64,000 bases of DNA from Prolixibacteraceae bacterium (GTDB lineage: Bacteria > Bacteroidota > Bacteroidia > Bacteroidales > Prolixibacteraceae): contig JAQUIJ010000009.1 in NCBI GenBank assembly GCA_028683385.1, positions 1-64,000 of the forward strand. Reading direction: 5' to 3'. The notes beneath the pieces are model-generated. The model was not told where the DNA came from. It searched no databases and saw only the letters and a list, made by a program, of their open reading frames with translations. This document shows positions 1-64,000 of the stretch, one piece after another; position 1 is the first letter of the stretch; every line of letters starts with the position of its first letter. Both the position numbers and the translations under genes were made by a program.

Positions 1-1208
1 GCATTATTCAACTCATGCTTTCTCAGAAAGCGAAATGTCAGAATTCCTACACCAGATAAAATAAAACAGGAAATAAAAACCAGCGGAGAGATACCAACTT
101 CATTGATTTTTGGGAGCTGGGAAGCCACAATTACTCCCGGAAAGATCAGGATAAGGATTCCTGCAGGAATGCCGGCAAGTAGAAACATCCAACGCGGCGA
201 ACCTAACTTTGCCAGCCACAGGGAACTCAGATACACAAAAAATGGAATAGAAGGAAGCATATAAACGGCCAGTTTGGAGCTAAAAAGAGACAAAGTCGCA
301 ATTGTCGAAAGTGCAATCACCAGGAAGAAAAGTTCCAGATCAGTTGCAGCCAGTTTCTTTTTAAATCCGGCAATCAGAATTCCGGCAATCAGAATCGACC
401 ATGGAGCAAGCGAATACCAGAATGCTCCAAAATAGTAATAAAAAGGTGCTTTGTGATGGAACGAATTCACTGCCCTGTTAATCGTTTGATTGAAAAGCAG
501 ATCATTCAGGTATTGGCTGCCACCTTCGGCATAAACCCCTGCAAACCAGACTCCACACAAAACCAATAAAACGAGTAACATTTTGTACCCCCAAAATTTG
601 CCAACCATTCTGAGTTCTTTTTTCAGAATAAGGAAAGTGATGGTAGAAACTAGTGGAACAATAATCCCGATAGGTCCCTTAGTGAATATGGCCATAAATA
701 CGAAGAGAGGAAACATCCAGGAATCGCGGGACTTTCCTTCCCCAATATACATTTTGAAAAACGTGTAAAGCGCTAAAACGATGAACATACACATCAGCAT
801 ATCCATTCGAAGCACGATGGCAGTGCCAACAAAAAAACAGCTCGTTAAAAGCATCAGTTGTGCTATCAGGCGCTCTCTTTCAGAAAGGATTTTTTTTACC
901 CATTTGTCCATCATGTAGAGAACAACTAAAGCCGGGATATAAGAGAATAGCCCTAAAAACAACAGGTTGTGATAGCCAAAAAGCCATTTGCCGAACATCA
1001 CAACCCAAAGGTAAAGTGGGGGCTTGTCGGCATAAATGATTCCGTGATCGGCAAATGTAAAAACAGTGCCATTGCGTAAGGCTTCGTCAGCAATGCTTAA
1101 ATACCGCGATTCATTATCCGGAGTAAAGTCGCGGAACATGAAAGCCGGTAAAACGGCTATGAAAAACAATGCATACCTCAATGTATTATTGGTTAAATAT
1201 CGGCTCAT
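1..1208 (-). CDS. ArnT-like GT-C family glycosyltransferase (3' end cut by window)
   Basis: The gene starts at an ATG at 1208 and runs off the left edge, giving about 402 visible codons. The N-terminal region carries the ArnT/PMT-type pattern: an acidic D-N-E-S-R-Y motif near residues 31-36 in the first periplasmic loop and a D-K-P-P-L-Y-L-W motif near residue 61. Many hydrophobic segments follow. Family members transfer a sugar from an undecaprenyl-phosphate carrier to lipid A or another envelope acceptor at the outer face of the inner membrane. It overlaps the end of the upstream LAB_N gene by about 23 bases, so the three genes at the left edge form one operon. The acceptor and sugar cannot be told from sequence; aminoarabinose is not implied, because no arnA or arnB gene is visible. 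Confidence 0.8.
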   Translation of the reverse strand, partial: MSRYLTNNTLRYALFFIAVLPAFMFRDFTPDNESRYLSIADEALRNGTVFTFADHGIIYADKPPLYLWVVMFGKWLFGYHNLLFLGLFSYIPALVVLYMMDKWVKKILSERERLIAQLMLLTSCFFVGTAIVLRMDMLMCMFIVLALYTFFKMYIGEGKSRDSWMFPLFVFMAIFTKGPIGIIVPLVSTITFLILKKELRMVGKFWGYKMLLVLLVLCGVWFAGVYAEGGSQYLNDLLFNQTINRAVNSFHHKAPFYYYFGAFWYSLAPWSILIAGILIAGFKKKLAATDLELFFLVIALSTIATLSLFSSKLAVYMLPSIPFFVYLSSLWLAKLGSPRWMFLLAGIPAGILILIFPGVIVASQLPKINEVGISPLVFISCFILSGVGILTFRFLRKHELNN

Positions 1209-1833
1209 TTTGTAAACGTTTATTTTGCTCTTTTTTGTAAAGCATGATGTTTCGTATATAGGCAATAAACCCGACCGATTGCCCCAGTATCAGGATAGGA
1301 TCAACCCGGATGATTCCATAAATTGCAATTATTCCTGAGCCAACCAGGCTGATTATCCAGAAGCCTAAAGGGAGAAGCGATTCATTTCGTCTCATGGAAT
1401 AAATCCACTGGTAAACGAATCGTAGGGTGAAGACGACTTGTCCCAGAGAGCCAAAAATGACCAGTTGCAGCGGGATATCTTTGTTTGTCAGAAAATTGTC
1501 GATGAAGTGAGCACTTTCTTTAATCAAGAATCCTACAGCACAAATTGGCGTGCCGATGAGAATTAACTTGATTAATCCGTTAATCTTATTCCACACTCCG
1601 TTTTCGTTTAAATTCCAGATGTATATGTAGTAGGAAATCATTTGCCCCAGAAGGATAGAAAAGTCATTGCGAAACCATCCGTAGATAAAGAAAAGATAGG
1701 AGGCAATAATGCTTAGCACCCAGTAAATAGTTGGTGAGAGTACCTTTTTTGCCCGTTCCGAAAGGATCCATTGCAGAAGGGTCCGCATAAAGAAAAGTAC
1801 CTGAGAAATAAAACCCAAAACATAGACTATCAT
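1186..1833 (-). CDS. Membrane protein with two tandem LAB_N domains
   Basis: This 215-residue protein consists of two related hydrophobic halves. Each has an aromatic/arginine start (F-F-M-R-T-L-L-Q-W-I in half one, F-T-L-R-F-V-Y-Q-W-I in half two) and ends in an I-L-L-G-Q or I-L-I-L-G-Q segment with a following Tyr-Ile. This is the pattern of the lipid-A-disaccharide-synthase N-terminal (LAB_N) domain, here free of any LpxB catalytic part. Such proteins sit beside ArnC/ArnT-like genes and are small inner-membrane proteins of unproven role. Its start overlaps the stop of the upstream GT2 gene by four bases (ATGA), so translation is probably coupled. The tandem arrangement looks like an internal duplication. 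Confidence 0.8.
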   Translation of the reverse strand: MIVYVLGFISQVLFFMRTLLQWILSERAKKVLSPTIYWVLSIIASYLFFIYGWFRNDFSILLGQMISYYIYIWNLNENGVWNKINGLIKLILIGTPICAVGFLIKESAHFIDNFLTNKDIPLQLVIFGSLGQVVFTLRFVYQWIYSMRRNESLLPLGFWIISLVGSGIIAIYGIIRVDPILILGQSVGFIAYIRNIMLYKKEQNKRLQNEPIFNQ

Positions 1834-2627
1834 AAGTCGATATTATTTTCAGTTATTTGATAATTGATGTATCGACTTTTCATCCACCGGTAGGCAAAGC
1901 AGTCGATAAACGGTCCGACCAACCTGTTCCGGAGGTTGTATTTCGATTGCCCGGCAACCCTCGGAAAATGGCGAACGGGAACCTGTTTGACTTTGCCATT
2001 TTGCAACTGAATGAGAGCTGGAAGGAAACGGTGCATGCCGTTAAACAACGGAATTCGTTTAGCATAGTCACTTCTCATAATTTTCAATGGGCAGCCTGTG
2101 TCGGAAACTCCATCGTTGGTCATCATCCGGCGAAATCCATTTGCAATTTTTGAAGACGCATTCTTGACGAAACAGTCTTTTCGGTTGGCCCTTATGCCCA
2201 TAACCATTTCATATTCATGCAAATAAGGAATCAGCAAATTAAAATCTTCAGGAGCTGTTTGCAAATCGGCATCGATGTAGCCAACAAAGGTGGACTGTGT
2301 GGCTTCTATGCCAGCTTTTAGTGCGGCGCTCAATCCTACATTTTCCTCAAAACTGAGGTAGCAAAAGTGCTCCTGACGTCCACATATTTCGACGATTCGT
2401 TCCAAGCTTTGGTCTGTCGAACAGTCGTTTACGAACAATACACAAGTATCCAGTAACGATTCCGCAACAAAAGCAGAAAGCTTTTCTTCGAGTGCCGACA
2501 TGTTGTTCTGCTCGTTGAAAACAGGAACTACGATTGTGAATTCGTCATTCGCTGTATTGTTTTCATTTTTTTTTAGATAACTTTTTTGTAATAGGTCAGA
2601 TTTTTCTCCATTTTGAATTTTCGACAT
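1830..2627 (-). CDS. Family 2 glycosyltransferase (ArnC/DPM-like, soluble form)
   Basis: The protein has 265 residues with a GT-A fold pattern: the opening strand F-T-I-V-V-P-V-F-N-E-Q near residues 30-40, a D-A-D metal/nucleotide-binding motif at about 119-121, and a conserved C-P-L-K-I segment later. It resembles transferases that put a sugar onto undecaprenyl phosphate or dolichyl phosphate (ArnC, DPM1), which would supply the lipid-linked donor for the ArnT-like enzyme in the same operon. Unlike ArnC it has no C-terminal membrane helices, so it would act at the cytoplasmic face, possibly held by the LAB_N protein. That partnership is inferred from gene order. The first 28 residues are poorly conserved and the true start could lie a little downstream. 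Confidence 0.8.
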   Translation of the reverse strand: MSKIQNGEKSDLLQKSYLKKNENNTANDEFTIVVPVFNEQNNMSALEEKLSAFVAESLLDTCVLFVNDCSTDQSLERIVEICGRQEHFCYLSFEENVGLSAALKAGIEATQSTFVGYIDADLQTAPEDFNLLIPYLHEYEMVMGIRANRKDCFVKNASSKIANGFRRMMTNDGVSDTGCPLKIMRSDYAKRIPLFNGMHRFLPALIQLQNGKVKQVPVRHFPRVAGQSKYNLRNRLVGPFIDCFAYRWMKSRYINYQITENNIDL

Positions 2628-2857
2628 TTCCTTATTTTTTACAACGTTCTCTTATTCTTTTATGTTCAGAATGGACATGTGAATATGTCCCAGTCCAATT
2701 TCAGGAATTGAGAAAACCAATTATTGGAACAGGGACAAGGATTGTTTTCTGAACTTTATATGAATTACTATCCTTATTTTCCGAATTCGTATGATTGTCT
2801 GATTAGGTTATTAATCGGAATTCGGTGAATTTTTTGACGGGGAAAAGGCAAAGCGAA

Positions 2858-3064
2858 TTAATTATCAATTGTGCCAATATACATTGTATCCTCAAGTTCA
2901 GTAAAATACACTTTGTCCTCGCGTGACAACCATCCCAGCGATAGCGCAATTTCAAGATCATTTAACTCGGTAATCTTCTTTATCTCATTAATTGTTAACT
3001 CTCCACTTTTATCAATTATCTGCCAAATCTTTCCGGCATTTAATCCAATCTCATTTTTCTTCAT
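2858..3064 (-). CDS. Small winged-helix domain protein (DUF2582-like)
   Basis: The product has 68 residues. K-I-W-Q-I-I-D near residue 12 and L-G-W-L-S-R-E-D-K-V near residue 45 match the small winged helix-turn-helix family found across Bacteroidota (PF10771, formerly DUF2582). Members are compact and may bind DNA, but no target is known. It lies downstream of, and on the same strand as, a TetR gene with a gap of about 126 bases, so it may be co-transcribed with it. The 230 bases on its other side, up to the glycosyltransferase operon, show no gene. Confidence 0.6.
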   Translation of the reverse strand: MKKNEIGLNAGKIWQIIDKSGELTINEIKKITELNDLEIALSLGWLSREDKVYFTELEDTMYIGTIDN

Positions 3065-3190
3065 ATTTTTATTATTTTATGTTTGTTAAAAAGTTGAATT
3101 TATCAGATTGAAAATCTATCCTGTAAGCAAAAAATAAACGGATCAGCCAAAAATCGTAATGGTGAAAATCTATTTTTACAACTATTTTAT

Positions 3191-3661
3191 TCATATCTTA
3201 TTAGTTCCTTTTAAACAAAATGTTTTTAGATCCTGATCTATAATTTTTGAAAATTGACTGGTAATCAGACTTTCTAAAATCTCAAGGTTTTCAGGATAAC
3301 TATAAATGGAGGTAATTAGGTTACACATCATATCATCGGTCCTGATCATTTTTCTAATCAATTGACTATTGGTTCGAATCTCGCTTATTAAAAACCAGGC
3401 TATCATTTCAGCTTCTATATTTTGAGTAACATCCGGTGTTAATGGTTCATTGGATTTATTCATTGCGTTAAGAAGCAAAGTCAGGTTCTTTCTAAGAACA
3501 ATAGAATAAATTCTTTCTTTTGATCTGAAGTAATAGTGAATAGCGGTCTTATTTACCCCTGCAGTTCTGGCAATTTCAGCTATGGTCGTACCATGAAAAC
3601 CAAGAAGTAAAAAGGTTTCGTTCGCTGCAATGAGAATTTTATTTTCAGCAGAATCATCCAT
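3191..3661 (-). CDS. TetR/AcrR family regulator (paralogue of the one at 33946)
   Basis: The product has 156 residues. The N-terminal helix-turn-helix is clear: G-T-T-I-A-E-I-A-R-T-A-G-V-N-K-T-A-I followed by H-Y-Y-F-R-S-K near residues 24-48. The remainder is a short ligand-binding helical domain, shorter than the usual 190-200 residues. It is strikingly similar to the TetR at 33946-34452, sharing T-P-D-V-T-Q-N, A-W-F-L-I and S-Y-P-E-N-L blocks in the C-terminal half, so the pair come from a duplication. A 20-bp palindrome at 3732-3751 lies about 70 bases upstream of the start and is a likely operator. No target genes are next to it except the small winged-helix gene. Confidence 0.85.
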   Translation of the reverse strand: MDDSAENKILIAANETFLLLGFHGTTIAEIARTAGVNKTAIHYYFRSKERIYSIVLRKNLTLLLNAMNKSNEPLTPDVTQNIEAEMIAWFLISEIRTNSQLIRKMIRTDDMMCNLITSIYSYPENLEILESLITSQFSKIIDQDLKTFCLKGTNKI

Positions 3662-3731
3662 GGTACAATTTCCTTTCTTTATTAATAGATGTTTTTACAA
3701 TAGTCAAGAATTTAACACTGAGATCATTTGT

Positions 3732-3751
3732 GTTAGCTAATATTCACTAAC
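3732..3751. promoter_or_regulatory. TetR-type palindromic operator
   Basis: The site reads GTTAGCTAATATTCACTAAC. Its right half matches the consensus half-site GTTAGTGAAT exactly when reversed, and its left half matches 8 of 10 bases. It belongs to the same set as the sites at 4395, 25007 and 26455. It lies between two TetR genes, upstream of the one starting at 3661. Confidence 0.6.
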
Positions 3752-3794
3752 TTAAAAATCAAAAAAATCATCTCTTCAAAAGCAATTTTATTTT

Positions 3795-4388
3795 TTAGGT
3801 CATTGATGTCGGATTTATTAAAAGCTTTTCAATGTCATCAAAAAGCACATCACCTTCTTTTAGAAGATCAAATGAAAATCCTGATAAGCGCCATTGAGTA
3901 ATCAGTAGTCGTAAGGATCCCATAACTATAAATATCATGGAATTATCGCCCATATCTTTTCTTATTTTACCTTTTGTCTGCCCTTTCAATAATAATGAAG
4001 ATAAAATTTCTTCATTAATTTTCATTATGGAATAAACCCGATCTGCTAATATTTTTTCATTTTGAAATATTTCTTCAGCAAAAATGACTGATAGCAATGA
4101 AGGCCGAGTGACAAAAAGTTCCAATTGTGCCTTAAACATCAATTTAATTTGCTCGAATGGACTTGCCTCAGAATAAAGTATTCTCCCATGGATATTTTGT
4201 GCTGTTAATTTATAATAATCTAATATTGCCACCAGAATGTCAATTTTACTGGTAAAATGACGATATATAGCAGGTTCGCTAATTAAAATTTTCTTGGAAA
4301 TATTTTTAATGGTAAGACCTTGTATTCCAAGCTCTGCAATTATTTCCATGGATACCTCTATTATTTCCAGCTGTCGTTCTGTAAACAT
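3795..4388 (-). CDS. TetR/AcrR family regulator
   Basis: The 197-residue protein has a standard TetR N-terminus: G-L-T-I-K-N-I-S-K-K-I-L-I-S-E-P-A-I then Y-R-H-F-T-S-K near residues 23-48, followed by a helical ligand-binding domain of normal length. It closely resembles the TetR at 25458-26039 in the DNA-binding region, and both genes have the same palindromic operator in front of them. Here the operator (4395-4414) abuts a -7 box (TATCTTTG read on the minus strand, 4421 to 4414) only 26 bases from the start codon, which is the layout of an autorepressed gene. The ligand is unknown. Confidence 0.87.
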   Translation of the reverse strand: MFTERQLEIIEVSMEIIAELGIQGLTIKNISKKILISEPAIYRHFTSKIDILVAILDYYKLTAQNIHGRILYSEASPFEQIKLMFKAQLELFVTRPSLLSVIFAEEIFQNEKILADRVYSIMKINEEILSSLLLKGQTKGKIRKDMGDNSMIFIVMGSLRLLITQWRLSGFSFDLLKEGDVLFDDIEKLLINPTSMT

Positions 4389-4394
4389 ATTTAT

Positions 4395-4421
4395 ATTAGT
4401 TAATATTCACTAACAAAGATA
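4395..4421 (-). promoter_or_regulatory. Promoter -7 box with overlapping TetR operator
   Basis: On the minus strand TATCTTTG (4421-4414) fits the Bacteroidota -7 consensus TAnnTTTG. It runs directly into the palindrome ATTAGTTAATATTCACTAAC (4395-4414, plus strand), so a bound repressor would cover the start of transcription of the TetR gene that begins at 4388. Confidence 0.65.
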
Positions 4422-4525
4422 ATGAAAAAATTATAAAACAAATATCTAAACCTATTTTATTTTGAAAAATCAGTAGAATGTTACTTCGTTTTCTATTGTA
4501 ATCTTTGCTAAACTTATTTCAAAGA

Positions 4526-4560
4526 AAAAACTCGTCCAGGTATAGGAAGGACGAGTTTTT
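4526..4560. terminator. Bidirectional terminator after the NO reductase operon
   Basis: A perfect 12-bp inverted repeat, AAAAACTCGTCC (4526-4537) and GGACGAGTTTTT (4549-4560), has an 11-base loop and runs of A and T at both ends, so it can stop transcription from either side. It lies 34 bases beyond the stop of the subunit I gene. Confidence 0.85.
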
Positions 4561-4593
4561 GATGAAGTTCAATTGAAATTTCTACTACAATAA

Positions 4594-6207
4594 TTATGGC
4601 AAAAGATCTTTCGTCTTTAATTTTGAGGGTGAAAAAATCCCAATAACACCATTAAACCCAACGCTCATTACGATATTAAAGAAGAATGCAAGGAATCCTA
4701 AAAGTAGCAGGCTCCCGCTTATTGCGGCCAAAACCATATACGTGTTAAATTCACCATGGATATACAGTGAACGGCGCAACATACCATGGAGTCCTGCCAT
4801 GCCCATAAACGCACCCATTCCAACACCACCAAGCAACTGTGCCCAGAAATGAAAATTGGCTAACTTTTGACTGTAAAGTTTAGCACCGTTTGTGAGAATA
4901 GGGAAGAGGAAGTAAATAGCCGAATATAGAGTCATGGTTAGGCCAACAAGAATTGCAACATGCACATGAGGGCCTATGACCCATTGCGTATTGTGTAAAA
5001 TCCTGTTCAGTCCAATATCAGCCTGCATAATTCCCGCAGGAACTGCAAGAGCAAAACCGAGTAAACCGCCAAGTAAAAATTTAAGAGGATTTGTCATCTT
5101 CAGCGGGCGAGCACTCCATAAGGTATAAAGGGTTATGAAAAATGCAAGTCCTTGAGTGATCAATTCGAATGCAGTTACCATCTCGCCTGATACTACCTTT
5201 AATATTCCTGGCTGAGCCTGGTCGCTCAACAAGTGATGCGACCATACAGTCCAGGATACCACGAGTTCCACCAGTAGGGCAATACGGGCAACGTTTTCCA
5301 TATAAAGTTTTTTACCGGTTATGAGTGTTGCCAGCAGATACCATGTTCCTGCCACAAATATCAATACAAGACCATCGGCAACAAGGTCAAGTCCCCACCA
5401 GAACCAGTTTTTATACAACAAGGCATCTATTGCTGATGATTTGAGGTCAAAACCTAGTAAAGCAGCCACCATATAAACAAGTATCAGTACGCCGGTGAAT
5501 AGTATTATTGCCGCATTAAAGGCCACATCAACAGTTCCCTGGGCAACAGCAGCCACAGGAAGCGATACGAGTTGTTCTGTTTTTTTCTTTCTGAAGAGAT
5601 TGCTGAAAGCAGTAATTCCCAATGCTGATTTCAATATTTCCTTGCTGGGTTGTTGTGCCCATCCATCCGGAGTATAGGTAAGTGTTTTATAGATATTGAT
5701 CACAAAAAAGATTGTGCCAAGCATCACTAAAGCAATGCCAGTGATAAAAAATGTACCGCCTATCACACTGAATTGAGTAAAATCTGCAGGTAATGGCCAG
5801 TACAGAGTGTATAATGGTGCATAATGTGTTATAAATCCGGAGAACCAAAATACGAATGTACCTACTCCGATAAGTACAAGTGTCCAGTTACCTAATGTGA
5901 TGCTCCACAAGGGTTTTTTCATTAGGAAAGGGACAAGAAATAAGAATGCCCCGAACACAATTGAATAAGTGGAGCCAAATATCCCAACCAAAGGATGTGC
6001 AGTCATAATAGCAAAAAACTGTTCGGAAGGGATTGACGGAATTGGTTGAACTTCGTATAGTCGCATAATCATGCCTTCGATTACAGCAAAAGCATAATAA
6101 ACTAATCCAACAACTACGAAGCGAAGTGTCATTTTTTGCATTGGCGTCATGCTGTCTGGCTTAAATACGCCTTCTTCTCCATGTAAGAATGTTTGTATAA
6201 AGTTCAT
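4594..6207 (-). CDS. Heme-copper oxidase-superfamily subunit I, probable non-canonical NO reductase
   Basis: The 537-residue protein has about 13 hydrophobic segments and aligns to B-type (ba3) oxidase subunit I. Heme ligands are present: H71 in helix II, and H414/H416 in a helix X motif of the type H-N-T-x-W-V-x-G-x-H-x-H. The CuB pair H324-H325 is also present. In helix VI the B-type pattern F-W-W-T-G-H-P-I-V-Y is replaced by F-W-W-G-L-D-L-V-A-D, which puts D274 where the third CuB histidine should be and D278 where the cross-linked tyrosine should be. Loss of that tyrosine is typical of NO reductases rather than O2 reductases. I recall that the gNOR-type family was described with Asp replacing a CuB histidine, but that is memory, not a search. 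The gene follows subunit II by 27 bases. Confidence 0.75.
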   Translation of the reverse strand: MNFIQTFLHGEEGVFKPDSMTPMQKMTLRFVVVGLVYYAFAVIEGMIMRLYEVQPIPSIPSEQFFAIMTAHPLVGIFGSTYSIVFGAFLFLVPFLMKKPLWSITLGNWTLVLIGVGTFVFWFSGFITHYAPLYTLYWPLPADFTQFSVIGGTFFITGIALVMLGTIFFVINIYKTLTYTPDGWAQQPSKEILKSALGITAFSNLFRKKKTEQLVSLPVAAVAQGTVDVAFNAAIILFTGVLILVYMVAALLGFDLKSSAIDALLYKNWFWWGLDLVADGLVLIFVAGTWYLLATLITGKKLYMENVARIALLVELVVSWTVWSHHLLSDQAQPGILKVVSGEMVTAFELITQGLAFFITLYTLWSARPLKMTNPLKFLLGGLLGFALAVPAGIMQADIGLNRILHNTQWVIGPHVHVAILVGLTMTLYSAIYFLFPILTNGAKLYSQKLANFHFWAQLLGGVGMGAFMGMAGLHGMLRRSLYIHGEFNTYMVLAAISGSLLLLGFLAFFFNIVMSVGFNGVIGIFSPSKLKTKDLLP

Positions 6208-6234
6208 TTTATCAGTTTTATAGGTTTTTGCTTT

Positions 6235-6804
6235 CTAGTTATTTTGTGAGGTTTCTTCGCCAGTCACAATAACTGCGTCCTTCACCAACATATTAACGCC
6301 TGCCGGACCTGAGTACTCGGTTGAACGAATTGTGTAGATGCCAGGCTTGTCAAATTGCCAGAGAATGTCATTCATGTGTCCCGGAACTACCTGCATTTGA
6401 AAGACCATTGAGTTATCTTGCCGAAATAGCCCAAAACCATAAGTAAGATCGTTGGAAGTGACCTTAAAAAGGGCTTTTTCGTGGCATTTTATTACCAACT
6501 TTTCAGCAGGAAGGATAAACTGATGTTTTTCGGCCACGATATCAAACACTTTATCGGCTCTGATTTCAGATCGATTCAGATCGATAGGTGCCCATGGAAT
6601 GGTGTTGTAAGTAATGATGTGTAGTGAAACACCAAGTACGATTAAAAATGTTACGAAGGAATAGAAGAGTGTATTCTTAATCACTCCTTGTCGTCCCCTT
6701 CGGGTAATTTTGTAGCCAAACCATCCCATAAGCGCCAGGATAGCAAGGCAATAGAATGTGTAGGCCAGTGTCTGACCCCACAAGACAACAGTTGAATCAA
6801 CCAT
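6235..6804 (-). CDS. Oxidase-type subunit II with cupredoxin domain lacking CuA ligands
   Basis: The 189-residue protein has two N-terminal membrane helices (about 11-31 and 44-65) and a C-terminal cupredoxin fold exposed to the periplasm. It aligns to ba3 subunit II, but the CuA ligands are mostly gone: the first His is Y122 (T-Y-G-F), the two cysteines are S161 and S165 (S-T-E-Y-S-G), the second His is G169, and only M172 remains. It therefore should not carry CuA and is unlikely to take electrons from cytochrome c through that centre; quinol or another donor is an inference. It lies between the Rrf2 gene (gap 48) and subunit I (gap 27) in one operon. Confidence 0.78.
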   Translation of the reverse strand: MVDSTVVLWGQTLAYTFYCLAILALMGWFGYKITRRGRQGVIKNTLFYSFVTFLIVLGVSLHIITYNTIPWAPIDLNRSEIRADKVFDIVAEKHQFILPAEKLVIKCHEKALFKVTSNDLTYGFGLFRQDNSMVFQMQVVPGHMNDILWQFDKPGIYTIRSTEYSGPAGVNMLVKDAVIVTGEETSQNN

Positions 6805-6852
6805 AATACCTTGTTTTTAAGTTAAACAATAAATAACCTTTATTTTTCCTAA

Positions 6853-7278
6853 CTATATATTTTTAATTGGATCGATCTGATACTTTTCTTTGAGATCAGC
6901 AAGCGTTGTATTTGTAAGAGTCTCAACCATTTTTGAACGTGCTTCCATCCATGGTTCATGCATAATCCATGGTTTATCAACAATACAGCAGCTGAAGCCA
7001 AGAATACAGGTACATATTGCATCAATTCCTTCCAGTTTATTGATCACAAGTGCCAGATTTATTTCCTTCAAATCCTTGGCAAAGACAAAACCACCATTTC
7101 TTACTGACGAACTTTTGAGAAATCCATGCTTCGATAAATCGGTTAACAATCTTCGGAGGTATCGACAAGGAATATTTAATTGCTGGTGAAGGTATTCGGC
7201 AGAATACATATTCTCATTACGGGTTGCCATAAACCCCAGAATTGTAAGTGCATACTCAGTGGTTTTATTAAGAATCAT
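6853..7278 (-). CDS. Rrf2 family regulator heading the NO reductase operon (copy 1)
   Basis: The 141-residue protein has the Rrf2 winged helix: K-T-T-E-Y-A-L-T-I-L at the N-terminus and Y-L-R-R-L-L recognition helix near residues 40-45, then the glycine-rich N-G-G-F wing. The family includes NsrR and IscR, which sense NO or cluster status through an iron-sulphur cluster held by three cysteines. Here the region has C89, C91, C97 and C98, but residue 104 is Trp, where copy 2 (24400-24834) has Cys. Apart from this the two proteins are nearly identical. It is the first gene of an operon with the NO reductase subunits, and its promoter lies between two inverted-repeat arms at 7286-7329, so autorepression is likely. 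Confidence 0.85.
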   Translation of the reverse strand: MILNKTTEYALTILGFMATRNENMYSAEYLHQQLNIPCRYLRRLLTDLSKHGFLKSSSVRNGGFVFAKDLKEINLALVINKLEGIDAICTCILGFSCCIVDKPWIMHEPWMEARSKMVETLTNTTLADLKEKYQIDPIKNI

Positions 7279-7285
7279 ATATTAC

Positions 7286-7329
7286 TACCTTTTTATAGTA
7301 TTTAATTCAAAGTTAAAAATAAAAAGGTA
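7286..7329 (-). promoter_or_regulatory. Promoter enclosed by Rrf2-type inverted repeat (NO reductase operon)
   Basis: TACCTTTTTAT (7286-7296) and ATAAAAAGGTA (7319-7329) form a perfect 11-bp inverted repeat with a 22-base spacer. Inside the spacer the minus strand reads TAACTTTG (7315-7308), a good -7 box. The same arrangement, with one base changed in the spacer, occurs at 24842-24885 before the second Rrf2 gene. Confidence 0.75.
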
Positions 7330-7346
7330 TCTTAACATTTAAAGGG

Positions 7347-8717
7347 TCAATTAATTTCACCCAATAAGTATTCAAGATTAGCCTGTTCAAGTACGATATC
7401 TTTCTCTATATTCAACAAGCGAATATTTACTTTAGTGATATTTAATTGCGTGTCATTCAATTCGATAGTGGTTATAACACTGTTTTTATAACCCACCACT
7501 GCAATTTCATAGGCTTTGTTTGCTACTTCCAAGTTAATTAATGCCGATTCACGCTGAGCATTGAGTGAATGGATATGTTGAATAGATGTTAAATATTTAT
7601 TTTTGAACTGAAGCATGAAACTTTCTTCGTAAGCTTCAACTTTTTCAATACCGGCTCTGGTTTCCTGAGCTTTACTTTTCGATAAATTCCCGTCAAACAA
7701 ATTGATTTTTATACCAACTCCAATCGCATAACCTTGTCTCCATGCCTGATCGAAAGGAGGGGTGTCAAGTCCGTGATAGACATGGTAGTTACCAAACGCA
7801 AATAAAGTTGGCAAATTTTCAGCCTTTTCAACTTTCTCTTTATAATCGAGAACACTTTTCATCGCTTTTAGTGACTGTATTTTATTATTCCCGGTATTAA
7901 TACTGTCTGAAAGTTGTTCTGACGAAAGCATTGAGTAATCAATAGGATTGGAAATACTACCTATACAAATGATGGAGGTGGTATCTGAGAGATTAAGCAA
8001 AACTTTTAAAGCATCGAGTGTAATTTCTTTTTTGCTTTTAAGTTCAAGGAGTTGACTTTCGAAATCTTTCAATTTAGCTTTGAACATAAGAACATCAAAT
8101 TCCGAACGAACACCTTCCTGATAAGATTTTTCAGCCATAGTGAGATGTTCCTGAATTTGGCTCAAGGCCTGCTCATTAACCTTCAAAACTTCATTCAGAA
8201 AGAGCACATTGTAAAATACAGTCTTAACATTCAAACTTAAATTGCCTTCTGTTTCCTGAAGGTCTTTCTGGTAGGCTTCTTTTAAAGCGTTGGTGCTTTC
8301 CAAGGCATTTTTACGTTTCCCTCCCGAATATAACGTGTATGTCATATTCATGTCCATGGTTAATACATCTCTGTCTAGTATTGGGAAAGGCGCCTTCGAA
8401 TTCATAATGATATCTTCGCCGGTTGGTATTCCATTGCTCCTTACCGGAACGCTGGATCCCTCAAGTGGGAATAATCCCGCCGTATTATTGGAATAAAAAT
8501 ACTTCGAAAGTATTTCTGCCTGAGGGAGAAAATTAGAATAGACCTGATCGTGTTTGGCGTCAGCTTCCTTAATTTGGCTTTCATTTATCTTTATGTTTGG
8601 ATTTTGATCTAAAGCAATCCTGATGGCATCATTAAGTGTAAGTGCCTTTTGTGCAAATGATGCGGTATTCCATAAAGCAAGTGACATCAGAAAATAAATA
8701 ATGATACTTTTTTTCAT
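7347..8717 (-). CDS. TolC family outer-membrane efflux protein
   Basis: The 456-residue protein starts with a signal peptide (cleavage after S-F-A-Q, about residue 23) and then L-T-L-N-D-A-I-R-I-A-L-D-Q-N-P, the usual start of an OEP domain. Long amphipathic helices and two OEP repeats follow. TolC proteins form the trimeric outer-membrane channel of efflux systems. The start overlaps the stop of the ABC-2 permease gene by four bases, so it is the last gene of the four-gene efflux operon running from 11699. Differs clearly from the other two TolC proteins in the window (27071, 37670), which resemble each other. Confidence 0.88.
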   Translation of the reverse strand: MKKSIIIYFLMSLALWNTASFAQKALTLNDAIRIALDQNPNIKINESQIKEADAKHDQVYSNFLPQAEILSKYFYSNNTAGLFPLEGSSVPVRSNGIPTGEDIIMNSKAPFPILDRDVLTMDMNMTYTLYSGGKRKNALESTNALKEAYQKDLQETEGNLSLNVKTVFYNVLFLNEVLKVNEQALSQIQEHLTMAEKSYQEGVRSEFDVLMFKAKLKDFESQLLELKSKKEITLDALKVLLNLSDTTSIICIGSISNPIDYSMLSSEQLSDSINTGNNKIQSLKAMKSVLDYKEKVEKAENLPTLFAFGNYHVYHGLDTPPFDQAWRQGYAIGVGIKINLFDGNLSKSKAQETRAGIEKVEAYEESFMLQFKNKYLTSIQHIHSLNAQRESALINLEVANKAYEIAVVGYKNSVITTIELNDTQLNITKVNIRLLNIEKDIVLEQANLEYLLGEIN

Positions 8718-9916
8718 GATTGAATCTCCTCAATATTTAATTTAACATTTTCATATTTCGATTTTTTTTCGCGATGTTTTCTTTCAAATTGACCAACAAT
8801 TATGGACACGATTGACAAGGAGAAAAATAATCCTGTGAATTGAAGGAGTTTATTCATAAATGGTTGTGCTACAGTTAGTGGCTGATGATGATTGAATACC
8901 AGATAAAGTGCCTTTAGATAATATCTTAATGGGAACCAACCTCCGATTCGGTTTGGTAAATCAGCCATTTGCTCGAACGGCACCATGTATCCTGAATACA
9001 TAAATGCGGGGAGAACGATAAGTGTGATAATGGCAGCTAAGATTCCACTATTATTAATGTTTAAAACAAGAAAATAGGAAATACTTTCCATTGAAATTGT
9101 GAATAGGAAGATAACTAATATCACATTCCAAATCTCGGACTGATCAAATGGAACACTGAATAATAGCATTGTAGAATAGAATGCAACAGAAATTGATGTA
9201 CCTGCAACAATTCCGGAAACTATAGCTGCCTTGATAAGTTCTTTTGCCGGAATTTGTCTCGCATTTCGAATAGATGGAAATTTTTGTTTCCAAATTTTCA
9301 GGCTTCCAAGTAAAGCAAAAAGTATTGTAATCATTGAAATCGTTTGCATGGCTAAACCCATAAATGCAGGAAGTACAGAAGCCTCCATACTAAGAGTTGG
9401 TGAATAATAAACTCTTTCGGCAACACTGATTAGAGGTTCTTTTGAATGTCGGCTATTCGAAATACTACCTAAATCTTCTACCCGAACATGTAATGCAAGT
9501 TGACCATTGAGCGTCGAAATAATCTGGTTTAATTTTGAAAGCGCTGTCCCCGGAATAGATGGATTTGCAGTGCCATTTAATGCAGCCATTATTCTGACTC
9601 CAAGATTATTCTGAATGTCATGATAGGCATCATGAGGAATAACTATACCCATATCAATTTCATTCCTATCGATCATTTTCTGTAACGAAAGGTAATCAAT
9701 GGGCTGATCTACAATTTGATAATAATCGGAAGCACGAATGTTGTATAAGATTGAACGACTCAATGCCGAATGGTCCTCATCCACAACAGCGATACGAATA
9801 TTTCGTGGAGCAGTCTTGTAATACATTCCTGCCATCATGCTGAAAAACAAGATCAACACCAATGAAACTATAACGATTCGCATGATAATCATCATAGGAA
9901 GTTTTAGCATTTTCAT
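8714..9916 (-). CDS. ABC-2 type transporter permease
   Basis: The 400-residue protein has one N-terminal membrane helix (about 10-30), a periplasmic region of some 160 residues that includes A-V-V-D-E-D-H-S-A-L-S, then five to six membrane helices at the C-terminal half. This is the layout of ABC2_membrane_3 permeases such as YhhJ/YbhR, partners of HlyD proteins in drug efflux. It has no Walker motifs, and no ATP-binding gene exists in the operon or within several kilobases, so the ATPase must come from elsewhere in the genome. It follows the HlyD gene by two bases. Confidence 0.82.
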   Translation of the reverse strand: MKMLKLPMMIIMRIVIVSLVLILFFSMMAGMYYKTAPRNIRIAVVDEDHSALSRSILYNIRASDYYQIVDQPIDYLSLQKMIDRNEIDMGIVIPHDAYHDIQNNLGVRIMAALNGTANPSIPGTALSKLNQIISTLNGQLALHVRVEDLGSISNSRHSKEPLISVAERVYYSPTLSMEASVLPAFMGLAMQTISMITILFALLGSLKIWKQKFPSIRNARQIPAKELIKAAIVSGIVAGTSISVAFYSTMLLFSVPFDQSEIWNVILVIFLFTISMESISYFLVLNINNSGILAAIITLIVLPAFMYSGYMVPFEQMADLPNRIGGWFPLRYYLKALYLVFNHHQPLTVAQPFMNKLLQFTGLFFSLSIVSIIVGQFERKHREKKSKYENVKLNIEEIQS

Positions 9917-9918
9917 GT

Positions 9919-10749
9919 CTATTGGTTTTTAATTGGGTTCGAATTGTCATTACCCGGATCTTCTAGCGTAAGATAGACATACATGCCTGGTTTACAGGTG
10001 ACTATTGAAGCATGTCGAGGAGTATCCACCAATTTCATCTTTACATCAAAAGTCCTTACGTCGCGTTCGTCCCTCAGTGTTGTTGGTGTATGTGACGCGA
10101 ATTCAGCAAAAGGAAGTATTTGAACCACCTTTGCTGCATAATCTGGTCCGGAAGTATTACTTTTTATTTCAAATTGCTGTCCAATATTGATTTGGTCTAT
10201 GAATCTCTCAGGTATACTAAATCTTGCCCAGGTTCCATCCGGATCAGTAACTATAACGACTGCCATTCCTGGCGATAATATTTGTCCGTTTTCCAAAACC
10301 TTAACATTCACGATGCCATCAATTGGCGAGGTAATAAGCATATCTTCTATTTTGGTTTTTAATGCCAAAATATTACTTCGAAGCACCTCATAAGATGTTT
10401 CTATCTCATCAACCTTCTGCTGAGGCAAGGCACCAGCTTGAAATAAATGTTCAATCCGGCTTTTATTCAGAATGATGTTTTTAAGTTGAGAATTCATTGC
10501 ATCCATGTTTGCATCCAATTCCCTCGTATCAAGGTGGGCAATTTTATCACCTTGCTTTACAGTGTCTCCTTCGTCAACATATATTGATGAAATTTTCCCG
10601 GGTAAACGTCCGGTTATATTGACCTGCGTATTTTCAATATAACCCATAAATTGATGTTGAGTAGGTTCTTTTTTTGTCGAATTTGTACAGGAAAAAAGGA
10701 TGATACCTATCAGCGATAGTGAAATCATCAGGATTAATTTTGCTTTCAT
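9919..10749 (-). CDS. HlyD family membrane-fusion lipoprotein
   Basis: The 276-residue protein has a lipoprotein signal with lipobox L-F-S-C at about residues 18-21. A biotinyl/lipoyl-like half (G-R-L-P-G-K-I-S-S-I-Y-V-D-E-G-D-T-V-K-Q-G-D) is followed by a short helical hairpin, the second lipoyl half (T-S-P-I-D-G-I-V) and a beta-barrel domain. This is the periplasmic adaptor between the ABC-2 permease and TolC. The adaptor is short, with a single helical hairpin, as in YbhG-type systems. It lies 11 bases after the outer-membrane protein gene. Confidence 0.86.
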   Translation of the reverse strand: MKAKLILMISLSLIGIILFSCTNSTKKEPTQHQFMGYIENTQVNITGRLPGKISSIYVDEGDTVKQGDKIAHLDTRELDANMDAMNSQLKNIILNKSRIEHLFQAGALPQQKVDEIETSYEVLRSNILALKTKIEDMLITSPIDGIVNVKVLENGQILSPGMAVVIVTDPDGTWARFSIPERFIDQINIGQQFEIKSNTSGPDYAAKVVQILPFAEFASHTPTTLRDERDVRTFDVKMKLVDTPRHASIVTCKPGMYVYLTLEDPGNDNSNPIKNQ

Positions 10750-10760
10750 AGTAATTTGTA

Positions 10761-11699
10761 TTATTTAGTTTTTTTCAAATCGAAATAATAATCAAGCTGT
10801 ATTAAAGCAGTGTATTTGGTTAACCAGCTTTTATTTTGATAGATCGTGTATGGCACTCCGAACCGGAGGTAAAAGTCTTTCAAATAATTGTACCATGCGC
10901 CAACAAAAAGATTGGCATTGTAATCGTCGGTATATGAAATATAGGAGCCATCTTTTTTGTCTTTTAAATTCCAGAAACCATAGGCACCGCCTTCAAGACC
11001 AAAATTTCCATAATTTGTATTGAACTCTTTTTGAAAGGTTATGTAAGCGCCTGCTTCATCGCCTACATTTAATCCTTGAGAATTGCCAGTACGATACTCA
11101 TAGTAGACTGAATATATCATATCCAGATTATTGAATCGATGTAGGCCGGTTACATCACCTTTAAACTTGTATGCCCCATGACCAAGCGGGTAATCATTCG
11201 CTCCAATATTTTTATATTTCCCGGTTGGAAAACCAACAGTTATGCTTGAGGTCAGGCTATTCTCGAGATTTTTCGATTCAAGCAGGCTATAATTACCCCC
11301 TATTGCAAAATCTCCGAATCCTTTGTCGGTAATTGTTGTTGTTGGAGAAAAATAATGAATTGAAGCAAGCGGAAGTATGGTGAATAAATTAATACGGTCT
11401 GTTAGTCCATAAACTGCACGACCATAGTAATATGCCTCATTTAGGACCGTAGTTTCAGAAACTTGCTCTGTCTTTCCATTTTTCGAATTCAGATATTTGT
11501 AGTATTCAGGGTATACAGCCTGTAAACTACAAAGTATCCTATTTTTACTGAGGGTTAAAGGTTGAAGATTTAATACTGAGATAAATACGGGTCTTTTAAC
11601 AAATCCGGTATCTTGTTGTATTTCGGAATTCTGTCCGATAGATGGCCTTACTAATACTAGTAATAAGCTGAACAACAGAAGAATCATTTTCTTTTTCAT
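10761..11699 (-). CDS. Outer-membrane beta-barrel protein, phenol MetA-like
   Basis: The 312-residue protein has a signal peptide ending near residue 22 (S-I-G-Q) and then alternating amphipathic strands, ending in an aromatic strand (Y-Y-F-D-L). The pattern fits the transporter/MetA-pathway outer-membrane family of eight- to twelve-stranded barrels; no enzymatic residues were seen. It is the first gene of the efflux operon and the closest to the operator at 11802-11821. A role in passing hydrophobic substrates across the outer membrane is inferred from context only. Confidence 0.6.
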   Translation of the reverse strand: MKKKMILLLFSLLLVLVRPSIGQNSEIQQDTGFVKRPVFISVLNLQPLTLSKNRILCSLQAVYPEYYKYLNSKNGKTEQVSETTVLNEAYYYGRAVYGLTDRINLFTILPLASIHYFSPTTTITDKGFGDFAIGGNYSLLESKNLENSLTSSITVGFPTGKYKNIGANDYPLGHGAYKFKGDVTGLHRFNNLDMIYSVYYEYRTGNSQGLNVGDEAGAYITFQKEFNTNYGNFGLEGGAYGFWNLKDKKDGSYISYTDDYNANLFVGAWYNYLKDFYLRFGVPYTIYQNKSWLTKYTALIQLDYYFDLKKTK

Positions 11700-11801
11700 C
11701 GTATATCTATTTAAGATTTAAGTATGCTGAACATCTATTGCTTAATTAACTTTCTTGTTTTTGCCTTTATAGTAATTCGTATTTAATGATTTTATTTAGA
11801 T

Positions 11802-11821
11802 GCAAATAAACGCTCACTTAC
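11802..11821. promoter_or_regulatory. TetR-type operator before the ABC-2 efflux operon
   Basis: GCAAATAAACGCTCACTTAC resembles the site in front of the TetR gene itself (12453-12472); both contain the GTAAGTGAG half-site. On the minus strand the end of the site reads TTTATTTG, one base away from the -7 consensus, so the site may overlap the operon's promoter. Confidence 0.6.
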
Positions 11822-11855
11822 ATTGCTGGTCAAATTTTTTTAAGTTTTAAAGCAC

Positions 11856-12446
11856 TTATTTTTTAAGCATTTTCAATAATAATAGTATCATTTGGCTGCA
11901 AAAATTATCGAATTGAAAACCTTTTCCACCAATCAACATTTCCATATTCATCGCGAGAGGAATGCCCATGTATATTAATGCTACGTTTTCAACAACGACA
12001 TTTTTATCCCATATTCCAGTACGAATACCATCTGTAATTATTTCCATCACGAACTGTTTTTGATCTTGAAATATTTGTTGCAGACGTTTCTTTAGTTCCG
12101 GATTGTTTTTATAGGATGCTTCAGAGAAGAGCAACATGTTTATTCCTTTGTTCTCAGTATGATATTCAATAGTCGCGCTCAGGTATTTATTTAACCTGAT
12201 GGAAGGCTCTTCATCAGACCTTGCTATTCTTCCTAATTCTCCGATGAAATTATCTTGTATATCGTTGAAGATGGATATGATAATGTCATTTTTAGATTTA
12301 AAATGACGAAAAATACTTCCCTCGCTCATACCAATCCGTTCAGCAAGATTCTTGATTGATAGATTTTTTATTCCATGGGTTGAGATAATATCAATTACTG
12401 CTTGTTTAATTTGTTCCTGGCGAATATCAGTGCTCTGTCGTTCCAT
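11856..12446 (-). CDS. TetR/AcrR family regulator of the ABC-2 efflux operon
   Basis: The 196-residue protein has the TetR fold: N-L-S-I-K-N-L-A-E-R-I-G-M-S-E-G-S-I followed by F-R-H-F-K-S-K near residues 25-51, and a C-terminal helical domain. It resembles the TetR proteins at 3795 and 25458 in the DNA-binding part. Matching palindromes lie before its own gene (12453-12472) and before the efflux operon 157 bases downstream (11802-11821). This supports a local repressor of itself and the efflux genes. The inducer is unknown. Confidence 0.87.
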   Translation of the reverse strand: MERQSTDIRQEQIKQAVIDIISTHGIKNLSIKNLAERIGMSEGSIFRHFKSKNDIIISIFNDIQDNFIGELGRIARSDEEPSIRLNKYLSATIEYHTENKGINMLLFSEASYKNNPELKKRLQQIFQDQKQFVMEIITDGIRTGIWDKNVVVENVALIYMGIPLAMNMEMLIGGKGFQFDNFCSQMILLLLKMLKK

Positions 12447-12452
12447 AACAAT

Positions 12453-12479
12453 GTAAGTGAGTGTTCGCTTACAAAGATA
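12453..12479 (-). promoter_or_regulatory. Promoter -7 box with overlapping TetR operator
   Basis: On the minus strand TATCTTTG (12479-12472) is followed at once by the palindrome GTAAGTGAGTGTTCGCTTAC (12453-12472, plus strand). The layout is the same as at 4395-4421, so the TetR gene starting at 12446 is probably autorepressed. Confidence 0.65.
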
Positions 12480-12731
12480 TATGTATTTTTATAAATAACT
12501 AACAATCCTCTCAATATTTTTAAAAAAACCTTAAGAAGTTCGAATCAATATCAGTGTCTAAAGTTTCATTTTTCACTTTGAAAAACTTAGAACTCTGAGA
12601 TTGAGAAAAGGTAGCATATACCTGGCAGCTTTTATTCGCCTAAGACACAAGTCATATTTTGAAATTAATAATACCAGGTATTTAATGGCTGCCTTTATGA
12701 AGGAGCTGTTTGTCTGGAGATTCCAACTATT

Positions 12732-13277
12732 CTATTCCAGGTATTTTTTCTCAAATTTTTCCAATAGTGCATGAAGTTTTTCATGTTTTCCTTCACCAAC
12801 TACTTTTTCTTCATGCTCTTCAAACTTTGCTAAAAGTTCGGTTTGCGTTTCTTCCGGTAAACGTTGGTCACCCATCATGAATAGGATATTGTTTTCTTTT
12901 TCAATATGATTTCTCATTAACGAAACGTATGATGAAGCGGCATCTGCGAAAGCATTTAGATCCGCGTTAAGTCCCGAAACGCTATCTTTCATTTGCCGGA
13001 TATTGAGTCTGCCCTGTTCATGTTCCTGGAGCATAACACCAATAGGACCGCCATTTCCGGGGATGCCTGCTTTTTGAAGAGCAGGAAAGTAATAAATTTC
13101 TTCCTTCCCATGGTGGCACTTATCGGCAAATAGTATAAGAAAATCTACCATTTCTTTCAAATCATTTGCTTCTGCATTTTCATGCCGTTGAATTTTTGAT
13201 GCTATTTTCTCTAATACATTTAAAGCTATTTTTACGGCTTCATGTTCATGTTTTAAATCTTCACTTGCTCTTTTCAT
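12732..13277 (-). CDS. Hemerythrin HHE domain protein
   Basis: The 181-residue protein is a four-helix bundle with the diiron pattern: H10/H12 in an H-E-H motif, H-H-G-K-E-E in the second helix, E-H-E-Q in the third and R-N-H-I-E-K-E-N in the fourth. Hemerythrin-like proteins bind O2 or NO and include iron donors for repair of nitrosatively damaged clusters (YtfE/RIC), although this one lacks the N-terminal ScdA_N domain of RIC. It is the last gene of an operon with the AhpD-like and DUF6448 genes (gap 42). Its place between the NO reductase and nitrate reductase operons suggests NO or oxygen handling, which is an inference. Confidence 0.85.
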   Translation of the reverse strand: MKRASEDLKHEHEAVKIALNVLEKIASKIQRHENAEANDLKEMVDFLILFADKCHHGKEEIYYFPALQKAGIPGNGGPIGVMLQEHEQGRLNIRQMKDSVSGLNADLNAFADAASSYVSLMRNHIEKENNILFMMGDQRLPEETQTELLAKFEEHEEKVVGEGKHEKLHALLEKFEKKYLE

Positions 13278-13319
13278 AATTATATCTCCTATTATTACTT
13301 AATAACGCACTACCTTAAT

Positions 13320-14102
13320 TTATTTTTTCTTTAAGTATAATGCGCCAAAGAGTCCTGCCGTAATGAAAAAGAACCCTGACAAAATCCATGGGATATGGGA
13401 GGTATGTCCGGAGGCTTCGGTATGCGCTTCACTGCTGTGAATACCAGAGGCAGTATTTCCTTCACTTCCATGGCTATGGGCATCGTGTCCTTCTACTTCC
13501 CCTTCGGCAAAGTGGAAAAATTGGACATAAGCTTCAATATATTCTCTGCCAGCTTCAACATTGTTGACATTAAAATTCCGGAGTGACATTACTTTTTCGA
13601 AACGTTTTGTCAATTCAGGCATATTGTCTTTTGGTACAAGGTCTTTGAGGGGAGAAAGATTTCCCAACTCAATTGATTTATCAGCGGCAAGTATTTTCTC
13701 ATCAATGGGCGTACCTGATGGTTTAACCCCGGTAAAAGGTACTCCTTCGCCAGTGCGGTGAACCCTAACCAGTGTCTCGAAAAAGTATTTATCCGAAAGT
13801 TCCATTGCTTCAGAGCTAAGTACTCTAACTTTCATACTGAGGTTAAAGGCTTCTTTTATCTCCGCTTCATCCTGAGAGCGAACCCATTTAAGAACATAAT
13901 TTACGTTTGTTTGAGCGATAGCTTTTTGGGCATCTGCAATTACGGGTCCATCCATGGTATCGCAATGCGCAAATGTTACCTTGGAAGAAAGAAATAAAAC
14001 TGAAAATAAAAGTAGGGATAAAAAACTGAATTTAATTCTGATATTGATTCTCTTTTGATGCAATGAATTTTCTTTTGACTGAATTTTTGCACTCGTTTTC
14101 AT
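13320..14102 (-). CDS. DUF6448 family protein with His-rich linker and C-terminal membrane helix
   Basis: The 260-residue protein has an N-terminal hydrophobic export segment (about 24-45) ending at A-H-C-D-T-M-D-G-P-V, the hallmark start of DUF6448 proteins, which keep a Cys and His at the mature N-terminus. A helical domain follows, then a His/Glu/Gly-rich linker near residues 203-235, and a C-terminal membrane helix and K-K-K tail (about 238-260). The His-rich linker and the H-C-D start suggest metal binding in the periplasm, but no function is known. It lies 14 bases after the AhpD-like gene and 42 before the hemerythrin gene. Confidence 0.7.
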   Translation of the reverse strand: MKTSAKIQSKENSLHQKRINIRIKFSFLSLLLFSVLFLSSKVTFAHCDTMDGPVIADAQKAIAQTNVNYVLKWVRSQDEAEIKEAFNLSMKVRVLSSEAMELSDKYFFETLVRVHRTGEGVPFTGVKPSGTPIDEKILAADKSIELGNLSPLKDLVPKDNMPELTKRFEKVMSLRNFNVNNVEAGREYIEAYVQFFHFAEGEVEGHDAHSHGSEGNTASGIHSSEAHTEASGHTSHIPWILSGFFFITAGLFGALYLKKK

Positions 14103-14116
14103 GATTTTTATTTTTA

Positions 14117-14494
14117 TTAGTTGTTAATACTATTTATTAATGGATTGATTGTAATAGCCTCAAATTCCTGAAGGACGGCAAAAGCTTTGGAGCCGTATAC
14201 TACCGATGGGCCACCTCCCATATAAATTGCAGTACCTATTGTTTCAATAATTTCATCATGGGTGGCACCTTTTTCAACTGCATCGTGAATATGCATTGTG
14301 ATGCATCCCTCGCACTGTGTATTTATCGAGATACCCAAAGCAATGAGTTCTTTAAATTTTGATTTTAAAGCTCCATCCTTTGACCCGATTTGATGTACTT
14401 TCGAAAATGCAGTCATCATTTCAGGATTTTCTTTTGCGTAACTACCAATCATGTTGCGGGTATGCTCATAAATGGTTGAATAATTTTTTGTCAT
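14117..14494 (-). CDS. Carboxymuconolactone decarboxylase / AhpD-like protein
   Basis: The 125-residue protein carries the AhpD-type motif C61-E-G-C64-x3-H68, followed by A-V-E-K-G-A-T-H-D-E-I-I-E. The family includes alkylhydroperoxidase D and gamma-carboxymuconolactone decarboxylase; the C-x2-C-x3-H form points to a redox-active thiol pair rather than the decarboxylase. It leads the operon with DUF6448 and hemerythrin, which points to redox or nitrosative stress. A -7 box (TAATTTTG, minus strand 14554-14547) and three upstream repeats suggest control by the adjacent AraC regulator. Confidence 0.85.
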   Translation of the reverse strand: MTKNYSTIYEHTRNMIGSYAKENPEMMTAFSKVHQIGSKDGALKSKFKELIALGISINTQCEGCITMHIHDAVEKGATHDEIIETIGTAIYMGGGPSVVYGSKAFAVLQEFEAITINPLINSINN

Positions 14495-14546
14495 AATTAA
14501 TTCTCCTTTATTTACTTTTAATTTTGATTGTGAATGATTTCCTGAG

Positions 14547-14640
14547 CAAAATTATAAAGCCGCACCAAGCAGATCGCTCTATTTTATAAAGTGGGACTTG
14601 TTAAAATGGTTCTATTAGCCCCAAAGTATAAAATGGGACT
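14547..14640 (-). promoter_or_regulatory. Promoter with three upstream direct repeats (possible AraC sites)
   Basis: On the minus strand TAATTTTG (14554-14547) is a good -7 box for the AhpD-like gene. Upstream lie three copies of one motif, read on the plus strand: TATAAAGTGGGACT (14585-14598), a degraded GTTAAAATGGTTCT (14600-14613) and TATAAAATGGGACT (14627-14640). The outer two are 42 bases apart, about four helical turns. An activator bound here would sit upstream of RNA polymerase. Confidence 0.5.
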
Positions 14641-14671
14641 ATTGAATTTTTGAGTTAAAGTTGTTGAACCC

Positions 14672-15802
14672 TTATAAACTGGCCTCTTTAAACTGAGAAG
14701 GAGTTAGACCAGTAGATTTCTTAAATATCCTGTTAAAAGCAGATTTTGAATTGAATCCACATTCAAATGCAATTCCGAGAATTGAATAACTTTTATTTTT
14801 AGGGTCGGCAATTGCAACCTTAAAATCTTGAACCCTGAATTGATTTATGTAATCGAAAAAATTGAGTTTATAATGATCATTTATGATCTGTGACAGCATA
14901 TGAGGTGTAATGTTAATATCAGAAGCTAATTGCAGTAGAGTTAAATCCGGATTTAAATAGGGTTTTGACGAAGCCATATGCTTTTCCAGTTTCTCAACAT
15001 ATAGTTTTGCTTCCGAATTCTTTAACCTGGAACCAGCATATTTTGTCTGAATCTCCGAGCTATCTAATGAGACTATTATAGACTCCGAGAAAAGGATGAC
15101 CTTTTGTTTTAATCCAAAGTATCCTATCAGAATAACGAAAACAGACAAGGACAGGAATAATCCATCTGTACAAAAAGCCATCGAAAACATATGAAAAACG
15201 TGGTGGATAATTGTAACAGTCATTAATGAAGTCCAAATTATAACAAAAATGAAAACTAATCTTCTTAGCCAGGAGAGGTTAATATCCTTAGAATTGGAGT
15301 AATTATTAAAAATATTAATATCAAGCTTCCTGAAGAGCTTGATGGCGAATAAAAAATATACAGTACCTGACAATGATGTTAGTATTAAAAAAAACAAGAA
15401 TAAAAAAGGGGGATCATTATCCATTGATAACTTTTCAATATTTAGTTTTATCGCTGTCTCCGGGAAGAAAGTGGCACTCAGAAGATAAAGATTAAATAAA
15501 ATAAATGGGACGAAGTGGAGAAAGTCTTTATTCTGAAACTGTTTTTTATCTGAAACTAAGGTTAATATGTAATAATACAAGAATAGTCCATGCAGCATAA
15601 ATAGTGAAATAAAACTGACTGATAGCAATTGGAAATGAGTAAACAAATCATGTGTGTAAAATGAATACATTCCAATAAATAAACCCAAATACAACAACCA
15701 TAAAATCAAAATGATATCGTGTAAAACCCTTGGTCTTTTCTGTAGTATTAAGAATGCAAAAAAGAACGCATTGAATGATGCTATCGAGAAGATAAATTTC
15801 AT
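14672..15802 (-). CDS. Membrane-anchored AraC family regulator
   Basis: From the ATG at 15802 the protein has about 376 residues; a GTG two codons upstream is less likely. The first two-thirds hold six to seven hydrophobic helices with no sensor domain recognised. The C-terminal hundred residues are an AraC helix-turn-helix pair: L-L-Q-L-A-S-D-I-N-I-T-P-H-M-L-S-Q-I-I-N, then G-I-A-F-E-C-G-F-N-S-K-S-A-F-N-R-I-F-K. A membrane-embedded sensor joined to AraC domains is common in Bacteroidota. Its stop codon is only 177 bases from the start of the AhpD-like operon, whose promoter has three repeats, so it is a good candidate activator of that operon. Confidence 0.85.
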   Translation of the reverse strand: MKFIFSIASFNAFFFAFLILQKRPRVLHDIILILWLLYLGLFIGMYSFYTHDLFTHFQLLSVSFISLFMLHGLFLYYYILTLVSDKKQFQNKDFLHFVPFILFNLYLLSATFFPETAIKLNIEKLSMDNDPPFLFLFFLILTSLSGTVYFLFAIKLFRKLDINIFNNYSNSKDINLSWLRRLVFIFVIIWTSLMTVTIIHHVFHMFSMAFCTDGLFLSLSVFVILIGYFGLKQKVILFSESIIVSLDSSEIQTKYAGSRLKNSEAKLYVEKLEKHMASSKPYLNPDLTLLQLASDINITPHMLSQIINDHYKLNFFDYINQFRVQDFKVAIADPKNKSYSILGIAFECGFNSKSAFNRIFKKSTGLTPSQFKEASL

Positions 15803-16422
15803 AAGCACTAAATTAAGCTTTTTTTCTCCTTTAACTTTTTATATCTATGCAAGAATCATGTTCCTTTAAAAGTTAAAACTTATGTGGTTGTAAAGGTGAA
15901 AGCGAAAAAAACATTTCGTTCGTGAGTTGTTATTCCATGCCAAACGAACGATGGAACTTTTAATTTTCAATTTGTGTTACCTGGTATAAATTGAGGTTCC
16001 GCTATTCTTAAAGACTATATTTTCATAGTTTCAAGTTCCGCTAAATGGTATTTTTTACTCAGTATTTAAATCCATGAATAACTCCATGAAAGGTTTATAA
16101 TAGTTGAATAACCAAAATATTATGAGAGCAGTGATGATGATTAGTTGCAGGTGTGTCTCAGTATTCTAAATGTACGTAAGGTTTAGTTAAAAAATGCTCC
16201 ACTAATTGAGTATATACATAGCATAATTTATCATCTAATTTAGAACTGTAACCCATATACATACTTCGTTATCATGCTCACTATGGACCCTAATTACCAC
16301 CTTATGATATAATGAATTGCGGCCCTTTTATCACTTGCAAAGGCTGCAATTTGTTGGAGGGTAGATTTATACCCCACATATCTTCTTTCCGCGTTGACAT
16401 GAATCAAAAAATAGTATGTGCC
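15803..16422. other. Intergenic region between narI and the AraC gene, no gene seen
   Basis: No convincing reading frame is present. It holds a 10-bp inverted repeat TTTAACTTTT / AAAAGTTAAA (15830-15839, 15868-15877) close to the AraC start, an 8-bp one TCGTTCGT / ACGAACGA (15916-15923, 15944-15951), and two copies of GTTCCGCTA near 15992 and 16034. The stretch from about 16060 to 16315 shows nothing recognisable. Confidence 0.5.
16316..16350 (-). terminator. Possible weak terminator after narI
   Basis: An imperfect stem, ATTGCGGCCCTTT (from 16316) with AAAGGCTGCAAT (16339-16350), lies about 75 bases past the narI stop. No clear T-run follows on the minus strand, so factor-independent termination is doubtful. 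Confidence 0.3.
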
Positions 16423-17118
16423 TCATATCGTTAGTTTTGTAAATCCGCGTCTCACCATTTGATATCCCGATCTGAAAAAATAAGCAATCGGCATTACAAA
16501 CATGTGCATGAGTTTCGTGTAGGGGAAAATCATAAAAATGAAAAGCCCGGTTATTATGTGCAATTTGTATATTATGCTGTGACCTACGATTACGGCCCCT
16601 GCATCTGGTTGAAAAGTAATGACCTTTTGCGCCCATTCACCCAACGCTGTATAGTTTTCAACGGAAGATCCGGCAGAAATGGCTACAGAGATCAACCCCA
16701 GTCCCATTTCAAATAAAAGCAGAACGATCAGAAGAATATCTGCGGGTGTACTATTAATTTTGATCCGCTGATCCTTCAGTCGCCTGACGAGAAGTATAGT
16801 TACTCCGACCACGGCAGCAGTGCCAAAAACAGACCCCATTATAACTGCCAATATCTTTTTTGTTGCAGTGGTCATAAACAGGTGATAAAAATGTTCAGGT
16901 GTAAAAAGGCCCGTAAAGTGTCCGATAAAAACCAGGATAATGCCATAATGAAACAGATTGCCTCCCCATTGCTGGCCTTTCTTCGAGAGAAACTGGCTCG
17001 ATTCAGCTTGTAACGATTTTGATGTTTTTACAATACGTGTGATGACACCAAACCAGAACAGAGTCATGGCGATATGTGGCAAATAGGTGAAAAACAGGTT
17101 GTTGATATAAGTATTCAT
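16423..17118 (-). CDS. narI: Respiratory nitrate reductase gamma subunit (cytochrome b)
   Basis: The 231-residue protein has five membrane helices and matches NarI. The heme b ligands fall at H57 and H67 in the second helix and H187 and H205 in the last two, almost exactly the E. coli positions (56, 66, 187, 205). It takes electrons from quinol at the periplasmic side and passes them through two hemes to NarH. It follows narJ by five bases and is the last gene of the nar operon. The C-terminus ends after R-R-G-F-T-K-L without a long tail. Confidence 0.95.
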   Translation of the reverse strand: MNTYINNLFFTYLPHIAMTLFWFGVITRIVKTSKSLQAESSQFLSKKGQQWGGNLFHYGIILVFIGHFTGLFTPEHFYHLFMTTATKKILAVIMGSVFGTAAVVGVTILLVRRLKDQRIKINSTPADILLIVLLLFEMGLGLISVAISAGSSVENYTALGEWAQKVITFQPDAGAVIVGHSIIYKLHIITGLFIFMIFPYTKLMHMFVMPIAYFFRSGYQMVRRGFTKLTI

Positions 17119-17123
17119 AATCG

Positions 17124-17753
17124 TTATGATTTACAATTTAAACAAGCATTTATGTCTCCAAATGTTACAGGTTCTTCTTCATAAGCTTCATCAATACTGA
17201 TTTCAGGTATTTCGGATACCATTTTTTCAATCCGGGCCTCGGCAGGTTTGCGGGCAGATAATTGTATGATGGCAGATAAAAGATATTTATATGGATTATC
17301 CTTATCTTCCAGCTTTTTGTGGATAAATCCTACAATATCAATGATCTCCGACAAATAATCCATCGCTTTTTCTTGCGTTTGTATGGCAAGGAACTCAAGA
17401 AATACGGGTAGATAATCAGGTAATTCCGGACGGTTTATCTGCAATCCATTTTCAGTGTAAAGGTAGATCAGGTCAACCATGGCCTGACCACGGTCTTTTG
17501 AATCACCATGTACATGTTCAAACAGATAAAGAGAAACCGAACGCGAGTAATCGAACAGTTGAACATAGTGCTCTTGCCAGAATCTCAGTGGCTTTTTTGC
17601 AAAAAAGTCAACAAAAATGTCTATTCCGGAAATGGCTTCGGCGTTCAACAAATTCTCCTCCTTAAGCAAAGAATTAACCTGAGGTAAAAAGTCATAAATT
17701 TCCTCGTCGGGATAAGTAATCAACAGTGAAATTATTTTATAAGTTTTCAGCAT
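17124..17753 (-). CDS. narJ: Nitrate reductase assembly chaperone
   Basis: From the ATG at 17753 (a TTG lies five codons upstream) the protein has about 209 residues. It is an all-helical NarJ/TorD family protein with Y-P-D-E-E near residue 15, Y-V-Q-L-F-D-Y-S-R-S-V-S-L-Y-L-F-E-H-V-H-G near residue 60, and E-L-P-D-Y-L-P-V-F-L-E-F near residue 107, all typical of NarJ. It binds NarG in the cytoplasm during molybdenum cofactor and cluster insertion. It begins one base after the narH stop, so the two are translationally linked. The C-terminus ends in C-L-N-C-K-S. Confidence 0.93.
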   Translation of the reverse strand: MLKTYKIISLLITYPDEEIYDFLPQVNSLLKEENLLNAEAISGIDIFVDFFAKKPLRFWQEHYVQLFDYSRSVSLYLFEHVHGDSKDRGQAMVDLIYLYTENGLQINRPELPDYLPVFLEFLAIQTQEKAMDYLSEIIDIVGFIHKKLEDKDNPYKYLLSAIIQLSARKPAEARIEKMVSEIPEISIDEAYEEEPVTFGDINACLNCKS

Positions 17754-17754
17754 C

Positions 17755-19245
17755 TTACATTCCTCCAAACAAGTTTTTCAAACGATTTTCCATATTACCG
17801 CATCCTTCTCCATCACTGAACCCACACTCAGCCTTATCGCCAAAGGCATCAAAAGCATATTCCTTATGTGATACGGGAATTACAAAGCGGTCTTCGTAAT
17901 CGGCAATGGCCATGTAGCGGTACATCTCTTCAACCATCGCAGGCGTCAGGCCTGTACCAGATAATACCCCATTATCTTCACTGTTTTCAACAGTTTTACT
18001 CCTCATGAACGCACGCATGGCCAACATCTTTACCAAGGCTTCCCTTACCGGCTTTTCGTCGCCTGCAGTGAACATATTGGCTAGATATTTAACAGGTATA
18101 CGCAGCATATCTACATCCGGAATAATGCCATTGAAACCCAGTTTCCCACTTTCAACTTCTTCCTGGATAGGCGATAAAGGCGGAGTATACCAAACCATCG
18201 GCAAGGTGCGGTATTCGGGATGAAGAGGGAAAGCCACTTTCCATTCTACAGCCATTTTGTAAACCGGCGATTTTTGAGCCGCATCAATAAAATTATCGGG
18301 AATTCCCTGTTTGCGGGCTTCTGCTATAATTTCAGGATTATGGGGATCAAGGAAAATATCGAGATGGGATTGATACAAATCAACCGGATTTTCGGATGAG
18401 GCCGATTCCATGATTTTTTCGGCATCGTAAAGCATTACACCGATATACCTTATTCTTCCCACGCAGGTTTCACTACAAATGGTTGGTTCACCGTTTTCAA
18501 TCTTCGGATAACACAGCGTGCATTTCTCAGAACGTTTGGTTTTCCAGTTGAAATAGATTTTTTTGTATGGACAGGCACTGACGCACTGGCGCCATCCCCG
18601 GCAACGATCCTGGTCGATGAGAACAATGCCATCATCTTCGCGCTTGTAAATGGCACCGGAAGGGCAGGCAGCCACACAGGTCGGATTGAGGCAATGTTCG
18701 CACAGGCGCGGCAAATACATCATGAAGGCGTTCTCGAACTTGCTGTATATCTCTTTGTCAATGTCATCAAAATTCTTCTCTTTACTGCGCTCTTTAAATG
18801 CGCCGCCCAGGTTGTCTTCCCAGTTTGGGCCCTTCTCAATCTTCTCCATCGGAAGTCCGGTAATCATTGAATGAGGCCGGGCTGTAGGTGGAGTCGCAAA
18901 TTTTCCAGATGAATGTAAAATGCTGTAGTTGAAGGTGAACGGTTCGTAATAGTCATCGATCTGAGGTAAGTACGGATTTGAAAAAATATTTTTCATGATA
19001 CCTGCCTTATTCCCCATACGCGGACGAAGCTTCGATTTATCGAGTATCCAGCCACCCTTCCATTTATCCTGATTTTCCCAGTCGGTGGGATAACCCTGTC
19101 CTGGTTTAGTTTCAACATTATTAAACCAGGCGTATTCCATCCCTTTGCGGGTTGTCCACACGTTTTTACAGGTAACCGAACAAGTATGACAGCCAATGCA
19201 TTTGTCGAGGTTTAATACCATTGCAATTTGAGCCTGTATTTTCAT
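17755..19245 (-). CDS. narH: Respiratory nitrate reductase beta subunit (Fe-S)
   Basis: The 496-residue protein holds the four Cys groups of NarH: C16-x2-C19-x2-C22-x3-C26, then C-E-H-C-L-N-P-T-C-V-A-A-C-P, then C-R-G-W-R-Q-C with Trp in place of one Cys, which marks the [3Fe-4S] centre, and a last C-T-L-C group. It carries electrons from NarI to NarG on the cytoplasmic side. Length and motifs are canonical. It lies 22 bases after narG. Confidence 0.96.
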   Translation of the reverse strand: MKIQAQIAMVLNLDKCIGCHTCSVTCKNVWTTRKGMEYAWFNNVETKPGQGYPTDWENQDKWKGGWILDKSKLRPRMGNKAGIMKNIFSNPYLPQIDDYYEPFTFNYSILHSSGKFATPPTARPHSMITGLPMEKIEKGPNWEDNLGGAFKERSKEKNFDDIDKEIYSKFENAFMMYLPRLCEHCLNPTCVAACPSGAIYKREDDGIVLIDQDRCRGWRQCVSACPYKKIYFNWKTKRSEKCTLCYPKIENGEPTICSETCVGRIRYIGVMLYDAEKIMESASSENPVDLYQSHLDIFLDPHNPEIIAEARKQGIPDNFIDAAQKSPVYKMAVEWKVAFPLHPEYRTLPMVWYTPPLSPIQEEVESGKLGFNGIIPDVDMLRIPVKYLANMFTAGDEKPVREALVKMLAMRAFMRSKTVENSEDNGVLSGTGLTPAMVEEMYRYMAIADYEDRFVIPVSHKEYAFDAFGDKAECGFSDGEGCGNMENRLKNLFGGM

Positions 19246-19267
19246 AATCTGATGAGTATTAAACGTG

Positions 19268-22200
19268 TTAATCCTTTAGTTCTTCGTCTTTCCATTCCAC
19301 TTTCTTCAGTTTGCGGACGACCACAAACTCGTCACGGTTGGATCCGATGGTTCCGTAATAATTAAATCCATAAGACAATTGAGCATATCCGCCGATCATG
19401 TGTGTTGGCTTCAGGCACAACCGTTCCACTGAGTTATGCACACCGCCGCGATTACCTGTTAACTGACTAACGGGCATGTTAACAGTTCGTTCCTGATTGT
19501 GATACATGATAAGAGCACCGACAGGAATCCGCTGTGATACAATCAACCGGGCAATGGATGCTCCGTTGCTGTTAAAGACTTCAATCCAGTCATTGTCTTT
19601 AAGTCCAATGCTGGCGGCATCTGTTTCGCTCATCCAGGCTACCGGACCTCCCCGGCCAAGGGTAAGCATTAATAAATTGTCAGACCACGAAGAATGGATG
19701 GTCCATTTATTATGTGGTGTCATAATGTTTATGACCATGTACTCGTCCTCCTTGTCCACTTTACCCAATACTTCAAGAATTGATTTGGTATTGATGGGGG
19801 GTTTGTAAGTGACCATATTTTCACCAAAGGCAATCATCCACGGATGATCCTGATAAAGGGTTTGCCGTCCGGTGAGTGTGCGCCACGGGATCAGTTCATG
19901 CACATTGGTATAACCGGCATTGTACGATACCTTTTCGGAATCGATGCCGCTCCAGATAGGCGAAGTGATAATCTTTCGCGGTTGTGAAAGCAGATCGTGA
20001 TAGCGTATTTTCTCGTCTTCCCTGGGTATGGCCAGGTGGGTATGTTTGCGTCCGGTAATTGCTTCCAATGCACTCCATGCTTTAACGGCAACAGCTCCAT
20101 TGGTTTCAGGAGCCAGTGAAAGAATAACCTCAGCAGCCTGAATGTCCGTTACAATCTTCGGAAGACCTTTGGTTTCACCTTCTTCACTTTTGGTATTATT
20201 AAGGAGTGTAAGCAGGTCTATTTCTGCCTCTGTGTTCCAGTTAATTCCTTTACCGCCATTGCCCAGAGTCTTCATCAGTGGCCCAAGACTGGTGAACCGA
20301 TTGTAGGTTTCCGGATAATTCCGTTTCAGAGTTACGATTTTGGAGAAATTGATTCCAGGCTTTATTTCTGAACCCGCATTTTTCCAGTCATTGGCGTCGG
20401 TGGTTTCCGATAACTCCATCGGCGTATCATGTTGAAGCGGAAGCAGCACGACATCTGTTTCGTTGTCCAGATGCCCTTTTGCCACGATTGAAAATTTTTC
20501 TGCCAGTCCTTTAAATATATCCCAATCTGTTCGGGATTCCCATACAGGATCAACTGCCCGTGAAAATGGATGAATAAATGGGTGCATATCGCTGGTACTC
20601 AGATCGTTTTTTTCATACCATGAAGCGGTCGGAAGCAAAATGTCTGAATGCAATCCGGTCGTTGACATTCTGAAATCGAGGGTCACCAATAGATCGAGCT
20701 TTCCTTCCGGGGCATCGTCGTGCCATTTGACTTCGGAAGGTAAAGTATGCCCAAGTTCTTTGAGGTCATTTCCCTGAACACTGTTTTGAGCCCCCAGCAG
20801 GTGTTTCATGAAGTATTCCATCCCTTTGGCACTTGATCCCAGCAAATTTGACCGCCATACGAAAAGGTTACGTGGAAAGTTGGCCGGATTATCCGGATCT
20901 TCGGAGGCCAAAGTCAGTTTCCCGCTTTTTAATTGCGAAACCACATATTCTTCTGAAGTCACACCTGCAGATTCTGCTTCTTTGGCAATTGTTAACGGAT
21001 TTTTGCTCAGTTGCGGAGCACTCGGTAACCAACCCATGCGCTCTGCGCGAACATTGCAATCGATGAGTGAAAGATTTTCCCATTCCGACTTATCGGTAAG
21101 AGGAGAAAGCAATTCGTTTAGTTTCACTTTCTCATACCTCCATTGGTCGGTGTGCATATACATGAATGAGGTGGTATTCATTTGCCTTGGCGGACGGTTC
21201 CAGTCGAGGGCAAATGCCAGTGGTAACCAACCTGTCTGAGGCCTGAGTTTTTCCTGACCAACGTAATGAGACCAACCACCGCCCGACTGGCCGACACAAC
21301 CACAAAATACAAGCATGTTGATAGCGCTCCGGTAAATCATATCGGTATGATACCAGTGGTTAACTCCGGCTCCTATAATAATCATCGATTTTCCTTCAGT
21401 TGCAGCAGCATTTTCAGCGAATTGCCTGGCTGTCGAAATGATATGTTGAGCCGGAACACCAGTTATTTTCTCCTGCCATTTTGGAGTAAACGGAAGGTCT
21501 TCATCATAATTTTCAGCCGCATTCGGATCATCAAATCCCCTGTCAATTCCATAGTTGGCCACCATTAGGTCAAATACGGTGCAGATATAAATTTCACCCT
21601 GAATGGTTTTGATTTTCCTGACTGGTACTTTACGTTCAATAATATCGTCATGGTCGCTTGCTGAAAAATGTTCGTGTTTAAAAGTAGTACCGCCAAAATA
21701 GGGGAACTGCACATGAATTACCTCGTCATGCTGTTCGATCATAGAAAGTTTCGGCAAAATATCAGCACCCGTTTTACTATCCTTTAGCTCTAAGTTCCAT
21801 TTTTGCTTTTTCTCCCATCGCGATCCGATGGTTCCGTTTGGTACCACATAGTTGCCCGACAGTTCGTCGAGTAAAACAGGTTTCCATTCCGGTTTTTCAC
21901 CTGCATCGGGCATATTTTTAAGATCGCTGGCTCTGAGAAGAGTTCCACTCATATATTTTCTGTCCTTTTTCTCAATTTTCACCAGAAATGGTAAATCAGA
22001 ATATTGACGGGCATATTTCTCGAAATACGGGGTTTTGTTCTTTATGTAGAATTCTTTTAGAATCACATGTCCCATTGCCATTCCCAAAGCAGCATCGGTA
22101 CCTTGTTTGGGTTTCATCCACAAATCGGCAAACTTAACGGCATCGCTGTAATCAGGGGCAATGACTACCGATTTTGTCCCTTTATAGCGAACTTGCGTGT

Positions 22201-22999
22201 AGAAAGGTGAATCAGGTGTGCGTGTAAGCGGAACATTCGATCCCCAGAGCATCAGGAATGATGAGTTATACCAATCGGCACTTTCAGGAACATCGGTTTG
22301 CTCGCCCCATGTTTGTGGTGATGCCGGTGGCAGATCGCAATAGAAATCATAGAAACTGAGCACCGTTCCCCCTATCAGGCTAAGATAACGCGTGCCAGCC
22401 GCATAAGAAACCATCGACATGGCAGGAATAGGGGAGAACCCTGCAAGACGGTCGGGTCCGTATGTTTTTATGGTATATATATTTGCAGCTGCAATGATTT
22501 CATTTACTTCATCCCATTCGGCACGAATAAAACCTCCCAGTCCACGTGCTGCTTTATACTGCTTTGAAATTACCGGGTCGCTGACTACTGCTTCCCAGGC
22601 TTTTACCGGGTCGGAGAGGCGGCCTTTGGCTTCCCGGTATGCAGTCAGCAATTCTCCGCGGATCATGGGATATTTAACCCGGTTGGCGCTGTAGAGATAC
22701 CATGAATAACTGGCGCCCCGAGGACAACCGCGCGGTTCGTGATTGGGCATTCCCGGCCGTGTACGTGGATAGTCGGTTTGCTGGGTTTCCCAGGTCACAA
22801 GCCCATTCTTTACAAATATTTTCCACGAGCAGGATCCTGTACAGTTTACTCCATGAGTGGAGCGAACAACCTTATCGTGCTGCCAGCGATTCCGGTACAT
22901 ACGCTCCCAATCGCGACTTTCACCGGTTATTGCAATGTGTTTATCCGCAGTTTTTGTTACCGAGTTACTGAAATAGAATAATTTATTTAATAAGTCCAT
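19268..22999 (-). CDS. narG: Respiratory nitrate reductase alpha subunit (Mo-bis-MGD)
   Basis: The 1243-residue protein is a full-length NarG. The [4Fe-4S] FS0 site is at H49, C53, C57 and C92, and D222, the molybdenum ligand, lies in the C-D-L-P-P-A-S-P-Q-T-W-G segment; all match E. coli numbering. There is no twin-arginine signal, so the active site faces the cytoplasm, as in the membrane-bound NarGHI type. It reduces nitrate to nitrite using quinol electrons and so builds proton motive force. It lies 54 bases after narK. Transcription probably starts upstream of the Rrf2 gene at about 24860. Confidence 0.97.
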   Translation of the reverse strand: MDLLNKLFYFSNSVTKTADKHIAITGESRDWERMYRNRWQHDKVVRSTHGVNCTGSCSWKIFVKNGLVTWETQQTDYPRTRPGMPNHEPRGCPRGASYSWYLYSANRVKYPMIRGELLTAYREAKGRLSDPVKAWEAVVSDPVISKQYKAARGLGGFIRAEWDEVNEIIAAANIYTIKTYGPDRLAGFSPIPAMSMVSYAAGTRYLSLIGGTVLSFYDFYCDLPPASPQTWGEQTDVPESADWYNSSFLMLWGSNVPLTRTPDSPFYTQVRYKGTKSVVIAPDYSDAVKFADLWMKPKQGTDAALGMAMGHVILKEFYIKNKTPYFEKYARQYSDLPFLVKIEKKDRKYMSGTLLRASDLKNMPDAGEKPEWKPVLLDELSGNYVVPNGTIGSRWEKKQKWNLELKDSKTGADILPKLSMIEQHDEVIHVQFPYFGGTTFKHEHFSASDHDDIIERKVPVRKIKTIQGEIYICTVFDLMVANYGIDRGFDDPNAAENYDEDLPFTPKWQEKITGVPAQHIISTARQFAENAAATEGKSMIIIGAGVNHWYHTDMIYRSAINMLVFCGCVGQSGGGWSHYVGQEKLRPQTGWLPLAFALDWNRPPRQMNTTSFMYMHTDQWRYEKVKLNELLSPLTDKSEWENLSLIDCNVRAERMGWLPSAPQLSKNPLTIAKEAESAGVTSEEYVVSQLKSGKLTLASEDPDNPANFPRNLFVWRSNLLGSSAKGMEYFMKHLLGAQNSVQGNDLKELGHTLPSEVKWHDDAPEGKLDLLVTLDFRMSTTGLHSDILLPTASWYEKNDLSTSDMHPFIHPFSRAVDPVWESRTDWDIFKGLAEKFSIVAKGHLDNETDVVLLPLQHDTPMELSETTDANDWKNAGSEIKPGINFSKIVTLKRNYPETYNRFTSLGPLMKTLGNGGKGINWNTEAEIDLLTLLNNTKSEEGETKGLPKIVTDIQAAEVILSLAPETNGAVAVKAWSALEAITGRKHTHLAIPREDEKIRYHDLLSQPRKIITSPIWSGIDSEKVSYNAGYTNVHELIPWRTLTGRQTLYQDHPWMIAFGENMVTYKPPINTKSILEVLGKVDKEDEYMVINIMTPHNKWTIHSSWSDNLLMLTLGRGGPVAWMSETDAASIGLKDNDWIEVFNSNGASIARLIVSQRIPVGALIMYHNQERTVNMPVSQLTGNRGGVHNSVERLCLKPTHMIGGYAQLSYGFNYYGTIGSNRDEFVVVRKLKKVEWKDEELKD

Positions 23000-23053
23000 G
23001 GTGACCGTTTTAATATTTTAAAGTTTGCATATCCCGATAACGACTGAAATCTC

Positions 23054-24343
23054 TCATAATACTTTTTGATTCTGATGTTGTCTCTTTAATACCGCAACGA
23101 TAGCGATACTAATGATTGCCAAAATGATAAAAACAACAAATCCGAGTGCATATCCCGTTTTTCCATAAGAACTGGCAATTGCCCCCATCATGGGAGGAAT
23201 GGCAAACCCGCCGAATGCCCCCAAACCTCCAATCCAACCAGAAGCTCCACCTACTGCTTTAGGCACATAATCGGGAACCAGTTTAAAAACGGCAGCATTA
23301 TTAATACCCATGCCTACAGCAAGAAGTAAAGCCGATAAAAATCCAATAGTCACTGATTGTGTAAATGAAAGTATGATTGAGGCAACCAGAACTATTATTA
23401 ATGAGATAAGACTAACCTTTTCTCCTCCTGATTTATCGGCAAATTTTCCTCCATAGACTCTTAATACTGAAGCAGTAAGAGAAAAAATGGCAGTAAGAAT
23501 CCCTGCTTTAATCACGGAAAAATCGTGTAACTGGCTCCAGTAGATAGGAAACCAGGCGGTTAAACCAATAAACCCACCGAAAGTAGTAAAATACAGTGCC
23601 ACAAGCGCCCAGGTATTCCTGACTTTTGCTGAATTAATCAGGCTGTCTTTTACATTACCGGACGGAAACATTTCCTGACCTAATTCCGTTGCCATTCTCC
23701 GGCTTTCTTCATCAGTTTTACCAGCTTTCCTGAATTGAAAATAATAGGTATTCTGGCCAACGAAGGCATAAACAATGGTTCCGATTACCAGAAAAAGGAA
23801 CCATGCAAAATAGGCTGAAATAAAACCAAAACTTTGAAGATAAAACGGAAGAATGAGTGAGAAAACGCCAGGAGCCAAGTTCCCAAGTCCGGCATAAGTC
23901 CCTAATGCCATACCTTGTTTTTTCTTTGGGAACCAGTAAGATGTTTGTGCTATTCCTACTGAAAAGGTAGCGATCCCGGCTCCACTCAGAAATCCAAGAA
24001 AAAGTATGAGACCGTACAAACCATGCATTTTTTCGGGATAGGAGAGGTTTAGAAGCATCGTAACGCCACCCAATCCAATCACAGATAATATCAGCAGAAT
24101 CAGAAATGGCTTTTTGCCGCCCGTGGTATCGACCCAGGCCCCAAAGGGGATACGAAGCAAAGACCCTGAAAGGGCTGGAATGGCAACCAAAAGGCCCATC
24201 ATTGCTGGAGTCAGATCCATGGCTTCTTTAAATTTTATAGCTGTCGGGCCATAGAGTGAGACGGCAGCGAAGCCAAAAAAGAAACCCAGTGTGGTTCCAA
24301 GTAGCCCACGGCCTGGAGTACCCTTAACTTTAATTTGATTCAT
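23054..24343 (-). CDS. narK: Nitrate/nitrite transporter of the NNP (NarK) family
   Basis: The 429-residue protein has twelve predicted membrane helices of the major facilitator fold. A NNP signature is visible as G-L-G-N-L-A-P-G-V-F near residue 150, with a second glycine-rich one (G-M-G-I-N-N-A-A-V-F) near residue 350. It imports nitrate, exports nitrite, or both. It lies between the second Rrf2 gene (gap 56) and narG (gap 54), so uptake and reduction are made together. Only one narK is present; whether it is a proton symporter (NarK1) or an antiporter (NarK2) cannot be decided by eye. Confidence 0.93.
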   Translation of the reverse strand: MNQIKVKGTPGRGLLGTTLGFFFGFAAVSLYGPTAIKFKEAMDLTPAMMGLLVAIPALSGSLLRIPFGAWVDTTGGKKPFLILLILSVIGLGGVTMLLNLSYPEKMHGLYGLILFLGFLSGAGIATFSVGIAQTSYWFPKKKQGMALGTYAGLGNLAPGVFSLILPFYLQSFGFISAYFAWFLFLVIGTIVYAFVGQNTYYFQFRKAGKTDEESRRMATELGQEMFPSGNVKDSLINSAKVRNTWALVALYFTTFGGFIGLTAWFPIYWSQLHDFSVIKAGILTAIFSLTASVLRVYGGKFADKSGGEKVSLISLIIVLVASIILSFTQSVTIGFLSALLLAVGMGINNAAVFKLVPDYVPKAVGGASGWIGGLGAFGGFAIPPMMGAIASSYGKTGYALGFVVFIILAIISIAIVAVLKRQHQNQKVL

Positions 24344-24399
24344 AGTTAATATTTATGGTGGATTTTAGTTAGACAAAGAGATGTTTTGATTAACTGTGT

Positions 24400-24834
24400 T
24401 TATATCAACTTAAGATTTTTCAAAAGATCAATCTGATACTTTTCTTTGAGATCAGCAAGTGTTGTATTTGTAAGAGTCTCGACCATTTTTGAACGTGCTT
24501 CCATCCATGGTTCATGCATAATACATGGTTTATCAACGATACAGCAGCTGAAGCCAAGAATACAGGTACACATAGCATCAATTCCTTCCATTTTATTGAT
24601 CACAAGAGCCAGATTTATTTCTTTCAAATCCATGGCAAAAACAAATCCACCATTTCGCCCTGATGAACTTTTAAGAAATCCATGCTTCGATAAATCGGTT
24701 AACAAGCTTCGGAGGTATCGACGAGGAATATTTAATTGCTGGTGAAGGTATTCTGCAGAATACATATTCTCATTACGGGTTGCCATATATCCAAGAATAG
24801 TAAGTGCATACTCAGTGGTTTTATTAAGAATCAT
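24400..24834 (-). CDS. Rrf2 family regulator heading the nar operon (copy 2)
   Basis: The 144-residue protein is nearly identical to the Rrf2 protein at 6853-7278; the differences include R38 for C38, M for I or K at a few places, and a different C-terminal end. Its cysteines are C89, C91, C97, C98 and C104; C98 and C104 fall at the numbering of two IscR cluster ligands. The third Cys is Trp in copy 1. A cluster-binding NO or redox sensor of the NsrR/IscR kind is therefore more plausible here than in copy 1. It heads the narKGHJI operon and shares its promoter/operator almost base for base with copy 1. Confidence 0.86.
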   Translation of the reverse strand: MILNKTTEYALTILGYMATRNENMYSAEYLHQQLNIPRRYLRSLLTDLSKHGFLKSSSGRNGGFVFAMDLKEINLALVINKMEGIDAMCTCILGFSCCIVDKPCIMHEPWMEARSKMVETLTNTTLADLKEKYQIDLLKNLKLI

Positions 24835-24841
24835 ATTTTAC

Positions 24842-24885
24842 TACCTTTTTATAGTATTTAAATCAAAGTTAAAAATAAAAAGGTA
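24842..24885 (-). promoter_or_regulatory. Promoter enclosed by Rrf2-type inverted repeat (nar operon)
   Basis: TACCTTTTTAT (24842-24852) and ATAAAAAGGTA (24875-24885) flank a 22-base spacer holding TAACTTTG (24871-24864, minus strand). It differs by one base from the copy at 7286-7329. Confidence 0.75.
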
Positions 24886-24999
24886 TTTCAGAATTTATCT
24901 TGCCTGAAAATTTCAGCTAATAAATTTATATCTGACAAGTTGTAATATGTTAAGATAAAAAAATTAATAGATCTCTTGCATATTAATAATTTTTAATTT

Positions 25000-25026
25000 T
25001 ATCTTTGTATGTGAATATTCACTAAC
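25000..25026 (+). promoter_or_regulatory. Promoter -7 box with overlapping TetR operator (cupin-TetR operon)
   Basis: TATCTTTG (25000-25007) runs into the palindrome GTATGTGAATATTCACTAAC (25007-25026), with the core GTGAATATTCAC perfect. It lies 33 bases before the cupin start codon and fits the repressor-over-start layout seen at 4395 and 12453. Confidence 0.7.
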
Positions 25027-25058
25027 TGTATTTTATAAATATTTTTAAATTTTAAGCC

Positions 25059-25397
25059 ATGAAAATTATTAAATATCACGATCAAGAAGTAAAAAGTACT
25101 CCTCACCGAATTGATGTAAGGGAGATGTATAACAAAGAATCAGCACAGGCAATGTTAATGGCCTTAAACCCGGGTGAAAGTTTAAAACCGCATAAAACTC
25201 CGGTCGATGTATTTTTCTTTATTGTTGAAGGAACGCCGACCATTCACATTGGTGATGAAAGCGAAGTATGCGAAGCTGATACGCTTATTGAAAGTCCTGC
25301 CGAGATTGTTCACTATATTAGCAATGAATCTGATAATTTAGCCAGGATACTTGTTGTTAAGGCTCCCAGACCGGTTATCCTGACCAGAGTGCTTTAA
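25059..25397 (+). CDS. Small cupin-domain protein
   Basis: The 112-residue protein is one cupin barrel. A partial first motif is seen (L-K-P-H-K-T-P, near residue 47, then F-F-I-V-E-G-T-P-T-I-H-I-G-D) and the second motif has E-I-V-H-Y-I-S-N-E. Only two or three of the usual metal ligands (H49, H75 and H91 or near) are visible, so metal binding is uncertain. Function is unknown; single cupins of this kind often occur with efflux or detoxification genes. It is first in the operon with the TetR at 25458. Confidence 0.75.
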   Translation: MKIIKYHDQEVKSTPHRIDVREMYNKESAQAMLMALNPGESLKPHKTPVDVFFFIVEGTPTIHIGDESEVCEADTLIESPAEIVHYISNESDNLARILVVKAPRPVILTRVL

Positions 25398-25457
25398 GCT
25401 CAAAGACAGAATAAACAAATACAAATTTCAAGAATTACGATAAAAAATTAAATCACT

Positions 25458-26039
25458 ATGGATATTACTCCCCGTCAGTTTGAGATTGTTGAAGCAGCCG
25501 GTAAAATACTCACTTCATCCGGAGTTAGTGGGTTAACCATCAAGAACCTGGCAAAAGAAATGAAGTTTTCAGAAAGTGCCATCTATCGCCACTTTACCAG
25601 CAAAGAGGAAATTATCATTGCTATGCTTAATTATTTGGCTGATAGCATAAATGAACGGCTGTCTAATATAAATAGTTTATCTGGTCCTGAAGAGAAATTT
25701 AGAGCATTATTTCAGGAGCAATTCAGGTTCTTTAGTATTAATCCGCATTTTGTTGTAGCCGTTTTTTCTGATGGGCTAATGGAAGAAAGCCAGCTTATTA
25801 ATGAAACCATCCTTAAATTAATGAATGTGAAAATGAAACATTTGATGCCAATAGTTATGGAAGGACAGCAAAAGGGAATATTTACAAATGCTATTACAAC
25901 CGAAGAACTGATACATGTAGTAATGGGAACATTCAAGCTACAAATGTTTAAATGGAGAATAGCCAATTTTCAATTTGATATAAGTCGAGTAGGAGAAAAT
26001 ATGGTACAATCAATTCTTACATTAATTAAAAATAAGTAA
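25458..26039 (+). CDS. TetR/AcrR family regulator
   Basis: The 193-residue protein has G-L-T-I-K-N-L-A-K-E-M-K-F-S-E-S-A-I then Y-R-H-F-T-S-K near residues 23-48, followed by a normal-length C-terminal domain. It is close to the TetR at 3795-4388, and both have the same operator. It follows the cupin gene by 60 bases and ends with its stop directly before the next start (26040), so the three genes form one operon. It probably represses the operon through the site at 25007. Confidence 0.88.
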   Translation: MDITPRQFEIVEAAGKILTSSGVSGLTIKNLAKEMKFSESAIYRHFTSKEEIIIAMLNYLADSINERLSNINSLSGPEEKFRALFQEQFRFFSINPHFVVAVFSDGLMEESQLINETILKLMNVKMKHLMPIVMEGQQKGIFTNAITTEELIHVVMGTFKLQMFKWRIANFQFDISRVGENMVQSILTLIKNK

Positions 26040-26432
26040 ATGAAAAAGATTCTTCCCTACTTATTGGCTTCAGTGTTAGTCGCTTTTGGCCTGCTTACTT
26101 TGTTTCTAAGTAGTTCGGTTATTTTTGATTTATTTGGTGTCAGAGCCAAAGAAGGCAATTACGTGTTACTCGTAGTATGGGCAAATTTCATAAGTAGTAT
26201 TACCTATATTATTGCAGCTTATGGGTTCATCGAAAGCAAAAAATGGACTGCACCACTCTTAGGTATTTCCACCATAGTTCTCATATCTGCATTTGTAGGT
26301 TTACTTTTCCACATCAACACAGGTGGAATTTACGAAACTAAAACTATTGGTGCGATGATTTTCAGAATAACTGTAACGCTTGTATTTTTAGCACTTGCTT
26401 ATTTCACGATAAACAAGTACAAAAAAAACTAA
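26040..26432 (+). CDS. Small membrane protein of unknown function (four helices)
   Basis: I do not recognise this family. The 130-residue protein has four hydrophobic segments, near residues 5-28, 40-62, 70-92 and 102-124, and ends in a lysine-rich cytoplasmic tail. The start codon follows the TetR stop with no gap, so translation is coupled. The position beside TetR and efflux genes suggests an envelope or stress role, without direct evidence. Confidence 0.65.
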   Translation: MKKILPYLLASVLVAFGLLTLFLSSSVIFDLFGVRAKEGNYVLLVVWANFISSITYIIAAYGFIESKKWTAPLLGISTIVLISAFVGLLFHINTGGIYETKTIGAMIFRITVTLVFLALAYFTINKYKKN

Positions 26433-26454
26433 GCAAAATTTTTTTTCAATATAA

Positions 26455-26474
26455 GTTGGTGAACATTTACTAAC
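26455..26474. promoter_or_regulatory. TetR-type operator, diverged copy
   Basis: GTTGGTGAACATTTACTAAC keeps the right half-site and several bases of the left half of the TetR palindrome set. It lies 11 bases before the TetR gene that starts at 26486 and heads the RND efflux cluster. Confidence 0.5.
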
Positions 26475-26485
26475 ATTTATAAAAT

Positions 26486-27046
26486 ATGGAATCAAAAAAA
26501 ACAGAGATGGTTGAAGCTGCCGGAAGGATCATCCTCGAATCAGGCATAAATGCTTTAACAATTGACACATTAGCTTTTAGAATGGAAATACTACATTCTG
26601 AACTTTCAATTTATTTCGAAAAAGACAATGATATTCTAAAGATGATGTTATTCAGTTTGGATAATGAGATTCAAAAATTGATTAATACTCTTGTGGCCAG
26701 CAATCAATCACCTGAAGAAGAGCTCCAGAACCTTTTTAAGGATTTGTATGAATTATTCAACCGAAAACCTTATTACTTATCCTTGATATTTTCCACTGAG
26801 TTAACTGAAATGGATTCTGAACTGTATGACATCTTATTAAGAATCAGGACGGCAGCAGAAATGTATCTGCTACAAGTTATAACCCAAGGAAAAAACAAGA
26901 AAATATATAATACTAAAACAAGCTCCAGATCATTGGTTAACAGAATCTTAGTAAGTTTTCGCTTGCTTATGAACGAGCAGATGGTGAGTATCAATCTGGT
27001 CAGGAATTTAAAGATGTTAAGGAGTAAAAACGAAAAGGATTATTAA
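26486..27046 (+). CDS. TetR-like regulator with diverged recognition helix
   Basis: The 186-residue protein aligns to TetR through its first helix (V-E-A-A-G-R-I-I-L-E-S-G-I-N-A-L-T-I), but the usual I-Y-R-H-F-T-S-K segment is replaced by L-S-I-Y-F-E-K-D, losing the Tyr-Arg-His. The C-terminal domain resembles the other TetR proteins here. It precedes the RND genes by only 24 bases and is presumably their first cistron. It may bind a changed operator or act as a partner of another TetR. Confidence 0.75.
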   Translation: MESKKTEMVEAAGRIILESGINALTIDTLAFRMEILHSELSIYFEKDNDILKMMLFSLDNEIQKLINTLVASNQSPEEELQNLFKDLYELFNRKPYYLSLIFSTELTEMDSELYDILLRIRTAAEMYLLQVITQGKNKKIYNTKTSSRSLVNRILVSFRLLMNEQMVSINLVRNLKMLRSKNEKDY

Positions 27047-27070
27047 AAACAATTAAATATAATCAAACAG

Positions 27071-28414
27071 ATGGTGCAATTTAGTTACATGTCAGGAAAA
27101 TTAAGATTACAAATAGTCCTTCTACTCGTTGTAATACTTACGATGAATGTCGCAACACATGCTCAAACATTGTCTTTGGAACAATGCATTGACACAGCGC
27201 TTATTTATAACCGGAATATTAAGCTATCCCAGCAGGACGTAAATATTGCAAGTGAAAAGAACAAGGAGATAAAAGGCAACCTGCTTCCAAAACTGAATGG
27301 GATGACTGACTATCGTTATTATACCGATTTGCCTTATCAGTTAATGCCTGCTGATGCTTTTGGAGGACCTGCAGGAACTTATAAAGAAGTGCAATTTGGT
27401 GTGCCGCAAAGCCTGAATGCCAATCTTCAACTCGCAATTCCAATTTACAATCCAACAGCTTTAGATGCGGCAAAGACTACCCGGATTGCCAGTGAACTTT
27501 CTGAAATTCAGAAAATTAAAACCGACGAAGACGTGGTGCTTGAGGTTTCAAATGCCTATTACAATGCACAAATCCTGCTTTATCAACTGGCTTTTTTGGA
27601 TAGTAACATGATCAATACCGATAAACTGGTGCAAACAACAACTTTACTGCATCAACAGCAAATTGCAAAGGGGACTGATGTGGACAGGCTGAAATTACAA
27701 CTGGATCAGGTAACCAATCAAAGAAATACTGTTATTTCGCAGCAGCAACAAGTCCTGAATGCGCTCAAATTTCTGATGGGCAAACCAATTCCTGATACCA
27801 TCCAGGTTGCAATAACTGAAAACACTTTGGTTCAACTGGATCCTCAGATTCAAGCGACTACAGACATGAAGTTGATTGATAAGAGATTACAATTTAATTA
27901 CGCTGAACTAAAAGGTCTTCGCAATTCAAAATTGCCTTCGCTGGGTGCTTACGGAGTTTATGGTACGACTGGCTATGGCAAAACTGGCACCAATAGCTTT
28001 TTCAATTTTCATCCAATCGGTTATGTTGGCGCTCAACTGTCTATCCCACTGTTTAATGGCACGATTACAAAACACAAGATTGTACAGAAAAAGATAGATA
28101 TACAGAAAACAAATATTCAGAAAGAACTGGTATCCGAAAAATCAAAACTCGATCTGATAAACGCAGAAATGCAATACGCGCTTGCAAACCAGAATATTAC
28201 TACAGTTGACAATCAAATAAAACTGGCAAAAAAGATTTATACAAATACTGTGCTGCAAAACAAGCAAGGCGTAGCCAACATTACCGATTTGCTTTTGGCC
28301 GACAATTCATTACGTGAAGCACAGCAAAACTACATCGTTGCAATGGTAAATCTTCGAAAGGCTGAATTGGAATACAAACGGGTAACAGGAAACTTAATTA
28401 CAATTAAAAACTGA
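27071..28414 (+). CDS. TolC family outer-membrane channel of the RND system
   Basis: The 447-residue protein has a signal peptide (ending T-H-A-Q near residue 31; ATG codons 1 and 7 are both possible starts) and two OEP repeats with long helices. The first helix region has S-L-E-Q-C-I-D-T-A-L-I-Y-N-R-N-I. It resembles the TolC protein at 37670, sharing an A-F-G-G-x-x-G-T-x-K-E-V segment. It begins the RND system and is followed by the adaptor after four bases. Confidence 0.88.
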   Translation: MVQFSYMSGKLRLQIVLLLVVILTMNVATHAQTLSLEQCIDTALIYNRNIKLSQQDVNIASEKNKEIKGNLLPKLNGMTDYRYYTDLPYQLMPADAFGGPAGTYKEVQFGVPQSLNANLQLAIPIYNPTALDAAKTTRIASELSEIQKIKTDEDVVLEVSNAYYNAQILLYQLAFLDSNMINTDKLVQTTTLLHQQQIAKGTDVDRLKLQLDQVTNQRNTVISQQQQVLNALKFLMGKPIPDTIQVAITENTLVQLDPQIQATTDMKLIDKRLQFNYAELKGLRNSKLPSLGAYGVYGTTGYGKTGTNSFFNFHPIGYVGAQLSIPLFNGTITKHKIVQKKIDIQKTNIQKELVSEKSKLDLINAEMQYALANQNITTVDNQIKLAKKIYTNTVLQNKQGVANITDLLLADNSLREAQQNYIVAMVNLRKAELEYKRVTGNLITIKN

Positions 28415-28418
28415 AACA

Positions 28419-29471
28419 ATGAAAAAGATTATTTACATCATAGTTGCATTGGCTTTAATCGCCGTAGTGGCAATTCGCCTGAAAACCAATAAAGAAACAA
28501 CTGTAGACAGGGTTTATCAATACAATAAAGAACAGGCAATTAATGTGCAGGCCATTACCCTGAAGCTTGAAAGTCCTGAAAATGATATTTCATACACGGG
28601 GACTTTTGAACCCAATAAAGAAACAAGAATCAGCGCGGATATTCAGGGTAAGATTAATGCAGTTTTGGTGGATGTTGGAAGTGTTGTCCGAAAAGGTCAA
28701 GCTTTGGTTCAATTAGATAACTCTTTACTTAAACTACAGTTGCAAACCGTTGAAATTCAGATTGAAGGATTGGACGCAGATGTAAAACGTTATACAGTGC
28801 TTGCCAATGCCGATGCCATTCAAGGTGTTCAGTTGGAAAAGACCGAATTGGCTTTAAAATCAGCAAAAGTACAGAAGGCTACTTTAACGGAGCAAATCAA
28901 TAAAACCAATATTACTGCGCCTTTCGGCGGAATTGTTACCGCAAAACTAACTGAAGAAGGAGCCTTCGCGGCACCAGGTATTCCTTTACTCCAAATCACC
29001 GATATCTCAAGTCTGAAATTTACTGTAAATGTTCCGGAACAGGAGTTAAGTCAGTTCGAAACCAATCAACAATACGCTCTTTCCGCAGATGCTTATCCTG
29101 AAACGGTGTTGGCGGGCAAGGTGATTCTCACCGGCAGCAAAGCCAATCTGGGGAATAGTTTTCCGGTACAATTTTCGGTGAACAACACCGCTGATTTAAA
29201 AATCAAATCAGGAATGTTTGGAAATGTACAGTTGAAAAACGATGGTAAAGAAAAGTCAATCATCATCCCGGCATCTGCTATCGTTGGAACAAACATTCAG
29301 CCACAGATTTATCTGGTCAAAAATGGTAAAGCCATTCTACAAAATATCACCACTTCAAACCGGTTTCAAAATAAAGTGCAGGTTTCGAGTGGCTTAACCG
29401 AAGGTGATGTAATAATTACCAACGGGTTTATCAATCTTTTTAATGGCGCAAATGTGACAATTAGCAACTAA
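28419..29471 (+). CDS. RND efflux adaptor (HlyD/AcrA family)
   Basis: The 350-residue protein has an N-terminal membrane helix (about 5-20), a lipoyl half (I-N-A-V-L-V-D-V-G-S-V-V-R-K-G-Q), a short helical hairpin, the second half (T-A-P-F-G-G-I-V) and barrel and membrane-proximal domains. This is the periplasmic adaptor linking the RND pump to TolC. It lies four bases after the TolC gene and five before the pump gene. Confidence 0.9.
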   Translation: MKKIIYIIVALALIAVVAIRLKTNKETTVDRVYQYNKEQAINVQAITLKLESPENDISYTGTFEPNKETRISADIQGKINAVLVDVGSVVRKGQALVQLDNSLLKLQLQTVEIQIEGLDADVKRYTVLANADAIQGVQLEKTELALKSAKVQKATLTEQINKTNITAPFGGIVTAKLTEEGAFAAPGIPLLQITDISSLKFTVNVPEQELSQFETNQQYALSADAYPETVLAGKVILTGSKANLGNSFPVQFSVNNTADLKIKSGMFGNVQLKNDGKEKSIIIPASAIVGTNIQPQIYLVKNGKAILQNITTSNRFQNKVQVSSGLTEGDVIITNGFINLFNGANVTISN

Positions 29472-29476
29472 GAATC

Positions 29477-32400
29477 ATGAATATTACAAAAATAGCAATC
29501 AATCGTCCATCGCTGATCATCGTTCTTTTCAGCGTATTCGCCTTGTTGGGAATCATCGGATTTACAAACCTGGGGTATGAACTGTTACCAGACTTCAACC
29601 AGCCGGTGGTTGTAATAAAAACAATGTACCCTGGCGCCGAACCCAATGAAGTAGAAACCTCTGTTTCGAGAAAAATTGAGGATGCCTTGTCGAATCTCGA
29701 AGGAGTCGATTATCTGGAGACCAAGTCGATGCCCAACGCCTCTATTATAATTGCCAATCTGAAATACGGAACGAACCTAAGCATTGCTATGCAGGATGCC
29801 CAGCGGTATATTGACAATATTAAAAAAGATCTTCCCGCTGACATTTTAAGTCCGGTGATGAGCAAGGTTTCGCCCAACGATTTGCCAATCATTTCGATCA
29901 GTGCAACAAGCAGTTTGCCTGCGACTGAATTCTATCAAAAAATGAAGGACGAATATCTGCCACAAGTTCAACAATTGAAAGGGGTGGCTGAAATTACGTT
30001 GCTTGGCGGCGAAGAACGGGAAATTCAGGTGAAGGCCGATCAGGATAAACTGAAATTGTACAAGATATCGCTTTATCAGGTGGTTGAAGCCATTAACCGC
30101 TCCGGAATTGATTTACCTGCCGGAAAAGCACAAACCGACAAGGAAAACAATTCAGTCCGTCTGACCGGAAAATTTTCGACTGTAACTGACATTATGAATG
30201 TGCAGGTTGCTATGCCTGCGCCGGGAATGCCGGTCTATGTAAAAGATTTGGCATCGGTTATCGATGGTGTGAAAGAAATAAGTTCAGTAAGCCGTTACAA
30301 CGGCGTAAACGGAATAGGTCTTTTGTTGAAAAAACAAGGCGATGCCAATGCGGTAGAAGTTTCAAAATTAGTTCATGCGAAACTCAAACAAATTGAAAAT
30401 GCAAACACCAACTATGGGGTAAAATTTGTGGTTGCCGATGATTCAACCGACATGACCATTGCGGCAGTAAATTCAGTAGTTGACGATCTGATTTTAGCGG
30501 TAATACTGGTTTCGTTGGTTATGTTTTTATTTTTGAGAAGTTACCGAAATTCCTTAATTGTTTTAATTGCCATCCCAACCTCATTAATAACCGCATTTGC
30601 TGTGATGTGGCTGATGGGCTTCACCTTAAACCTGATGACATTGCTGGCCATGTCGTTAATCATTGGAATCCTAGTAGATGATGCCATCGTAATTCTGGAA
30701 AACATTCAGCGACACCTCGATATGGGCAAAGACAAAGCTACTGCAGCATTGGAAGGCCGTATGGAAATTGGTTTTTCAGCCATTTCAATTACACTGGTTG
30801 ACGTGGTTGTATTCCTGCCCATTCTGTTTTTGCAGGTATTTGTGGCCGATATGCTGAAACAATTTTCAATCGTTGTAATAACATCTACACTTACCAGTTT
30901 ATTGGTGGGTTTTACCCTGGTTCCCTGGCTAGCTTCGCGAATAGGCAAAAAGGAAGATTTACAACCGACCAACTTCATGAACCGTTTTTTACTTTGGTTT
31001 GAAAAGCAATTAACAACATTTATCGATTGGTACGGACGTCAGTTAGAATGGGTTCTTAGCCATAAACTTATTTTTTCCGGAATCGTTATTTTTCTTTTGG
31101 TAATGACTGGGGTGATGATGAAACAAGGCATTATCGGAAAAGAAATGATGTCGACAGGCGACCAGGGAAAGTTTCGTCTGAACCTTGAATATGATAAAAC
31201 AACGACAGTTCAGGAGAACAATATAAGAACTCAACGGGTTGAAAACTTTATCCTTCAGCAACCTGAAGTAGCCACACTTTTCAGCAATATTGCTGGGCCA
31301 AGTACAGGTATCGGAAGTTTAGGGGTGGGCTCTGCCAATATCTCTGAATTTACCATACAGTTAAAGCCGGAAGAGGAAAGGGACATCAAAACAGAAGCGT
31401 TTATGAAATCGCTTCGGGAGGAACTGAAAAAGCAGTTTTCGGGAGTAACCTTTTCAATGGCAGTTTTAGGCTTATTGCCAAAACAAGCACCAATCAAAAT
31501 AACCCTAAGCGGAAGCGACCTGAATTTAGTAATGAAAACCGGGGATAAACTGAAAGCAGCGATTGAAAAAATACCAGGTGCCGATAATGTTCAGCTATCA
31601 GTAAAAGAAGGAAGTCCTGAATACAAGATTATCCCCGACAAAGATAAGATGCAGCGGTTGGGATTGACGACTGCTTATGTCGGGTTAAATTTAAGGACTG
31701 CCTTTACCGGAAACGATGATGCAACGTTAACCGAAAATGGAACCGAATATCCGATCAGGATATGGCTGGATGATTTTGACCGGAGAAATTATGAAGATGT
31801 ACAACGTCTTTCCATCGTCAACCCGATGAACATCCCTGTTGAAGTGTCACAATTTGCTGATGTCCGGCAGGATAATTCGCCTTCGTTGCTCGAAAGATTG
31901 GACCGTCAACCTTCAGTAACTATAACTTCCGAATCGTTTGGCAGGCCATCTGGGACACTTGCTGATGAAGCAATTAGCTTTCTGAAAAAGCAACCATTGC
32001 CCGAAGGTGTAAAATTAACCTGGGGTGCAGATATCAAGACACAAAATGAAAGTTTCGGGGCTTTGGGTTCGGTGCTTCTAATCTCATTTATACTGATTTA
32101 CCTGATTATGATAGCCCTTTATGACAGCTATATTTACCCGTTTGTGGCGCTATTCGCCATACCGATGGCAGCTATCGGCGCCTTCCTTGCCTTAAACTTA
32201 TCGCTCAATCATCTAACCCTGTTTGCTCAGTTAGGATTAATTATGCTCATGGGATTGGTAACAAAAAATGCCATCCTGATTGTAGATTTTACGAACCAGC
32301 TCAAAGCGCAGGGCAAACATTATAAAGAAGCATTGATCATTGCAGGCAAAGAGCGAATGCGCCCCATTTTAATGACCACGCTTGCCATGGCCATCGGAAT

Positions 32401-32584
32401 GTTGCCCATTGCTTTGGCCAAAGGCACCGCCAGCGAATGGAAGAATGGTTTGGCATGGGTGATCATCGGTGGTTTGTTGTCGTCCATGATTTTAACAGTT
32501 TATTTAGTCCCGATGGTTTACTATGTGGTAGATCGAATTAAAGAGAAAATCCAAATAAAAATCACAAATAAAAATCACAAATAA
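29477..32584 (+). CDS. RND family efflux pump (AcrB-like)
   Basis: The 1035-residue protein is a full-length RND pump with two sets of six membrane helices and large periplasmic loops. The proton-relay aspartates lie in helix 4 (G-I-L-V-D-D-A-I-V-I-L-E-N), and the second half has G-L-V-T-K-N-A-I-L-I-V-D-F at the equivalent place. Pump, adaptor and TolC together form a tripartite drug or metabolite exporter. The substrate is unknown; the lack of a metal-binding motif argues against a heavy-metal CusA type. Confidence 0.93.
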   Translation: MNITKIAINRPSLIIVLFSVFALLGIIGFTNLGYELLPDFNQPVVVIKTMYPGAEPNEVETSVSRKIEDALSNLEGVDYLETKSMPNASIIIANLKYGTNLSIAMQDAQRYIDNIKKDLPADILSPVMSKVSPNDLPIISISATSSLPATEFYQKMKDEYLPQVQQLKGVAEITLLGGEEREIQVKADQDKLKLYKISLYQVVEAINRSGIDLPAGKAQTDKENNSVRLTGKFSTVTDIMNVQVAMPAPGMPVYVKDLASVIDGVKEISSVSRYNGVNGIGLLLKKQGDANAVEVSKLVHAKLKQIENANTNYGVKFVVADDSTDMTIAAVNSVVDDLILAVILVSLVMFLFLRSYRNSLIVLIAIPTSLITAFAVMWLMGFTLNLMTLLAMSLIIGILVDDAIVILENIQRHLDMGKDKATAALEGRMEIGFSAISITLVDVVVFLPILFLQVFVADMLKQFSIVVITSTLTSLLVGFTLVPWLASRIGKKEDLQPTNFMNRFLLWFEKQLTTFIDWYGRQLEWVLSHKLIFSGIVIFLLVMTGVMMKQGIIGKEMMSTGDQGKFRLNLEYDKTTTVQENNIRTQRVENFILQQPEVATLFSNIAGPSTGIGSLGVGSANISEFTIQLKPEEERDIKTEAFMKSLREELKKQFSGVTFSMAVLGLLPKQAPIKITLSGSDLNLVMKTGDKLKAAIEKIPGADNVQLSVKEGSPEYKIIPDKDKMQRLGLTTAYVGLNLRTAFTGNDDATLTENGTEYPIRIWLDDFDRRNYEDVQRLSIVNPMNIPVEVSQFADVRQDNSPSLLERLDRQPSVTITSESFGRPSGTLADEAISFLKKQPLPEGVKLTWGADIKTQNESFGALGSVLLISFILIYLIMIALYDSYIYPFVALFAIPMAAIGAFLALNLSLNHLTLFAQLGLIMLMGLVTKNAILIVDFTNQLKAQGKHYKEALIIAGKERMRPILMTTLAMAIGMLPIALAKGTASEWKNGLAWVIIGGLLSSMILTVYLVPMVYYVVDRIKEKIQIKITNKNHK

Positions 32585-32585
32585 A

Positions 32586-33035
32586 ATGAATAAAATAATC
32601 ATAATCCTTCAATCATTTTTGGCTATTGTACTGCTGCCTTCATTTAGCATTCAAAAGCAGGAAACTTGCTCATTAACAATTGACGTGAGCGAATTACGAA
32701 ATTCAAATGGTACAGTACTCTTTGCATTGTACAACAGAGAGGATGCATTCCCCGATGAGCATTACAAAAAGTATTTCAAAAAACTCACCGGAAAAATAGT
32801 CAACGGGGCATCATCTGTAACATTCAAAAATCTGCCAGAAGGGAAATATGCGGTAAATGTACTGCACGATGAAGACAATGATGGTAAAATAAAAAAGGGG
32901 ATCATCTTGCCCAAAGAGGGAATAGGTTTTTCAAATTATAAATCTATTGGTTTTTCAAACCGGCCATCATTTACTAAAGCATCTTTTAGTGTGCTGAACG
33001 ACAAAAAGATAAAAGTAAATATTATATACTTGTAA
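32586..33035 (+). CDS. DUF2141 family secreted protein
   Basis: The 149-residue protein has an N-terminal signal peptide of roughly 22 residues and the DUF2141 pattern L-R-N-S-N-G-T-V-L-F-A-L-Y, V-T-F-K-N-L-P-E-G-K-Y-A-V-N-V-L-H-D-E-D-N-D-G-K and G-I-G-F-S-N at the end. It is a small periplasmic or outer-surface beta protein of unknown function. The start lies two bases after the pump stop codon, so it is co-translated with the RND genes. Confidence 0.82.
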   Translation: MNKIIIILQSFLAIVLLPSFSIQKQETCSLTIDVSELRNSNGTVLFALYNREDAFPDEHYKKYFKKLTGKIVNGASSVTFKNLPEGKYAVNVLHDEDNDGKIKKGIILPKEGIGFSNYKSIGFSNRPSFTKASFSVLNDKKIKVNIIYL

Positions 33036-33038
33036 GAG

Positions 33039-33935
33039 ATGAAACGATGCTCACTTTTGATATTGATTTCTATATTTATTGTCCGTTCAGGTTTAGGACA
33101 GGAAAGAGACTCGATACACCAGATTGGACTTCCAATAATAGCTCAGGTAAACCAGGGCAATAGCTATATCACTTTCCCAACTGATATTGGGAACATTGAA
33201 CCGTTATGGTTTGAAGGAAACGTAATCCCGAATTTCTACCTCCGTGAAAGCAGAAACTCCCGGTTAATGGGAGTTCTGACACCGCAGATTATCATCCGAA
33301 TGTATAATGAGCCTTCTTTTCCTGTGCGTACTCCGAGTTATATGCCACAGATAACGATCTATTATCAGTTTAAAAGTCAATCGAAATCACGCACTAAAAG
33401 TTTATTTGTAAGGCTGGCACATCATTCAAACGGTCAGGAAGGAGACTTTTTTCTGGAAAATGGCGATCTGAATTTAAAATCAGGCGATTTTGCTACCAAT
33501 TATCTTGAGCCGGGATTCATCATTACGAATGTAAATAAACGACTAAATGCTTACCAGTTTTTCAAAACTTCTGTTGAAATCCATCCGCCAGGCTCTAGCA
33601 GCGCTGAACTCGACGGAATTTACAGTAAAGTTCGCTGGCACAATGCGGTTTCTATATTTAAGGTTCCAGCTAAAAATGACCGGTATCCCAGAAAAAATGC
33701 GGATATCTCGGTTAAAGGCGAAGCTACATGGATGTTTGGAGCCGTGAACAATTGGGATCGGGTTTCATCCGACAGGCTAAACCTGAGCTTGACTTTTTAT
33801 TATCACCCAAAATTTCTGGAGGATATCGGGCTATTCGTTCAATATTATCACGGGTTGGATTATTACAACATGTATTTCAGTCACAGGTTGGATGTTCTTC
33901 GATTTGGGTTAATGACCGAGAAATTAAGATTTTAA
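33039..33935 (+). CDS. Outer-membrane phospholipase A-like barrel protein
   Basis: The 298-residue protein has a signal peptide ending near residue 20 (G-L-G-Q) and beta-barrel strands rich in aromatic residues. The segment R-L-A-H-H-S-N-G-Q-E-G near residues 127-137 matches the H-x-S-N-G catalytic block of OMPLA (PldA), where His and Ser form the catalytic pair. A following N-Y-L-E-P-G may supply the Asn. The length is close to that of PldA (about 270-290). It lies four bases after the DUF2141 gene in the RND operon, so it may act in envelope lipid homeostasis linked to efflux. Enzyme activity is inferred from the motif alone. Confidence 0.55.
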   Translation: MKRCSLLILISIFIVRSGLGQERDSIHQIGLPIIAQVNQGNSYITFPTDIGNIEPLWFEGNVIPNFYLRESRNSRLMGVLTPQIIIRMYNEPSFPVRTPSYMPQITIYYQFKSQSKSRTKSLFVRLAHHSNGQEGDFFLENGDLNLKSGDFATNYLEPGFIITNVNKRLNAYQFFKTSVEIHPPGSSSAELDGIYSKVRWHNAVSIFKVPAKNDRYPRKNADISVKGEATWMFGAVNNWDRVSSDRLNLSLTFYYHPKFLEDIGLFVQYYHGLDYYNMYFSHRLDVLRFGLMTEKLRF

Positions 33936-33945
33936 ATCTAAAAGT

Positions 33946-34452
33946 ATGGCAAATACAGAGTTAAACACAGAAGCTAAAATATTGGAAGCTGCCAATAGTA
34001 TCTTTCTTCAGTTCGGATATCATGGAACTACTCTCCAACAAATTGCGACTAAAGCAGGAGTTAATAAGACTGCAATACATTACTATTTTCGATCAAAAGA
34101 GAATATCTATTCTATTGTTCTTTTGAATAACCTCTCTCAGCTTCTTGATGTATTAAATCACCACGAATTCTATTCTGCACACAAATCCAGCGCACCATTT
34201 ACGCCAGATGTTACCCAAAATAAAGAAACTGAAAGGATAGCCTGGTTTTTAATAAACGAGATTCGAACTAATAATCAATTCATTATAGAAATGATTCGGA
34301 CCAACGATAAAATAAGTAACCTAATTACCTCCATTTTTAGTTATCCTGAAAACCTTGATCTTTTAGAAAACCTGATTACAAATCATTTTTCAAAAATTAT
34401 TAATCAGGGTTTGCTGGACAAAATTGAATCAACGGAACAATCGTTGAAATAG
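33946..34452 (+). CDS. TetR/AcrR family regulator (paralogue of the one at 3191)
   Basis: The 168-residue protein has G-T-T-L-Q-Q-I-A-T-K-A-G-V-N-K-T-A-I then H-Y-Y-F-R-S-K, like the TetR at 3191-3661. Most of the C-terminal half also matches that gene. It follows the OMPLA-like gene by ten bases and precedes the CmoA-like gene by 34, so it lies inside the RND operon rather than at its start. No palindrome was seen directly upstream. Confidence 0.87.
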   Translation: MANTELNTEAKILEAANSIFLQFGYHGTTLQQIATKAGVNKTAIHYYFRSKENIYSIVLLNNLSQLLDVLNHHEFYSAHKSSAPFTPDVTQNKETERIAWFLINEIRTNNQFIIEMIRTNDKISNLITSIFSYPENLDLLENLITNHFSKIINQGLLDKIESTEQSLK

Positions 34453-34486
34453 CTCATAAGTATCTAATAATTAAAAGTTAAAATTT

Positions 34487-35212
34487 ATGAAAACAGATCA
34501 GGTTTTTAAAGCGCCAATGGAAAAATCAACCGATTTTAAATTCGATGCACAGGTGGCTGATGTATTTAATGATATGGTTGGACGTTCGGTTCCTTACTAT
34601 CTTGAAATGCAGCGAATGATGTCAGAGATAATTCCTGATTATGTGCGACCAAATACATCAATCTATGATCTTGGCTGCTCTACAGGCACAACTCTTCTTT
34701 CCCTGGATAAGCTGCTGGATCAGACTGTCCGTTTTGTTGGTGTTGATTCTTCAGCAGAAATGATTGAGAACTCAAACAGCAACTTCCGAAATAATGGACT
34801 TACCCGTCAATATGATCTGATTACAGCCGATTTGTACAAACCTTTTGAGATTAAAAATGCATCAGTTGTAATCCTATGCCTGACACTTCAGTTTATAAGA
34901 CCTCTTTACCGACAGAAAATGCTTGAGTCTATTTATCTGCAAATGAATAATGGAGCTTGTTTGATTTTAGTCGAAAAGATTTTGGCTGAAGACGCTGATT
35001 TGAACCGGCAGTTTATTAATTATTACTATGATTTAAAACGCCGGAATAACTACGATGAAATGGAAATCTCGCAAAAGAGGGAAGCTCTTGAAAATGTATT
35101 AATTCCTTATAAATTAAGTGAAAATCTGCAGATGCTGGCTGAAGCTGGATTTAGCAAAACCGAAGTCTTTTTTAAATGGTACAATTTTGCCGGTATTATC
35201 GCAATTAAATAA
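34487..35212 (+). CDS. CmoA-like carboxy-SAM synthase family protein
   Basis: The 241-residue protein aligns along its length to CmoA: V-F-K-A-P-M-E-K-S near the start, D-V-F-N-D-M-V-x-R-S-V-P near residue 25, and the SAM motif Y-D-L-G-C-S-T-G near residues 61-68. CmoA converts SAM and prephenate into carboxy-SAM, which CmoB uses to modify tRNA wobble uridine. No cmoB is seen in the window, so a different carboxy-SAM use or another methyltransferase activity is possible. Its neighbours are a TetR gene before and an ICMT-like methyltransferase after (gap 8). Confidence 0.78.
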   Translation: MKTDQVFKAPMEKSTDFKFDAQVADVFNDMVGRSVPYYLEMQRMMSEIIPDYVRPNTSIYDLGCSTGTTLLSLDKLLDQTVRFVGVDSSAEMIENSNSNFRNNGLTRQYDLITADLYKPFEIKNASVVILCLTLQFIRPLYRQKMLESIYLQMNNGACLILVEKILAEDADLNRQFINYYYDLKRRNNYDEMEISQKREALENVLIPYKLSENLQMLAEAGFSKTEVFFKWYNFAGIIAIK

Positions 35213-35220
35213 TCTGAGTT

Positions 35221-35895
35221 ATGGTTAAATTTGGAAATTGGGTTTTTCACAACCGCAATTGGTTCTTCGCTATTCTTTATATAACAATGTTCATCCCTTC
35301 GTTTACTCTTACCGATGATTTGAGTATTCAAATTGGGCTGGGTCTGGCATTTTTTTTATTTGGAGTAATGTCACGTGGTATTACAATTGGGCTGGAATAC
35401 ATCGTCCGGGGTGGACTTTACAGGCAAATTTATGCCGATAAACTTGTTACTTCGGGCATATACAGCATTTGCAGAAATCCCATGTATTTTGGTAACATAT
35501 TGATATTGTTGGGAGTAGGTGTCTTCGCAAATTCAGCGCTTTTTGTTTTCCTGACATTTCCCATCTTCATGATTTTGTACGCTGCGATTATATTGGCCGA
35601 ACAATCATTTCTGGGAAATAAATTCGGAGAAGAATATAATCTTTACAAGAAGAATGTCAATGCAATTATTCCTGATTTCACAAAAATCAATCAAGCGTTT
35701 AAAGGTCAGGAATTCAATTTGAAAAAAGTGATCCGAAAAGAGTACAACTCTTTCTTTCTCTATCTTGGAGGATTGCTACTCTTGCTGTTATATCAAAAAC
35801 ACATCAGCTTCATTTACTTCTTAATTATTGGGGGAATATTGCTCGTCAGTTATTTAACGATTCGGTTTTTGAAGAAGAAAAACAGGCTTGGATAA
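35221..35895 (+). CDS. Isoprenylcysteine carboxyl methyltransferase-like membrane protein
   Basis: The 224-residue protein has several membrane helices and the ICMT/PEMT pattern C-R-N-P-M-Y-F-G-N near residues 82-90 followed by G-E-E-Y-N-L-Y-K-K-N near residue 140. The family methylates lipids or prenylcysteine using SAM. Here a C-terminal pair of extra helices is added (about 175-215). It follows the CmoA-like gene by eight bases. The acceptor is unknown; a polar lipid or isoprenoid is a guess from the family. Confidence 0.72.
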   Translation: MVKFGNWVFHNRNWFFAILYITMFIPSFTLTDDLSIQIGLGLAFFLFGVMSRGITIGLEYIVRGGLYRQIYADKLVTSGIYSICRNPMYFGNILILLGVGVFANSALFVFLTFPIFMILYAAIILAEQSFLGNKFGEEYNLYKKNVNAIIPDFTKINQAFKGQEFNLKKVIRKEYNSFFLYLGGLLLLLLYQKHISFIYFLIIGGILLVSYLTIRFLKKKNRLG

Positions 35896-35937
35896 TCACG
35901 CCACAGGAGATGGGCTTAGAATAAACGCACCAAAACT

Positions 35938-36744
35938 ATGACAATCAGAAACATATTGATAGTTTTCATTACTGCTATTGCTTTACCCTCTTGTGATGGT
36001 ATGCTTGATTACTCTCCATACTTAATTGATTTTAGCGAAGAAAACAGAAATGTTAATCAACAAAATATTGGAAAATTAGCTTATCAGACAAAAGACGATA
36101 CAATTACAATTGCCTTTACTGGCGATACCCATCGTTGGTTTGATGAAACAGAAAAGTTTGTAGCAAAAGTAAATCAAAAACCATCTGTTGATTTTGTAAT
36201 ACACGTTGGTGATATCGCTGACTTTGGGTTACCCAAACAATATATATGGGGAAATTCGTATTTGCTGAAATTGAATATCCCATATTTTGTTGTTGTTGGA
36301 AATCACGATTTAGTTGGGAATGGCCTTACAGCTTACAACGAAATGTTTGGTTCTTTGGATTTCAGTTTCATTTATAACAAAGTGAAATTTGTTTTTTTAA
36401 ATACAAATAGCCGAGAATTTCTATTCAACGGGAAGGTTCCAAACATTCAGTGGCTTGATAATCAGTTAAAACCAAGCATGGAATTTACGAAAGCTGTTGT
36501 GATTTTTCATGTATTACCCATGCATGGAGATTTTGATACCTCACTGGACGAATCGTTTCACAACACCTTGATGCGCTACAACAATGTTCTATTTACAGTT
36601 CACGGACATTCCCACAACTTCGAAATTTACAAGCCTTATAATGATGACATTACCTGCGTAAATGTATATGGTATTGAGTACAATAAATTTAATGTAATTA
36701 AAATATCAAATGATCAATTTGAAGTTACGACACTTGACTTTTAA
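35938..36744 (+). CDS. Calcineurin-like metallophosphoesterase lipoprotein
   Basis: The 268-residue protein has a lipoprotein signal (lipobox L-P-S-C at about 16-19) and the dimetal phosphoesterase motifs in order: G-D-T-H near residue 61, H-V-G-D-I-A-D near 85, G-N-H-D near 121, a lone H in F-H-V-L-P and V-H-G-H-S-H near 221. It is exported to the envelope. Substrate unknown. Its last 35 bases overlap the start of the next gene, which reads in another frame. Confidence 0.85.
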   Translation: MTIRNILIVFITAIALPSCDGMLDYSPYLIDFSEENRNVNQQNIGKLAYQTKDDTITIAFTGDTHRWFDETEKFVAKVNQKPSVDFVIHVGDIADFGLPKQYIWGNSYLLKLNIPYFVVVGNHDLVGNGLTAYNEMFGSLDFSFIYNKVKFVFLNTNSREFLFNGKVPNIQWLDNQLKPSMEFTKAVVIFHVLPMHGDFDTSLDESFHNTLMRYNNVLFTVHGHSHNFEIYKPYNDDITCVNVYGIEYNKFNVIKISNDQFEVTTLDF

Positions 36745-37342
36745 AATAGTATTGATAAGCTCTGTGTTGCATTTTATTTCATTTGATGTTTACAGTCAGG
36801 AGTCGCAAAATACTGATTCTGCAAAGTATAAAAAGTATTTGCCTGACTATGTAAAAATTCAATTTGGCGGAGGTATCGGGTTCGTATCTACAGGTATTGG
36901 ATACAGCTTTTTTAAAGACAAATTAGATATAACAGGGTTTTATGGTTATGTGCCAAAATCTGTTTCAATTGACGACCTGCACAGCGTAAGTTTACAATTA
37001 ACTGCAAAATTGATGCGGATTAAAGTCAATGAAAATATTGAATTAATACCATTGAATGTAGGGTGGTTTATTCATCATTCATTTGGCAACGAATACTGGA
37101 TAAAATTGCCTTCACATTATCCTGAAAAATATTACTGGTGGGCGCCGGGAAGAAATGCTGGTATATTTCTGGGAGGGGAAGTAAAAACAAAATTATTAAG
37201 CAATTTTACTCCTGCTTCAGGAACGGCATTCTATGTTCGTATGGGAAGTCGGGGTTTATACCTGGCAAGTAAATTTGGAAACTCTTCAATCCCATTAAAA
37301 GATATCGTAGAATTTGGTTTTGGAGTAGCAATTTATCGTTAA
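36710..37342 (+). CDS. Small outer-membrane beta-barrel protein of unknown function
   Basis: I do not recognise a named family. The 210-residue protein has a signal-like hydrophobic N-terminus (about 12-30) ending V-Y-S-Q and then beta-rich sequence finishing with an aromatic strand (F-G-F-G-V-A-I-Y-R), as expected of an outer-membrane barrel. The start lies inside the phosphoesterase gene (overlap 35 bases), so the two are translationally linked. Confidence 0.65.
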   Translation: MINLKLRHLTFKIVLISSVLHFISFDVYSQESQNTDSAKYKKYLPDYVKIQFGGGIGFVSTGIGYSFFKDKLDITGFYGYVPKSVSIDDLHSVSLQLTAKLMRIKVNENIELIPLNVGWFIHHSFGNEYWIKLPSHYPEKYYWWAPGRNAGIFLGGEVKTKLLSNFTPASGTAFYVRMGSRGLYLASKFGNSSIPLKDIVEFGFGVAIYR

Positions 37343-37669
37343 CACATTAAGGTAACATGAGAGAGAATCACACAAAGGAATGATCATGATGGCGATTTCT
37401 CCCGATATATCGGGACAGGCTATCTGGCAATTAAATACCAGAATTATAAACAGTTGAAATGCATAACACTTATTTTTTCATACTCCATGACGAATCGTAC
37501 AGGTAACTTTTAAATTATTTTTCATTGTCCTTTTGTGATGATGCATTTCTAAAAACCTTAAAGAATTATACCAGGATGACTGGGACGAAAAAATAAACAA
37601 AAAAAAGTGGCTTGAATGAACAGCATGTCCATAGTTTATCAGTAAATCATATACATTAATAAGAATAAA
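37343..37669 (+). other. Intergenic region with a 16-bp palindrome
   Basis: No gene is seen in these 327 bases. A perfect palindrome, TCCCGATATATCGGGA (37400-37415), lies near the start of the region, about 60 bases past the barrel-gene stop. The remainder has no clear promoter or operator that I can name. Confidence 0.5.
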
Positions 37670-38986
37670 ATGAAACGTTTTCTATACAGCCTGTTCAGTT
37701 TGCTTTTTCTTATTCAGTTTGCACATGCCCAAACCGAATTAAGTTTTAACAACATTGATTCTCTTTATAAATATGTCGAAAACCACAGTATTTCCATTAA
37801 AACCGGTGAACAACAGATTCTTTTGGCAAAATGGCAAAAAATTTCAGCTAAAGCGGGGATATTGAATTTTAAGGTTCAGACATCATTTTCGCTCACCGAC
37901 AATATCCAATTACCAGTGACCTATCTTCCTGCAGAGGCTTTTGGCGGTGAGCCTGGCACTTTTAAAGAAGTAACAACAGGCCAGCAATACATGGGCAATT
38001 TGAATATCGCACCACAAATTGATATTATTAATCTTTCAAGTTGGGCTAAGCTGAAAAGTGCAAATATCAATTCGGAACTTACTGATGTAAATAATTTAAT
38101 TGTCAAAAAAATGATTTTTGAATCTATTTCAGCGAGTTACTTTAATATAATATCCATAAATGAACAAATTGAGATAACCCGTAAGAATCTTTTTGCAGCC
38201 GATACGCTGCAAATGATCATGCAGAATAAATATACCGAAGGAATTGTTCGTCAACAGGATTTGAATGATGCCATGATCAACCGAATTACCTTGGCCGACA
38301 AATTGGAACAATTGAAAATTGGAATAAAACAGCAATATGATGGGCTGAAAATTTTATGCGATATACCTGAAACGGATCAGGTTGTTATTACCGAAAAGTT
38401 AAACTACAATCAACAATTTAGCCTTGGCATGCAAGCAAGTAATGAATTACAGTACAAATCAGCGCTCCTGAAAGTTGAACAATCGAAAGCTGATTTGAAT
38501 ACCAACCGCTTATCGCAGTATCCAACGGTTTCATTGGTTGCTTATGATGCCTGGCAGCAGAATAGTAAGAATATGTTTTTCGACAACAACGTGAATTGGA
38601 GAAACTCACAGTACTTCGGGCTAAGAATTAGTTTGCCTTTCCCTGATATTAATCGGTTTACGCTATCAAAAAGTTCAAATATCAATAAAACAATTGCCTT
38701 GCAAAATGCAGAACACACAAAACTTCAGGAAAATATCACCAATGCTCAAATGAATTTAGATTACGAAAAAGCGTTTTCTCAATTTCGCACAACAAAGCAA
38801 ATCTATTTGCTAAAAGAAGAAAACTACCGGATGGCATTAAACCAGTTCAATGCGTCAATTCTTCCTTCCGACAGGTTGCTGGCTGCTTTTAACGATATGC
38901 TTGTTAGCCGTTTAAACTACAGCAATTCATTGGCAAACATACTTTATACCGAATCGAAAATCAAAATAAACAACTCGATAAAATGA
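37670..38986 (+). CDS. TolC family outer-membrane channel of the MacB-like system
   Basis: The 438-residue protein has a signal peptide ending H-A-Q near residue 21 and OEP helices. It shares with the TolC at 27071 the segment A-F-G-G-x-x-G-T-x-K-E-V, so both descend from one gene. It overlaps the next gene by four bases (ATGA at 38983-38986). It should work with the adaptor, permease and ATPase that follow as a tripartite ABC exporter. Confidence 0.87.
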   Translation: MKRFLYSLFSLLFLIQFAHAQTELSFNNIDSLYKYVENHSISIKTGEQQILLAKWQKISAKAGILNFKVQTSFSLTDNIQLPVTYLPAEAFGGEPGTFKEVTTGQQYMGNLNIAPQIDIINLSSWAKLKSANINSELTDVNNLIVKKMIFESISASYFNIISINEQIEITRKNLFAADTLQMIMQNKYTEGIVRQQDLNDAMINRITLADKLEQLKIGIKQQYDGLKILCDIPETDQVVITEKLNYNQQFSLGMQASNELQYKSALLKVEQSKADLNTNRLSQYPTVSLVAYDAWQQNSKNMFFDNNVNWRNSQYFGLRISLPFPDINRFTLSKSSNINKTIALQNAEHTKLQENITNAQMNLDYEKAFSQFRTTKQIYLLKEENYRMALNQFNASILPSDRLLAAFNDMLVSRLNYSNSLANILYTESKIKINNSIK

Positions 38987-40083
38987 AGAATTCAACAAAA
39001 ATTACTTTGCTTTTTCTGAGCATGGTATTATTAGGCTCTTGTGGGAAAAAAACAACCGAAACTAAACCCGAAAGAAAGGATATTACTGAAACTGTTTTCG
39101 CTTCGGGTGTCCTTGTACCTGACAGTCAATATAATTTAACCTCTTTATCGGATGGATATATCATAGAAATGAAGTTTAAAGAGGGCGATATCGTCAGTTC
39201 AAATCAGCTTTTGGCCATAGTAGATAACGAACAAAACAGTATAAATGCCAAAAGTTCATACGAATTATTAGACATCGCATATAGTAATGCGAATCCCAAT
39301 GCACCGGCATTAAAACAGGTAAAAATCAATCTTGAACTCGCCACTCAAAAACTTAGTCAGGACGAAAAACAGGCAGAAAGATATAAAAGACTTTTTGAGA
39401 CAAACAGTGTTTCGAAATTAGAATACGAAAATGCAATACTTAGTCTGGAGAATTCAAGAACCAGTCTTTTGTCACTACAGGAAAATTACAAATTGCTCCA
39501 GCAACAGGCAGATCAACAAATAATTATACAGAAATCACAAAAAGACGTGAATGGTGTTTCCAGAAATTTCAACGAAATTAAGGCAGTTATTGGTGGAAAG
39601 GTATATGAAATGAAAAAAGAACTGGGCGATTATGTTCGAAAAGGCGATATCATTGCGGTAATAGGAAGTCATGAAAAGTTATATGCTTTATTGAGTGTTG
39701 ACGAAAGCAATATTTCTAAAATAAAGCTGCAACAGCCTGCAATCATTCAACTAAACACCCAATTGCAGAAAAACTACAATGGAGTTGTAACCGAAATATA
39801 TCCGGCATTCGACCAGCAATCGCAATCGTTTTATTGCAAAGTGGAATTTGAAGAGGCACTTGATTTTAATATATCAGGCACCCAGCTTCAGGGAAATATC
39901 ATCATCGGGAATAAAAAGAATGTATTGGTCATTCCACGAAATTACCTTGGTTATGGCAATAAAGTAAAGCTTAAAAATTCAGACGTATTAACAATTGAAA
40001 CTGGTTTCATTTCGAATGATTGGGTTGAAATAGTAAAAGGCCTAGATGAGAATTCAATAATTGTAACAGACAAGACAAAATGA
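38983..40083 (+). CDS. HlyD/MacA-like adaptor lipoprotein
   Basis: The 366-residue protein has a lipobox L-L-G-S-C-G near residues 16-21, a lipoyl half (G-Y-I-I-E-M-K-F-K-E-G-D-I-V), a long helical hairpin and the second lipoyl half (A-V-I-G-G-K-V-Y-E-M). It links the FtsX-type permease to TolC. Its stop overlaps the permease start by four bases. Confidence 0.88.
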   Translation: MKNSTKITLLFLSMVLLGSCGKKTTETKPERKDITETVFASGVLVPDSQYNLTSLSDGYIIEMKFKEGDIVSSNQLLAIVDNEQNSINAKSSYELLDIAYSNANPNAPALKQVKINLELATQKLSQDEKQAERYKRLFETNSVSKLEYENAILSLENSRTSLLSLQENYKLLQQQADQQIIIQKSQKDVNGVSRNFNEIKAVIGGKVYEMKKELGDYVRKGDIIAVIGSHEKLYALLSVDESNISKIKLQQPAIIQLNTQLQKNYNGVVTEIYPAFDQQSQSFYCKVEFEEALDFNISGTQLQGNIIIGNKKNVLVIPRNYLGYGNKVKLKNSDVLTIETGFISNDWVEIVKGLDENSIIVTDKTK

Positions 40084-41315
40084 GACTAAATGTAGATTCG
40101 GATATTGCCTTAACTCATTTACTTACCCGAAAAAAACAAACAATGATTGCTGCTTTGGGTGTAACTGTGGGGATTGGAATATTTATTTTTATGATTTCTT
40201 TAGTGGTCGGCTTCAATCGCTATTCCGATGAAGCTTTATTCAAAGCCGCTCCACATTTGCGAATTTATAAAGATGACATGTTAAGCCAGCCGCTGATTCC
40301 TCAAAGCAACTCAGGTTACGCTACTGTGATTGTCAATCCGAAAATCACTAATGTGTCTAATGCCCTGATTAATCCAGAAAAGATAATGGCTGATTTAATC
40401 AAACAGGAAGATGTGGTAACTGTTGCCCCACAGGTGTCGGTTAATCTGTTTTACAACAATGGTACATCCCAGATAAACGGGGTAGCTTCCGGTGTAAATA
40501 TTCTGGAAGCCAATGCGATGTTCAATATCCAATCAACCATGTTGGCTGGCGATGTGCGAAATCTTGTGGCAACTCCGAACGGAATATTAATTGGGGTCGG
40601 AATTGCCAGAAAATTAAACATTCAATTGCACGACAATATTAATATTACCTCATCGGTTGGAGTTGTTAAGGTGATGAAGGTCGAAGGGATATTTAAAACC
40701 AGTAACTCGAACATTGATCTGACTAAATCATACGTAAACCTGGCTGTATCACAGCAATTGCTTCATCAAAGTTCAAGTTTTGTGACTGACATCTTAGTTA
40801 ATATTAAGGATCCAGACAAAGCTCCTGAATTTTCAAAACGGCTTCAACGCGTCACAATTTATAAAGTTGAAGACTGGCAGGCAGCCAATGAACAAACCAT
40901 GTCGAGTAAAAAAACCAGGGCGGTTATGTTTGGGGCAATTTCGCTGGCAATTTTGTTAGTCGCAGCTTTCGGAATTTACAATATTATCAACATGACTATT
41001 AAGGAAAAACTAAATGACATTGCTATTCTTAAAGCAACAGGATTCTCAGGGAAAGATGTAATAAATATATTTATCAAAGAAACACTAATCATGGGATTTA
41101 TAGGAACATTATTCGGATTGCTTTTGGCTGCCGGACTAATTAAGGTTGTAAGCGGAATTTATATTGGTGGCGACCGGGAGTATTTCCCCATTGGATTTGA
41201 GTTGTCAATTTTTATTGCAGGCGCTATTATTGGGATGCTCGTAACCCTAGGCGCCGGCTATATTCCAGCTCTCAACGCGGCGAAGATCGATCCCATTGAA
41301 ATATTTAGAAAATGA
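40080..41315 (+). CDS. FtsX/MacB-type ABC transporter permease
   Basis: The 411-residue protein has one N-terminal membrane helix (about 22-45), a large periplasmic domain (MacB_PCD type) and three C-terminal helices including the typical A-A-F-G-I-Y-N-I-I-N-M-T-I-K-E-K segment and A-A-G-L-I region. Such permeases use mechanotransmission with an ATPase on the inside rather than passing substrate through the membrane. It overlaps the ATPase gene by four bases. Confidence 0.9.
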   Translation: MRLNVDSDIALTHLLTRKKQTMIAALGVTVGIGIFIFMISLVVGFNRYSDEALFKAAPHLRIYKDDMLSQPLIPQSNSGYATVIVNPKITNVSNALINPEKIMADLIKQEDVVTVAPQVSVNLFYNNGTSQINGVASGVNILEANAMFNIQSTMLAGDVRNLVATPNGILIGVGIARKLNIQLHDNINITSSVGVVKVMKVEGIFKTSNSNIDLTKSYVNLAVSQQLLHQSSSFVTDILVNIKDPDKAPEFSKRLQRVTIYKVEDWQAANEQTMSSKKTRAVMFGAISLAILLVAAFGIYNIINMTIKEKLNDIAILKATGFSGKDVINIFIKETLIMGFIGTLFGLLLAAGLIKVVSGIYIGGDREYFPIGFELSIFIAGAIIGMLVTLGAGYIPALNAAKIDPIEIFRK

Positions 41316-42010
41316 TGGAAAAACAAGTTATTCTTAAAACAAACCATATTGCCAAGTATTTTTACGAACCCGTAAAATTTAAAGCTTTAAATGATGTTTC
41401 ATTTGAGGTATTTGAAAGCGAGTTTGTTGCTATGATTGGCAAATCAGGTTGTGGAAAATCGACCTTACTTTATATCCTTTCCACAATGGACACAGCTTAC
41501 GAAGGCGAATTGTTTATTGCAGGTCAAAAAATAACAGGCCAAAAGCAAGATACGCTTGCAGCTATCCGCAACCAAAATATCGGGTTTGTATTTCAGTTTC
41601 ACTATCTGTTGCCTGAATTCAGTTGTCTGAAAAATGTAATGATCCCTGCCCTGAAATTAGGCAAATATTCCTATGAGGAAATTGAGGAACAATCCTATCA
41701 AAAATTAGAACTTCTGGGCATAAAAGATCAGGCGCTAAAACCTGCTTCAAAACTTTCGGGTGGGCAGCAACAAAGGGTTGCAATTGCCCGCGCATTGATT
41801 AATTCTCCTAAAATTATTATGTGCGACGAGCCTACAGGGAACCTCGACAGTAAGAATACAGGGATTGTTCTCGAAACATTTCAACAACTATCAAAAGAGT
41901 TCGGGCAAACCATCATTACTGTTACTCATGATAATGATTTCGCTGCCAAATCGGATCGGAATATTGAGATGGAAGACGGCGAAATTATTGATCATGATAA
42001 GAAAATTTAG
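41312..42010 (+). CDS. ABC transporter ATPase (LolD/MacB NBD type)
   Basis: The 232-residue protein has Walker A (G-K-S-G-C-G-K-S-T near residues 43-51), the signature [15 protein letters not shown] near 147, and Walker B (I-I-M-C-D-E-P-T-G near 168). It powers the FtsX-type permease encoded just before. It overlaps that gene and is followed after 7 bases by a TonB receptor gene. Confidence 0.93.
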
Positions 42011-42017
42011 TCCAAAT

Positions 42018-44315
42018 ATGAAATACATAACACTTCTCTTTTCTTTATTCATTGCGCCTTTGGTGCTTCTGGCGCAATCCTTTACAATTAGTGGATTTAT
42101 TAACGACAAAACGAATGGTGAAACCCTGATTGGGGCAGCTGTTCAGGTCATGAATAAAGCGGTCAGAGGCACAACAAGTAACGAATATGGATTTTACTCG
42201 ATTACATTGCCGCAAGGAAGCTACGAGTTGGCGTATTCTTTTATCGGCTACCAAGAGCAAACCATCAATATAAGCCTGACTGAAAACAAGACTATCAATA
42301 TCGGTTTGGAAGAGTTCAGTACAAACATTGGTGAGGTGGTTGTTTCAGCAAGCAGCGTCAACGAAAAAATCAGCCAGTCAAAGATGGGTGTCGAAAAGGT
42401 TAATGTGGGAACTATCAGCAAATTGCCTGTGCTTTTTGGCGAAAAAGATATATTGAAAACGATGCAATTGCTTCCAGGTGTAAAATCGGGTGGCGACGGT
42501 CAGAGTGGTTTTACGGTTCGTGGCGGTTCAATTGATCAAAACCTCATTCTTCTGGACGATGCACCGGTTTATAACGCGTCACATTTGTTAGGCTTCTTTT
42601 CTACATTTAATTCGGATGCTATCAAAGATGTAACGCTTTACAAAGGAACAGCGCCTGCACAATTTGGAGGTCGCATATCGTCGGTAGTCGATGTGAAAAT
42701 GAACGAAGGCGACAATCAAAACTATGGTGTAAGCGGAGGCATTGGCCTAATTTCTTCCAAACTAAACATTGAAGGGCCTGTACAAAAAGGTAAATCCTCG
42801 TTTCTAATCACCGGCAGAAGGACTTATGCTGATATTTTCCTAAAATTAACCGATCAGTTTAAGGACAACAATTTGTCTTTTTACGATCTGAATGCAAAAT
42901 TTAACTACCATCTTTCGGATAAGGACAGGCTTTTTGTTTCTGGTTATTTTGGACGGGACAGATTAGGCTTAAACAATCGTTTTGGTATCGATTGGGGAAA
43001 CGCGACCGCTACTCTGCGTTGGAACCACCTTTTTAACAGCAAGTTATTTTCGAACACCTCTTTTATTTACAGTAATTACGACTATAATATTGACATCCAA
43101 AACAATGTCAATCCATTTTCTATCCTTTCAAGAATCCGTGACTGGAACGTAAAGCAAGAGTTTCAATATTTCTCTAATGCCAAAAACGAATGGAAATTTG
43201 GTTATAACATCATTTACCACGCCATTACTCCCGGTCAAATTACAAACGAAGAAAGTACCGACAATCCCTATCAGCTCCGAGATGGAATTGAATCGGCTAT
43301 CTATGCAACCAACGACTGGCAAGCCACCGATAAGCTAAAAATTAACTATGGGCTTCGGTTGAGCAATTTTATAGTGTTGGGCGGAAGCGATTACTACACT
43401 TTGGACGATAATAAAAATATCACGGACACCATTCGCCAGAGCAATCCGGTAAAAAGCTACCTGAATTTTGAGCCCCGCCTTTCGTTAAGCTATACCCTGA
43501 ATAAAAACAGCTCCTTAAAAGTGGCCTACACACGCAATACCCAAAATATGCATCTCATCACAAATTCAGTAACCACCAATCCTACTGACAAATGGATCAT
43601 GAACACCAATATTATTAAGCCTGAAATTGGCGATCAGGTATCGCTTGGCTATTTTCATAATCTCAAAGAGAATATGTTTGAGTTTAGCGCTGAAACGTAT
43701 TACAAATCAATGCAAAACCAAATTGACTATAAAGATAACGCTGACGAACGTGCACCTGCTATTGAAACACAATTGTTATATGGCAAAGGAAGGGCTTATG
43801 GGTTAGAATTATTGCTCAAAAAGAATCAAGGAAAACTAACCGGCTGGCTGGGTTACACCCTTTCACGAACCGAAAAACAGATTGACGGAATCAATCAGAA
43901 CCAATGGTATGCTGCCCGTCAAGATCGTACCCACGATATTTCCATTGTAACGATGTACGATATTTCAAAACGCTGGAATGTGTCGGCAGTATGGGTTTAT
44001 CAAACAGGCAATGCAATTACTTTTCCGAGTGGAAAATACGAAGTGGCAGGACAAACCACCTGGCTTTATACTGAACGCAACGGCTACCGCATGCCAGCCT
44101 ACCACCGGTTGGATTTGGGTGCAACCTTCAAACTCAAAGAACGAAAACGATTTAATTCGGAATTATCGTTTGGCCTTTACAATGCTTATGGACGCGAAAA
44201 TCCTTATACCATCACGTTTGAACAAAGCGATACAGATCCTAATAAAACTGTTGCTGTTCAAACATCATTGTTCAGATGGATACCTTCTGTTTCCTGGAAC
44301 TTTAAATTCAAATAG
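42018..44315 (+). CDS. TonB-dependent receptor with N-terminal carboxypeptidase-like domain
   Basis: The ATG at 42018 gives a signal peptide ending L-L-A-Q near residue 18, a carboxypeptidase-regulatory-like domain (S-G-F-I-N-D-K-T-N-G-E-T-L-I-G-A-A-V near 23-40), a plug (G-V-K-S-G-G-D-G-Q-S-G-F-T-V-R-G-G-S near 165) and a barrel ending in aromatic W-N-F-K-F-K. The total is about 765 residues. A TTG reading frame upstream is not the start. It is paired with the DUF4249 gene, the usual partner, and likely takes up a ligand not identified here. Confidence 0.9.
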   Translation: MKYITLLFSLFIAPLVLLAQSFTISGFINDKTNGETLIGAAVQVMNKAVRGTTSNEYGFYSITLPQGSYELAYSFIGYQEQTINISLTENKTINIGLEEFSTNIGEVVVSASSVNEKISQSKMGVEKVNVGTISKLPVLFGEKDILKTMQLLPGVKSGGDGQSGFTVRGGSIDQNLILLDDAPVYNASHLLGFFSTFNSDAIKDVTLYKGTAPAQFGGRISSVVDVKMNEGDNQNYGVSGGIGLISSKLNIEGPVQKGKSSFLITGRRTYADIFLKLTDQFKDNNLSFYDLNAKFNYHLSDKDRLFVSGYFGRDRLGLNNRFGIDWGNATATLRWNHLFNSKLFSNTSFIYSNYDYNIDIQNNVNPFSILSRIRDWNVKQEFQYFSNAKNEWKFGYNIIYHAITPGQITNEESTDNPYQLRDGIESAIYATNDWQATDKLKINYGLRLSNFIVLGGSDYYTLDDNKNITDTIRQSNPVKSYLNFEPRLSLSYTLNKNSSLKVAYTRNTQNMHLITNSVTTNPTDKWIMNTNIIKPEIGDQVSLGYFHNLKENMFEFSAETYYKSMQNQIDYKDNADERAPAIETQLLYGKGRAYGLELLLKKNQGKLTGWLGYTLSRTEKQIDGINQNQWYAARQDRTHDISIVTMYDISKRWNVSAVWVYQTGNAITFPSGKYEVAGQTTWLYTERNGYRMPAYHRLDLGATFKLKERKRFNSELSFGLYNAYGRENPYTITFEQSDTDPNKTVAVQTSLFRWIPSVSWNFKFK

Positions 44316-44320
44316 AAAAA

Positions 44321-45142
44321 ATGAAAAAATATATCGTTATATCGTTTGCGTTTCTTTTTCTAATCAGTTGCGAAAAAGTAATTGACATTGACCTCAATAA
44401 AAGCAATCCAAGGTTTGTGATCGAGGGTAATTTAAGTAATAAAGCCAGTGAATCAAAAGTGATGATAAGTAAAACACTCAATTTTGACGAAACAACTACA
44501 TATCCGTTAATTAGCGGGGCGCTGGTTACTATTACTGATAATATCTTGAATCAAACTGATACTCTCGACGAATCAACTACTGGAATTTACATTAAGCCCA
44601 GTTTAACTGGAATTGAAGGACATACCTACACATTGAAAGTTGTTATTGGTAATGAAATTTTTGAAGCCATTTCCACAATGCCCTACTATGTAAATCTTGA
44701 TTCACTTGTGCAGGAAACCCTTGCTGGCTCAGAGAGTCATTTCGGTCCGGGTGGCTCCGGAAAGCCAGGGAGCAACAGCAATTCAGAAACCAGCATTCAA
44801 ATAACTCCTAATTATATCGATCCTATTGATTCTGAAAATTACTACCAATTCGTGGTCACTCGAAATGATACATTAGTGAATGATATTTTTATACGAAGCG
44901 ATGTTGGGTTTAACGGTAGTTCCTCGCATCTTCCGTTAAGGGTAAAAGCAGACAAAGGCGATGCTTTAACGATAGATATGCAATGTATCGACAATACCGT
45001 GTATAATTATTTCTTTGGCTTAAACGAAAACATAAATCAATCGAGCGCTACGCCAGCCAACCCTACATCAAATATAAATAATGGAGCTTTGGGCTATTTC
45101 AAAGCATATACATCGCAAAAGGAAACTATTAGTATAGAATAG
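44321..45142 (+). CDS. DUF4249 family lipoprotein
   Basis: The 273-residue protein has a lipoprotein signal (F-L-I-S-C near residue 16) followed by a beta-sandwich pattern (F-V-I-E-G-N-L-S-N, then T-L-K-V-V-I-G-N-E-I-F-E-A) that is typical of DUF4249. A Gly/Ser-rich loop near residues 142-156 precedes the second half. These lipoproteins sit on the outer membrane as partners of TonB receptors like the one just upstream (gap 5). Its job is not established, but pairing is seen here and recalled from other Bacteroidota. Confidence 0.87.
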   Translation: MKKYIVISFAFLFLISCEKVIDIDLNKSNPRFVIEGNLSNKASESKVMISKTLNFDETTTYPLISGALVTITDNILNQTDTLDESTTGIYIKPSLTGIEGHTYTLKVVIGNEIFEAISTMPYYVNLDSLVQETLAGSESHFGPGGSGKPGSNSNSETSIQITPNYIDPIDSENYYQFVVTRNDTLVNDIFIRSDVGFNGSSSHLPLRVKADKGDALTIDMQCIDNTVYNYFFGLNENINQSSATPANPTSNINNGALGYFKAYTSQKETISIE

Positions 45143-45634
45143 CGAATAACATGTTTATTCCAATTGCAGTTAAAGTTGAAAACATTTGTTCCTGTTCATC
45201 AAATATACATTCGGATGACAGACAGCAGAGATAGTCTTGAACATTAATTTTTGAAATAATTATTTTATAAAGATATGAATGAGTAATTCAGGTTAAGCAA
45301 AGAGTATCAAGTTAAGGCGATTTTTCACAATACCCTTAATGGAAACAAAACTCATTTGCGGTCTCTCTAGGTAATTGATAGACAAAGTGAACTTATTAAA
45401 ATTACCACGTTTTACCAGCTGTCGATTGTTTCCCCGCAGGTTGCTACGCTGATTTCTTCAATGTACAAAGGAGGAGATCATGCTAATATTTGAAAAAGAA
45501 TCTGTTTTTTGATCAATCTAATAAATAATGCTTAGTTAAATGTAAAAATTGGACTGTTATAGAATTTCGTGGATGAAAATTATTAAAGGGTTACTAAGTG
45601 TTTTAATATTAACATAACAAGTTTGATTTTTATC
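45143..45634 (+). other. Intergenic region before rteC with a possible ORF remnant
   Basis: No complete gene is seen. A stretch near 45380-45495 reads in one frame as a protein-like fragment (E-L-I-K-I-T-T-F-Y-Q-L-S-I-V-S-P-Q-V-A-T, then L-I-S-S-M-Y-K-G-G-D) closed by stops and without a start codon, which looks like the tail of a lost gene. Its family was not recognised. Confidence 0.35.
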
Positions 45635-46471
45635 ATGGAAACGTATTGTGTAATCATTTTGGATTTGGAAAACGAACTGTCCAAAATAAAAAATGTATCT
45701 GAAATTGTTTTGGAACAAATGGAGTATGCCATCGGTCCTTGTAAGATAGCATTAGACCGAATGCGCGAACTAGTGATAAAGGAAGGATTTCCCGACCGAA
45801 AATCAGAAATCTACTTTTTTAAAAAAGTAAAACCTTCTGTTTATAGCAAAATGTTATACTATCGAGCAGTTTTTGAATTGGAAAGTAATCGTCACGAAAC
45901 TGACAGGGAAAGGCTTAGGAAGTATTTTGAGCAAAATCTAGACAAAATCATGGATTACATGATACAGCACCAAATAAAAGTCCAATATCTCCGATGCAAT
46001 TATATACATTTGGACGAGAAGTACTTTGTTCGTAAAGATACGGATATTCCTTTGGAAATCAGGGACAGTCATCATTTGATGGATGAGGATTTCTTTACTT
46101 GGCACGATCATACCTTTTCAATGATCATGGCTAATGAAATGTTGATCGATTATATCCGTAATGAATTGGAAAAGCTCGATAAACCTGCGGAATTCAATCA
46201 AAGCCATTTCAAATCTCCTCTCAAATGGACAGCACATAAAATTGATTTGGGAGAGATAATTTATGCCCTTCTATATTCAGATGCAGTCAACAATGGAAAT
46301 GCCAAAATAATGGATTTGGCAGGAGCTTTTGAACAAATCTTTAATGTTGAAATAAAGGAGGATATTTATCGTTACCGTCTGGACATTCAGCAAAGGAAGA
46401 TTGAAAAGACCAAATTTTTGAATCAACTGATAGCCATCTTGCGGCGAATGATCGATGAAAAGGATGGATAA
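45635..46471 (+). CDS. rteC: RteC family protein of conjugative/tetracycline elements
   Basis: From the ATG at 45635 (the frame is open from an upstream TTG) the protein has 278 residues. It matches RteC of Bacteroides conjugative transposons by its overall pattern: E-I-Y-F-F-K-K-V-K-P, L-Y-Y-R-A-V-F-E-L-E, Y-L-R-C-N-Y-I-H-L-D, and a C-terminal winged-helix-like part (L-K-W-T-A-H-K-I-D-L-G-E-I-I-Y-A-L). RteC activates excision genes in CTnDOT. No integrase, excisionase or transfer gene accompanies it, so this is probably a relic or a captured regulator. Confidence 0.85.
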   Translation: METYCVIILDLENELSKIKNVSEIVLEQMEYAIGPCKIALDRMRELVIKEGFPDRKSEIYFFKKVKPSVYSKMLYYRAVFELESNRHETDRERLRKYFEQNLDKIMDYMIQHQIKVQYLRCNYIHLDEKYFVRKDTDIPLEIRDSHHLMDEDFFTWHDHTFSMIMANEMLIDYIRNELEKLDKPAEFNQSHFKSPLKWTAHKIDLGEIIYALLYSDAVNNGNAKIMDLAGAFEQIFNVEIKEDIYRYRLDIQQRKIEKTKFLNQLIAILRRMIDEKDG

Positions 46472-46529
46472 AAATTTAGAAAATATCGAACTAGTCATAT
46501 TCCGAAATGAGTCAATACAAGATGTTTTA

Positions 46530-46579
46530 TATCTTTGTCCCGTTGAGAATATGATATAAGAATTCATAGGGACAAAGAT
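46530..46579 (+). promoter_or_regulatory. Promoter-like box in an 11-bp inverted repeat after rteC
   Basis: ATCTTTGTCCC (46531-46541) and GGGACAAAGAT (46569-46579) form a perfect 11-bp inverted repeat with 27 bases between. The left arm starts inside TATCTTTG (46530-46537), a -7 box on the plus strand, so the arms could be an operator over a promoter reading toward the hairpin at 46623. A role as a terminator of rteC is the alternative. Confidence 0.4.
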
Positions 46580-46622
46580 CCCGTTAAAATGAAAATATAG
46601 AAAGCGTTAGCTTTTTATTCTT

Positions 46623-46733
46623 GCTTCTGAAACCGCCAATTTTAAAAGCATAACAAGAATAAATGGATGATGCTCATGCCATGGCGTGGGTTATTCCTGA
46701 TTGTTATGCAGGTGCTTGGCGGTACCTAGAAGC
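46623..46733 (+). ncRNA. Long nested hairpin, possible structured RNA or recombination site
   Basis: Two arms pair over 111 bases in four stems: GCTTCT with AGAAGC, ACCGCCAA with TTGGCGGT, GCATAACAA with TTGTTATGC, and GAATAA with TTATTC, interrupted by internal loops of 3/4 and 8/6 bases and a 4-base bulge. A T-rich run follows near 46755-46762. It lies between rteC and the 88-aa gene. It may be a small RNA or leader, or a folded recombination site; the inner arms have the shape of integron attC sites, though the boxes do not match the consensus. No family was recognised. Confidence 0.5.
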
Positions 46734-46802
46734 AGTGAGGTTATGGCTCGCGCCTATTTTTTGATTTTAATTTAGAAATCTTAATCAATAAAATATCAAC
46801 CC

Positions 46803-47069
46803 ATGTCAATCAACACAGAAAAAATCCGCCAAAATGCCGATCTGATTAATCCAATCTCTGCTTGTCCGTTTGGGGAACCAATTGCCGAATGTCCTTTCAT
46901 CCCGTATTATGCACTAAATAATGAACGGGAACAAATCATGCAAATTGATGTAATTCCGCAAGAGGAACTGGACGAGCTTCGTAAATTTCACCGTGCCTGT
47001 ATGGAAAGGTACCGGAACAATGAATGGAAACCGAAAAAAACATGCACACAAGTACGCGGTAATGGATAA
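46803..47069 (+). CDS. 88-residue Cys-containing protein of unknown function
   Basis: I do not recognise a family. The sequence has two C-P-F motifs (C21-P-F-G and C30-P-F-I) ten residues apart, then an amphipathic helix (E-E-L-D-E-L-R-K-F-H-R-A-C-M-E-R-Y-R) with another Cys, and a basic C-terminus with one more Cys. Four cysteines in a small protein suggest metal or thiol chemistry. No signal peptide or membrane helix. The start has no strong upstream site, as is normal in this phylum. It lies 70 bases after the long hairpin and may be controlled by it. Confidence 0.6.
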   Translation: MSINTEKIRQNADLINPISACPFGEPIAECPFIPYYALNNEREQIMQIDVIPQEELDELRKFHRACMERYRNNEWKPKKTCTQVRGNG

Positions 47070-47213
47070 CTATTGAGTTCAAATTAGTTTGAATATATTT
47101 CAGAAATTTACTATATTTATCCTATCAGAGATTGAAATACAAAGAGGGACTATAGCGAGACCTGTAAAATAAGTGTTTTTCAAGGCATTGAATATCAGCA
47201 GAATATGATTAAT

Positions 47214-47235
47214 GTTCGAATCCCAGCTGGGTCAC
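47214..47235 (+). other. tRNA 3'-end-like sequence, possible attachment-site remnant
   Basis: TTCGAATCCCAGCTGGGTCA (47215-47234) has the form of a tRNA T-loop (TTCGAAT), T-stem strand (CCCAG) and 3' acceptor strand. No 5' T-stem strand, anticodon or acceptor partner lies upstream, so it is not a tRNA gene. Integrative elements often leave such 3' ends as attachment sites. It includes the palindrome CCCAGCTGGG, which could explain it by chance. Confidence 0.3.
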
Positions 47236-47250
47236 TTTTAGAAATTATAA

Positions 47251-47288
47251 AACGCTGTAATCGAGAAGATTGCAGCGTTTTTTTTTAT
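47251..47288. terminator. Strong terminator, usable from both sides
   Basis: AACGCTGTAATC (47251-47262) pairs with GATTGCAGCGTT (47268-47279) with one G-T pair and a five-base loop, then a run of nine T follows on the plus strand. On the minus strand the other side is T/A-rich, so it may also end the TonB receptor transcript from 47364. Confidence 0.8.
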
Positions 47289-47363
47289 ATGGAGGGTGTT
47301 AAGGGGACGTAATGATTTTGGATCAATTTATAAATAGATCGCAAAATAGCCTAAGTGCTATTT

Positions 47364-50072
47364 TTAAAACTGAACTTTCATTCCTACAAACCAGGTTCGT
47401 CCCATGCCATAATAAACCTGATTGCTGGAGTAGCCTGAACTTCCTTCGGGAATATTGGTTGACGACTGTTCGATGTATTCGGTATCCAACAGGTTTTGTC
47501 CGCCAAAGATTAGGTTCAATGTGAGCGACTTCTTGAGCTGTAGCAGGTAATTTCCACTGAAGCCAATTAAATCATATTTCGGAATTTGGGCCTGTTTGTA
47601 TTTGTAATCGACTGTATTCAAATCCTTGAAATCGTACAATCCCAAAGGCGTATAAATCTTCTCTGCGCGGTAATAATTCAGTCTGATATAGAAGTTGTGT
47701 GCCCATCGATATTCGGCTTCTGCAAACAAACTGAGCTGAGGAGCGTTCGCAACCTTTAGCCCTTTTATTCCCAGTCCGTTTTTTGCAGTGATTTCTTTGT
47801 TCGTGTCATAGATTGTGGCTTGGCCGTCTTTGTCGTATTTCCAGTCGCCCAACGAACCATTCAGGTTTATTTGTAAATTTTTGGTGAGTTTGTACGACGA
47901 TTTCAGCTCAACGCCCTGATGTACTTCGGCTAAATCGTTTACCACTCCAAAAGCATGATCCGCATTCAGATTGGCATATCTGACCATTGATCGGTTAGCT
48001 ATTTGAGAACGATAAGCCAACGCTTCCACCTTTAGTTTCCGGCTGAAAATTGTGTATCCCAGTTCAGCATCGAAAACCTGTTCATTGGTTGCACCTTCAT
48101 TTTTCCAATTGTTTCCGGAAGGAAAAAGTGTAGTAAATAAAGGCTGATACGAACCATAATTTAAGTTCAAATGAATGGAATGGTATTTCCTGAAATTAAA
48201 ATTTATTCCGATTTGGAGGTGTCCGCCAGGTAGGAGAGTGGCTTCAGTTTTCCTCCCGGGATCAGTCGTCAAATAGTTAAAATAATCAGTTCGAAGCACA
48301 TTCTGCATAGATGCCGATCCTGCCAGTATCCAATTAATCCGCTTCGTTTCGTAGTTTAGCCGCATTGATACCCCTCCGGTTTGAATTTCGGAATCGTAAT
48401 TGTAGCCAGCTTTGTCAGGTGAATTGTATTTGGTCAGGAATTGGGATTGAAACAGGTTTTCAACCGGAAATCCTTCCGCCCGGTTGACATCGGAGTAACT
48501 GGTAAATCCATCGGCGCCCAATAAATTGTTGACTGAACCAAAGTGGTTGGCTCTGTAGTCTTCAAAGTTAATACTTCCGCTAAAATCAGTTTGTTTATTG
48601 ATGTTTCGGGTGACGATGGTGCGCAATCCCAGACGTGTTTCACTGCTAATGTTTGAAAGAACCGATATTCCTGAAGTTTCGGAATTGATAAATTTACCAC
48701 TGGCATCAGGAAGTCGAGAAGTGCCCATTGTTGAAACTGCTATACCTTTGTTCCAATCGGTAACCTGATCGAACAGAACTAAACCGACATCATCTCTTGG
48801 CAAAATAACATTTTCAGAACCGCCAGGCATGCTTTGAGTTGAGCGATCAAATTGAGCATAACCCTGAGTGATGACGTGTGTTTTAACGCGTGGGTGCCAA
48901 TCGTGAGTTAGGCTAACCATCGGACTTCGCCCGTAATTTGTGCTGGTTGAGAGTGGCTTTTTGCCGAGAAACCCCCAATCCGCATTGTATTTCGTTCCGT
49001 AGCGGTTATAGGCGCCAATCGAGTCCGAAAAATTTCGGTCGTGCTGCTGAATAACCGTATTTGCATTAAAAACAAGTGTGTGAAATTGATTGAATTCTTT
49101 CTGAATATTCAATGATAATCCATATTGTTCGAAAGCGGTGTTTTGGACCAATCCGTCTCCAGTCGTACGTGAAATCTGGAAGGATGAAGCCAGTCCTTTT
49201 TTCGATAATCCGGAATGAACAGTTGCCGAAGTTTTCAGGAATCCTTCGTTCCCATAGACCGCCAAAATGTCGGCACCAGCCTTTTCGTGTGGCGCGATCG
49301 GGAGCACATTCACCAATCCTCCTGAATTGGTTTGACTTTGAAGATTGGCTGCTTGCCCACTAACCACCTGAATTTGCCCGGCCCAGTCGGTCATGCCCGA
49401 AAGCATCGATGAACTGACTTTGCCGGTTTCAGGATTATTCAGCAAAATGCCATTGAAGGTGTACGAAGTATGTGTGGCATCATTTCCCCGGAAGCCAATT
49501 CCGGAGTCGTTAAAACCGCTACCATTGCTTAAAAAGTTCACTGAAGGAATCGCTCGGAAGATTTCATTGAATTCCTGATGGCCTGTTTGTTCTGCTGTTT
49601 GCCAGGTTGAGAAGTTCTCAAGATTTTGCGGAAACTGGTGTTTATTTTCGAAAGAGGTGATTTTGCGCTGCAAGGTTCGTCCAACAGCATTGGCCTGGAG
49701 CTTGATAATGAACATGGGGGTGGTGATGCCATCAGAAACCGACATGTTGTATTGCTTTTTGAAATAACCGGGATAATTCACTTCCATGAAATAATCGCCA
49801 CCCTTCATTTTCAGCATGTACTTGCCCTGTTGATCTGTTAATACGCTGATTAAAGTTCCGGGAATGGTGACAACTGCTTTTTCGAGCGGTTCGTTAAATT
49901 CATCATCGACAACAAAACCGGTAAGTATGCCAAACGTTGGAGTCGCTTTTTTCTCCTTGACTTTCTTTTCACGTGCAATTATAAATCCGGTGTTAAGTAT
50001 TAAAAGTACAAACGTGAGTATTGTTATTTTGATGATTCTGCTTTTCTGAATAGATCTGTCTTTTGTTTTCAT
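47364..50072 (-). CDS. TonB-dependent receptor with carboxypeptidase-like N-terminal domain
   Basis: The 902-residue protein has a membrane/signal segment near residues 12-33, a carboxypeptidase-regulatory-like domain (G-F-V-V-D-D-E-F-N-E-P-L-E-K-A-V near 51-66), a plug with N-D-S-G-I-G-F-R-G-N-D-A near 190, and a barrel ending W-F-V-G-M-K-V-Q-F. It lacks the SusC N-terminal STN domain. It lies last in the polysaccharide locus, 120 bases after the GH53 gene, so it may import the oligosaccharide products of GH53. That assignment is from position. Confidence 0.88.
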   Translation of the reverse strand: MKTKDRSIQKSRIIKITILTFVLLILNTGFIIAREKKVKEKKATPTFGILTGFVVDDEFNEPLEKAVVTIPGTLISVLTDQQGKYMLKMKGGDYFMEVNYPGYFKKQYNMSVSDGITTPMFIIKLQANAVGRTLQRKITSFENKHQFPQNLENFSTWQTAEQTGHQEFNEIFRAIPSVNFLSNGSGFNDSGIGFRGNDATHTSYTFNGILLNNPETGKVSSSMLSGMTDWAGQIQVVSGQAANLQSQTNSGGLVNVLPIAPHEKAGADILAVYGNEGFLKTSATVHSGLSKKGLASSFQISRTTGDGLVQNTAFEQYGLSLNIQKEFNQFHTLVFNANTVIQQHDRNFSDSIGAYNRYGTKYNADWGFLGKKPLSTSTNYGRSPMVSLTHDWHPRVKTHVITQGYAQFDRSTQSMPGGSENVILPRDDVGLVLFDQVTDWNKGIAVSTMGTSRLPDASGKFINSETSGISVLSNISSETRLGLRTIVTRNINKQTDFSGSINFEDYRANHFGSVNNLLGADGFTSYSDVNRAEGFPVENLFQSQFLTKYNSPDKAGYNYDSEIQTGGVSMRLNYETKRINWILAGSASMQNVLRTDYFNYLTTDPGRKTEATLLPGGHLQIGINFNFRKYHSIHLNLNYGSYQPLFTTLFPSGNNWKNEGATNEQVFDAELGYTIFSRKLKVEALAYRSQIANRSMVRYANLNADHAFGVVNDLAEVHQGVELKSSYKLTKNLQINLNGSLGDWKYDKDGQATIYDTNKEITAKNGLGIKGLKVANAPQLSLFAEAEYRWAHNFYIRLNYYRAEKIYTPLGLYDFKDLNTVDYKYKQAQIPKYDLIGFSGNYLLQLKKSLTLNLIFGGQNLLDTEYIEQSSTNIPEGSSGYSSNQVYYGMGRTWFVGMKVQF

Positions 50073-50192
50073 GGTTTACTGAATTGGCCTTGCAATTATA
50101 CCGTTTCTACGATGAATTACCCTAATTTGGTAAAAAAGGATGCTGCGTTCATTAAACGGAAGAAACCGGATTCTCAGTATTTATAAATGTGT

Positions 50193-51251
50193 TTAATTGT
50201 CCTTCCAGAGAAAAGCATCCATGGCTTTTGTTGGTTTTCCATCGTCGCCCCAGGCACTCAACGCATAATGGCTCCAGCTTCTGGCGCCTTCAGGTTCCCA
50301 GTAAAATACTCCCAAGCCTTTGTTTCCGGGTACTTCCTTTACTTTTTTCTGAACAGCAATCAGCATGTCATACGTATTTTGAACCTTTACGTCCTCGCCG
50401 CCCACTTCAACCACCATCACTTCTTTTCCGTAGCGTGAGGCCATGTCGTTCATGTTTTTCCCCAGATCGTCAATCGAGAGCGTATAATCAGGGTTTCCGG
50501 TAAGCCAGTAAGGATAATAGGATAAGCCAATCATGTCGTATTTTGCCCCGTTTGCCTTGGCAGCATCGAACCACCATCTGAAGCGTTCGTTGTTGTTTCC
50601 CTGATCGACATGCAGAATGACTTTCGATTCAGGACTTACGGCTTTAATGGCATCGTAACCTTTGTTGATCAGCTGTGCCAGCTGAGGCCAGTTTGTCGAA
50701 CTTCCTTCCGGATAAACCATTCCTCCGGGAATTTCGTTTCCAACCTGAACCCAATCGGGTGAAACTCCGGCAGTTTTCAAGGTTGTCATCACATCAAAAG
50801 TGTAAGAATAAAGGTCATTCAGAAGGGTAGGGAAGTCGTGTCCTTCCCATGCTTTCGGCTTTGCTTGTTTGCCCGGATCGGCCCAGGTGTCGCTGTAATG
50901 AAAGTCGATCATCACCTTCATTCCCCATTTCTGTGCCCGAACAGCCATTGCAACCGTTTCGTCTTTGCTGCAATGCCCGCTGGCCTTGTCATCCGAAGGA
51001 TTCACAAATGTTCGTAACCGGATGGAATTAATTCCATGATCTTTCAGAATCTTGAAACAATCTTCTTCCTGACCATTAGCATTATAAAACTTGTATCCTG
51101 TAGCTTCCATTTGGGGCAGCCAGCTGATGTCAGCGCCTTTTGCAAAAGAACTATTCGCTGGTGGGTTTTGTGAGGTGGATTCTTTGCTGCAACCTGCCAA
51201 TAAAATGATTGAAAGGAAAAAAACGATTATTCGGTTTGATGTAGTTTTCAT
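50193..51251 (-). CDS. Arabinogalactan endo-beta-1,4-galactanase, GH53 (lipoprotein)
   Basis: The 352-residue protein has a lipobox L-L-A-G-C-S near residues 17-22 and a TIM-barrel catalytic domain of glycoside hydrolase family 53. The acid/base Glu lies in W-V-Q-V-G-N-E-I near residue 168 and the nucleophile in V-M-V-V-E-V-G-G-E near residue 283. GH53 enzymes cleave beta-1,4-galactan in pectin side chains. It is anchored to the membrane by a lipid, as expected of a cell-surface or periplasmic glycanase. A terminator at 51313-51344 separates it from the GH16 gene, so it may have its own promoter. Confidence 0.88.
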   Translation of the reverse strand: MKTTSNRIIVFFLSIILLAGCSKESTSQNPPANSSFAKGADISWLPQMEATGYKFYNANGQEEDCFKILKDHGINSIRLRTFVNPSDDKASGHCSKDETVAMAVRAQKWGMKVMIDFHYSDTWADPGKQAKPKAWEGHDFPTLLNDLYSYTFDVMTTLKTAGVSPDWVQVGNEIPGGMVYPEGSSTNWPQLAQLINKGYDAIKAVSPESKVILHVDQGNNNERFRWWFDAAKANGAKYDMIGLSYYPYWLTGNPDYTLSIDDLGKNMNDMASRYGKEVMVVEVGGEDVKVQNTYDMLIAVQKKVKEVPGNKGLGVFYWEPEGARSWSHYALSAWGDDGKPTKAMDAFLWKDN

Positions 51252-51312
51252 CTTAATACTTTATTACGTTGGAATAAATTACAAATTGAATGTAAATTTA
51301 GTGATATTAATG

Positions 51313-51344
51313 AAAAAGAGATTGTACTCTTTCGAGACAATCTC
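51313..51344 (-). terminator. Terminator after the GH16 gene
   Basis: On the minus strand GAGATTGT and ACAATCTC (arms at 51337-51344 and 51318-51325) enclose an 11-base loop and are followed by five T. It lies 83 bases past the GH16 stop and separates GH16 from GH53. Confidence 0.75.
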
Positions 51345-51426
51345 CTTCGTTTTTCGTTAGAGCTTGTTCTAAAATTCTCAAACCCTCTTTTCTCTATCAA
51401 ACTGCATTTTAACGTTTCAAACAGTT

Positions 51427-52275
51427 TTATGGTTGTTCCTTTTTATAGACCCTGACATAATCGATTACCATTGAGCGAGGAAAAATAGTTTCATCAATGC
51501 CTTGTTGTCCGCCCCAGTTGCCACCTACGGCAACATTGAGGAGCAAATGAAACTGCTTGTCAAATGGCCATGTTTTATACCCCGATTTTTCATTTTTAAA
51601 TGTAAAGTATAATTTGTCGTCAACATAAACACGATACTCATTCGCTTCCCATTCCAGAGCATAAATATGAAAATTGGTATAACAATCATCGACAGTAATC
51701 TTATTGTTTTTCTGAGTTCCTTGCACATGATTGTATGAAGAAGTATGCGCAGAAGCTACAACAACATAAGGATCGTAGCCTACATTTTCCATAATGTCTA
51801 TTTCCCCGCTTTTTGGCCAACCTCCATAAATACAGTCGGTTGGAAGCATCCAAATCGCTGGCCACATTCCACGTCCATCGGGAAGTTTTGCCCGAACTTC
51901 GAATCTGCCATACAACCAGTCACCTTTCGATTTTGTAACCAGCCGTGCTGAAGTATATCTAAGGTTATGATAATCTTCTTTTATTGCTCTTATGTTTAGG
52001 AGCCCGTTCTTTACTTCTGAATTTTCTAACCGCGCTTTTGTATAATATTGCGCTTCGTTATTGCCCCATCCGCTCCCTCCAACATCGTAACTCCACTTTG
52101 TACTATCGGGTAATCCACTGTAGTTAAATTCGTCGCTCCAAACCATTTGCCATTTCTGACTGGGCTCATTTTCGGGAATTGTGTCCTTTGCCGAAGGTTG
52201 GCAATTGGCAATTAAAGAAAAACCAGAGAATAAGGTGATCAGTATTGAGAAATAAATATTCTTAAAATTCTTCAT
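51427..52275 (-). CDS. GH16 family endo-glucanase/laminarinase-type lipoprotein
   Basis: From the ATG at 52275 the protein has 282 residues; the longer frame starting upstream lacks a signal peptide at its front. A lipoprotein signal ends with L-I-A-N-C near residue 25. The GH16 catalytic motif G-E-I-D-I-M-E-N-V-G (E-x-D-x-x-E) is near residue 138, and the aromatic subsites W-S-D-E-F-N-Y near 50 and W-P-A-I-W-M-L-P are typical of beta-1,3(4)-glucanases; agarase or carrageenase subtypes are less likely but not excluded. It lies after susD, behind a leaky terminator. Confidence 0.88.
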   Translation of the reverse strand: MKNFKNIYFSILITLFSGFSLIANCQPSAKDTIPENEPSQKWQMVWSDEFNYSGLPDSTKWSYDVGGSGWGNNEAQYYTKARLENSEVKNGLLNIRAIKEDYHNLRYTSARLVTKSKGDWLYGRFEVRAKLPDGRGMWPAIWMLPTDCIYGGWPKSGEIDIMENVGYDPYVVVASAHTSSYNHVQGTQKNNKITVDDCYTNFHIYALEWEANEYRVYVDDKLYFTFKNEKSGYKTWPFDKQFHLLLNVAVGGNWGGQQGIDETIFPRSMVIDYVRVYKKEQP

Positions 52276-52298
52276 AATTGTATGTTGTTGAAAATAAT

Positions 52299-52353
52299 AA
52301 AAAAGATGTGAGCCATTTAGGATACATTTTAAGTTTTCCTGAATAGCCCACAC
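52299..52353 (-). terminator. Probable terminator between susD and the GH16 gene
   Basis: On the minus strand an imperfect stem (arms 52353-52337 and 52322-52306, about 14 of 17 bases paired) is followed by six T. It lies 20 bases past the susD stop, so the GH16 gene is probably expressed at a lower level by read-through. Confidence 0.65.
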
Positions 52354-52373
52354 CATGTATTTGTATTACAGAT

Positions 52374-53903
52374 TTACTTTAACCACCAGGGTATTTCGTT
52401 AATTCCATCATATCCACCAAACTGGTCATCAATCGCCTTCTGATAATTTTCAGGGTTTGTAACTTGTTCGCTGGTTGGGTACTTCCAGCGTTTAGGATAT
52501 ATTTTTTTGTCATCAGGATTCATGCTGGTGGCAGGATCAAGAGGAAATTCAGGATATCCTGTGCGAAGAAATTCAGAATAATTTAATCCATTACCCTGAA
52601 AGAAATCGATAAGCCATCTCTGCTTCCATATTTGGTGTAAACGATCAGTTTTAGTTCCATTTGTTGCATAAGCGGCAGCGCCCGTAAAATAGTTATCAAT
52701 ATAAGCTTGGGTAATAGCCATCCCATGAGTTCCTGAAGCGGCTGAAGGTAAGTTCATGTAATACCTGAGCATTGCTTTTACTCCGTTTTCATAGTAATCC
52801 TTGGCGTTTCCAGTGACCCAGCCTTCTTCAATTGATTCAGCAATAATGAAACACTGTTCTGCATAAGTAAACTTTATCATAGGATCTCCAGCCTTATTTT
52901 GGACGTACCGTTTATTTAGTAAAGAATACTTGCCAGATTGGTTATTTAGGGCTAGTTGTTCCGCTGATACTTCGGTCGGGACACCTTCATAGGCATCAAA
53001 ATCAGATTCAAGTTTACCTCCTGCAATCAAAGATTCTGCTGGCTCCGCAAAATAAAATAACCTGCGGTCTTTCAATCTCTTTAATTCATCAACCACTAAA
53101 TTTGAAACACCAACATAAATCCTCATATCCTCTCCGTTCCAGAAAGGGTGGGTTGAGTTTGAATTTTCAGAATACTGTAATTGAAAATTATCATCGTTAC
53201 CTGTCATTAAATTATTCGCGGTGACTATTGCTACAAATCGATTCTTTTGTTCGGCTGTTATTTTTTTACTTATTGTTTGCAATACCTTTAGCTGCATTGC
53301 ATTACAAAGTTTCCGCCATTTAGTAGCATCTCCACCCAGCATGATGTCACCATCAAAGTTTTTTCCTGCGGCAAACAATTCCTCTGCGGCCTTAAAATCG
53401 GCTAAAACTTCTACGAACACATCAGCTTGCTTGTCATACTTAGGTTTAGTTATTCCTTCCTCAGCTTTTCCCGCTTCAGAATACGGGACATCGCCCATGT
53501 CTAATGTCATCCCCAAGCCATAAGAAGCTTTTAAAAATAATGCTAGACCCTGAAATGAAGATTCAGCCTGACTTCCTTTAGCAAATTCAACCATCCGTTT
53601 GAGATCAGTCAGCTTTTTATAAGAATCGAATCCACCATAAGGCCAATAAGAATAATAATATTGGTAAGGGTTTGGGTTGGTTTGAAGAATTGCAGTATGC
53701 TTACACCATAAGTTTGCCGTTGAGAAATCATATTGGTTGGGATTCCAAAACCGATAAGTATCTTTCAGTATTTGAGTAGCGAGCATGTCAGGTGAAACGG
53801 TGGTTGGTACATCCGGATTAGTATTAAAATCCTCAAACTTGCTGCATGAACTTGCAATTGAAAGAGATAATACTGCTAAAATTATATACTTTAAGTTTTT
53901 CAT
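52374..53903 (-). CDS. SusD/RagB-like glycan-binding lipoprotein
   Basis: From the ATG at 53903 the protein has 509 residues with a lipobox I-A-S-S-C-S near residues 15-20. The helical TPR-like scaffold and motifs N-T-N-P-D-V-P-T near 26, Q-Y-Y-Y-S-Y-W near 77 and P-L-D-P-A-T-S-M-N near 470 fit the SusD-like family 2. It captures glycan on the cell surface for its SusC partner, encoded just upstream (gap 10). A TTG in the same frame upstream of the ATG is not favoured. Confidence 0.9.
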   Translation of the reverse strand: MKNLKYIILAVLSLSIASSCSKFEDFNTNPDVPTTVSPDMLATQILKDTYRFWNPNQYDFSTANLWCKHTAILQTNPNPYQYYYSYWPYGGFDSYKKLTDLKRMVEFAKGSQAESSFQGLALFLKASYGLGMTLDMGDVPYSEAGKAEEGITKPKYDKQADVFVEVLADFKAAEELFAAGKNFDGDIMLGGDATKWRKLCNAMQLKVLQTISKKITAEQKNRFVAIVTANNLMTGNDDNFQLQYSENSNSTHPFWNGEDMRIYVGVSNLVVDELKRLKDRRLFYFAEPAESLIAGGKLESDFDAYEGVPTEVSAEQLALNNQSGKYSLLNKRYVQNKAGDPMIKFTYAEQCFIIAESIEEGWVTGNAKDYYENGVKAMLRYYMNLPSAASGTHGMAITQAYIDNYFTGAAAYATNGTKTDRLHQIWKQRWLIDFFQGNGLNYSEFLRTGYPEFPLDPATSMNPDDKKIYPKRWKYPTSEQVTNPENYQKAIDDQFGGYDGINEIPWWLK

Positions 53904-53913
53904 CTTAGATTGA

Positions 53914-56900
53914 TTAAAATGTAAATTTGATATTACCTCCAAGATACCTTACCGATGGGTCTGAAAAATCTTCAGTACCTCCGTCAGGATCTGAATATTT
54001 GAAGTCTTTTGCCCATAGCAAGACATTTTGCCCCACAAAACTTACTGATGCAGCCTTTGCCACACCGTGCAAAAACTTACTTGGAACATTGTAAGTTAAA
54101 GATATTTCACGTAGTTTAAAGAATGTTTTGGAATAGGTGTCTGCCGGGCTTCCATTGCCTCCCCAGGCACTACTGTTGTGCAAATCTATTATATATTGTT
54201 TGTAAGTAGTATATATGTCATTGGTCGCAAAAGTACGAGTGTCGCTGGTAATATTACCAACAGCATCGTAAGTGACCACACCTGATACAACTTTTACGCC
54301 CTTACCCAAGAAGTTTGCAGTACCAGGTGTAGCAACGTCCAGTGCCCTGGCCTCTGTAAGCGAACCCGGATGAACTCCTGATTGCCACATGTAACTTTCA
54401 GTTCTTGTATTCATAAGCCCCCCAACTACACCATCAAGAGAAAGGAACAAACTAAAATTTTTATATTTCAATGTGGAATTTACACCCCAGATCCAGTCGG
54501 GATCAGTCCATCCAAAATTTGAATCGTATTGACTATATTGGAGCCTTCCATTATTGTATATAAGATCCCCTGATGGGCTATGCAGAAGGTCTCTGCTTGC
54601 AAGTGCGTCAACACGTTCACCAACCTTTATCCATGGTTTCTTGTCGGAATAGGTAGCATCAAGCTTGGTATAAATACGTTTATAGGTTGACCAGTTGATA
54701 CCTAGATCCCATTGCCAATTTTTTCCCTTTATTGGTGATCCATTAACTGCTAGCTCCCAACCACGACGAGATATTTCTTCATCTGTGTTAATGTAGTTGC
54801 CAGTATAGCCGGTAGCTGACGATAGTGGCGCTGATTTCAAAAAGTCGTACATTTTTTTATCATAGTACGATACGTCAGCCATCAACCGATTTTTGAATAC
54901 CATTCCCTGAATCCCGACTTCAAATGTATTGGAGCTTTCCGGAAGTAAACCTTCTCCATATAAGTCTGACGGGGCTGTTGCACCATTCAGTGCTCCCCAG
55001 GTAGCGCTAATAACAGAATAGCTGCTATTGATGTCATAAATTCCAGCCGGTGTTTTTGACATCGTCCAGGAACTTCTTAGTTTTAATAAGTCAAGCCAGC
55101 TTTTTGTTCCAGGCAGCAGTTCTGAAACCACAAAACTAGCCGCTATTGATGGATAAAAGTATGAACGGGTACTGGCTGGTAATGTAGAACTCCAGTCGTT
55201 ACGACCCGTTGCTTCAACATACACTAATTTATTCCAGGAGATAGCGAAACGGCCAAACAGCGAATTTACCTGTTGATGATGAGTGCTTTGTGATACATTG
55301 GCAGGGTCAACCGATGCTTTTAACGAGAAAAAACCAGGCACAGAGATGCCACCTACCGTATTCGCGAATATATTATTGTCTTTTTTGAAGTATAATGTTC
55401 CTCCGGCAAGATATTCAACCTTAAATTTATCAAACGACCTGTCGCCTGTAAACAGAAGATCATTGTTCATACTGATTCCTTGGGTTTGGCCTGTATTATA
55501 AGCGCCAGTCCATGCTCCATTCCATGTCCAGGGGTTCCCGGGGATAGGCGTGTTACCTGTAGATGTATAAGACCCCCAGGAAACTCTTTGGTCTCCGCGA
55601 TCGATGTAAAAGTCAAGACCCGAACGAACATTGGCTTTTATCCATTTGGTTAGTTGATAGCTCATTGATATATCGGCATTAAAAATGTCGCGTGAAACTT
55701 CATTCGTCCTTTCGTATCTATCAAAATAAGGATTGTTTGAGCCCCAGCGATACGTGAAATTCTGCACCTCGTTTTTTTTCAGCCAATAATTATTTTTGTA
55801 ATCCAGAATATTATAATCAGCGCCTGACCAGATTAGTAAGGAATACATTGGGTCGTATGAGGTATAGCCATTAGATCCCATGTTGGGAGATTCTTTTTTA
55901 GCGTAAGATAAGTTTGAACTTAATTTGAATTTATCCAGATTAATGTCTCCGCCCAGAGTGTAAGTATATTTATCCAATTTTGAATTAGGGTATTGTCCTT
56001 TGTTTTCAGTCCAGCTAACCGAACTTCGAATAGAAGCGATGTCTCCTTTATATGCAATATTCACATTATTGTTGGTTACGTAACCTTGCTCCAAAAAATT
56101 CTGGAAATTGTTTTTTCCAATGGGTAAATATTCGTAATCTCTGTAATCCATTAAAAAGGGATCCCATTGATTTCGGATTGTTCCGTCCATTACTGTTCCC
56201 CATGCACTATCAGAATTTTTATCATAAGTATTGTTACTTCCACGACCATAGACACTTTGTTTTTTGGGGATAGCCAAAAATCCTGCAGTAAACATTGTAT
56301 TTGTTGCAACATCTACCGTAACTCCCGATTTATTAGTACTTCCATTTTTTGTTGTAACCAGAATGGCTCCGCTTGCCCCACGGAAACCATAAAGAGCCGA
56401 AGCCGTTGCTCCCTTCAATACACTCATTGTTTCTATATCTTCTGAGGATATATCGCTAAGTGTTTTATTTGCATAAGCTACACCATCAATAACCAATAAA
56501 GGTGACTCGCCTCGAATTGTAAGTGTTGGTGCAACAGCAAAATCTGTCGAGTTTTTGACCAAAAGCCCGGCTACTTTTCCAGTAAGAGAAGAAGCAAGAT
56601 CTACTCCTGATACTTTTTGCAAACTTTCTCCCGAAACCTTCTGTACTGAATATCCAAGAGCTTTCTCTGCTCTCTGTATACCAAGTGCAGTAACAACAAC
56701 CTCATCAACACCGAAGGTTTCAACCTCCATTACAATAACGAAGTTACTCTTTGAACCTACATTGACCATTTGTGGTTTCATCCCAATAAAAGAAAACTGC
56801 AAAGTCTGGTTGTCGGAGATGTTAGACAGGGAAAAATTCCCGTTTATATCTGTAATTGTTCCCGTGGCAGTTCCTTTAAGAACTACAGATACCCCAGGCA

Positions 56901-57327
56901 GTGGGCTCCCTGAACTATCGTTGACTTTTCCTGAAATCTTTTTTTGTTGCAACTCTAAATTGGTATTTGTGCGGGTTACAATGATATTCTTATCTAAAAT
57001 CCGGTAAGAATAATTATCAATCAAGACTTTTTTCAAGATTTCCTCTATAGTAGCATTTTTTAAATCAATGGATATGTGCTTGTTTATATCCATCTCTTCA
57101 CTTTTAAAAAAAAATCCAAATTCGCTGGTCCGCTCAATTTCACGAAAGACATCTACCAATGAAGCATCTTTCATTTTAAGGTTGATGCGGGCTGACTGGC
57201 TGTAGGTTGAGCCAGCAGTTGCGGTTAGGATCGCAAACAACAGAAGTGTAATAGTTAGTTTCATGACTCGTGTAATTTTTTTCCACCTTCGTCGTGCCAG
57301 GCACGACAATTCACAACAATTTTTCAT
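53914..57327 (-). CDS. SusC/RagA TonB-linked outer-membrane transporter with STN domain
   Basis: The ATG at 57327 gives about 1137 residues. A basic N-terminus and hydrophobic segment (about 22-44, ending T-Y-S-Q) precede an STN/secretin-like domain (L-V-D-V-F-R-E-I-E-R-T-S-E-F-G-F near 58), then a carboxypeptidase-like domain (G-K-V-N-D-S-S-G-S-P-L-P-G-V-S-V), plug and barrel. The STN domain marks receptors that signal to FecR/ECF sigma pairs, as seen directly upstream. A longer GTG frame starts at 57369 but is less likely. The pair with SusD imports a glycan; GH16 and GH53 in the locus suggest glucan or galactan. Confidence 0.92.
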   Translation of the reverse strand: MKNCCELSCLARRRWKKITRVMKLTITLLLFAILTATAGSTYSQSARINLKMKDASLVDVFREIERTSEFGFFFKSEEMDINKHISIDLKNATIEEILKKVLIDNYSYRILDKNIIVTRTNTNLELQQKKISGKVNDSSGSPLPGVSVVLKGTATGTITDINGNFSLSNISDNQTLQFSFIGMKPQMVNVGSKSNFVIVMEVETFGVDEVVVTALGIQRAEKALGYSVQKVSGESLQKVSGVDLASSLTGKVAGLLVKNSTDFAVAPTLTIRGESPLLVIDGVAYANKTLSDISSEDIETMSVLKGATASALYGFRGASGAILVTTKNGSTNKSGVTVDVATNTMFTAGFLAIPKKQSVYGRGSNNTYDKNSDSAWGTVMDGTIRNQWDPFLMDYRDYEYLPIGKNNFQNFLEQGYVTNNNVNIAYKGDIASIRSSVSWTENKGQYPNSKLDKYTYTLGGDINLDKFKLSSNLSYAKKESPNMGSNGYTSYDPMYSLLIWSGADYNILDYKNNYWLKKNEVQNFTYRWGSNNPYFDRYERTNEVSRDIFNADISMSYQLTKWIKANVRSGLDFYIDRGDQRVSWGSYTSTGNTPIPGNPWTWNGAWTGAYNTGQTQGISMNNDLLFTGDRSFDKFKVEYLAGGTLYFKKDNNIFANTVGGISVPGFFSLKASVDPANVSQSTHHQQVNSLFGRFAISWNKLVYVEATGRNDWSSTLPASTRSYFYPSIAASFVVSELLPGTKSWLDLLKLRSSWTMSKTPAGIYDINSSYSVISATWGALNGATAPSDLYGEGLLPESSNTFEVGIQGMVFKNRLMADVSYYDKKMYDFLKSAPLSSATGYTGNYINTDEEISRRGWELAVNGSPIKGKNWQWDLGINWSTYKRIYTKLDATYSDKKPWIKVGERVDALASRDLLHSPSGDLIYNNGRLQYSQYDSNFGWTDPDWIWGVNSTLKYKNFSLFLSLDGVVGGLMNTRTESYMWQSGVHPGSLTEARALDVATPGTANFLGKGVKVVSGVVTYDAVGNITSDTRTFATNDIYTTYKQYIIDLHNSSAWGGNGSPADTYSKTFFKLREISLTYNVPSKFLHGVAKAASVSFVGQNVLLWAKDFKYSDPDGGTEDFSDPSVRYLGGNIKFTF

Positions 57328-57394
57328 ACGTTTGTTTTGAATTAAGTTAATATTGGAAACTGACTCCACTCAGTTTCGTTTTTATGAAATTCGG

Positions 57395-57416
57395 ATGCAC
57401 CCCTCCACGGGTGCAT
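57395..57416. promoter_or_regulatory. Stable hairpin between the FecR and SusC genes
   Basis: ATGCACCC (57395-57402) and GGGTGCAT (57409-57416) form a perfect 8-bp stem with a six-base loop just past the FecR stop. On the plus strand a T-run follows; on the minus strand none does, so it is not a good terminator for FecR. It may be an attenuation or RNA-processing site before susC. Confidence 0.45.
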
Positions 57417-57419
57417 TTT

Positions 57420-58406
57420 TCATTTTCTGATTCGGATAATGTCTTTTCCTTCTTTTTTATTGGTTATTTCATATTGTATCTGATCGGTTACTGAAAGTAT
57501 TTTCAAAACCATTTCAATCGTCGTGCTCCGTTTTACAACACTTGTGTATCTGGTGTTGGCTAATTTTAGGTCATCAATTCGTATTTCAACATTGTACCAG
57601 TTTTCCAGTTCCATACATATTTCGGAAAGCGGTTGGTTAATAAAGACAAATTTCCCATCTTTCCATGCAGTTGCTATTGATGGATCTTGCTGATTAACAG
57701 CGATTTCTTTGTTGGTTTTATCGTATTTCACGTATTCTCCCGGTTTTATAGTCAGTAAAGATTTTCCGGAGTCTTTAATCAGATCGATCTGCCCTTTCAC
57801 CAAAGTTGTTGAAATGGTATTTTCCGATTCGTATGCCCTCACATTGAAGGCTGTACCAATATCACGAATCTGAAATTGTCCAAGATCAACAATAAATTTT
57901 CGGTTTGGATTGGAAATTAGGTCGAAGAATGCTTCGCCATTTAATCGGGCAATCGTTTCGCCTTTCTTGTTTTTGTCGATAACTAACTTGGTCCCGGAAC
58001 TAAGCCATATTGACGAACCATCTTTGAGATGGACAGTCGAAACACTACCTTTTTCGGAGCTGTATTCAATATGGTTGCCCGAATCTGCTGATTCTTTAGG
58101 GTAAAGCACATAGTTGGCCATGAAACTCAGAACTGAAGCCAGAATGAAAACAGCAGCATATCGCATCCATTGACCGATAAAACGTTGAGGTTTTGCAGAT
58201 TGTACCCGATCCCAGAAATTTGAAAAGCTTTCATCTTGTTGTTTGCGGTATTGGTCTGGATTCAGATTACCAAGGATATAAAGATTTTTGTACTGTAGAT
58301 ATTCTTCTTTTTTCTCAGGGTCGATTTCAATTGATCGGAAAAATTCCTGTTTTTCAGATTCATCGGCCGTATTGTTCAGTATTTTATGAAAAATTTCTTC
58401 TGACAT
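57420..58406 (-). CDS. FecR family anti-sigma factor
   Basis: From the ATG at 58406 (another in-frame ATG lies ten codons upstream) the protein has about 328 residues. A cytoplasmic N-terminal part carries F-S-N-F-W-D-R-V, a membrane helix (about 80-98) follows, and then a periplasmic FecR domain (G-S-V-S-T-V-H-L-K-D-G-S-S-I-W-L-S-S-G-T near 121-140) and a C-terminal repeat. It binds the ECF sigma factor and receives a signal through the STN domain of SusC. It lies 86 bases after the sigma gene and 93 before susC. Confidence 0.92.
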   Translation of the reverse strand: MSEEIFHKILNNTADESEKQEFFRSIEIDPEKKEEYLQYKNLYILGNLNPDQYRKQQDESFSNFWDRVQSAKPQRFIGQWMRYAAVFILASVLSFMANYVLYPKESADSGNHIEYSSEKGSVSTVHLKDGSSIWLSSGTKLVIDKNKKGETIARLNGEAFFDLISNPNRKFIVDLGQFQIRDIGTAFNVRAYESENTISTTLVKGQIDLIKDSGKSLLTIKPGEYVKYDKTNKEIAVNQQDPSIATAWKDGKFVFINQPLSEICMELENWYNVEIRIDDLKLANTRYTSVVKRSTTIEMVLKILSVTDQIQYEITNKKEGKDIIRIRK

Positions 58407-58491
58407 GGTCTGATGTGATTTAGTGACTAAACACATAAACCTACAAATACCCTATCGAAAAAATAAAAAATAGTGAAATATTTTTTCCAGA

Positions 58492-59082
58492 TCAGCAGAA
58501 TATTCTCGAAATCATATAGATGATAGGTAGGTAATCTTTCAACTCAACGCGCAAAATTCGTAAGGCTCTGGAAATTCGGGCTTCAACTGTTTTTATGCTA
58601 ATACCTTGTTGGTCGGCAATTTCCTTATACGAAAACTCCTCGAACCGGCTTAACCTGAAAGTCTCAATGATTTCTGACGGAAGTTTCGAAATGGCATCAT
58701 CTATTTTATTCCGGAGTTCTTCAAACTGAATATAATTTCCCAGTTTTTCAAGGGCCTCGTAGTTGAACTGCATTTCCAGGTACTTCATGTTTTCCTGATG
58801 TTTCAGGGAGATTTTCTGGTTTCGCAAATGGTTGAGGCAATTGTTCTTTGTAATAGTATACAGAAAACTCCGGATGTTGATTTGCTCATTTAGGGTTTCC
58901 CTGATTTCCCACAATTTCAAAAAAGTATCTTGAACAAGTTCTTCTGCAATTTTTTCGTTGCGAAGGTAATGAAGACAAAGATGGTAAAGTACCCCAAAGA
59001 ATTCAGTATAAATTTCTTCGTAAGCTTTTTTTTCGCCTTTCCGGAGAGCTGTAATGTTGAATATGGGATACTGTTTGTCCAT
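58492..59082 (-). CDS. ECF RNA polymerase sigma factor of the FecI-like type
   Basis: The 196-residue protein has sigma2 (A-Y-E-E-I-Y-T-E-F-F-G-V-L-Y near 19, then L-V-Q-D-T-F-L-K-L-W near 49) and sigma4 (F-R-L-S-R-F-E-E-F-S-Y-K-E-I-A near 140, then I-S-I-K-T-V-E-A-R-I) regions of the Bacteroidota sigma-70 expansion family. It is the first gene of the polysaccharide locus and should drive susC and the genes after it when released from FecR. Its own promoter is TATCTTTG on the minus strand at 59143-59136. Confidence 0.92.
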   Translation of the reverse strand: MDKQYPIFNITALRKGEKKAYEEIYTEFFGVLYHLCLHYLRNEKIAEELVQDTFLKLWEIRETLNEQINIRSFLYTITKNNCLNHLRNQKISLKHQENMKYLEMQFNYEALEKLGNYIQFEELRNKIDDAISKLPSEIIETFRLSRFEEFSYKEIADQQGISIKTVEARISRALRILRVELKDYLPIIYMISRIFC

Positions 59083-59091
59083 TTTATTAAA

Positions 59092-59143
59092 GCGAGGGAA
59101 AGCAAAAGGAACTATTCTTTATATACCTTCCCTCGCAAAGATA
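59092..59143 (-). promoter_or_regulatory. ECF sigma gene promoter with hairpin leader
   Basis: On the minus strand TATCTTTG (59143-59136) is a good -7 box. Directly after it the leader contains an inverted repeat, GCGAGGGAA (59136-59128 on the minus strand) with TTCCCTCGC (59100-59092), 27 bases apart, so the transcript would start with a 9-bp stem ahead of the start codon at 59082. Confidence 0.55.
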
Positions 59144-59149
59144 ATTTTC

Positions 59150-61342
59150 TTATCGAAGTTTTTCTTTCAGGTAATTCGTCATCTTGGTATAAAGGTGCAT
59201 GCTGGTATTACCACCACGGATGCCATGATTCCGGTTGGTATAAACCGCCATGTCGAACTGAACACCAGCCTGAACCATTCGCTCTGTAAATTCCATGGTA
59301 TTCTGCAAATGCACATTATCGTCAGCCGATCCGTGAATAATCAGGTAATTCCCTTTGATTTTTTCAGCATGTGATAATGGCGAATTATCATCGTATCCAT
59401 CGGGGTTTTCTTTTGGAGTGCGCATGTAGCGCTCGGTGTAAACACTGTCGTAAAAGCGCCAGTTGGTAACCGGAGCTACCGAAATACCAGCTTTAAAAAC
59501 ATCGGCTCCCTTTTCCATACAAAGGGCGGCCATAAATCCGCCATAACTCCATCCCCAAATGGCAATGTTGTTTTTGTCGACAAACGAGAGAGTCCCTAAA
59601 TATTTAGCGGCTTCAACCTGATCGTCAGATTCGAATTTCCCCAATTGCAGATAGGTCATTTTTCGGAATTCCTCGCCACGGGCGCCGGTTCCTCGCGGAT
59701 CGACACAAGCCACTACAAAACCTTCCTGAGCCAGATAGTCGTTCCACCCAATGCTCCATTGGTCGAGTACCTGCTGCGAATTTGGTCCGCTGTATTGGGT
59801 CATTATAACCGGATATTTCCTGGCCGGATCGAAATGGACTGGTTTAATCATCCACCCATTTAAATCAACTCCTTCATAAGTTTTAAAACTGAAAAATTCT
59901 TTTTTACTGATGGCGTAATCCTTCAGAAGTTTCTTTAGATCGTTGTTTTCTTCAAGCGTCCGAACCAGCTTCCCGGTCTGATCATGAAGGGTGATGACGT
60001 TCGGTGTTTCGGTATTTGTAAACGTATTGATGAAATATTGAAATCCTGAGCTGAAATCAGCCTGATTGCTACCTGTTTGAGTCGATAACTTTCCGGATTT
60101 TTTACCATCCAGACTTACAAAATAAACTTCGCGGCGCATGGGCGATTCTTTGGCTGCCTGGTAATAAAATATCTTTTTTACCGGATCGAAGCCATAAAAA
60201 GCGGTTACATCGAAATTGCCACTAGTCAGTTGCTTCACTTCAAACCCCTGGCGATCGTAGAGATAAAGATGGGAATAGCCATCTCGTTCGCTGTTCAGAA
60301 CGATGTATTTGTTGTCAGGAAGGAAAATAAAGCTATCAAAAAAGTCTTCAGAAATATAACGCTTATTCTTTTCGGTAAAAAAGGCCCGGGTATCTCCGGT
60401 GAACGGATTGGCCAAAACAATATCCAACTTGTTCTGAAGACGGTTTAATTTCATGATTGCCAAATCAGAAGCATCAGCCGTCCATTTAATTCTGGGTATG
60501 TATTGTTCGGTATCATCTCCGGTTTCGACGGTAACGCTGCTTTTCGATTTTAAATCGTAAACGAGTACACTCACAACAGAGTTTTTTTCACCAGCTTTTG
60601 GGTATTTATAATTGTAACTTCCGGGGTAAAGCTGATTTTCTTTTAACTCGGGCTTTTGTCCCTGATACATAGGCATATTAAACATCGGAACTTCAGTTTC
60701 ATTGAATTTAATAAATGCCAGAAATTTGCTGTCGGGCGACCATTCAAAAGCCTTGTTAAAACTGAATTCTTCTTCATAAACCCAGTCAGGTGCGCCGTTG
60801 ATAATTTCATTGGTTTTGCCGTCGCGCGTGACCTGACTTTCAGTTCCAAACTTCAGACTTTTTACGAAAATATTGTTGTTTCTTACAAAAGCAACACGCT
60901 CTCCATCGGGCGAAAAAGTTGCCAATTGCTGAGTCCCATTTGTTGAAAGTGGTGTCATCTCTTTTGTCGTCAGGTTCCAAACAAAATAATCGGCTGTAAA
61001 CGAATGACGGTAAATCGGATGCTGGTTTGTTGTAAACAAGATTTTAGTTTCATCGTTGCTGAAATTATAATCACTGAATCCGGTAAATCCGGGGTTCTCT
61101 ATTTTAGATAAATCAAATAAAACTTCAACCTGATTTCCGGTTTTATAATTGTATTTTACAATTTTGGTTTGATTTTCCGCAGAGGTGTAATTCATCCCAT
61201 CATTCATGGATCGCAAACCTGTAATATTTTTTTGAACAAAGGCGCGTCGGCCAGCGACGTCGTTAAGTTCTATCTTTTTTTGTGAAAATGCAGTCAGTGA
61301 AATACTTATAAGGATAAGTAAAAAGCTTTTCTTGATTCCCAT
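59150..61342 (-). CDS. Prolyl oligopeptidase family S9 protease (dipeptidyl peptidase IV-type)
   Basis: The 730-residue protein has a signal peptide (about 1-20), an N-terminal beta-propeller (DPPIV_N) and a C-terminal alpha/beta-hydrolase domain. The serine is in G-W-S-Y-G-G-F near residue 600, the acid in I-H-G-S-A-D-D-N near residue 673, and His in N-R-N-H-G-I near residue 710. In Bacteroidota, DPP-IV type enzymes release X-Pro dipeptides in the periplasm. The stop is 68 bases from the sigma gene start, on the same strand, so it precedes the PUL as a separate unit. Confidence 0.93.
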   Translation of the reverse strand: MGIKKSFLLILISISLTAFSQKKIELNDVAGRRAFVQKNITGLRSMNDGMNYTSAENQTKIVKYNYKTGNQVEVLFDLSKIENPGFTGFSDYNFSNDETKILFTTNQHPIYRHSFTADYFVWNLTTKEMTPLSTNGTQQLATFSPDGERVAFVRNNNIFVKSLKFGTESQVTRDGKTNEIINGAPDWVYEEEFSFNKAFEWSPDSKFLAFIKFNETEVPMFNMPMYQGQKPELKENQLYPGSYNYKYPKAGEKNSVVSVLVYDLKSKSSVTVETGDDTEQYIPRIKWTADASDLAIMKLNRLQNKLDIVLANPFTGDTRAFFTEKNKRYISEDFFDSFIFLPDNKYIVLNSERDGYSHLYLYDRQGFEVKQLTSGNFDVTAFYGFDPVKKIFYYQAAKESPMRREVYFVSLDGKKSGKLSTQTGSNQADFSSGFQYFINTFTNTETPNVITLHDQTGKLVRTLEENNDLKKLLKDYAISKKEFFSFKTYEGVDLNGWMIKPVHFDPARKYPVIMTQYSGPNSQQVLDQWSIGWNDYLAQEGFVVACVDPRGTGARGEEFRKMTYLQLGKFESDDQVEAAKYLGTLSFVDKNNIAIWGWSYGGFMAALCMEKGADVFKAGISVAPVTNWRFYDSVYTERYMRTPKENPDGYDDNSPLSHAEKIKGNYLIIHGSADDNVHLQNTMEFTERMVQAGVQFDMAVYTNRNHGIRGGNTSMHLYTKMTNYLKEKLR

Positions 61343-61425
61343 AATTCTTCGAGTTAAATGGATATTTGTGATGTTAAAACTTCGAATTTTTTTTCATATA
61401 AAAAAACGGGCAGGTCATAATACCT

Positions 61426-61457
61426 CCACTTTCATTCTTTTTCTAGAATGAAAGTGG
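61426..61457. promoter_or_regulatory. Perfect 13-bp inverted repeat in a divergent promoter region
   Basis: CCACTTTCATTCT (61426-61438) and AGAATGAAAGTGG (61445-61457) are perfect arms around a six-base loop. The region lies between two diverging genes, so it is not a terminator for either and may be an operator or a leader structure for one of them. Confidence 0.55.
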
Positions 61458-61478
61458 AATAAATAGCATAACAATATA

Positions 61479-61506
61479 TTGATAAACTTCGAAAGTTATA
61501 TCTTTG
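61479..61506 (+). promoter_or_regulatory. Promoter of the DUF6588 gene
   Basis: TATCTTTG (61499-61506) is a consensus -7 box with a TTG at 61479-61481 in the -33 area. It lies 63 bases before the DUF6588 start codon. Confidence 0.7.
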
Positions 61507-61568
61507 CCGTGAAAGAAGAAGGACAAAGGGAAAATTAACTTGGATTAAAAACACTAATTGTTCTGATT

Positions 61569-62612
61569 ATGAAAAAAATAATTTTACTTTTTTGTGCGGG
61601 ATTTCTATTTCTGACAGTCTACTCGCAAACTGATGTAATCCAGGTTCTAAAAGCCGGGAAAAAAGATGCCAATGTTCTTGCCATGGCTTATTTGAATCCT
61701 TATGCAATGGCTCTTGGTGATGGCTTGAATAATGGTTGGTATAACACCGCAAAGACACATAAGCAGTTTGGATTCGATTTTAATTTTAGTGTTAGTGCAA
61801 TTCAGATTCCTAAAAGCGAAACAACATTCGACTTAAATTTACTCGGGTTAACCAATTTGAGTCCGGAAAATGCAGCGAACCATATTGCTCCGACTGTTGC
61901 AGGTAAGGATCAGGTAGGACCTCGTGTTATAGTTAAAGATGATGAAGGAAATACGATCTCGTCATTTAATACACCTAACGGATTAGGGCTAGATGTGGTG
62001 CCAGTGCCAATGGCTCAAATTGGCTTTGGATTGTTACCACACACGGATGTTATTGGAAGGTTCGTCCCAAAATTGAAATATGATAATAATGGTGATGAAA
62101 TGAAAATTGGATTTTGGGGATTAGGAGTGAAGCATAATTTTAAGGAATGGATTCCGGTAATTAAATCGCTTCCTTTTGACGCCTCCGTTTTCGCAAGCTA
62201 TTCTGAAATGAATGCACAAAGTGAAATTACGATTAGACCTGGTGACTTTAGTGATGGTGATGTTCGTCTTACCGCTGATAATGCAACAAATCAGATGCTG
62301 AAATTTAATACAAAGACCAGTAAGTTTGGTCTCGTACTTTCCAAGAAGATTGGTATTTTAACTGTTTTTGGTGGAATTGGTCACAGTAAAAGTGAGACAG
62401 CAATTAACCTGCTTGGTAAATATAGGGTTGAAACTTCGACTGGCGATCTGATATTTGATTTAACTGATCCGATTGACCTTACATTTGAATCCAAAAATAT
62501 TTGCATGGATGCAGGTCTTCGATTAAAGTTTGCATTTTTTAGCCTTTTCGGATCTGTAAATAAAGCTGAATACACTTCGTATAATGCAGGTGTCAGTTTT
62601 GGTTTTAGATAA
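61569..62612 (+). CDS. DUF6588 family protein, secreted
   Basis: The 347-residue protein has a signal peptide (ending V-Y-S-Q near residue 20) and the DUF6588 pattern: D-A-N-V-L-A-M-A-Y-L-N-P-Y-A-M-A-L-G-D-G near residues 33-52, then W-Y-N-T-A-K-T-H-K, ending in a beta-rich region with a final aromatic strand (Y-N-A-G-V-S-F-G-F-R). An outer-membrane barrel is likely. Function is unknown. It has its own promoter and terminator and so is a single-gene unit. Confidence 0.82.
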   Translation: MKKIILLFCAGFLFLTVYSQTDVIQVLKAGKKDANVLAMAYLNPYAMALGDGLNNGWYNTAKTHKQFGFDFNFSVSAIQIPKSETTFDLNLLGLTNLSPENAANHIAPTVAGKDQVGPRVIVKDDEGNTISSFNTPNGLGLDVVPVPMAQIGFGLLPHTDVIGRFVPKLKYDNNGDEMKIGFWGLGVKHNFKEWIPVIKSLPFDASVFASYSEMNAQSEITIRPGDFSDGDVRLTADNATNQMLKFNTKTSKFGLVLSKKIGILTVFGGIGHSKSETAINLLGKYRVETSTGDLIFDLTDPIDLTFESKNICMDAGLRLKFAFFSLFGSVNKAEYTSYNAGVSFGFR

Positions 62613-62633
62613 TCGCGCAAAAAAGTTTTTTAG

Positions 62634-62684
62634 CCGGTCATATCATGTACAAATCCGGGACATGATATGACCGGTTTTATTTTA
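62634..62684 (+). terminator. Strong terminator after the DUF6588 gene
   Basis: CCGGTCATATCATGT (62634-62648) and ACATGATATGACCGG (62660-62674) form a perfect 15-bp stem with an 11-base loop and a following T-rich run. Confidence 0.9.
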
Positions 62685-62726
62685 GCTTATTTTGAGTCAT
62701 TTTTAGGTTTGAAAAACAGACAAATA

Positions 62727-62759
62727 TTGATTAATGTCAGCTATTAATATTTATCTTTG
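62727..62759 (+). promoter_or_regulatory. Promoter of thrS
   Basis: TATCTTTG (62752-62759) with TTG in the -33 area at 62727 lies 28 bases before the thrS start codon. No T-box or other leader structure is visible in the short leader. Confidence 0.7.
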
Positions 62760-62787
62760 CACCCTGTTTTTTAAAGCAAAATTATCA

Positions 62788-64000
62788 ATGATTAAAATTA
62801 CTTTACCTGATAGTAGTGTCAGGGAATTCGAAAGTGGAGTTTCCGGATACGATATTGCCGAGTCAATTAGTACCAGGTTGGCCAAAGATGTTCTGTCGAT
62901 TTCTGTCGATGGTGAAGTTTGGGATTTGTCCAGACCTATCGATAAAGATGCCAGCATAAAATTATTTCTTTGGGATGATCGGGAAGGGAAGGAGACCTTC
63001 TGGCATTCTTCGGCTCACTTGACAGCCGAAGCCATTGAATTTTTCTATCCGGGTACTCAATTCGGAATTGGACCTACTGTTGATAACGGATATTACTATG
63101 ATATTGATTTGCCTCAAGGTCAGCAATTAGTTGAAAAAGATCTGGAAAAGATTGAAAAGAAAATAATTGAACTGGCTCGTGAAAAACACGATATTGTTCG
63201 GAAAGAAATTTCGAAGAAGGATGCTTTGGAAATGTTTTCGGCAAAAGGCGATGCACTGAAAGAAGAATTGATTAGCGAATTGGAAGACGGAACGATTACC
63301 GTTTATAATCAGGGAAATTTCACTGATTTATGCCGCGGACCTCATTTGCCAAATACCGGATTTATCAAAGCTGTTAAATTGACTTCAATTGCAGGAGCTT
63401 ACTGGAGAGGCAACGAAAAAAATAAGATGTTGACCCGCGTTTACGGGATTACTTTCCCAAAACAAAAAATGCTGGAAGAATACCTGATTTTGGTTGAAGA
63501 AGCCAAAAAGCGTGACCATCGCAAGATTGGTAAGGAGATGGAATTATTTACTTTTTCGCAGAATGTGGGTCAGGGTTTGCCGATGTGGCTACCTAAAGGA
63601 GCATTATTACGTGAGCAATTGGAAAATTTCCTGAAACGCGTTCAGAAGAAATTCGGATATGAGCAGGTAATCACTCCGCATATCGGTGATATTAATCTTT
63701 ACAAAACTTCAGGACACTTCCAAAAGTATGGTGCCGATTCGTTTCAGACCATTAAAACTCCCGCCGAAGGTGAAGAATATATGCTGAAACCAATGAATTG
63801 CCCTCATCACTGTGAATTATACAAATTTAAACCACGTTCATACAAGGATCTTCCGGTTCGTTTTGCTGAATTTGGAACTGTGTATCGCTATGAACAAAGC
63901 GGAGAATTGCATGGTTTGACCCGTGTTCGCGGATTTACCCAGGATGACGCGCACTTATTCTGCCGCCCTGATCAAATTAAGGACGAATTCAAGAAAGTTA
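62788..64000 (+). CDS. thrS: Threonyl-tRNA synthetase (3' end cut by window)
   Basis: About 404 codons are seen from the ATG at 62788 and the frame is still open at the right edge. Order of domains: TGS (residues 1-60), the editing/SAD domain with H-S-S-A-H near 73-77 and C-R-G-P-H near 182, then the class II core with M-N-C-P-H-H near 337 and F-R-x-E-like [11 protein letters not shown]. It charges tRNA-Thr. A full-length protein has about 640 residues, so some 240 are missing. Confidence 0.95.

Follow-up and report, generated by a model that had tools for sequence, protein, structure and literature searches.

In nitric oxide reductases (NORs) a Glu, Gln, Asp or Asn stands in for the active-site tyrosine of the heme-copper superfamily, and some NOR types have an Asp instead of one of the CuB/FeB histidines (PMC3475470, with reference to Hemp and Gennis 2008 and Sievert et al. 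2008). One of the proposed types, gNOR, is listed with a D at the tyrosine position and without a proton channel (Table A4 of PMC8756737, which refers to Sievert et al. 2008 for gNOR). Considering that this reference is cited by both papers, the NOR type with the His-to-Asp replacement is presumably gNOR. Two other papers describe gNOR as quinone-oxidizing and non-electrogenic (PMC8906906) and place it among the NORs that were proposed and have not been characterized biochemically (PMC11388526).

We have analyzed a stretch of 64,000 nucleotides from a Prolixibacteraceae bacterium (hereafter the window) that contains an operon with features of these enzymes. Judged on its sequence, the operon probably encodes a gNOR, that is a two-subunit, quinol-linked NO reductase of the heme-copper superfamily, where the filing under gNOR follows published descriptions of features. 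With the gNORs reported for Sulfurimonas, Sulfurovum, Persephonella and Methylomirabilis (norGH) the predicted enzyme has in common the Asp at the tyrosine position, the two subunits including a cupredoxin, the presumed use of quinone, and probably also the Asp in place of one CuB/FeB histidine, a feature tied to gNOR through the shared reference. It differs from them in that it resides in another phylum and is led by an Rrf2 gene and a palindrome. The preliminary description of the locus had read the Asp at CuB as a sign of gNOR, and PMC3475470 and PMC8756737 support this reading at the sequence level. A literature search on gNOR in Bacteroidetes gave nothing that looks relevant among the matches listed.

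The features of the locus are collected in Table 1. The ORF of subunit I is read from 6207 down to 4594, stop codon included, and encodes 537 aa. It forms a row on the minus strand with the genes of subunit II and the Rrf2 protein, separated by gaps of 27 bases (subunit I/II) and 48 bases (subunit II/Rrf2). The common direction and the size of the gaps suggest that transcription likely runs from Rrf2 through subunit II to subunit I. In 76 of 80 loci the subunit II gene lies directly upstream of the subunit I gene; as for the four exceptions, L079 starts at the gene itself, and L057, L058 and L072 possibly contain missed ORFs.

Table 1. Coordinates of the gNOR-like operon and of the nitrate reductase operon in the window
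Feature	Position	Strand	Evidence
Subunit I, catalytic	4594..6207	-	Pfam COX1, 183.8 bits
Subunit II, cupredoxin without CuA, 189 aa	6235..6804	-	CoxB 28.7 bits, below cut-off; profile aligned to CuA domains
Rrf2-family regulator leading the operon; Trp for third conserved Cys	6853..7278	-	sequence comparison
Palindrome AATRCTA-N8-TAGYATT, 1 mismatch, likely operator	7281..7302	.	two bases before Rrf2 start codon
narI	16423..17118	-	Nitrate_red_gam
narJ	17124..17768	-	Nitrate_red_del
narH	17755..19245	-	Nitr_red_bet_C, Fer4_11
narG, nitrate reductase alpha subunit	19268..22999	-	TIGR01580, 2023 bits, cut-off 1084.15
NarK-like nitrate/nitrite transporter	23054..24343	-	TIGR00886, 176 bits, below cut-off 311.7
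Second Rrf2 copy, 92% identical, all three Cys	24400..24834	-	sequence comparison
Second palindrome copy, 2 mismatches	24837..24858	.	before second Rrf2

The translation of subunit I has H71, H324-H325, H414 and H416 as well as both Asp residues of D274-L-V-A-D278 exactly where the preliminary description had placed them. The protein thus retains five of the six superfamily histidines, with Asp274 at the position of the helix VI CuB histidine and Asp278 at that of the cross-linked tyrosine. From general knowledge of the superfamily we take H71 and H416 to be the ligands of the low-spin heme, H414 that of the high-spin heme, and H324, H325 and probably D274 those of the second metal. Neither the two Asp nor the five His vary among the 90 distinct full-length sequences, the window protein included, and the helix VI stretch reads LDL[IV]AD throughout. 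This set was obtained from 108 ORF hits, which reduced to 93 distinct proteins, three of which were dropped as not exceeding 450 aa; the conservation alignment counted 91 rows, with the window protein present twice. The invariance implies that the Asp/His pattern is more than chance. It also bears on the notion that the protein is a decayed, inactive paralogue, as the loss of two residues essential to oxidases might suggest: given a site that is constant in 90/90 sequences and strong conservation across many genera, we hold this for practically negligible.

The position of the two Asp depends on the register of helix VI. The preliminary description counted 50 residues from D274 to the HH pair and 49 in ba3, and both numbers were recovered, the latter for the Thermus enzyme as counted on the alignment; in nine sNOR or sNOR-like sequences the spacing is likewise 49 or 50. 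In a BLASTP comparison with the genome's own sNOR-like protein, DALLYKNWFWWGLDLVADG pairs without gaps with DALLMKNLTYFFGHTIANE, which equates D274 with H230 and D278 with N234, and hhalign gave the same register for the family profile against the sNOR profile. Within GHPIVY of Thermus ba3, the His and Tyr are in turn matched by the His and Asn of the sNOR profile. Moreover, when seven shifts were scored without gaps, D274 on the helix VI histidine scored best in 16 of 16 comparisons (nine sNOR or sNOR-like, one ba3 variant and six A-type sequences, which are related rows; cbb3 and qNOR were not included). With D274 as ligand, Trp270 comes to lie at ligand-4, where a Trp is also found in the examined A-type, cbb3, qNOR and ba3 sequences and a Tyr or Phe in the sNOR-type rows. 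As counter-evidence, MAFFT E-INS-i and an HMM of the nine sNOR-type sequences slip by one residue, which puts Leu273 on the His and matches Gly272 to the Gly that precedes it. Since the slipped register requires an insertion and a deletion inside a single helix, we hold the ungapped reading to be right. The claim that Asp occupies both the CuB histidine and the tyrosine position is therefore upheld at the level of sequence, by all 16 ungapped comparisons and despite the slip in two methods, and D274 is probably a ligand of the second metal.

Subunit I was further compared with other members of the superfamily. Thermus ba3, a B-family O2 reductase, shares the FWW of helix VI in register, and its subunit II type recurs among the PDB matches of the window's subunit II; it differs by the His and Tyr where subunit I has Asp and Asp, by the presence of the CuA ligands, and in the K-channel. 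In ba3 numbering, the K-channel residues Y244, Y248, T312 and T315 correspond to V285, W289, L354 and F357, and S309 to Thr351 (a hand mapping, uncertain in register by one). Four of the five positions are hydrophobic in subunit I, a comparison that covers the ba3 K-channel positions alone; the alignment of helix VIII differs by one residue between BLASTP and MAFFT. The sNOR-like enzyme of the same genome is 25% identical over 495 aa and has the stretches DALLxKN and HHLxxDxxQP in common with subunit I. The sNOR-type rows, however, keep the CuB His and have an Asn at +4, and the subunit II of the same-genome enzyme keeps a CuA-type C-x3-C-x3-H-x2-M motif. An Rrf2 gene also adjoins the sNOR of Ruegeria pomeroyi, which differs by an SCO gene annotated beside it; we call this enzyme an sNOR because its residues fit and Table A4 of PMC8756737 lists Silicibacter. 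In the qNOR of the same genome, too, position +4 is acidic and precedes a Gly (WWVVHLWVEG versus WWGLDLVADG in subunit I). In contrast, cNOR and qNOR have a His at position 0 and a Glu at +4, and this qNOR is a single fused chain of 751 aa; hhalign gave no useful alignment between qNOR and the gNOR-like family.

Accordingly, several class assignments were discarded for subunit I: sNOR, as the CuB His and the Asn at the tyrosine position are absent; cNOR and qNOR, as it lacks the helix VI His and the Glu at +4; and eNOR, for which PMC8756737 gives a Gln at the tyrosine position that is absent here. The heme-copper O2 reductases of types A and B were rejected as well, for lack of a cross-linkable helix VI Tyr. 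Membership of the same superfamily and the retained heme ligands would fit an oxygen reductase that can dispense with the cross-linked tyrosine. Nevertheless, we consider such an enzyme very improbable, as the Tyr is missing and the His replaced in 90/90 sequences and the ordinary oxidases of the genome, an aa3-type enzyme (CtaD 649 bits, just below the cut-off; SHPAVY motif) and a cbb3 oxidase, serve O2.

The profile of the second subunit matched nine PDB entries, each of them a CuA domain or a cytochrome oxidase subunit II, of the ba3 type (that of Thermus) wherever the type is named. COX2 was found in 23 of 24 members (E<=0.1), the window member scoring 17.5 bits, below the cut-off of 22. 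Of the five CuA ligands, in ba3 numbering, four are lost: H114, C149, C153 and H157 correspond to Tyr122, Ser161, Ser165 and Gly169, whereas M160 is kept as Met172. Both serines are invariant in 77/77 sequences (76 relatives and the window). The loss of the CuA ligands H, C, C and H in a cupredoxin fits the description of gNOR as quinone-oxidizing, and points to quinol as the probable donor.

In a tree of 30 rows, drawn up without B-type O2 reductases and returned with a long-branch warning, the gNOR-like family forms a clade with 100/100 support outside the A-type and sNOR-type rows. The family is tight (lowest pairwise identity 72%) and set apart by a wide gap, with a best outside match of 53 bits versus about 1080-1140 for full-length members among 395 genomes. 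These observations, together with the lack of a reference gNOR in the comparison, would also suit a sister family that reached the Asp/Asp site independently and that is an NO reductase without being a gNOR by descent. We regard this as rather unlikely, considering that the published gNOR features (the Asp, the cupredoxin subunit and the quinone use) fit. Counted against the assignment to gNOR was the presence in the same genome of a qNOR (PDB nitric oxide reductase, 857 bits; locus L003) and of an sNOR-like enzyme with a CuA-type subunit II (locus L005). As to their surroundings, the qNOR has next to it a Crp-like gene and a gene for a di-iron protein of iron-sulphur repair (250.3 bits versus a cut-off of 204.7). 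Beside the sNOR-like enzyme lie two genes that look like SCO by eye, without an NCBIfam match, and a small cupin, of which an 87% identical copy is found at 25059-25397 of the window.

The operon had been proposed to carry its own NO-type regulator. An Rrf2 protein indeed leads it, but an identity with NsrR was rejected: the NsrR model scored 37.6 bits against a cut-off of 182, and the third of the three conserved Cys is a Trp in the window protein (TGG, where L018 has TGT). The second Rrf2 protein of the window has all three Cys and scored 50.7 bits. The CX6CX5C motif is found in 47/47 proteins of the Rrf2 cluster, two of which are from genes elsewhere than the operon front. An Rrf2 gene lies at most 1.3 kb upstream in at least 45 of the 75 loci that were testable, i.e. 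had more than 1250 bases upstream, a lower bound as shadow ORFs mask some genes; L086, for instance, was scored as a miss, yet L013 from the same contig shows the Rrf2 gene.

In most of the Rrf2-led loci the palindrome AATRCTA-N8-TAGYATT is situated one or two bases before the start codon. It was spotted by eye in seven sequences and then tested on 39 other loci versus first-order Markov resamples. At two mismatches or fewer it was present in 20 of the 39 (expected 0.25), and at three or fewer in 28 (expected 2.6), of which 26 end near the start codon; the loci are related and not independent. Spaced dyads, when searched for upstream of Rrf2, were no more frequent than in resampled sequences (top count 5, largest control 6), and a scan of the whole window at three mismatches or fewer was at chance level (16 versus 15.4). 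At two mismatches or fewer the window contains three copies (7281-7302, 24837-24858 and 32630-32651), and the first of these is likely an operator. The third, with two mismatches, may be chance. Just upstream of the palindrome a TAnnTTTG element occurs, which resembles the Bacteroidetes -7 promoter box. The palindrome differs from the NsrR consensus gATGyAT-N5-ATrCATc as given in PMC1274295.

The same pair of regulator and palindrome recurs in the window at 16423-24858, where the second Rrf2 gene leads the NarK-like gene and narGHJI. Over 420 bases the two Rrf2 genes share 93% of their DNA sequence, and the 60 bases upstream agree at 54 positions. New here are thus an Rrf2 gene with a palindrome that leads a gNOR-type operon, and the occurrence of this pair before a narK-like gene and narGHJI; an Rrf2 regulon that joins gNOR and nitrate respiration was not found in the literature searched. 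Since NarG, H, J, I and K had no match in the flanks (up to 5 kb) of the 80 relatives (E<=1e-10, half the query), the pairing of gNOR and nar was seen in the window alone, and it may be recent and local. Elsewhere in the genome a second NarI, 93% identical, lies near a protein of 425 aa that matches COX1 weakly (L006).

The genomic context of the carriers was compared for other steps of denitrification. In the window's own genome clade II NosZ, NrfA and NirK gave no match. Clade II NosZ is present in 6 of 25 carriers of the gNOR-like gene versus 21 of 49 non-carriers, and NrfA in 10/25 versus 8/49, where 13 of the 25 carriers came without a completeness value and the non-carriers were chosen by serial number, unmatched. 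NirK was found in 4 of the 25 carriers, the only genomes searched for it; NirS was found in none, which means little as this search had no positive control. Carriers thus seem seldom complete denitrifiers, which was counted against the assignment to gNOR as well; the absence of NirK from 21/25 and of clade II NosZ from 19/25 suggests NO defence rather than complete denitrification. A bacterium that has Nos and two each of Nar and Nor but lacks NirK and NirS is described in PMC4689864. In most carriers, then, NO does not come from the NirK route, which could be taken to favour an enzyme that uses NO otherwise (e.g. by dismutation) or acts on another small substrate. The combination of Rrf2 and nar fits the removal of NO, and we give such alternatives very little weight. 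Putative NO dismutases are qNOR-like, and Nar makes some NO from nitrite.

Considering these data, we propose that quinol electrons would pass via the low-spin heme (H71/H416) to a binuclear site composed of the high-spin heme (H414) and a second metal on H324, H325 and Asp274, with Asp278 next to this metal, where oxidases have the tyrosine and c/qNOR the Glu. There, two NO would be converted to N2O and water. The cupredoxin of subunit II may be structural or aid quinol binding, considering that its CuA site is gone. The Rrf2 protein would act as a repressor on the palindrome at the operon front and keep the operon off until NO releases it, probably via an iron-sulphur cluster. The NO would mainly be a by-product of nitrite produced by NarGHJI, the operon of which has a nearly identical regulator and palindrome. 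By the sequence features compared, the whole is thus classed as a gNOR in a bacterium that would reduce nitrate. A more speculative proposal, which we regard as possible but on balance doubtful, is that H324, H325, D274 and D278, a set of two His and two carboxylates, bind non-heme iron and not copper, and that gNOR in Bacteroidota is under the control of an Rrf2 regulon to which, in this organism, nitrate respiration belongs too. If the iron part were true, gNOR would be one more way to build a binuclear centre for NO reduction, alongside that of c/qNOR, where three His and a Glu hold iron, and that of sNOR, where three His presumably hold copper. For the proposed gNOR class the operon offers a compact target, with 90 sequences of invariant site, a partner subunit, a regulator and a candidate operator.

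Among named genome contigs 394 relatives of subunit I were found; the best 80 of these are 75-95% identical to the query, all belong to the gNOR-like clade, and 66 are labelled Bacteroidetes, Bacteroidales or as genera within this group. For the remaining 14 the labels are Ignavibacteria, Melioribacter, Stygiobacter, Chlorobiota, Acidobacteria, Gemmatimonadetes, Spirochaetes or Patescibacteria, and some of these may be due to errors in binning. Within the window's phylum 10 of 296 genomes match (E<=1e-20), and 12 of 395 match strongly; both counts comprise the window's own genome, one gene split over two contigs and one fragment. Considering that Pfam and NCBIfam classify the subunit I gene merely as a generic oxidase subunit, a capacity to form N2O may go unnoticed in roughly 3% of the sampled genomes of the phylum (the 10/296). 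In the phylum of carrier G296 (labelled Acidobacteriota) 4 of 247 genomes match, G296 among them, and in that of carrier G298 (labelled Spirochaetes) 1 of 198 has a strong match, which is G298 itself. Matches to the gNOR-like gene on plasmid sequences were all below 60% identity (in 38 records), and viral contigs gave none. A search with the SoxB family returned 30 loci, all with an A-type HPAVY or HPEVY motif. The gene is present in two copies in 3 of 10 genomes entered via loci, where one of the six copies is slightly short and mixed bins are possible.

The surroundings of the operon show some further variation. Genes for a hemerythrin, a DUF6448 protein and a member of the carboxymuconolactone-decarboxylase family lie at 12732-14494 of the window, and among the 80 loci DUF6448 relatives are found near the gNOR-like operon in 9 and a hemerythrin in 4. 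A small EFPPIK protein is encoded upstream of subunit II in 5 loci. In a cluster of 5 loci (including L059, L063, L066 and L075) the Rrf2 gene upstream of subunit II is replaced by one for a membrane-type protein of 152-154 aa with an SAHTHIILVG-like stretch.
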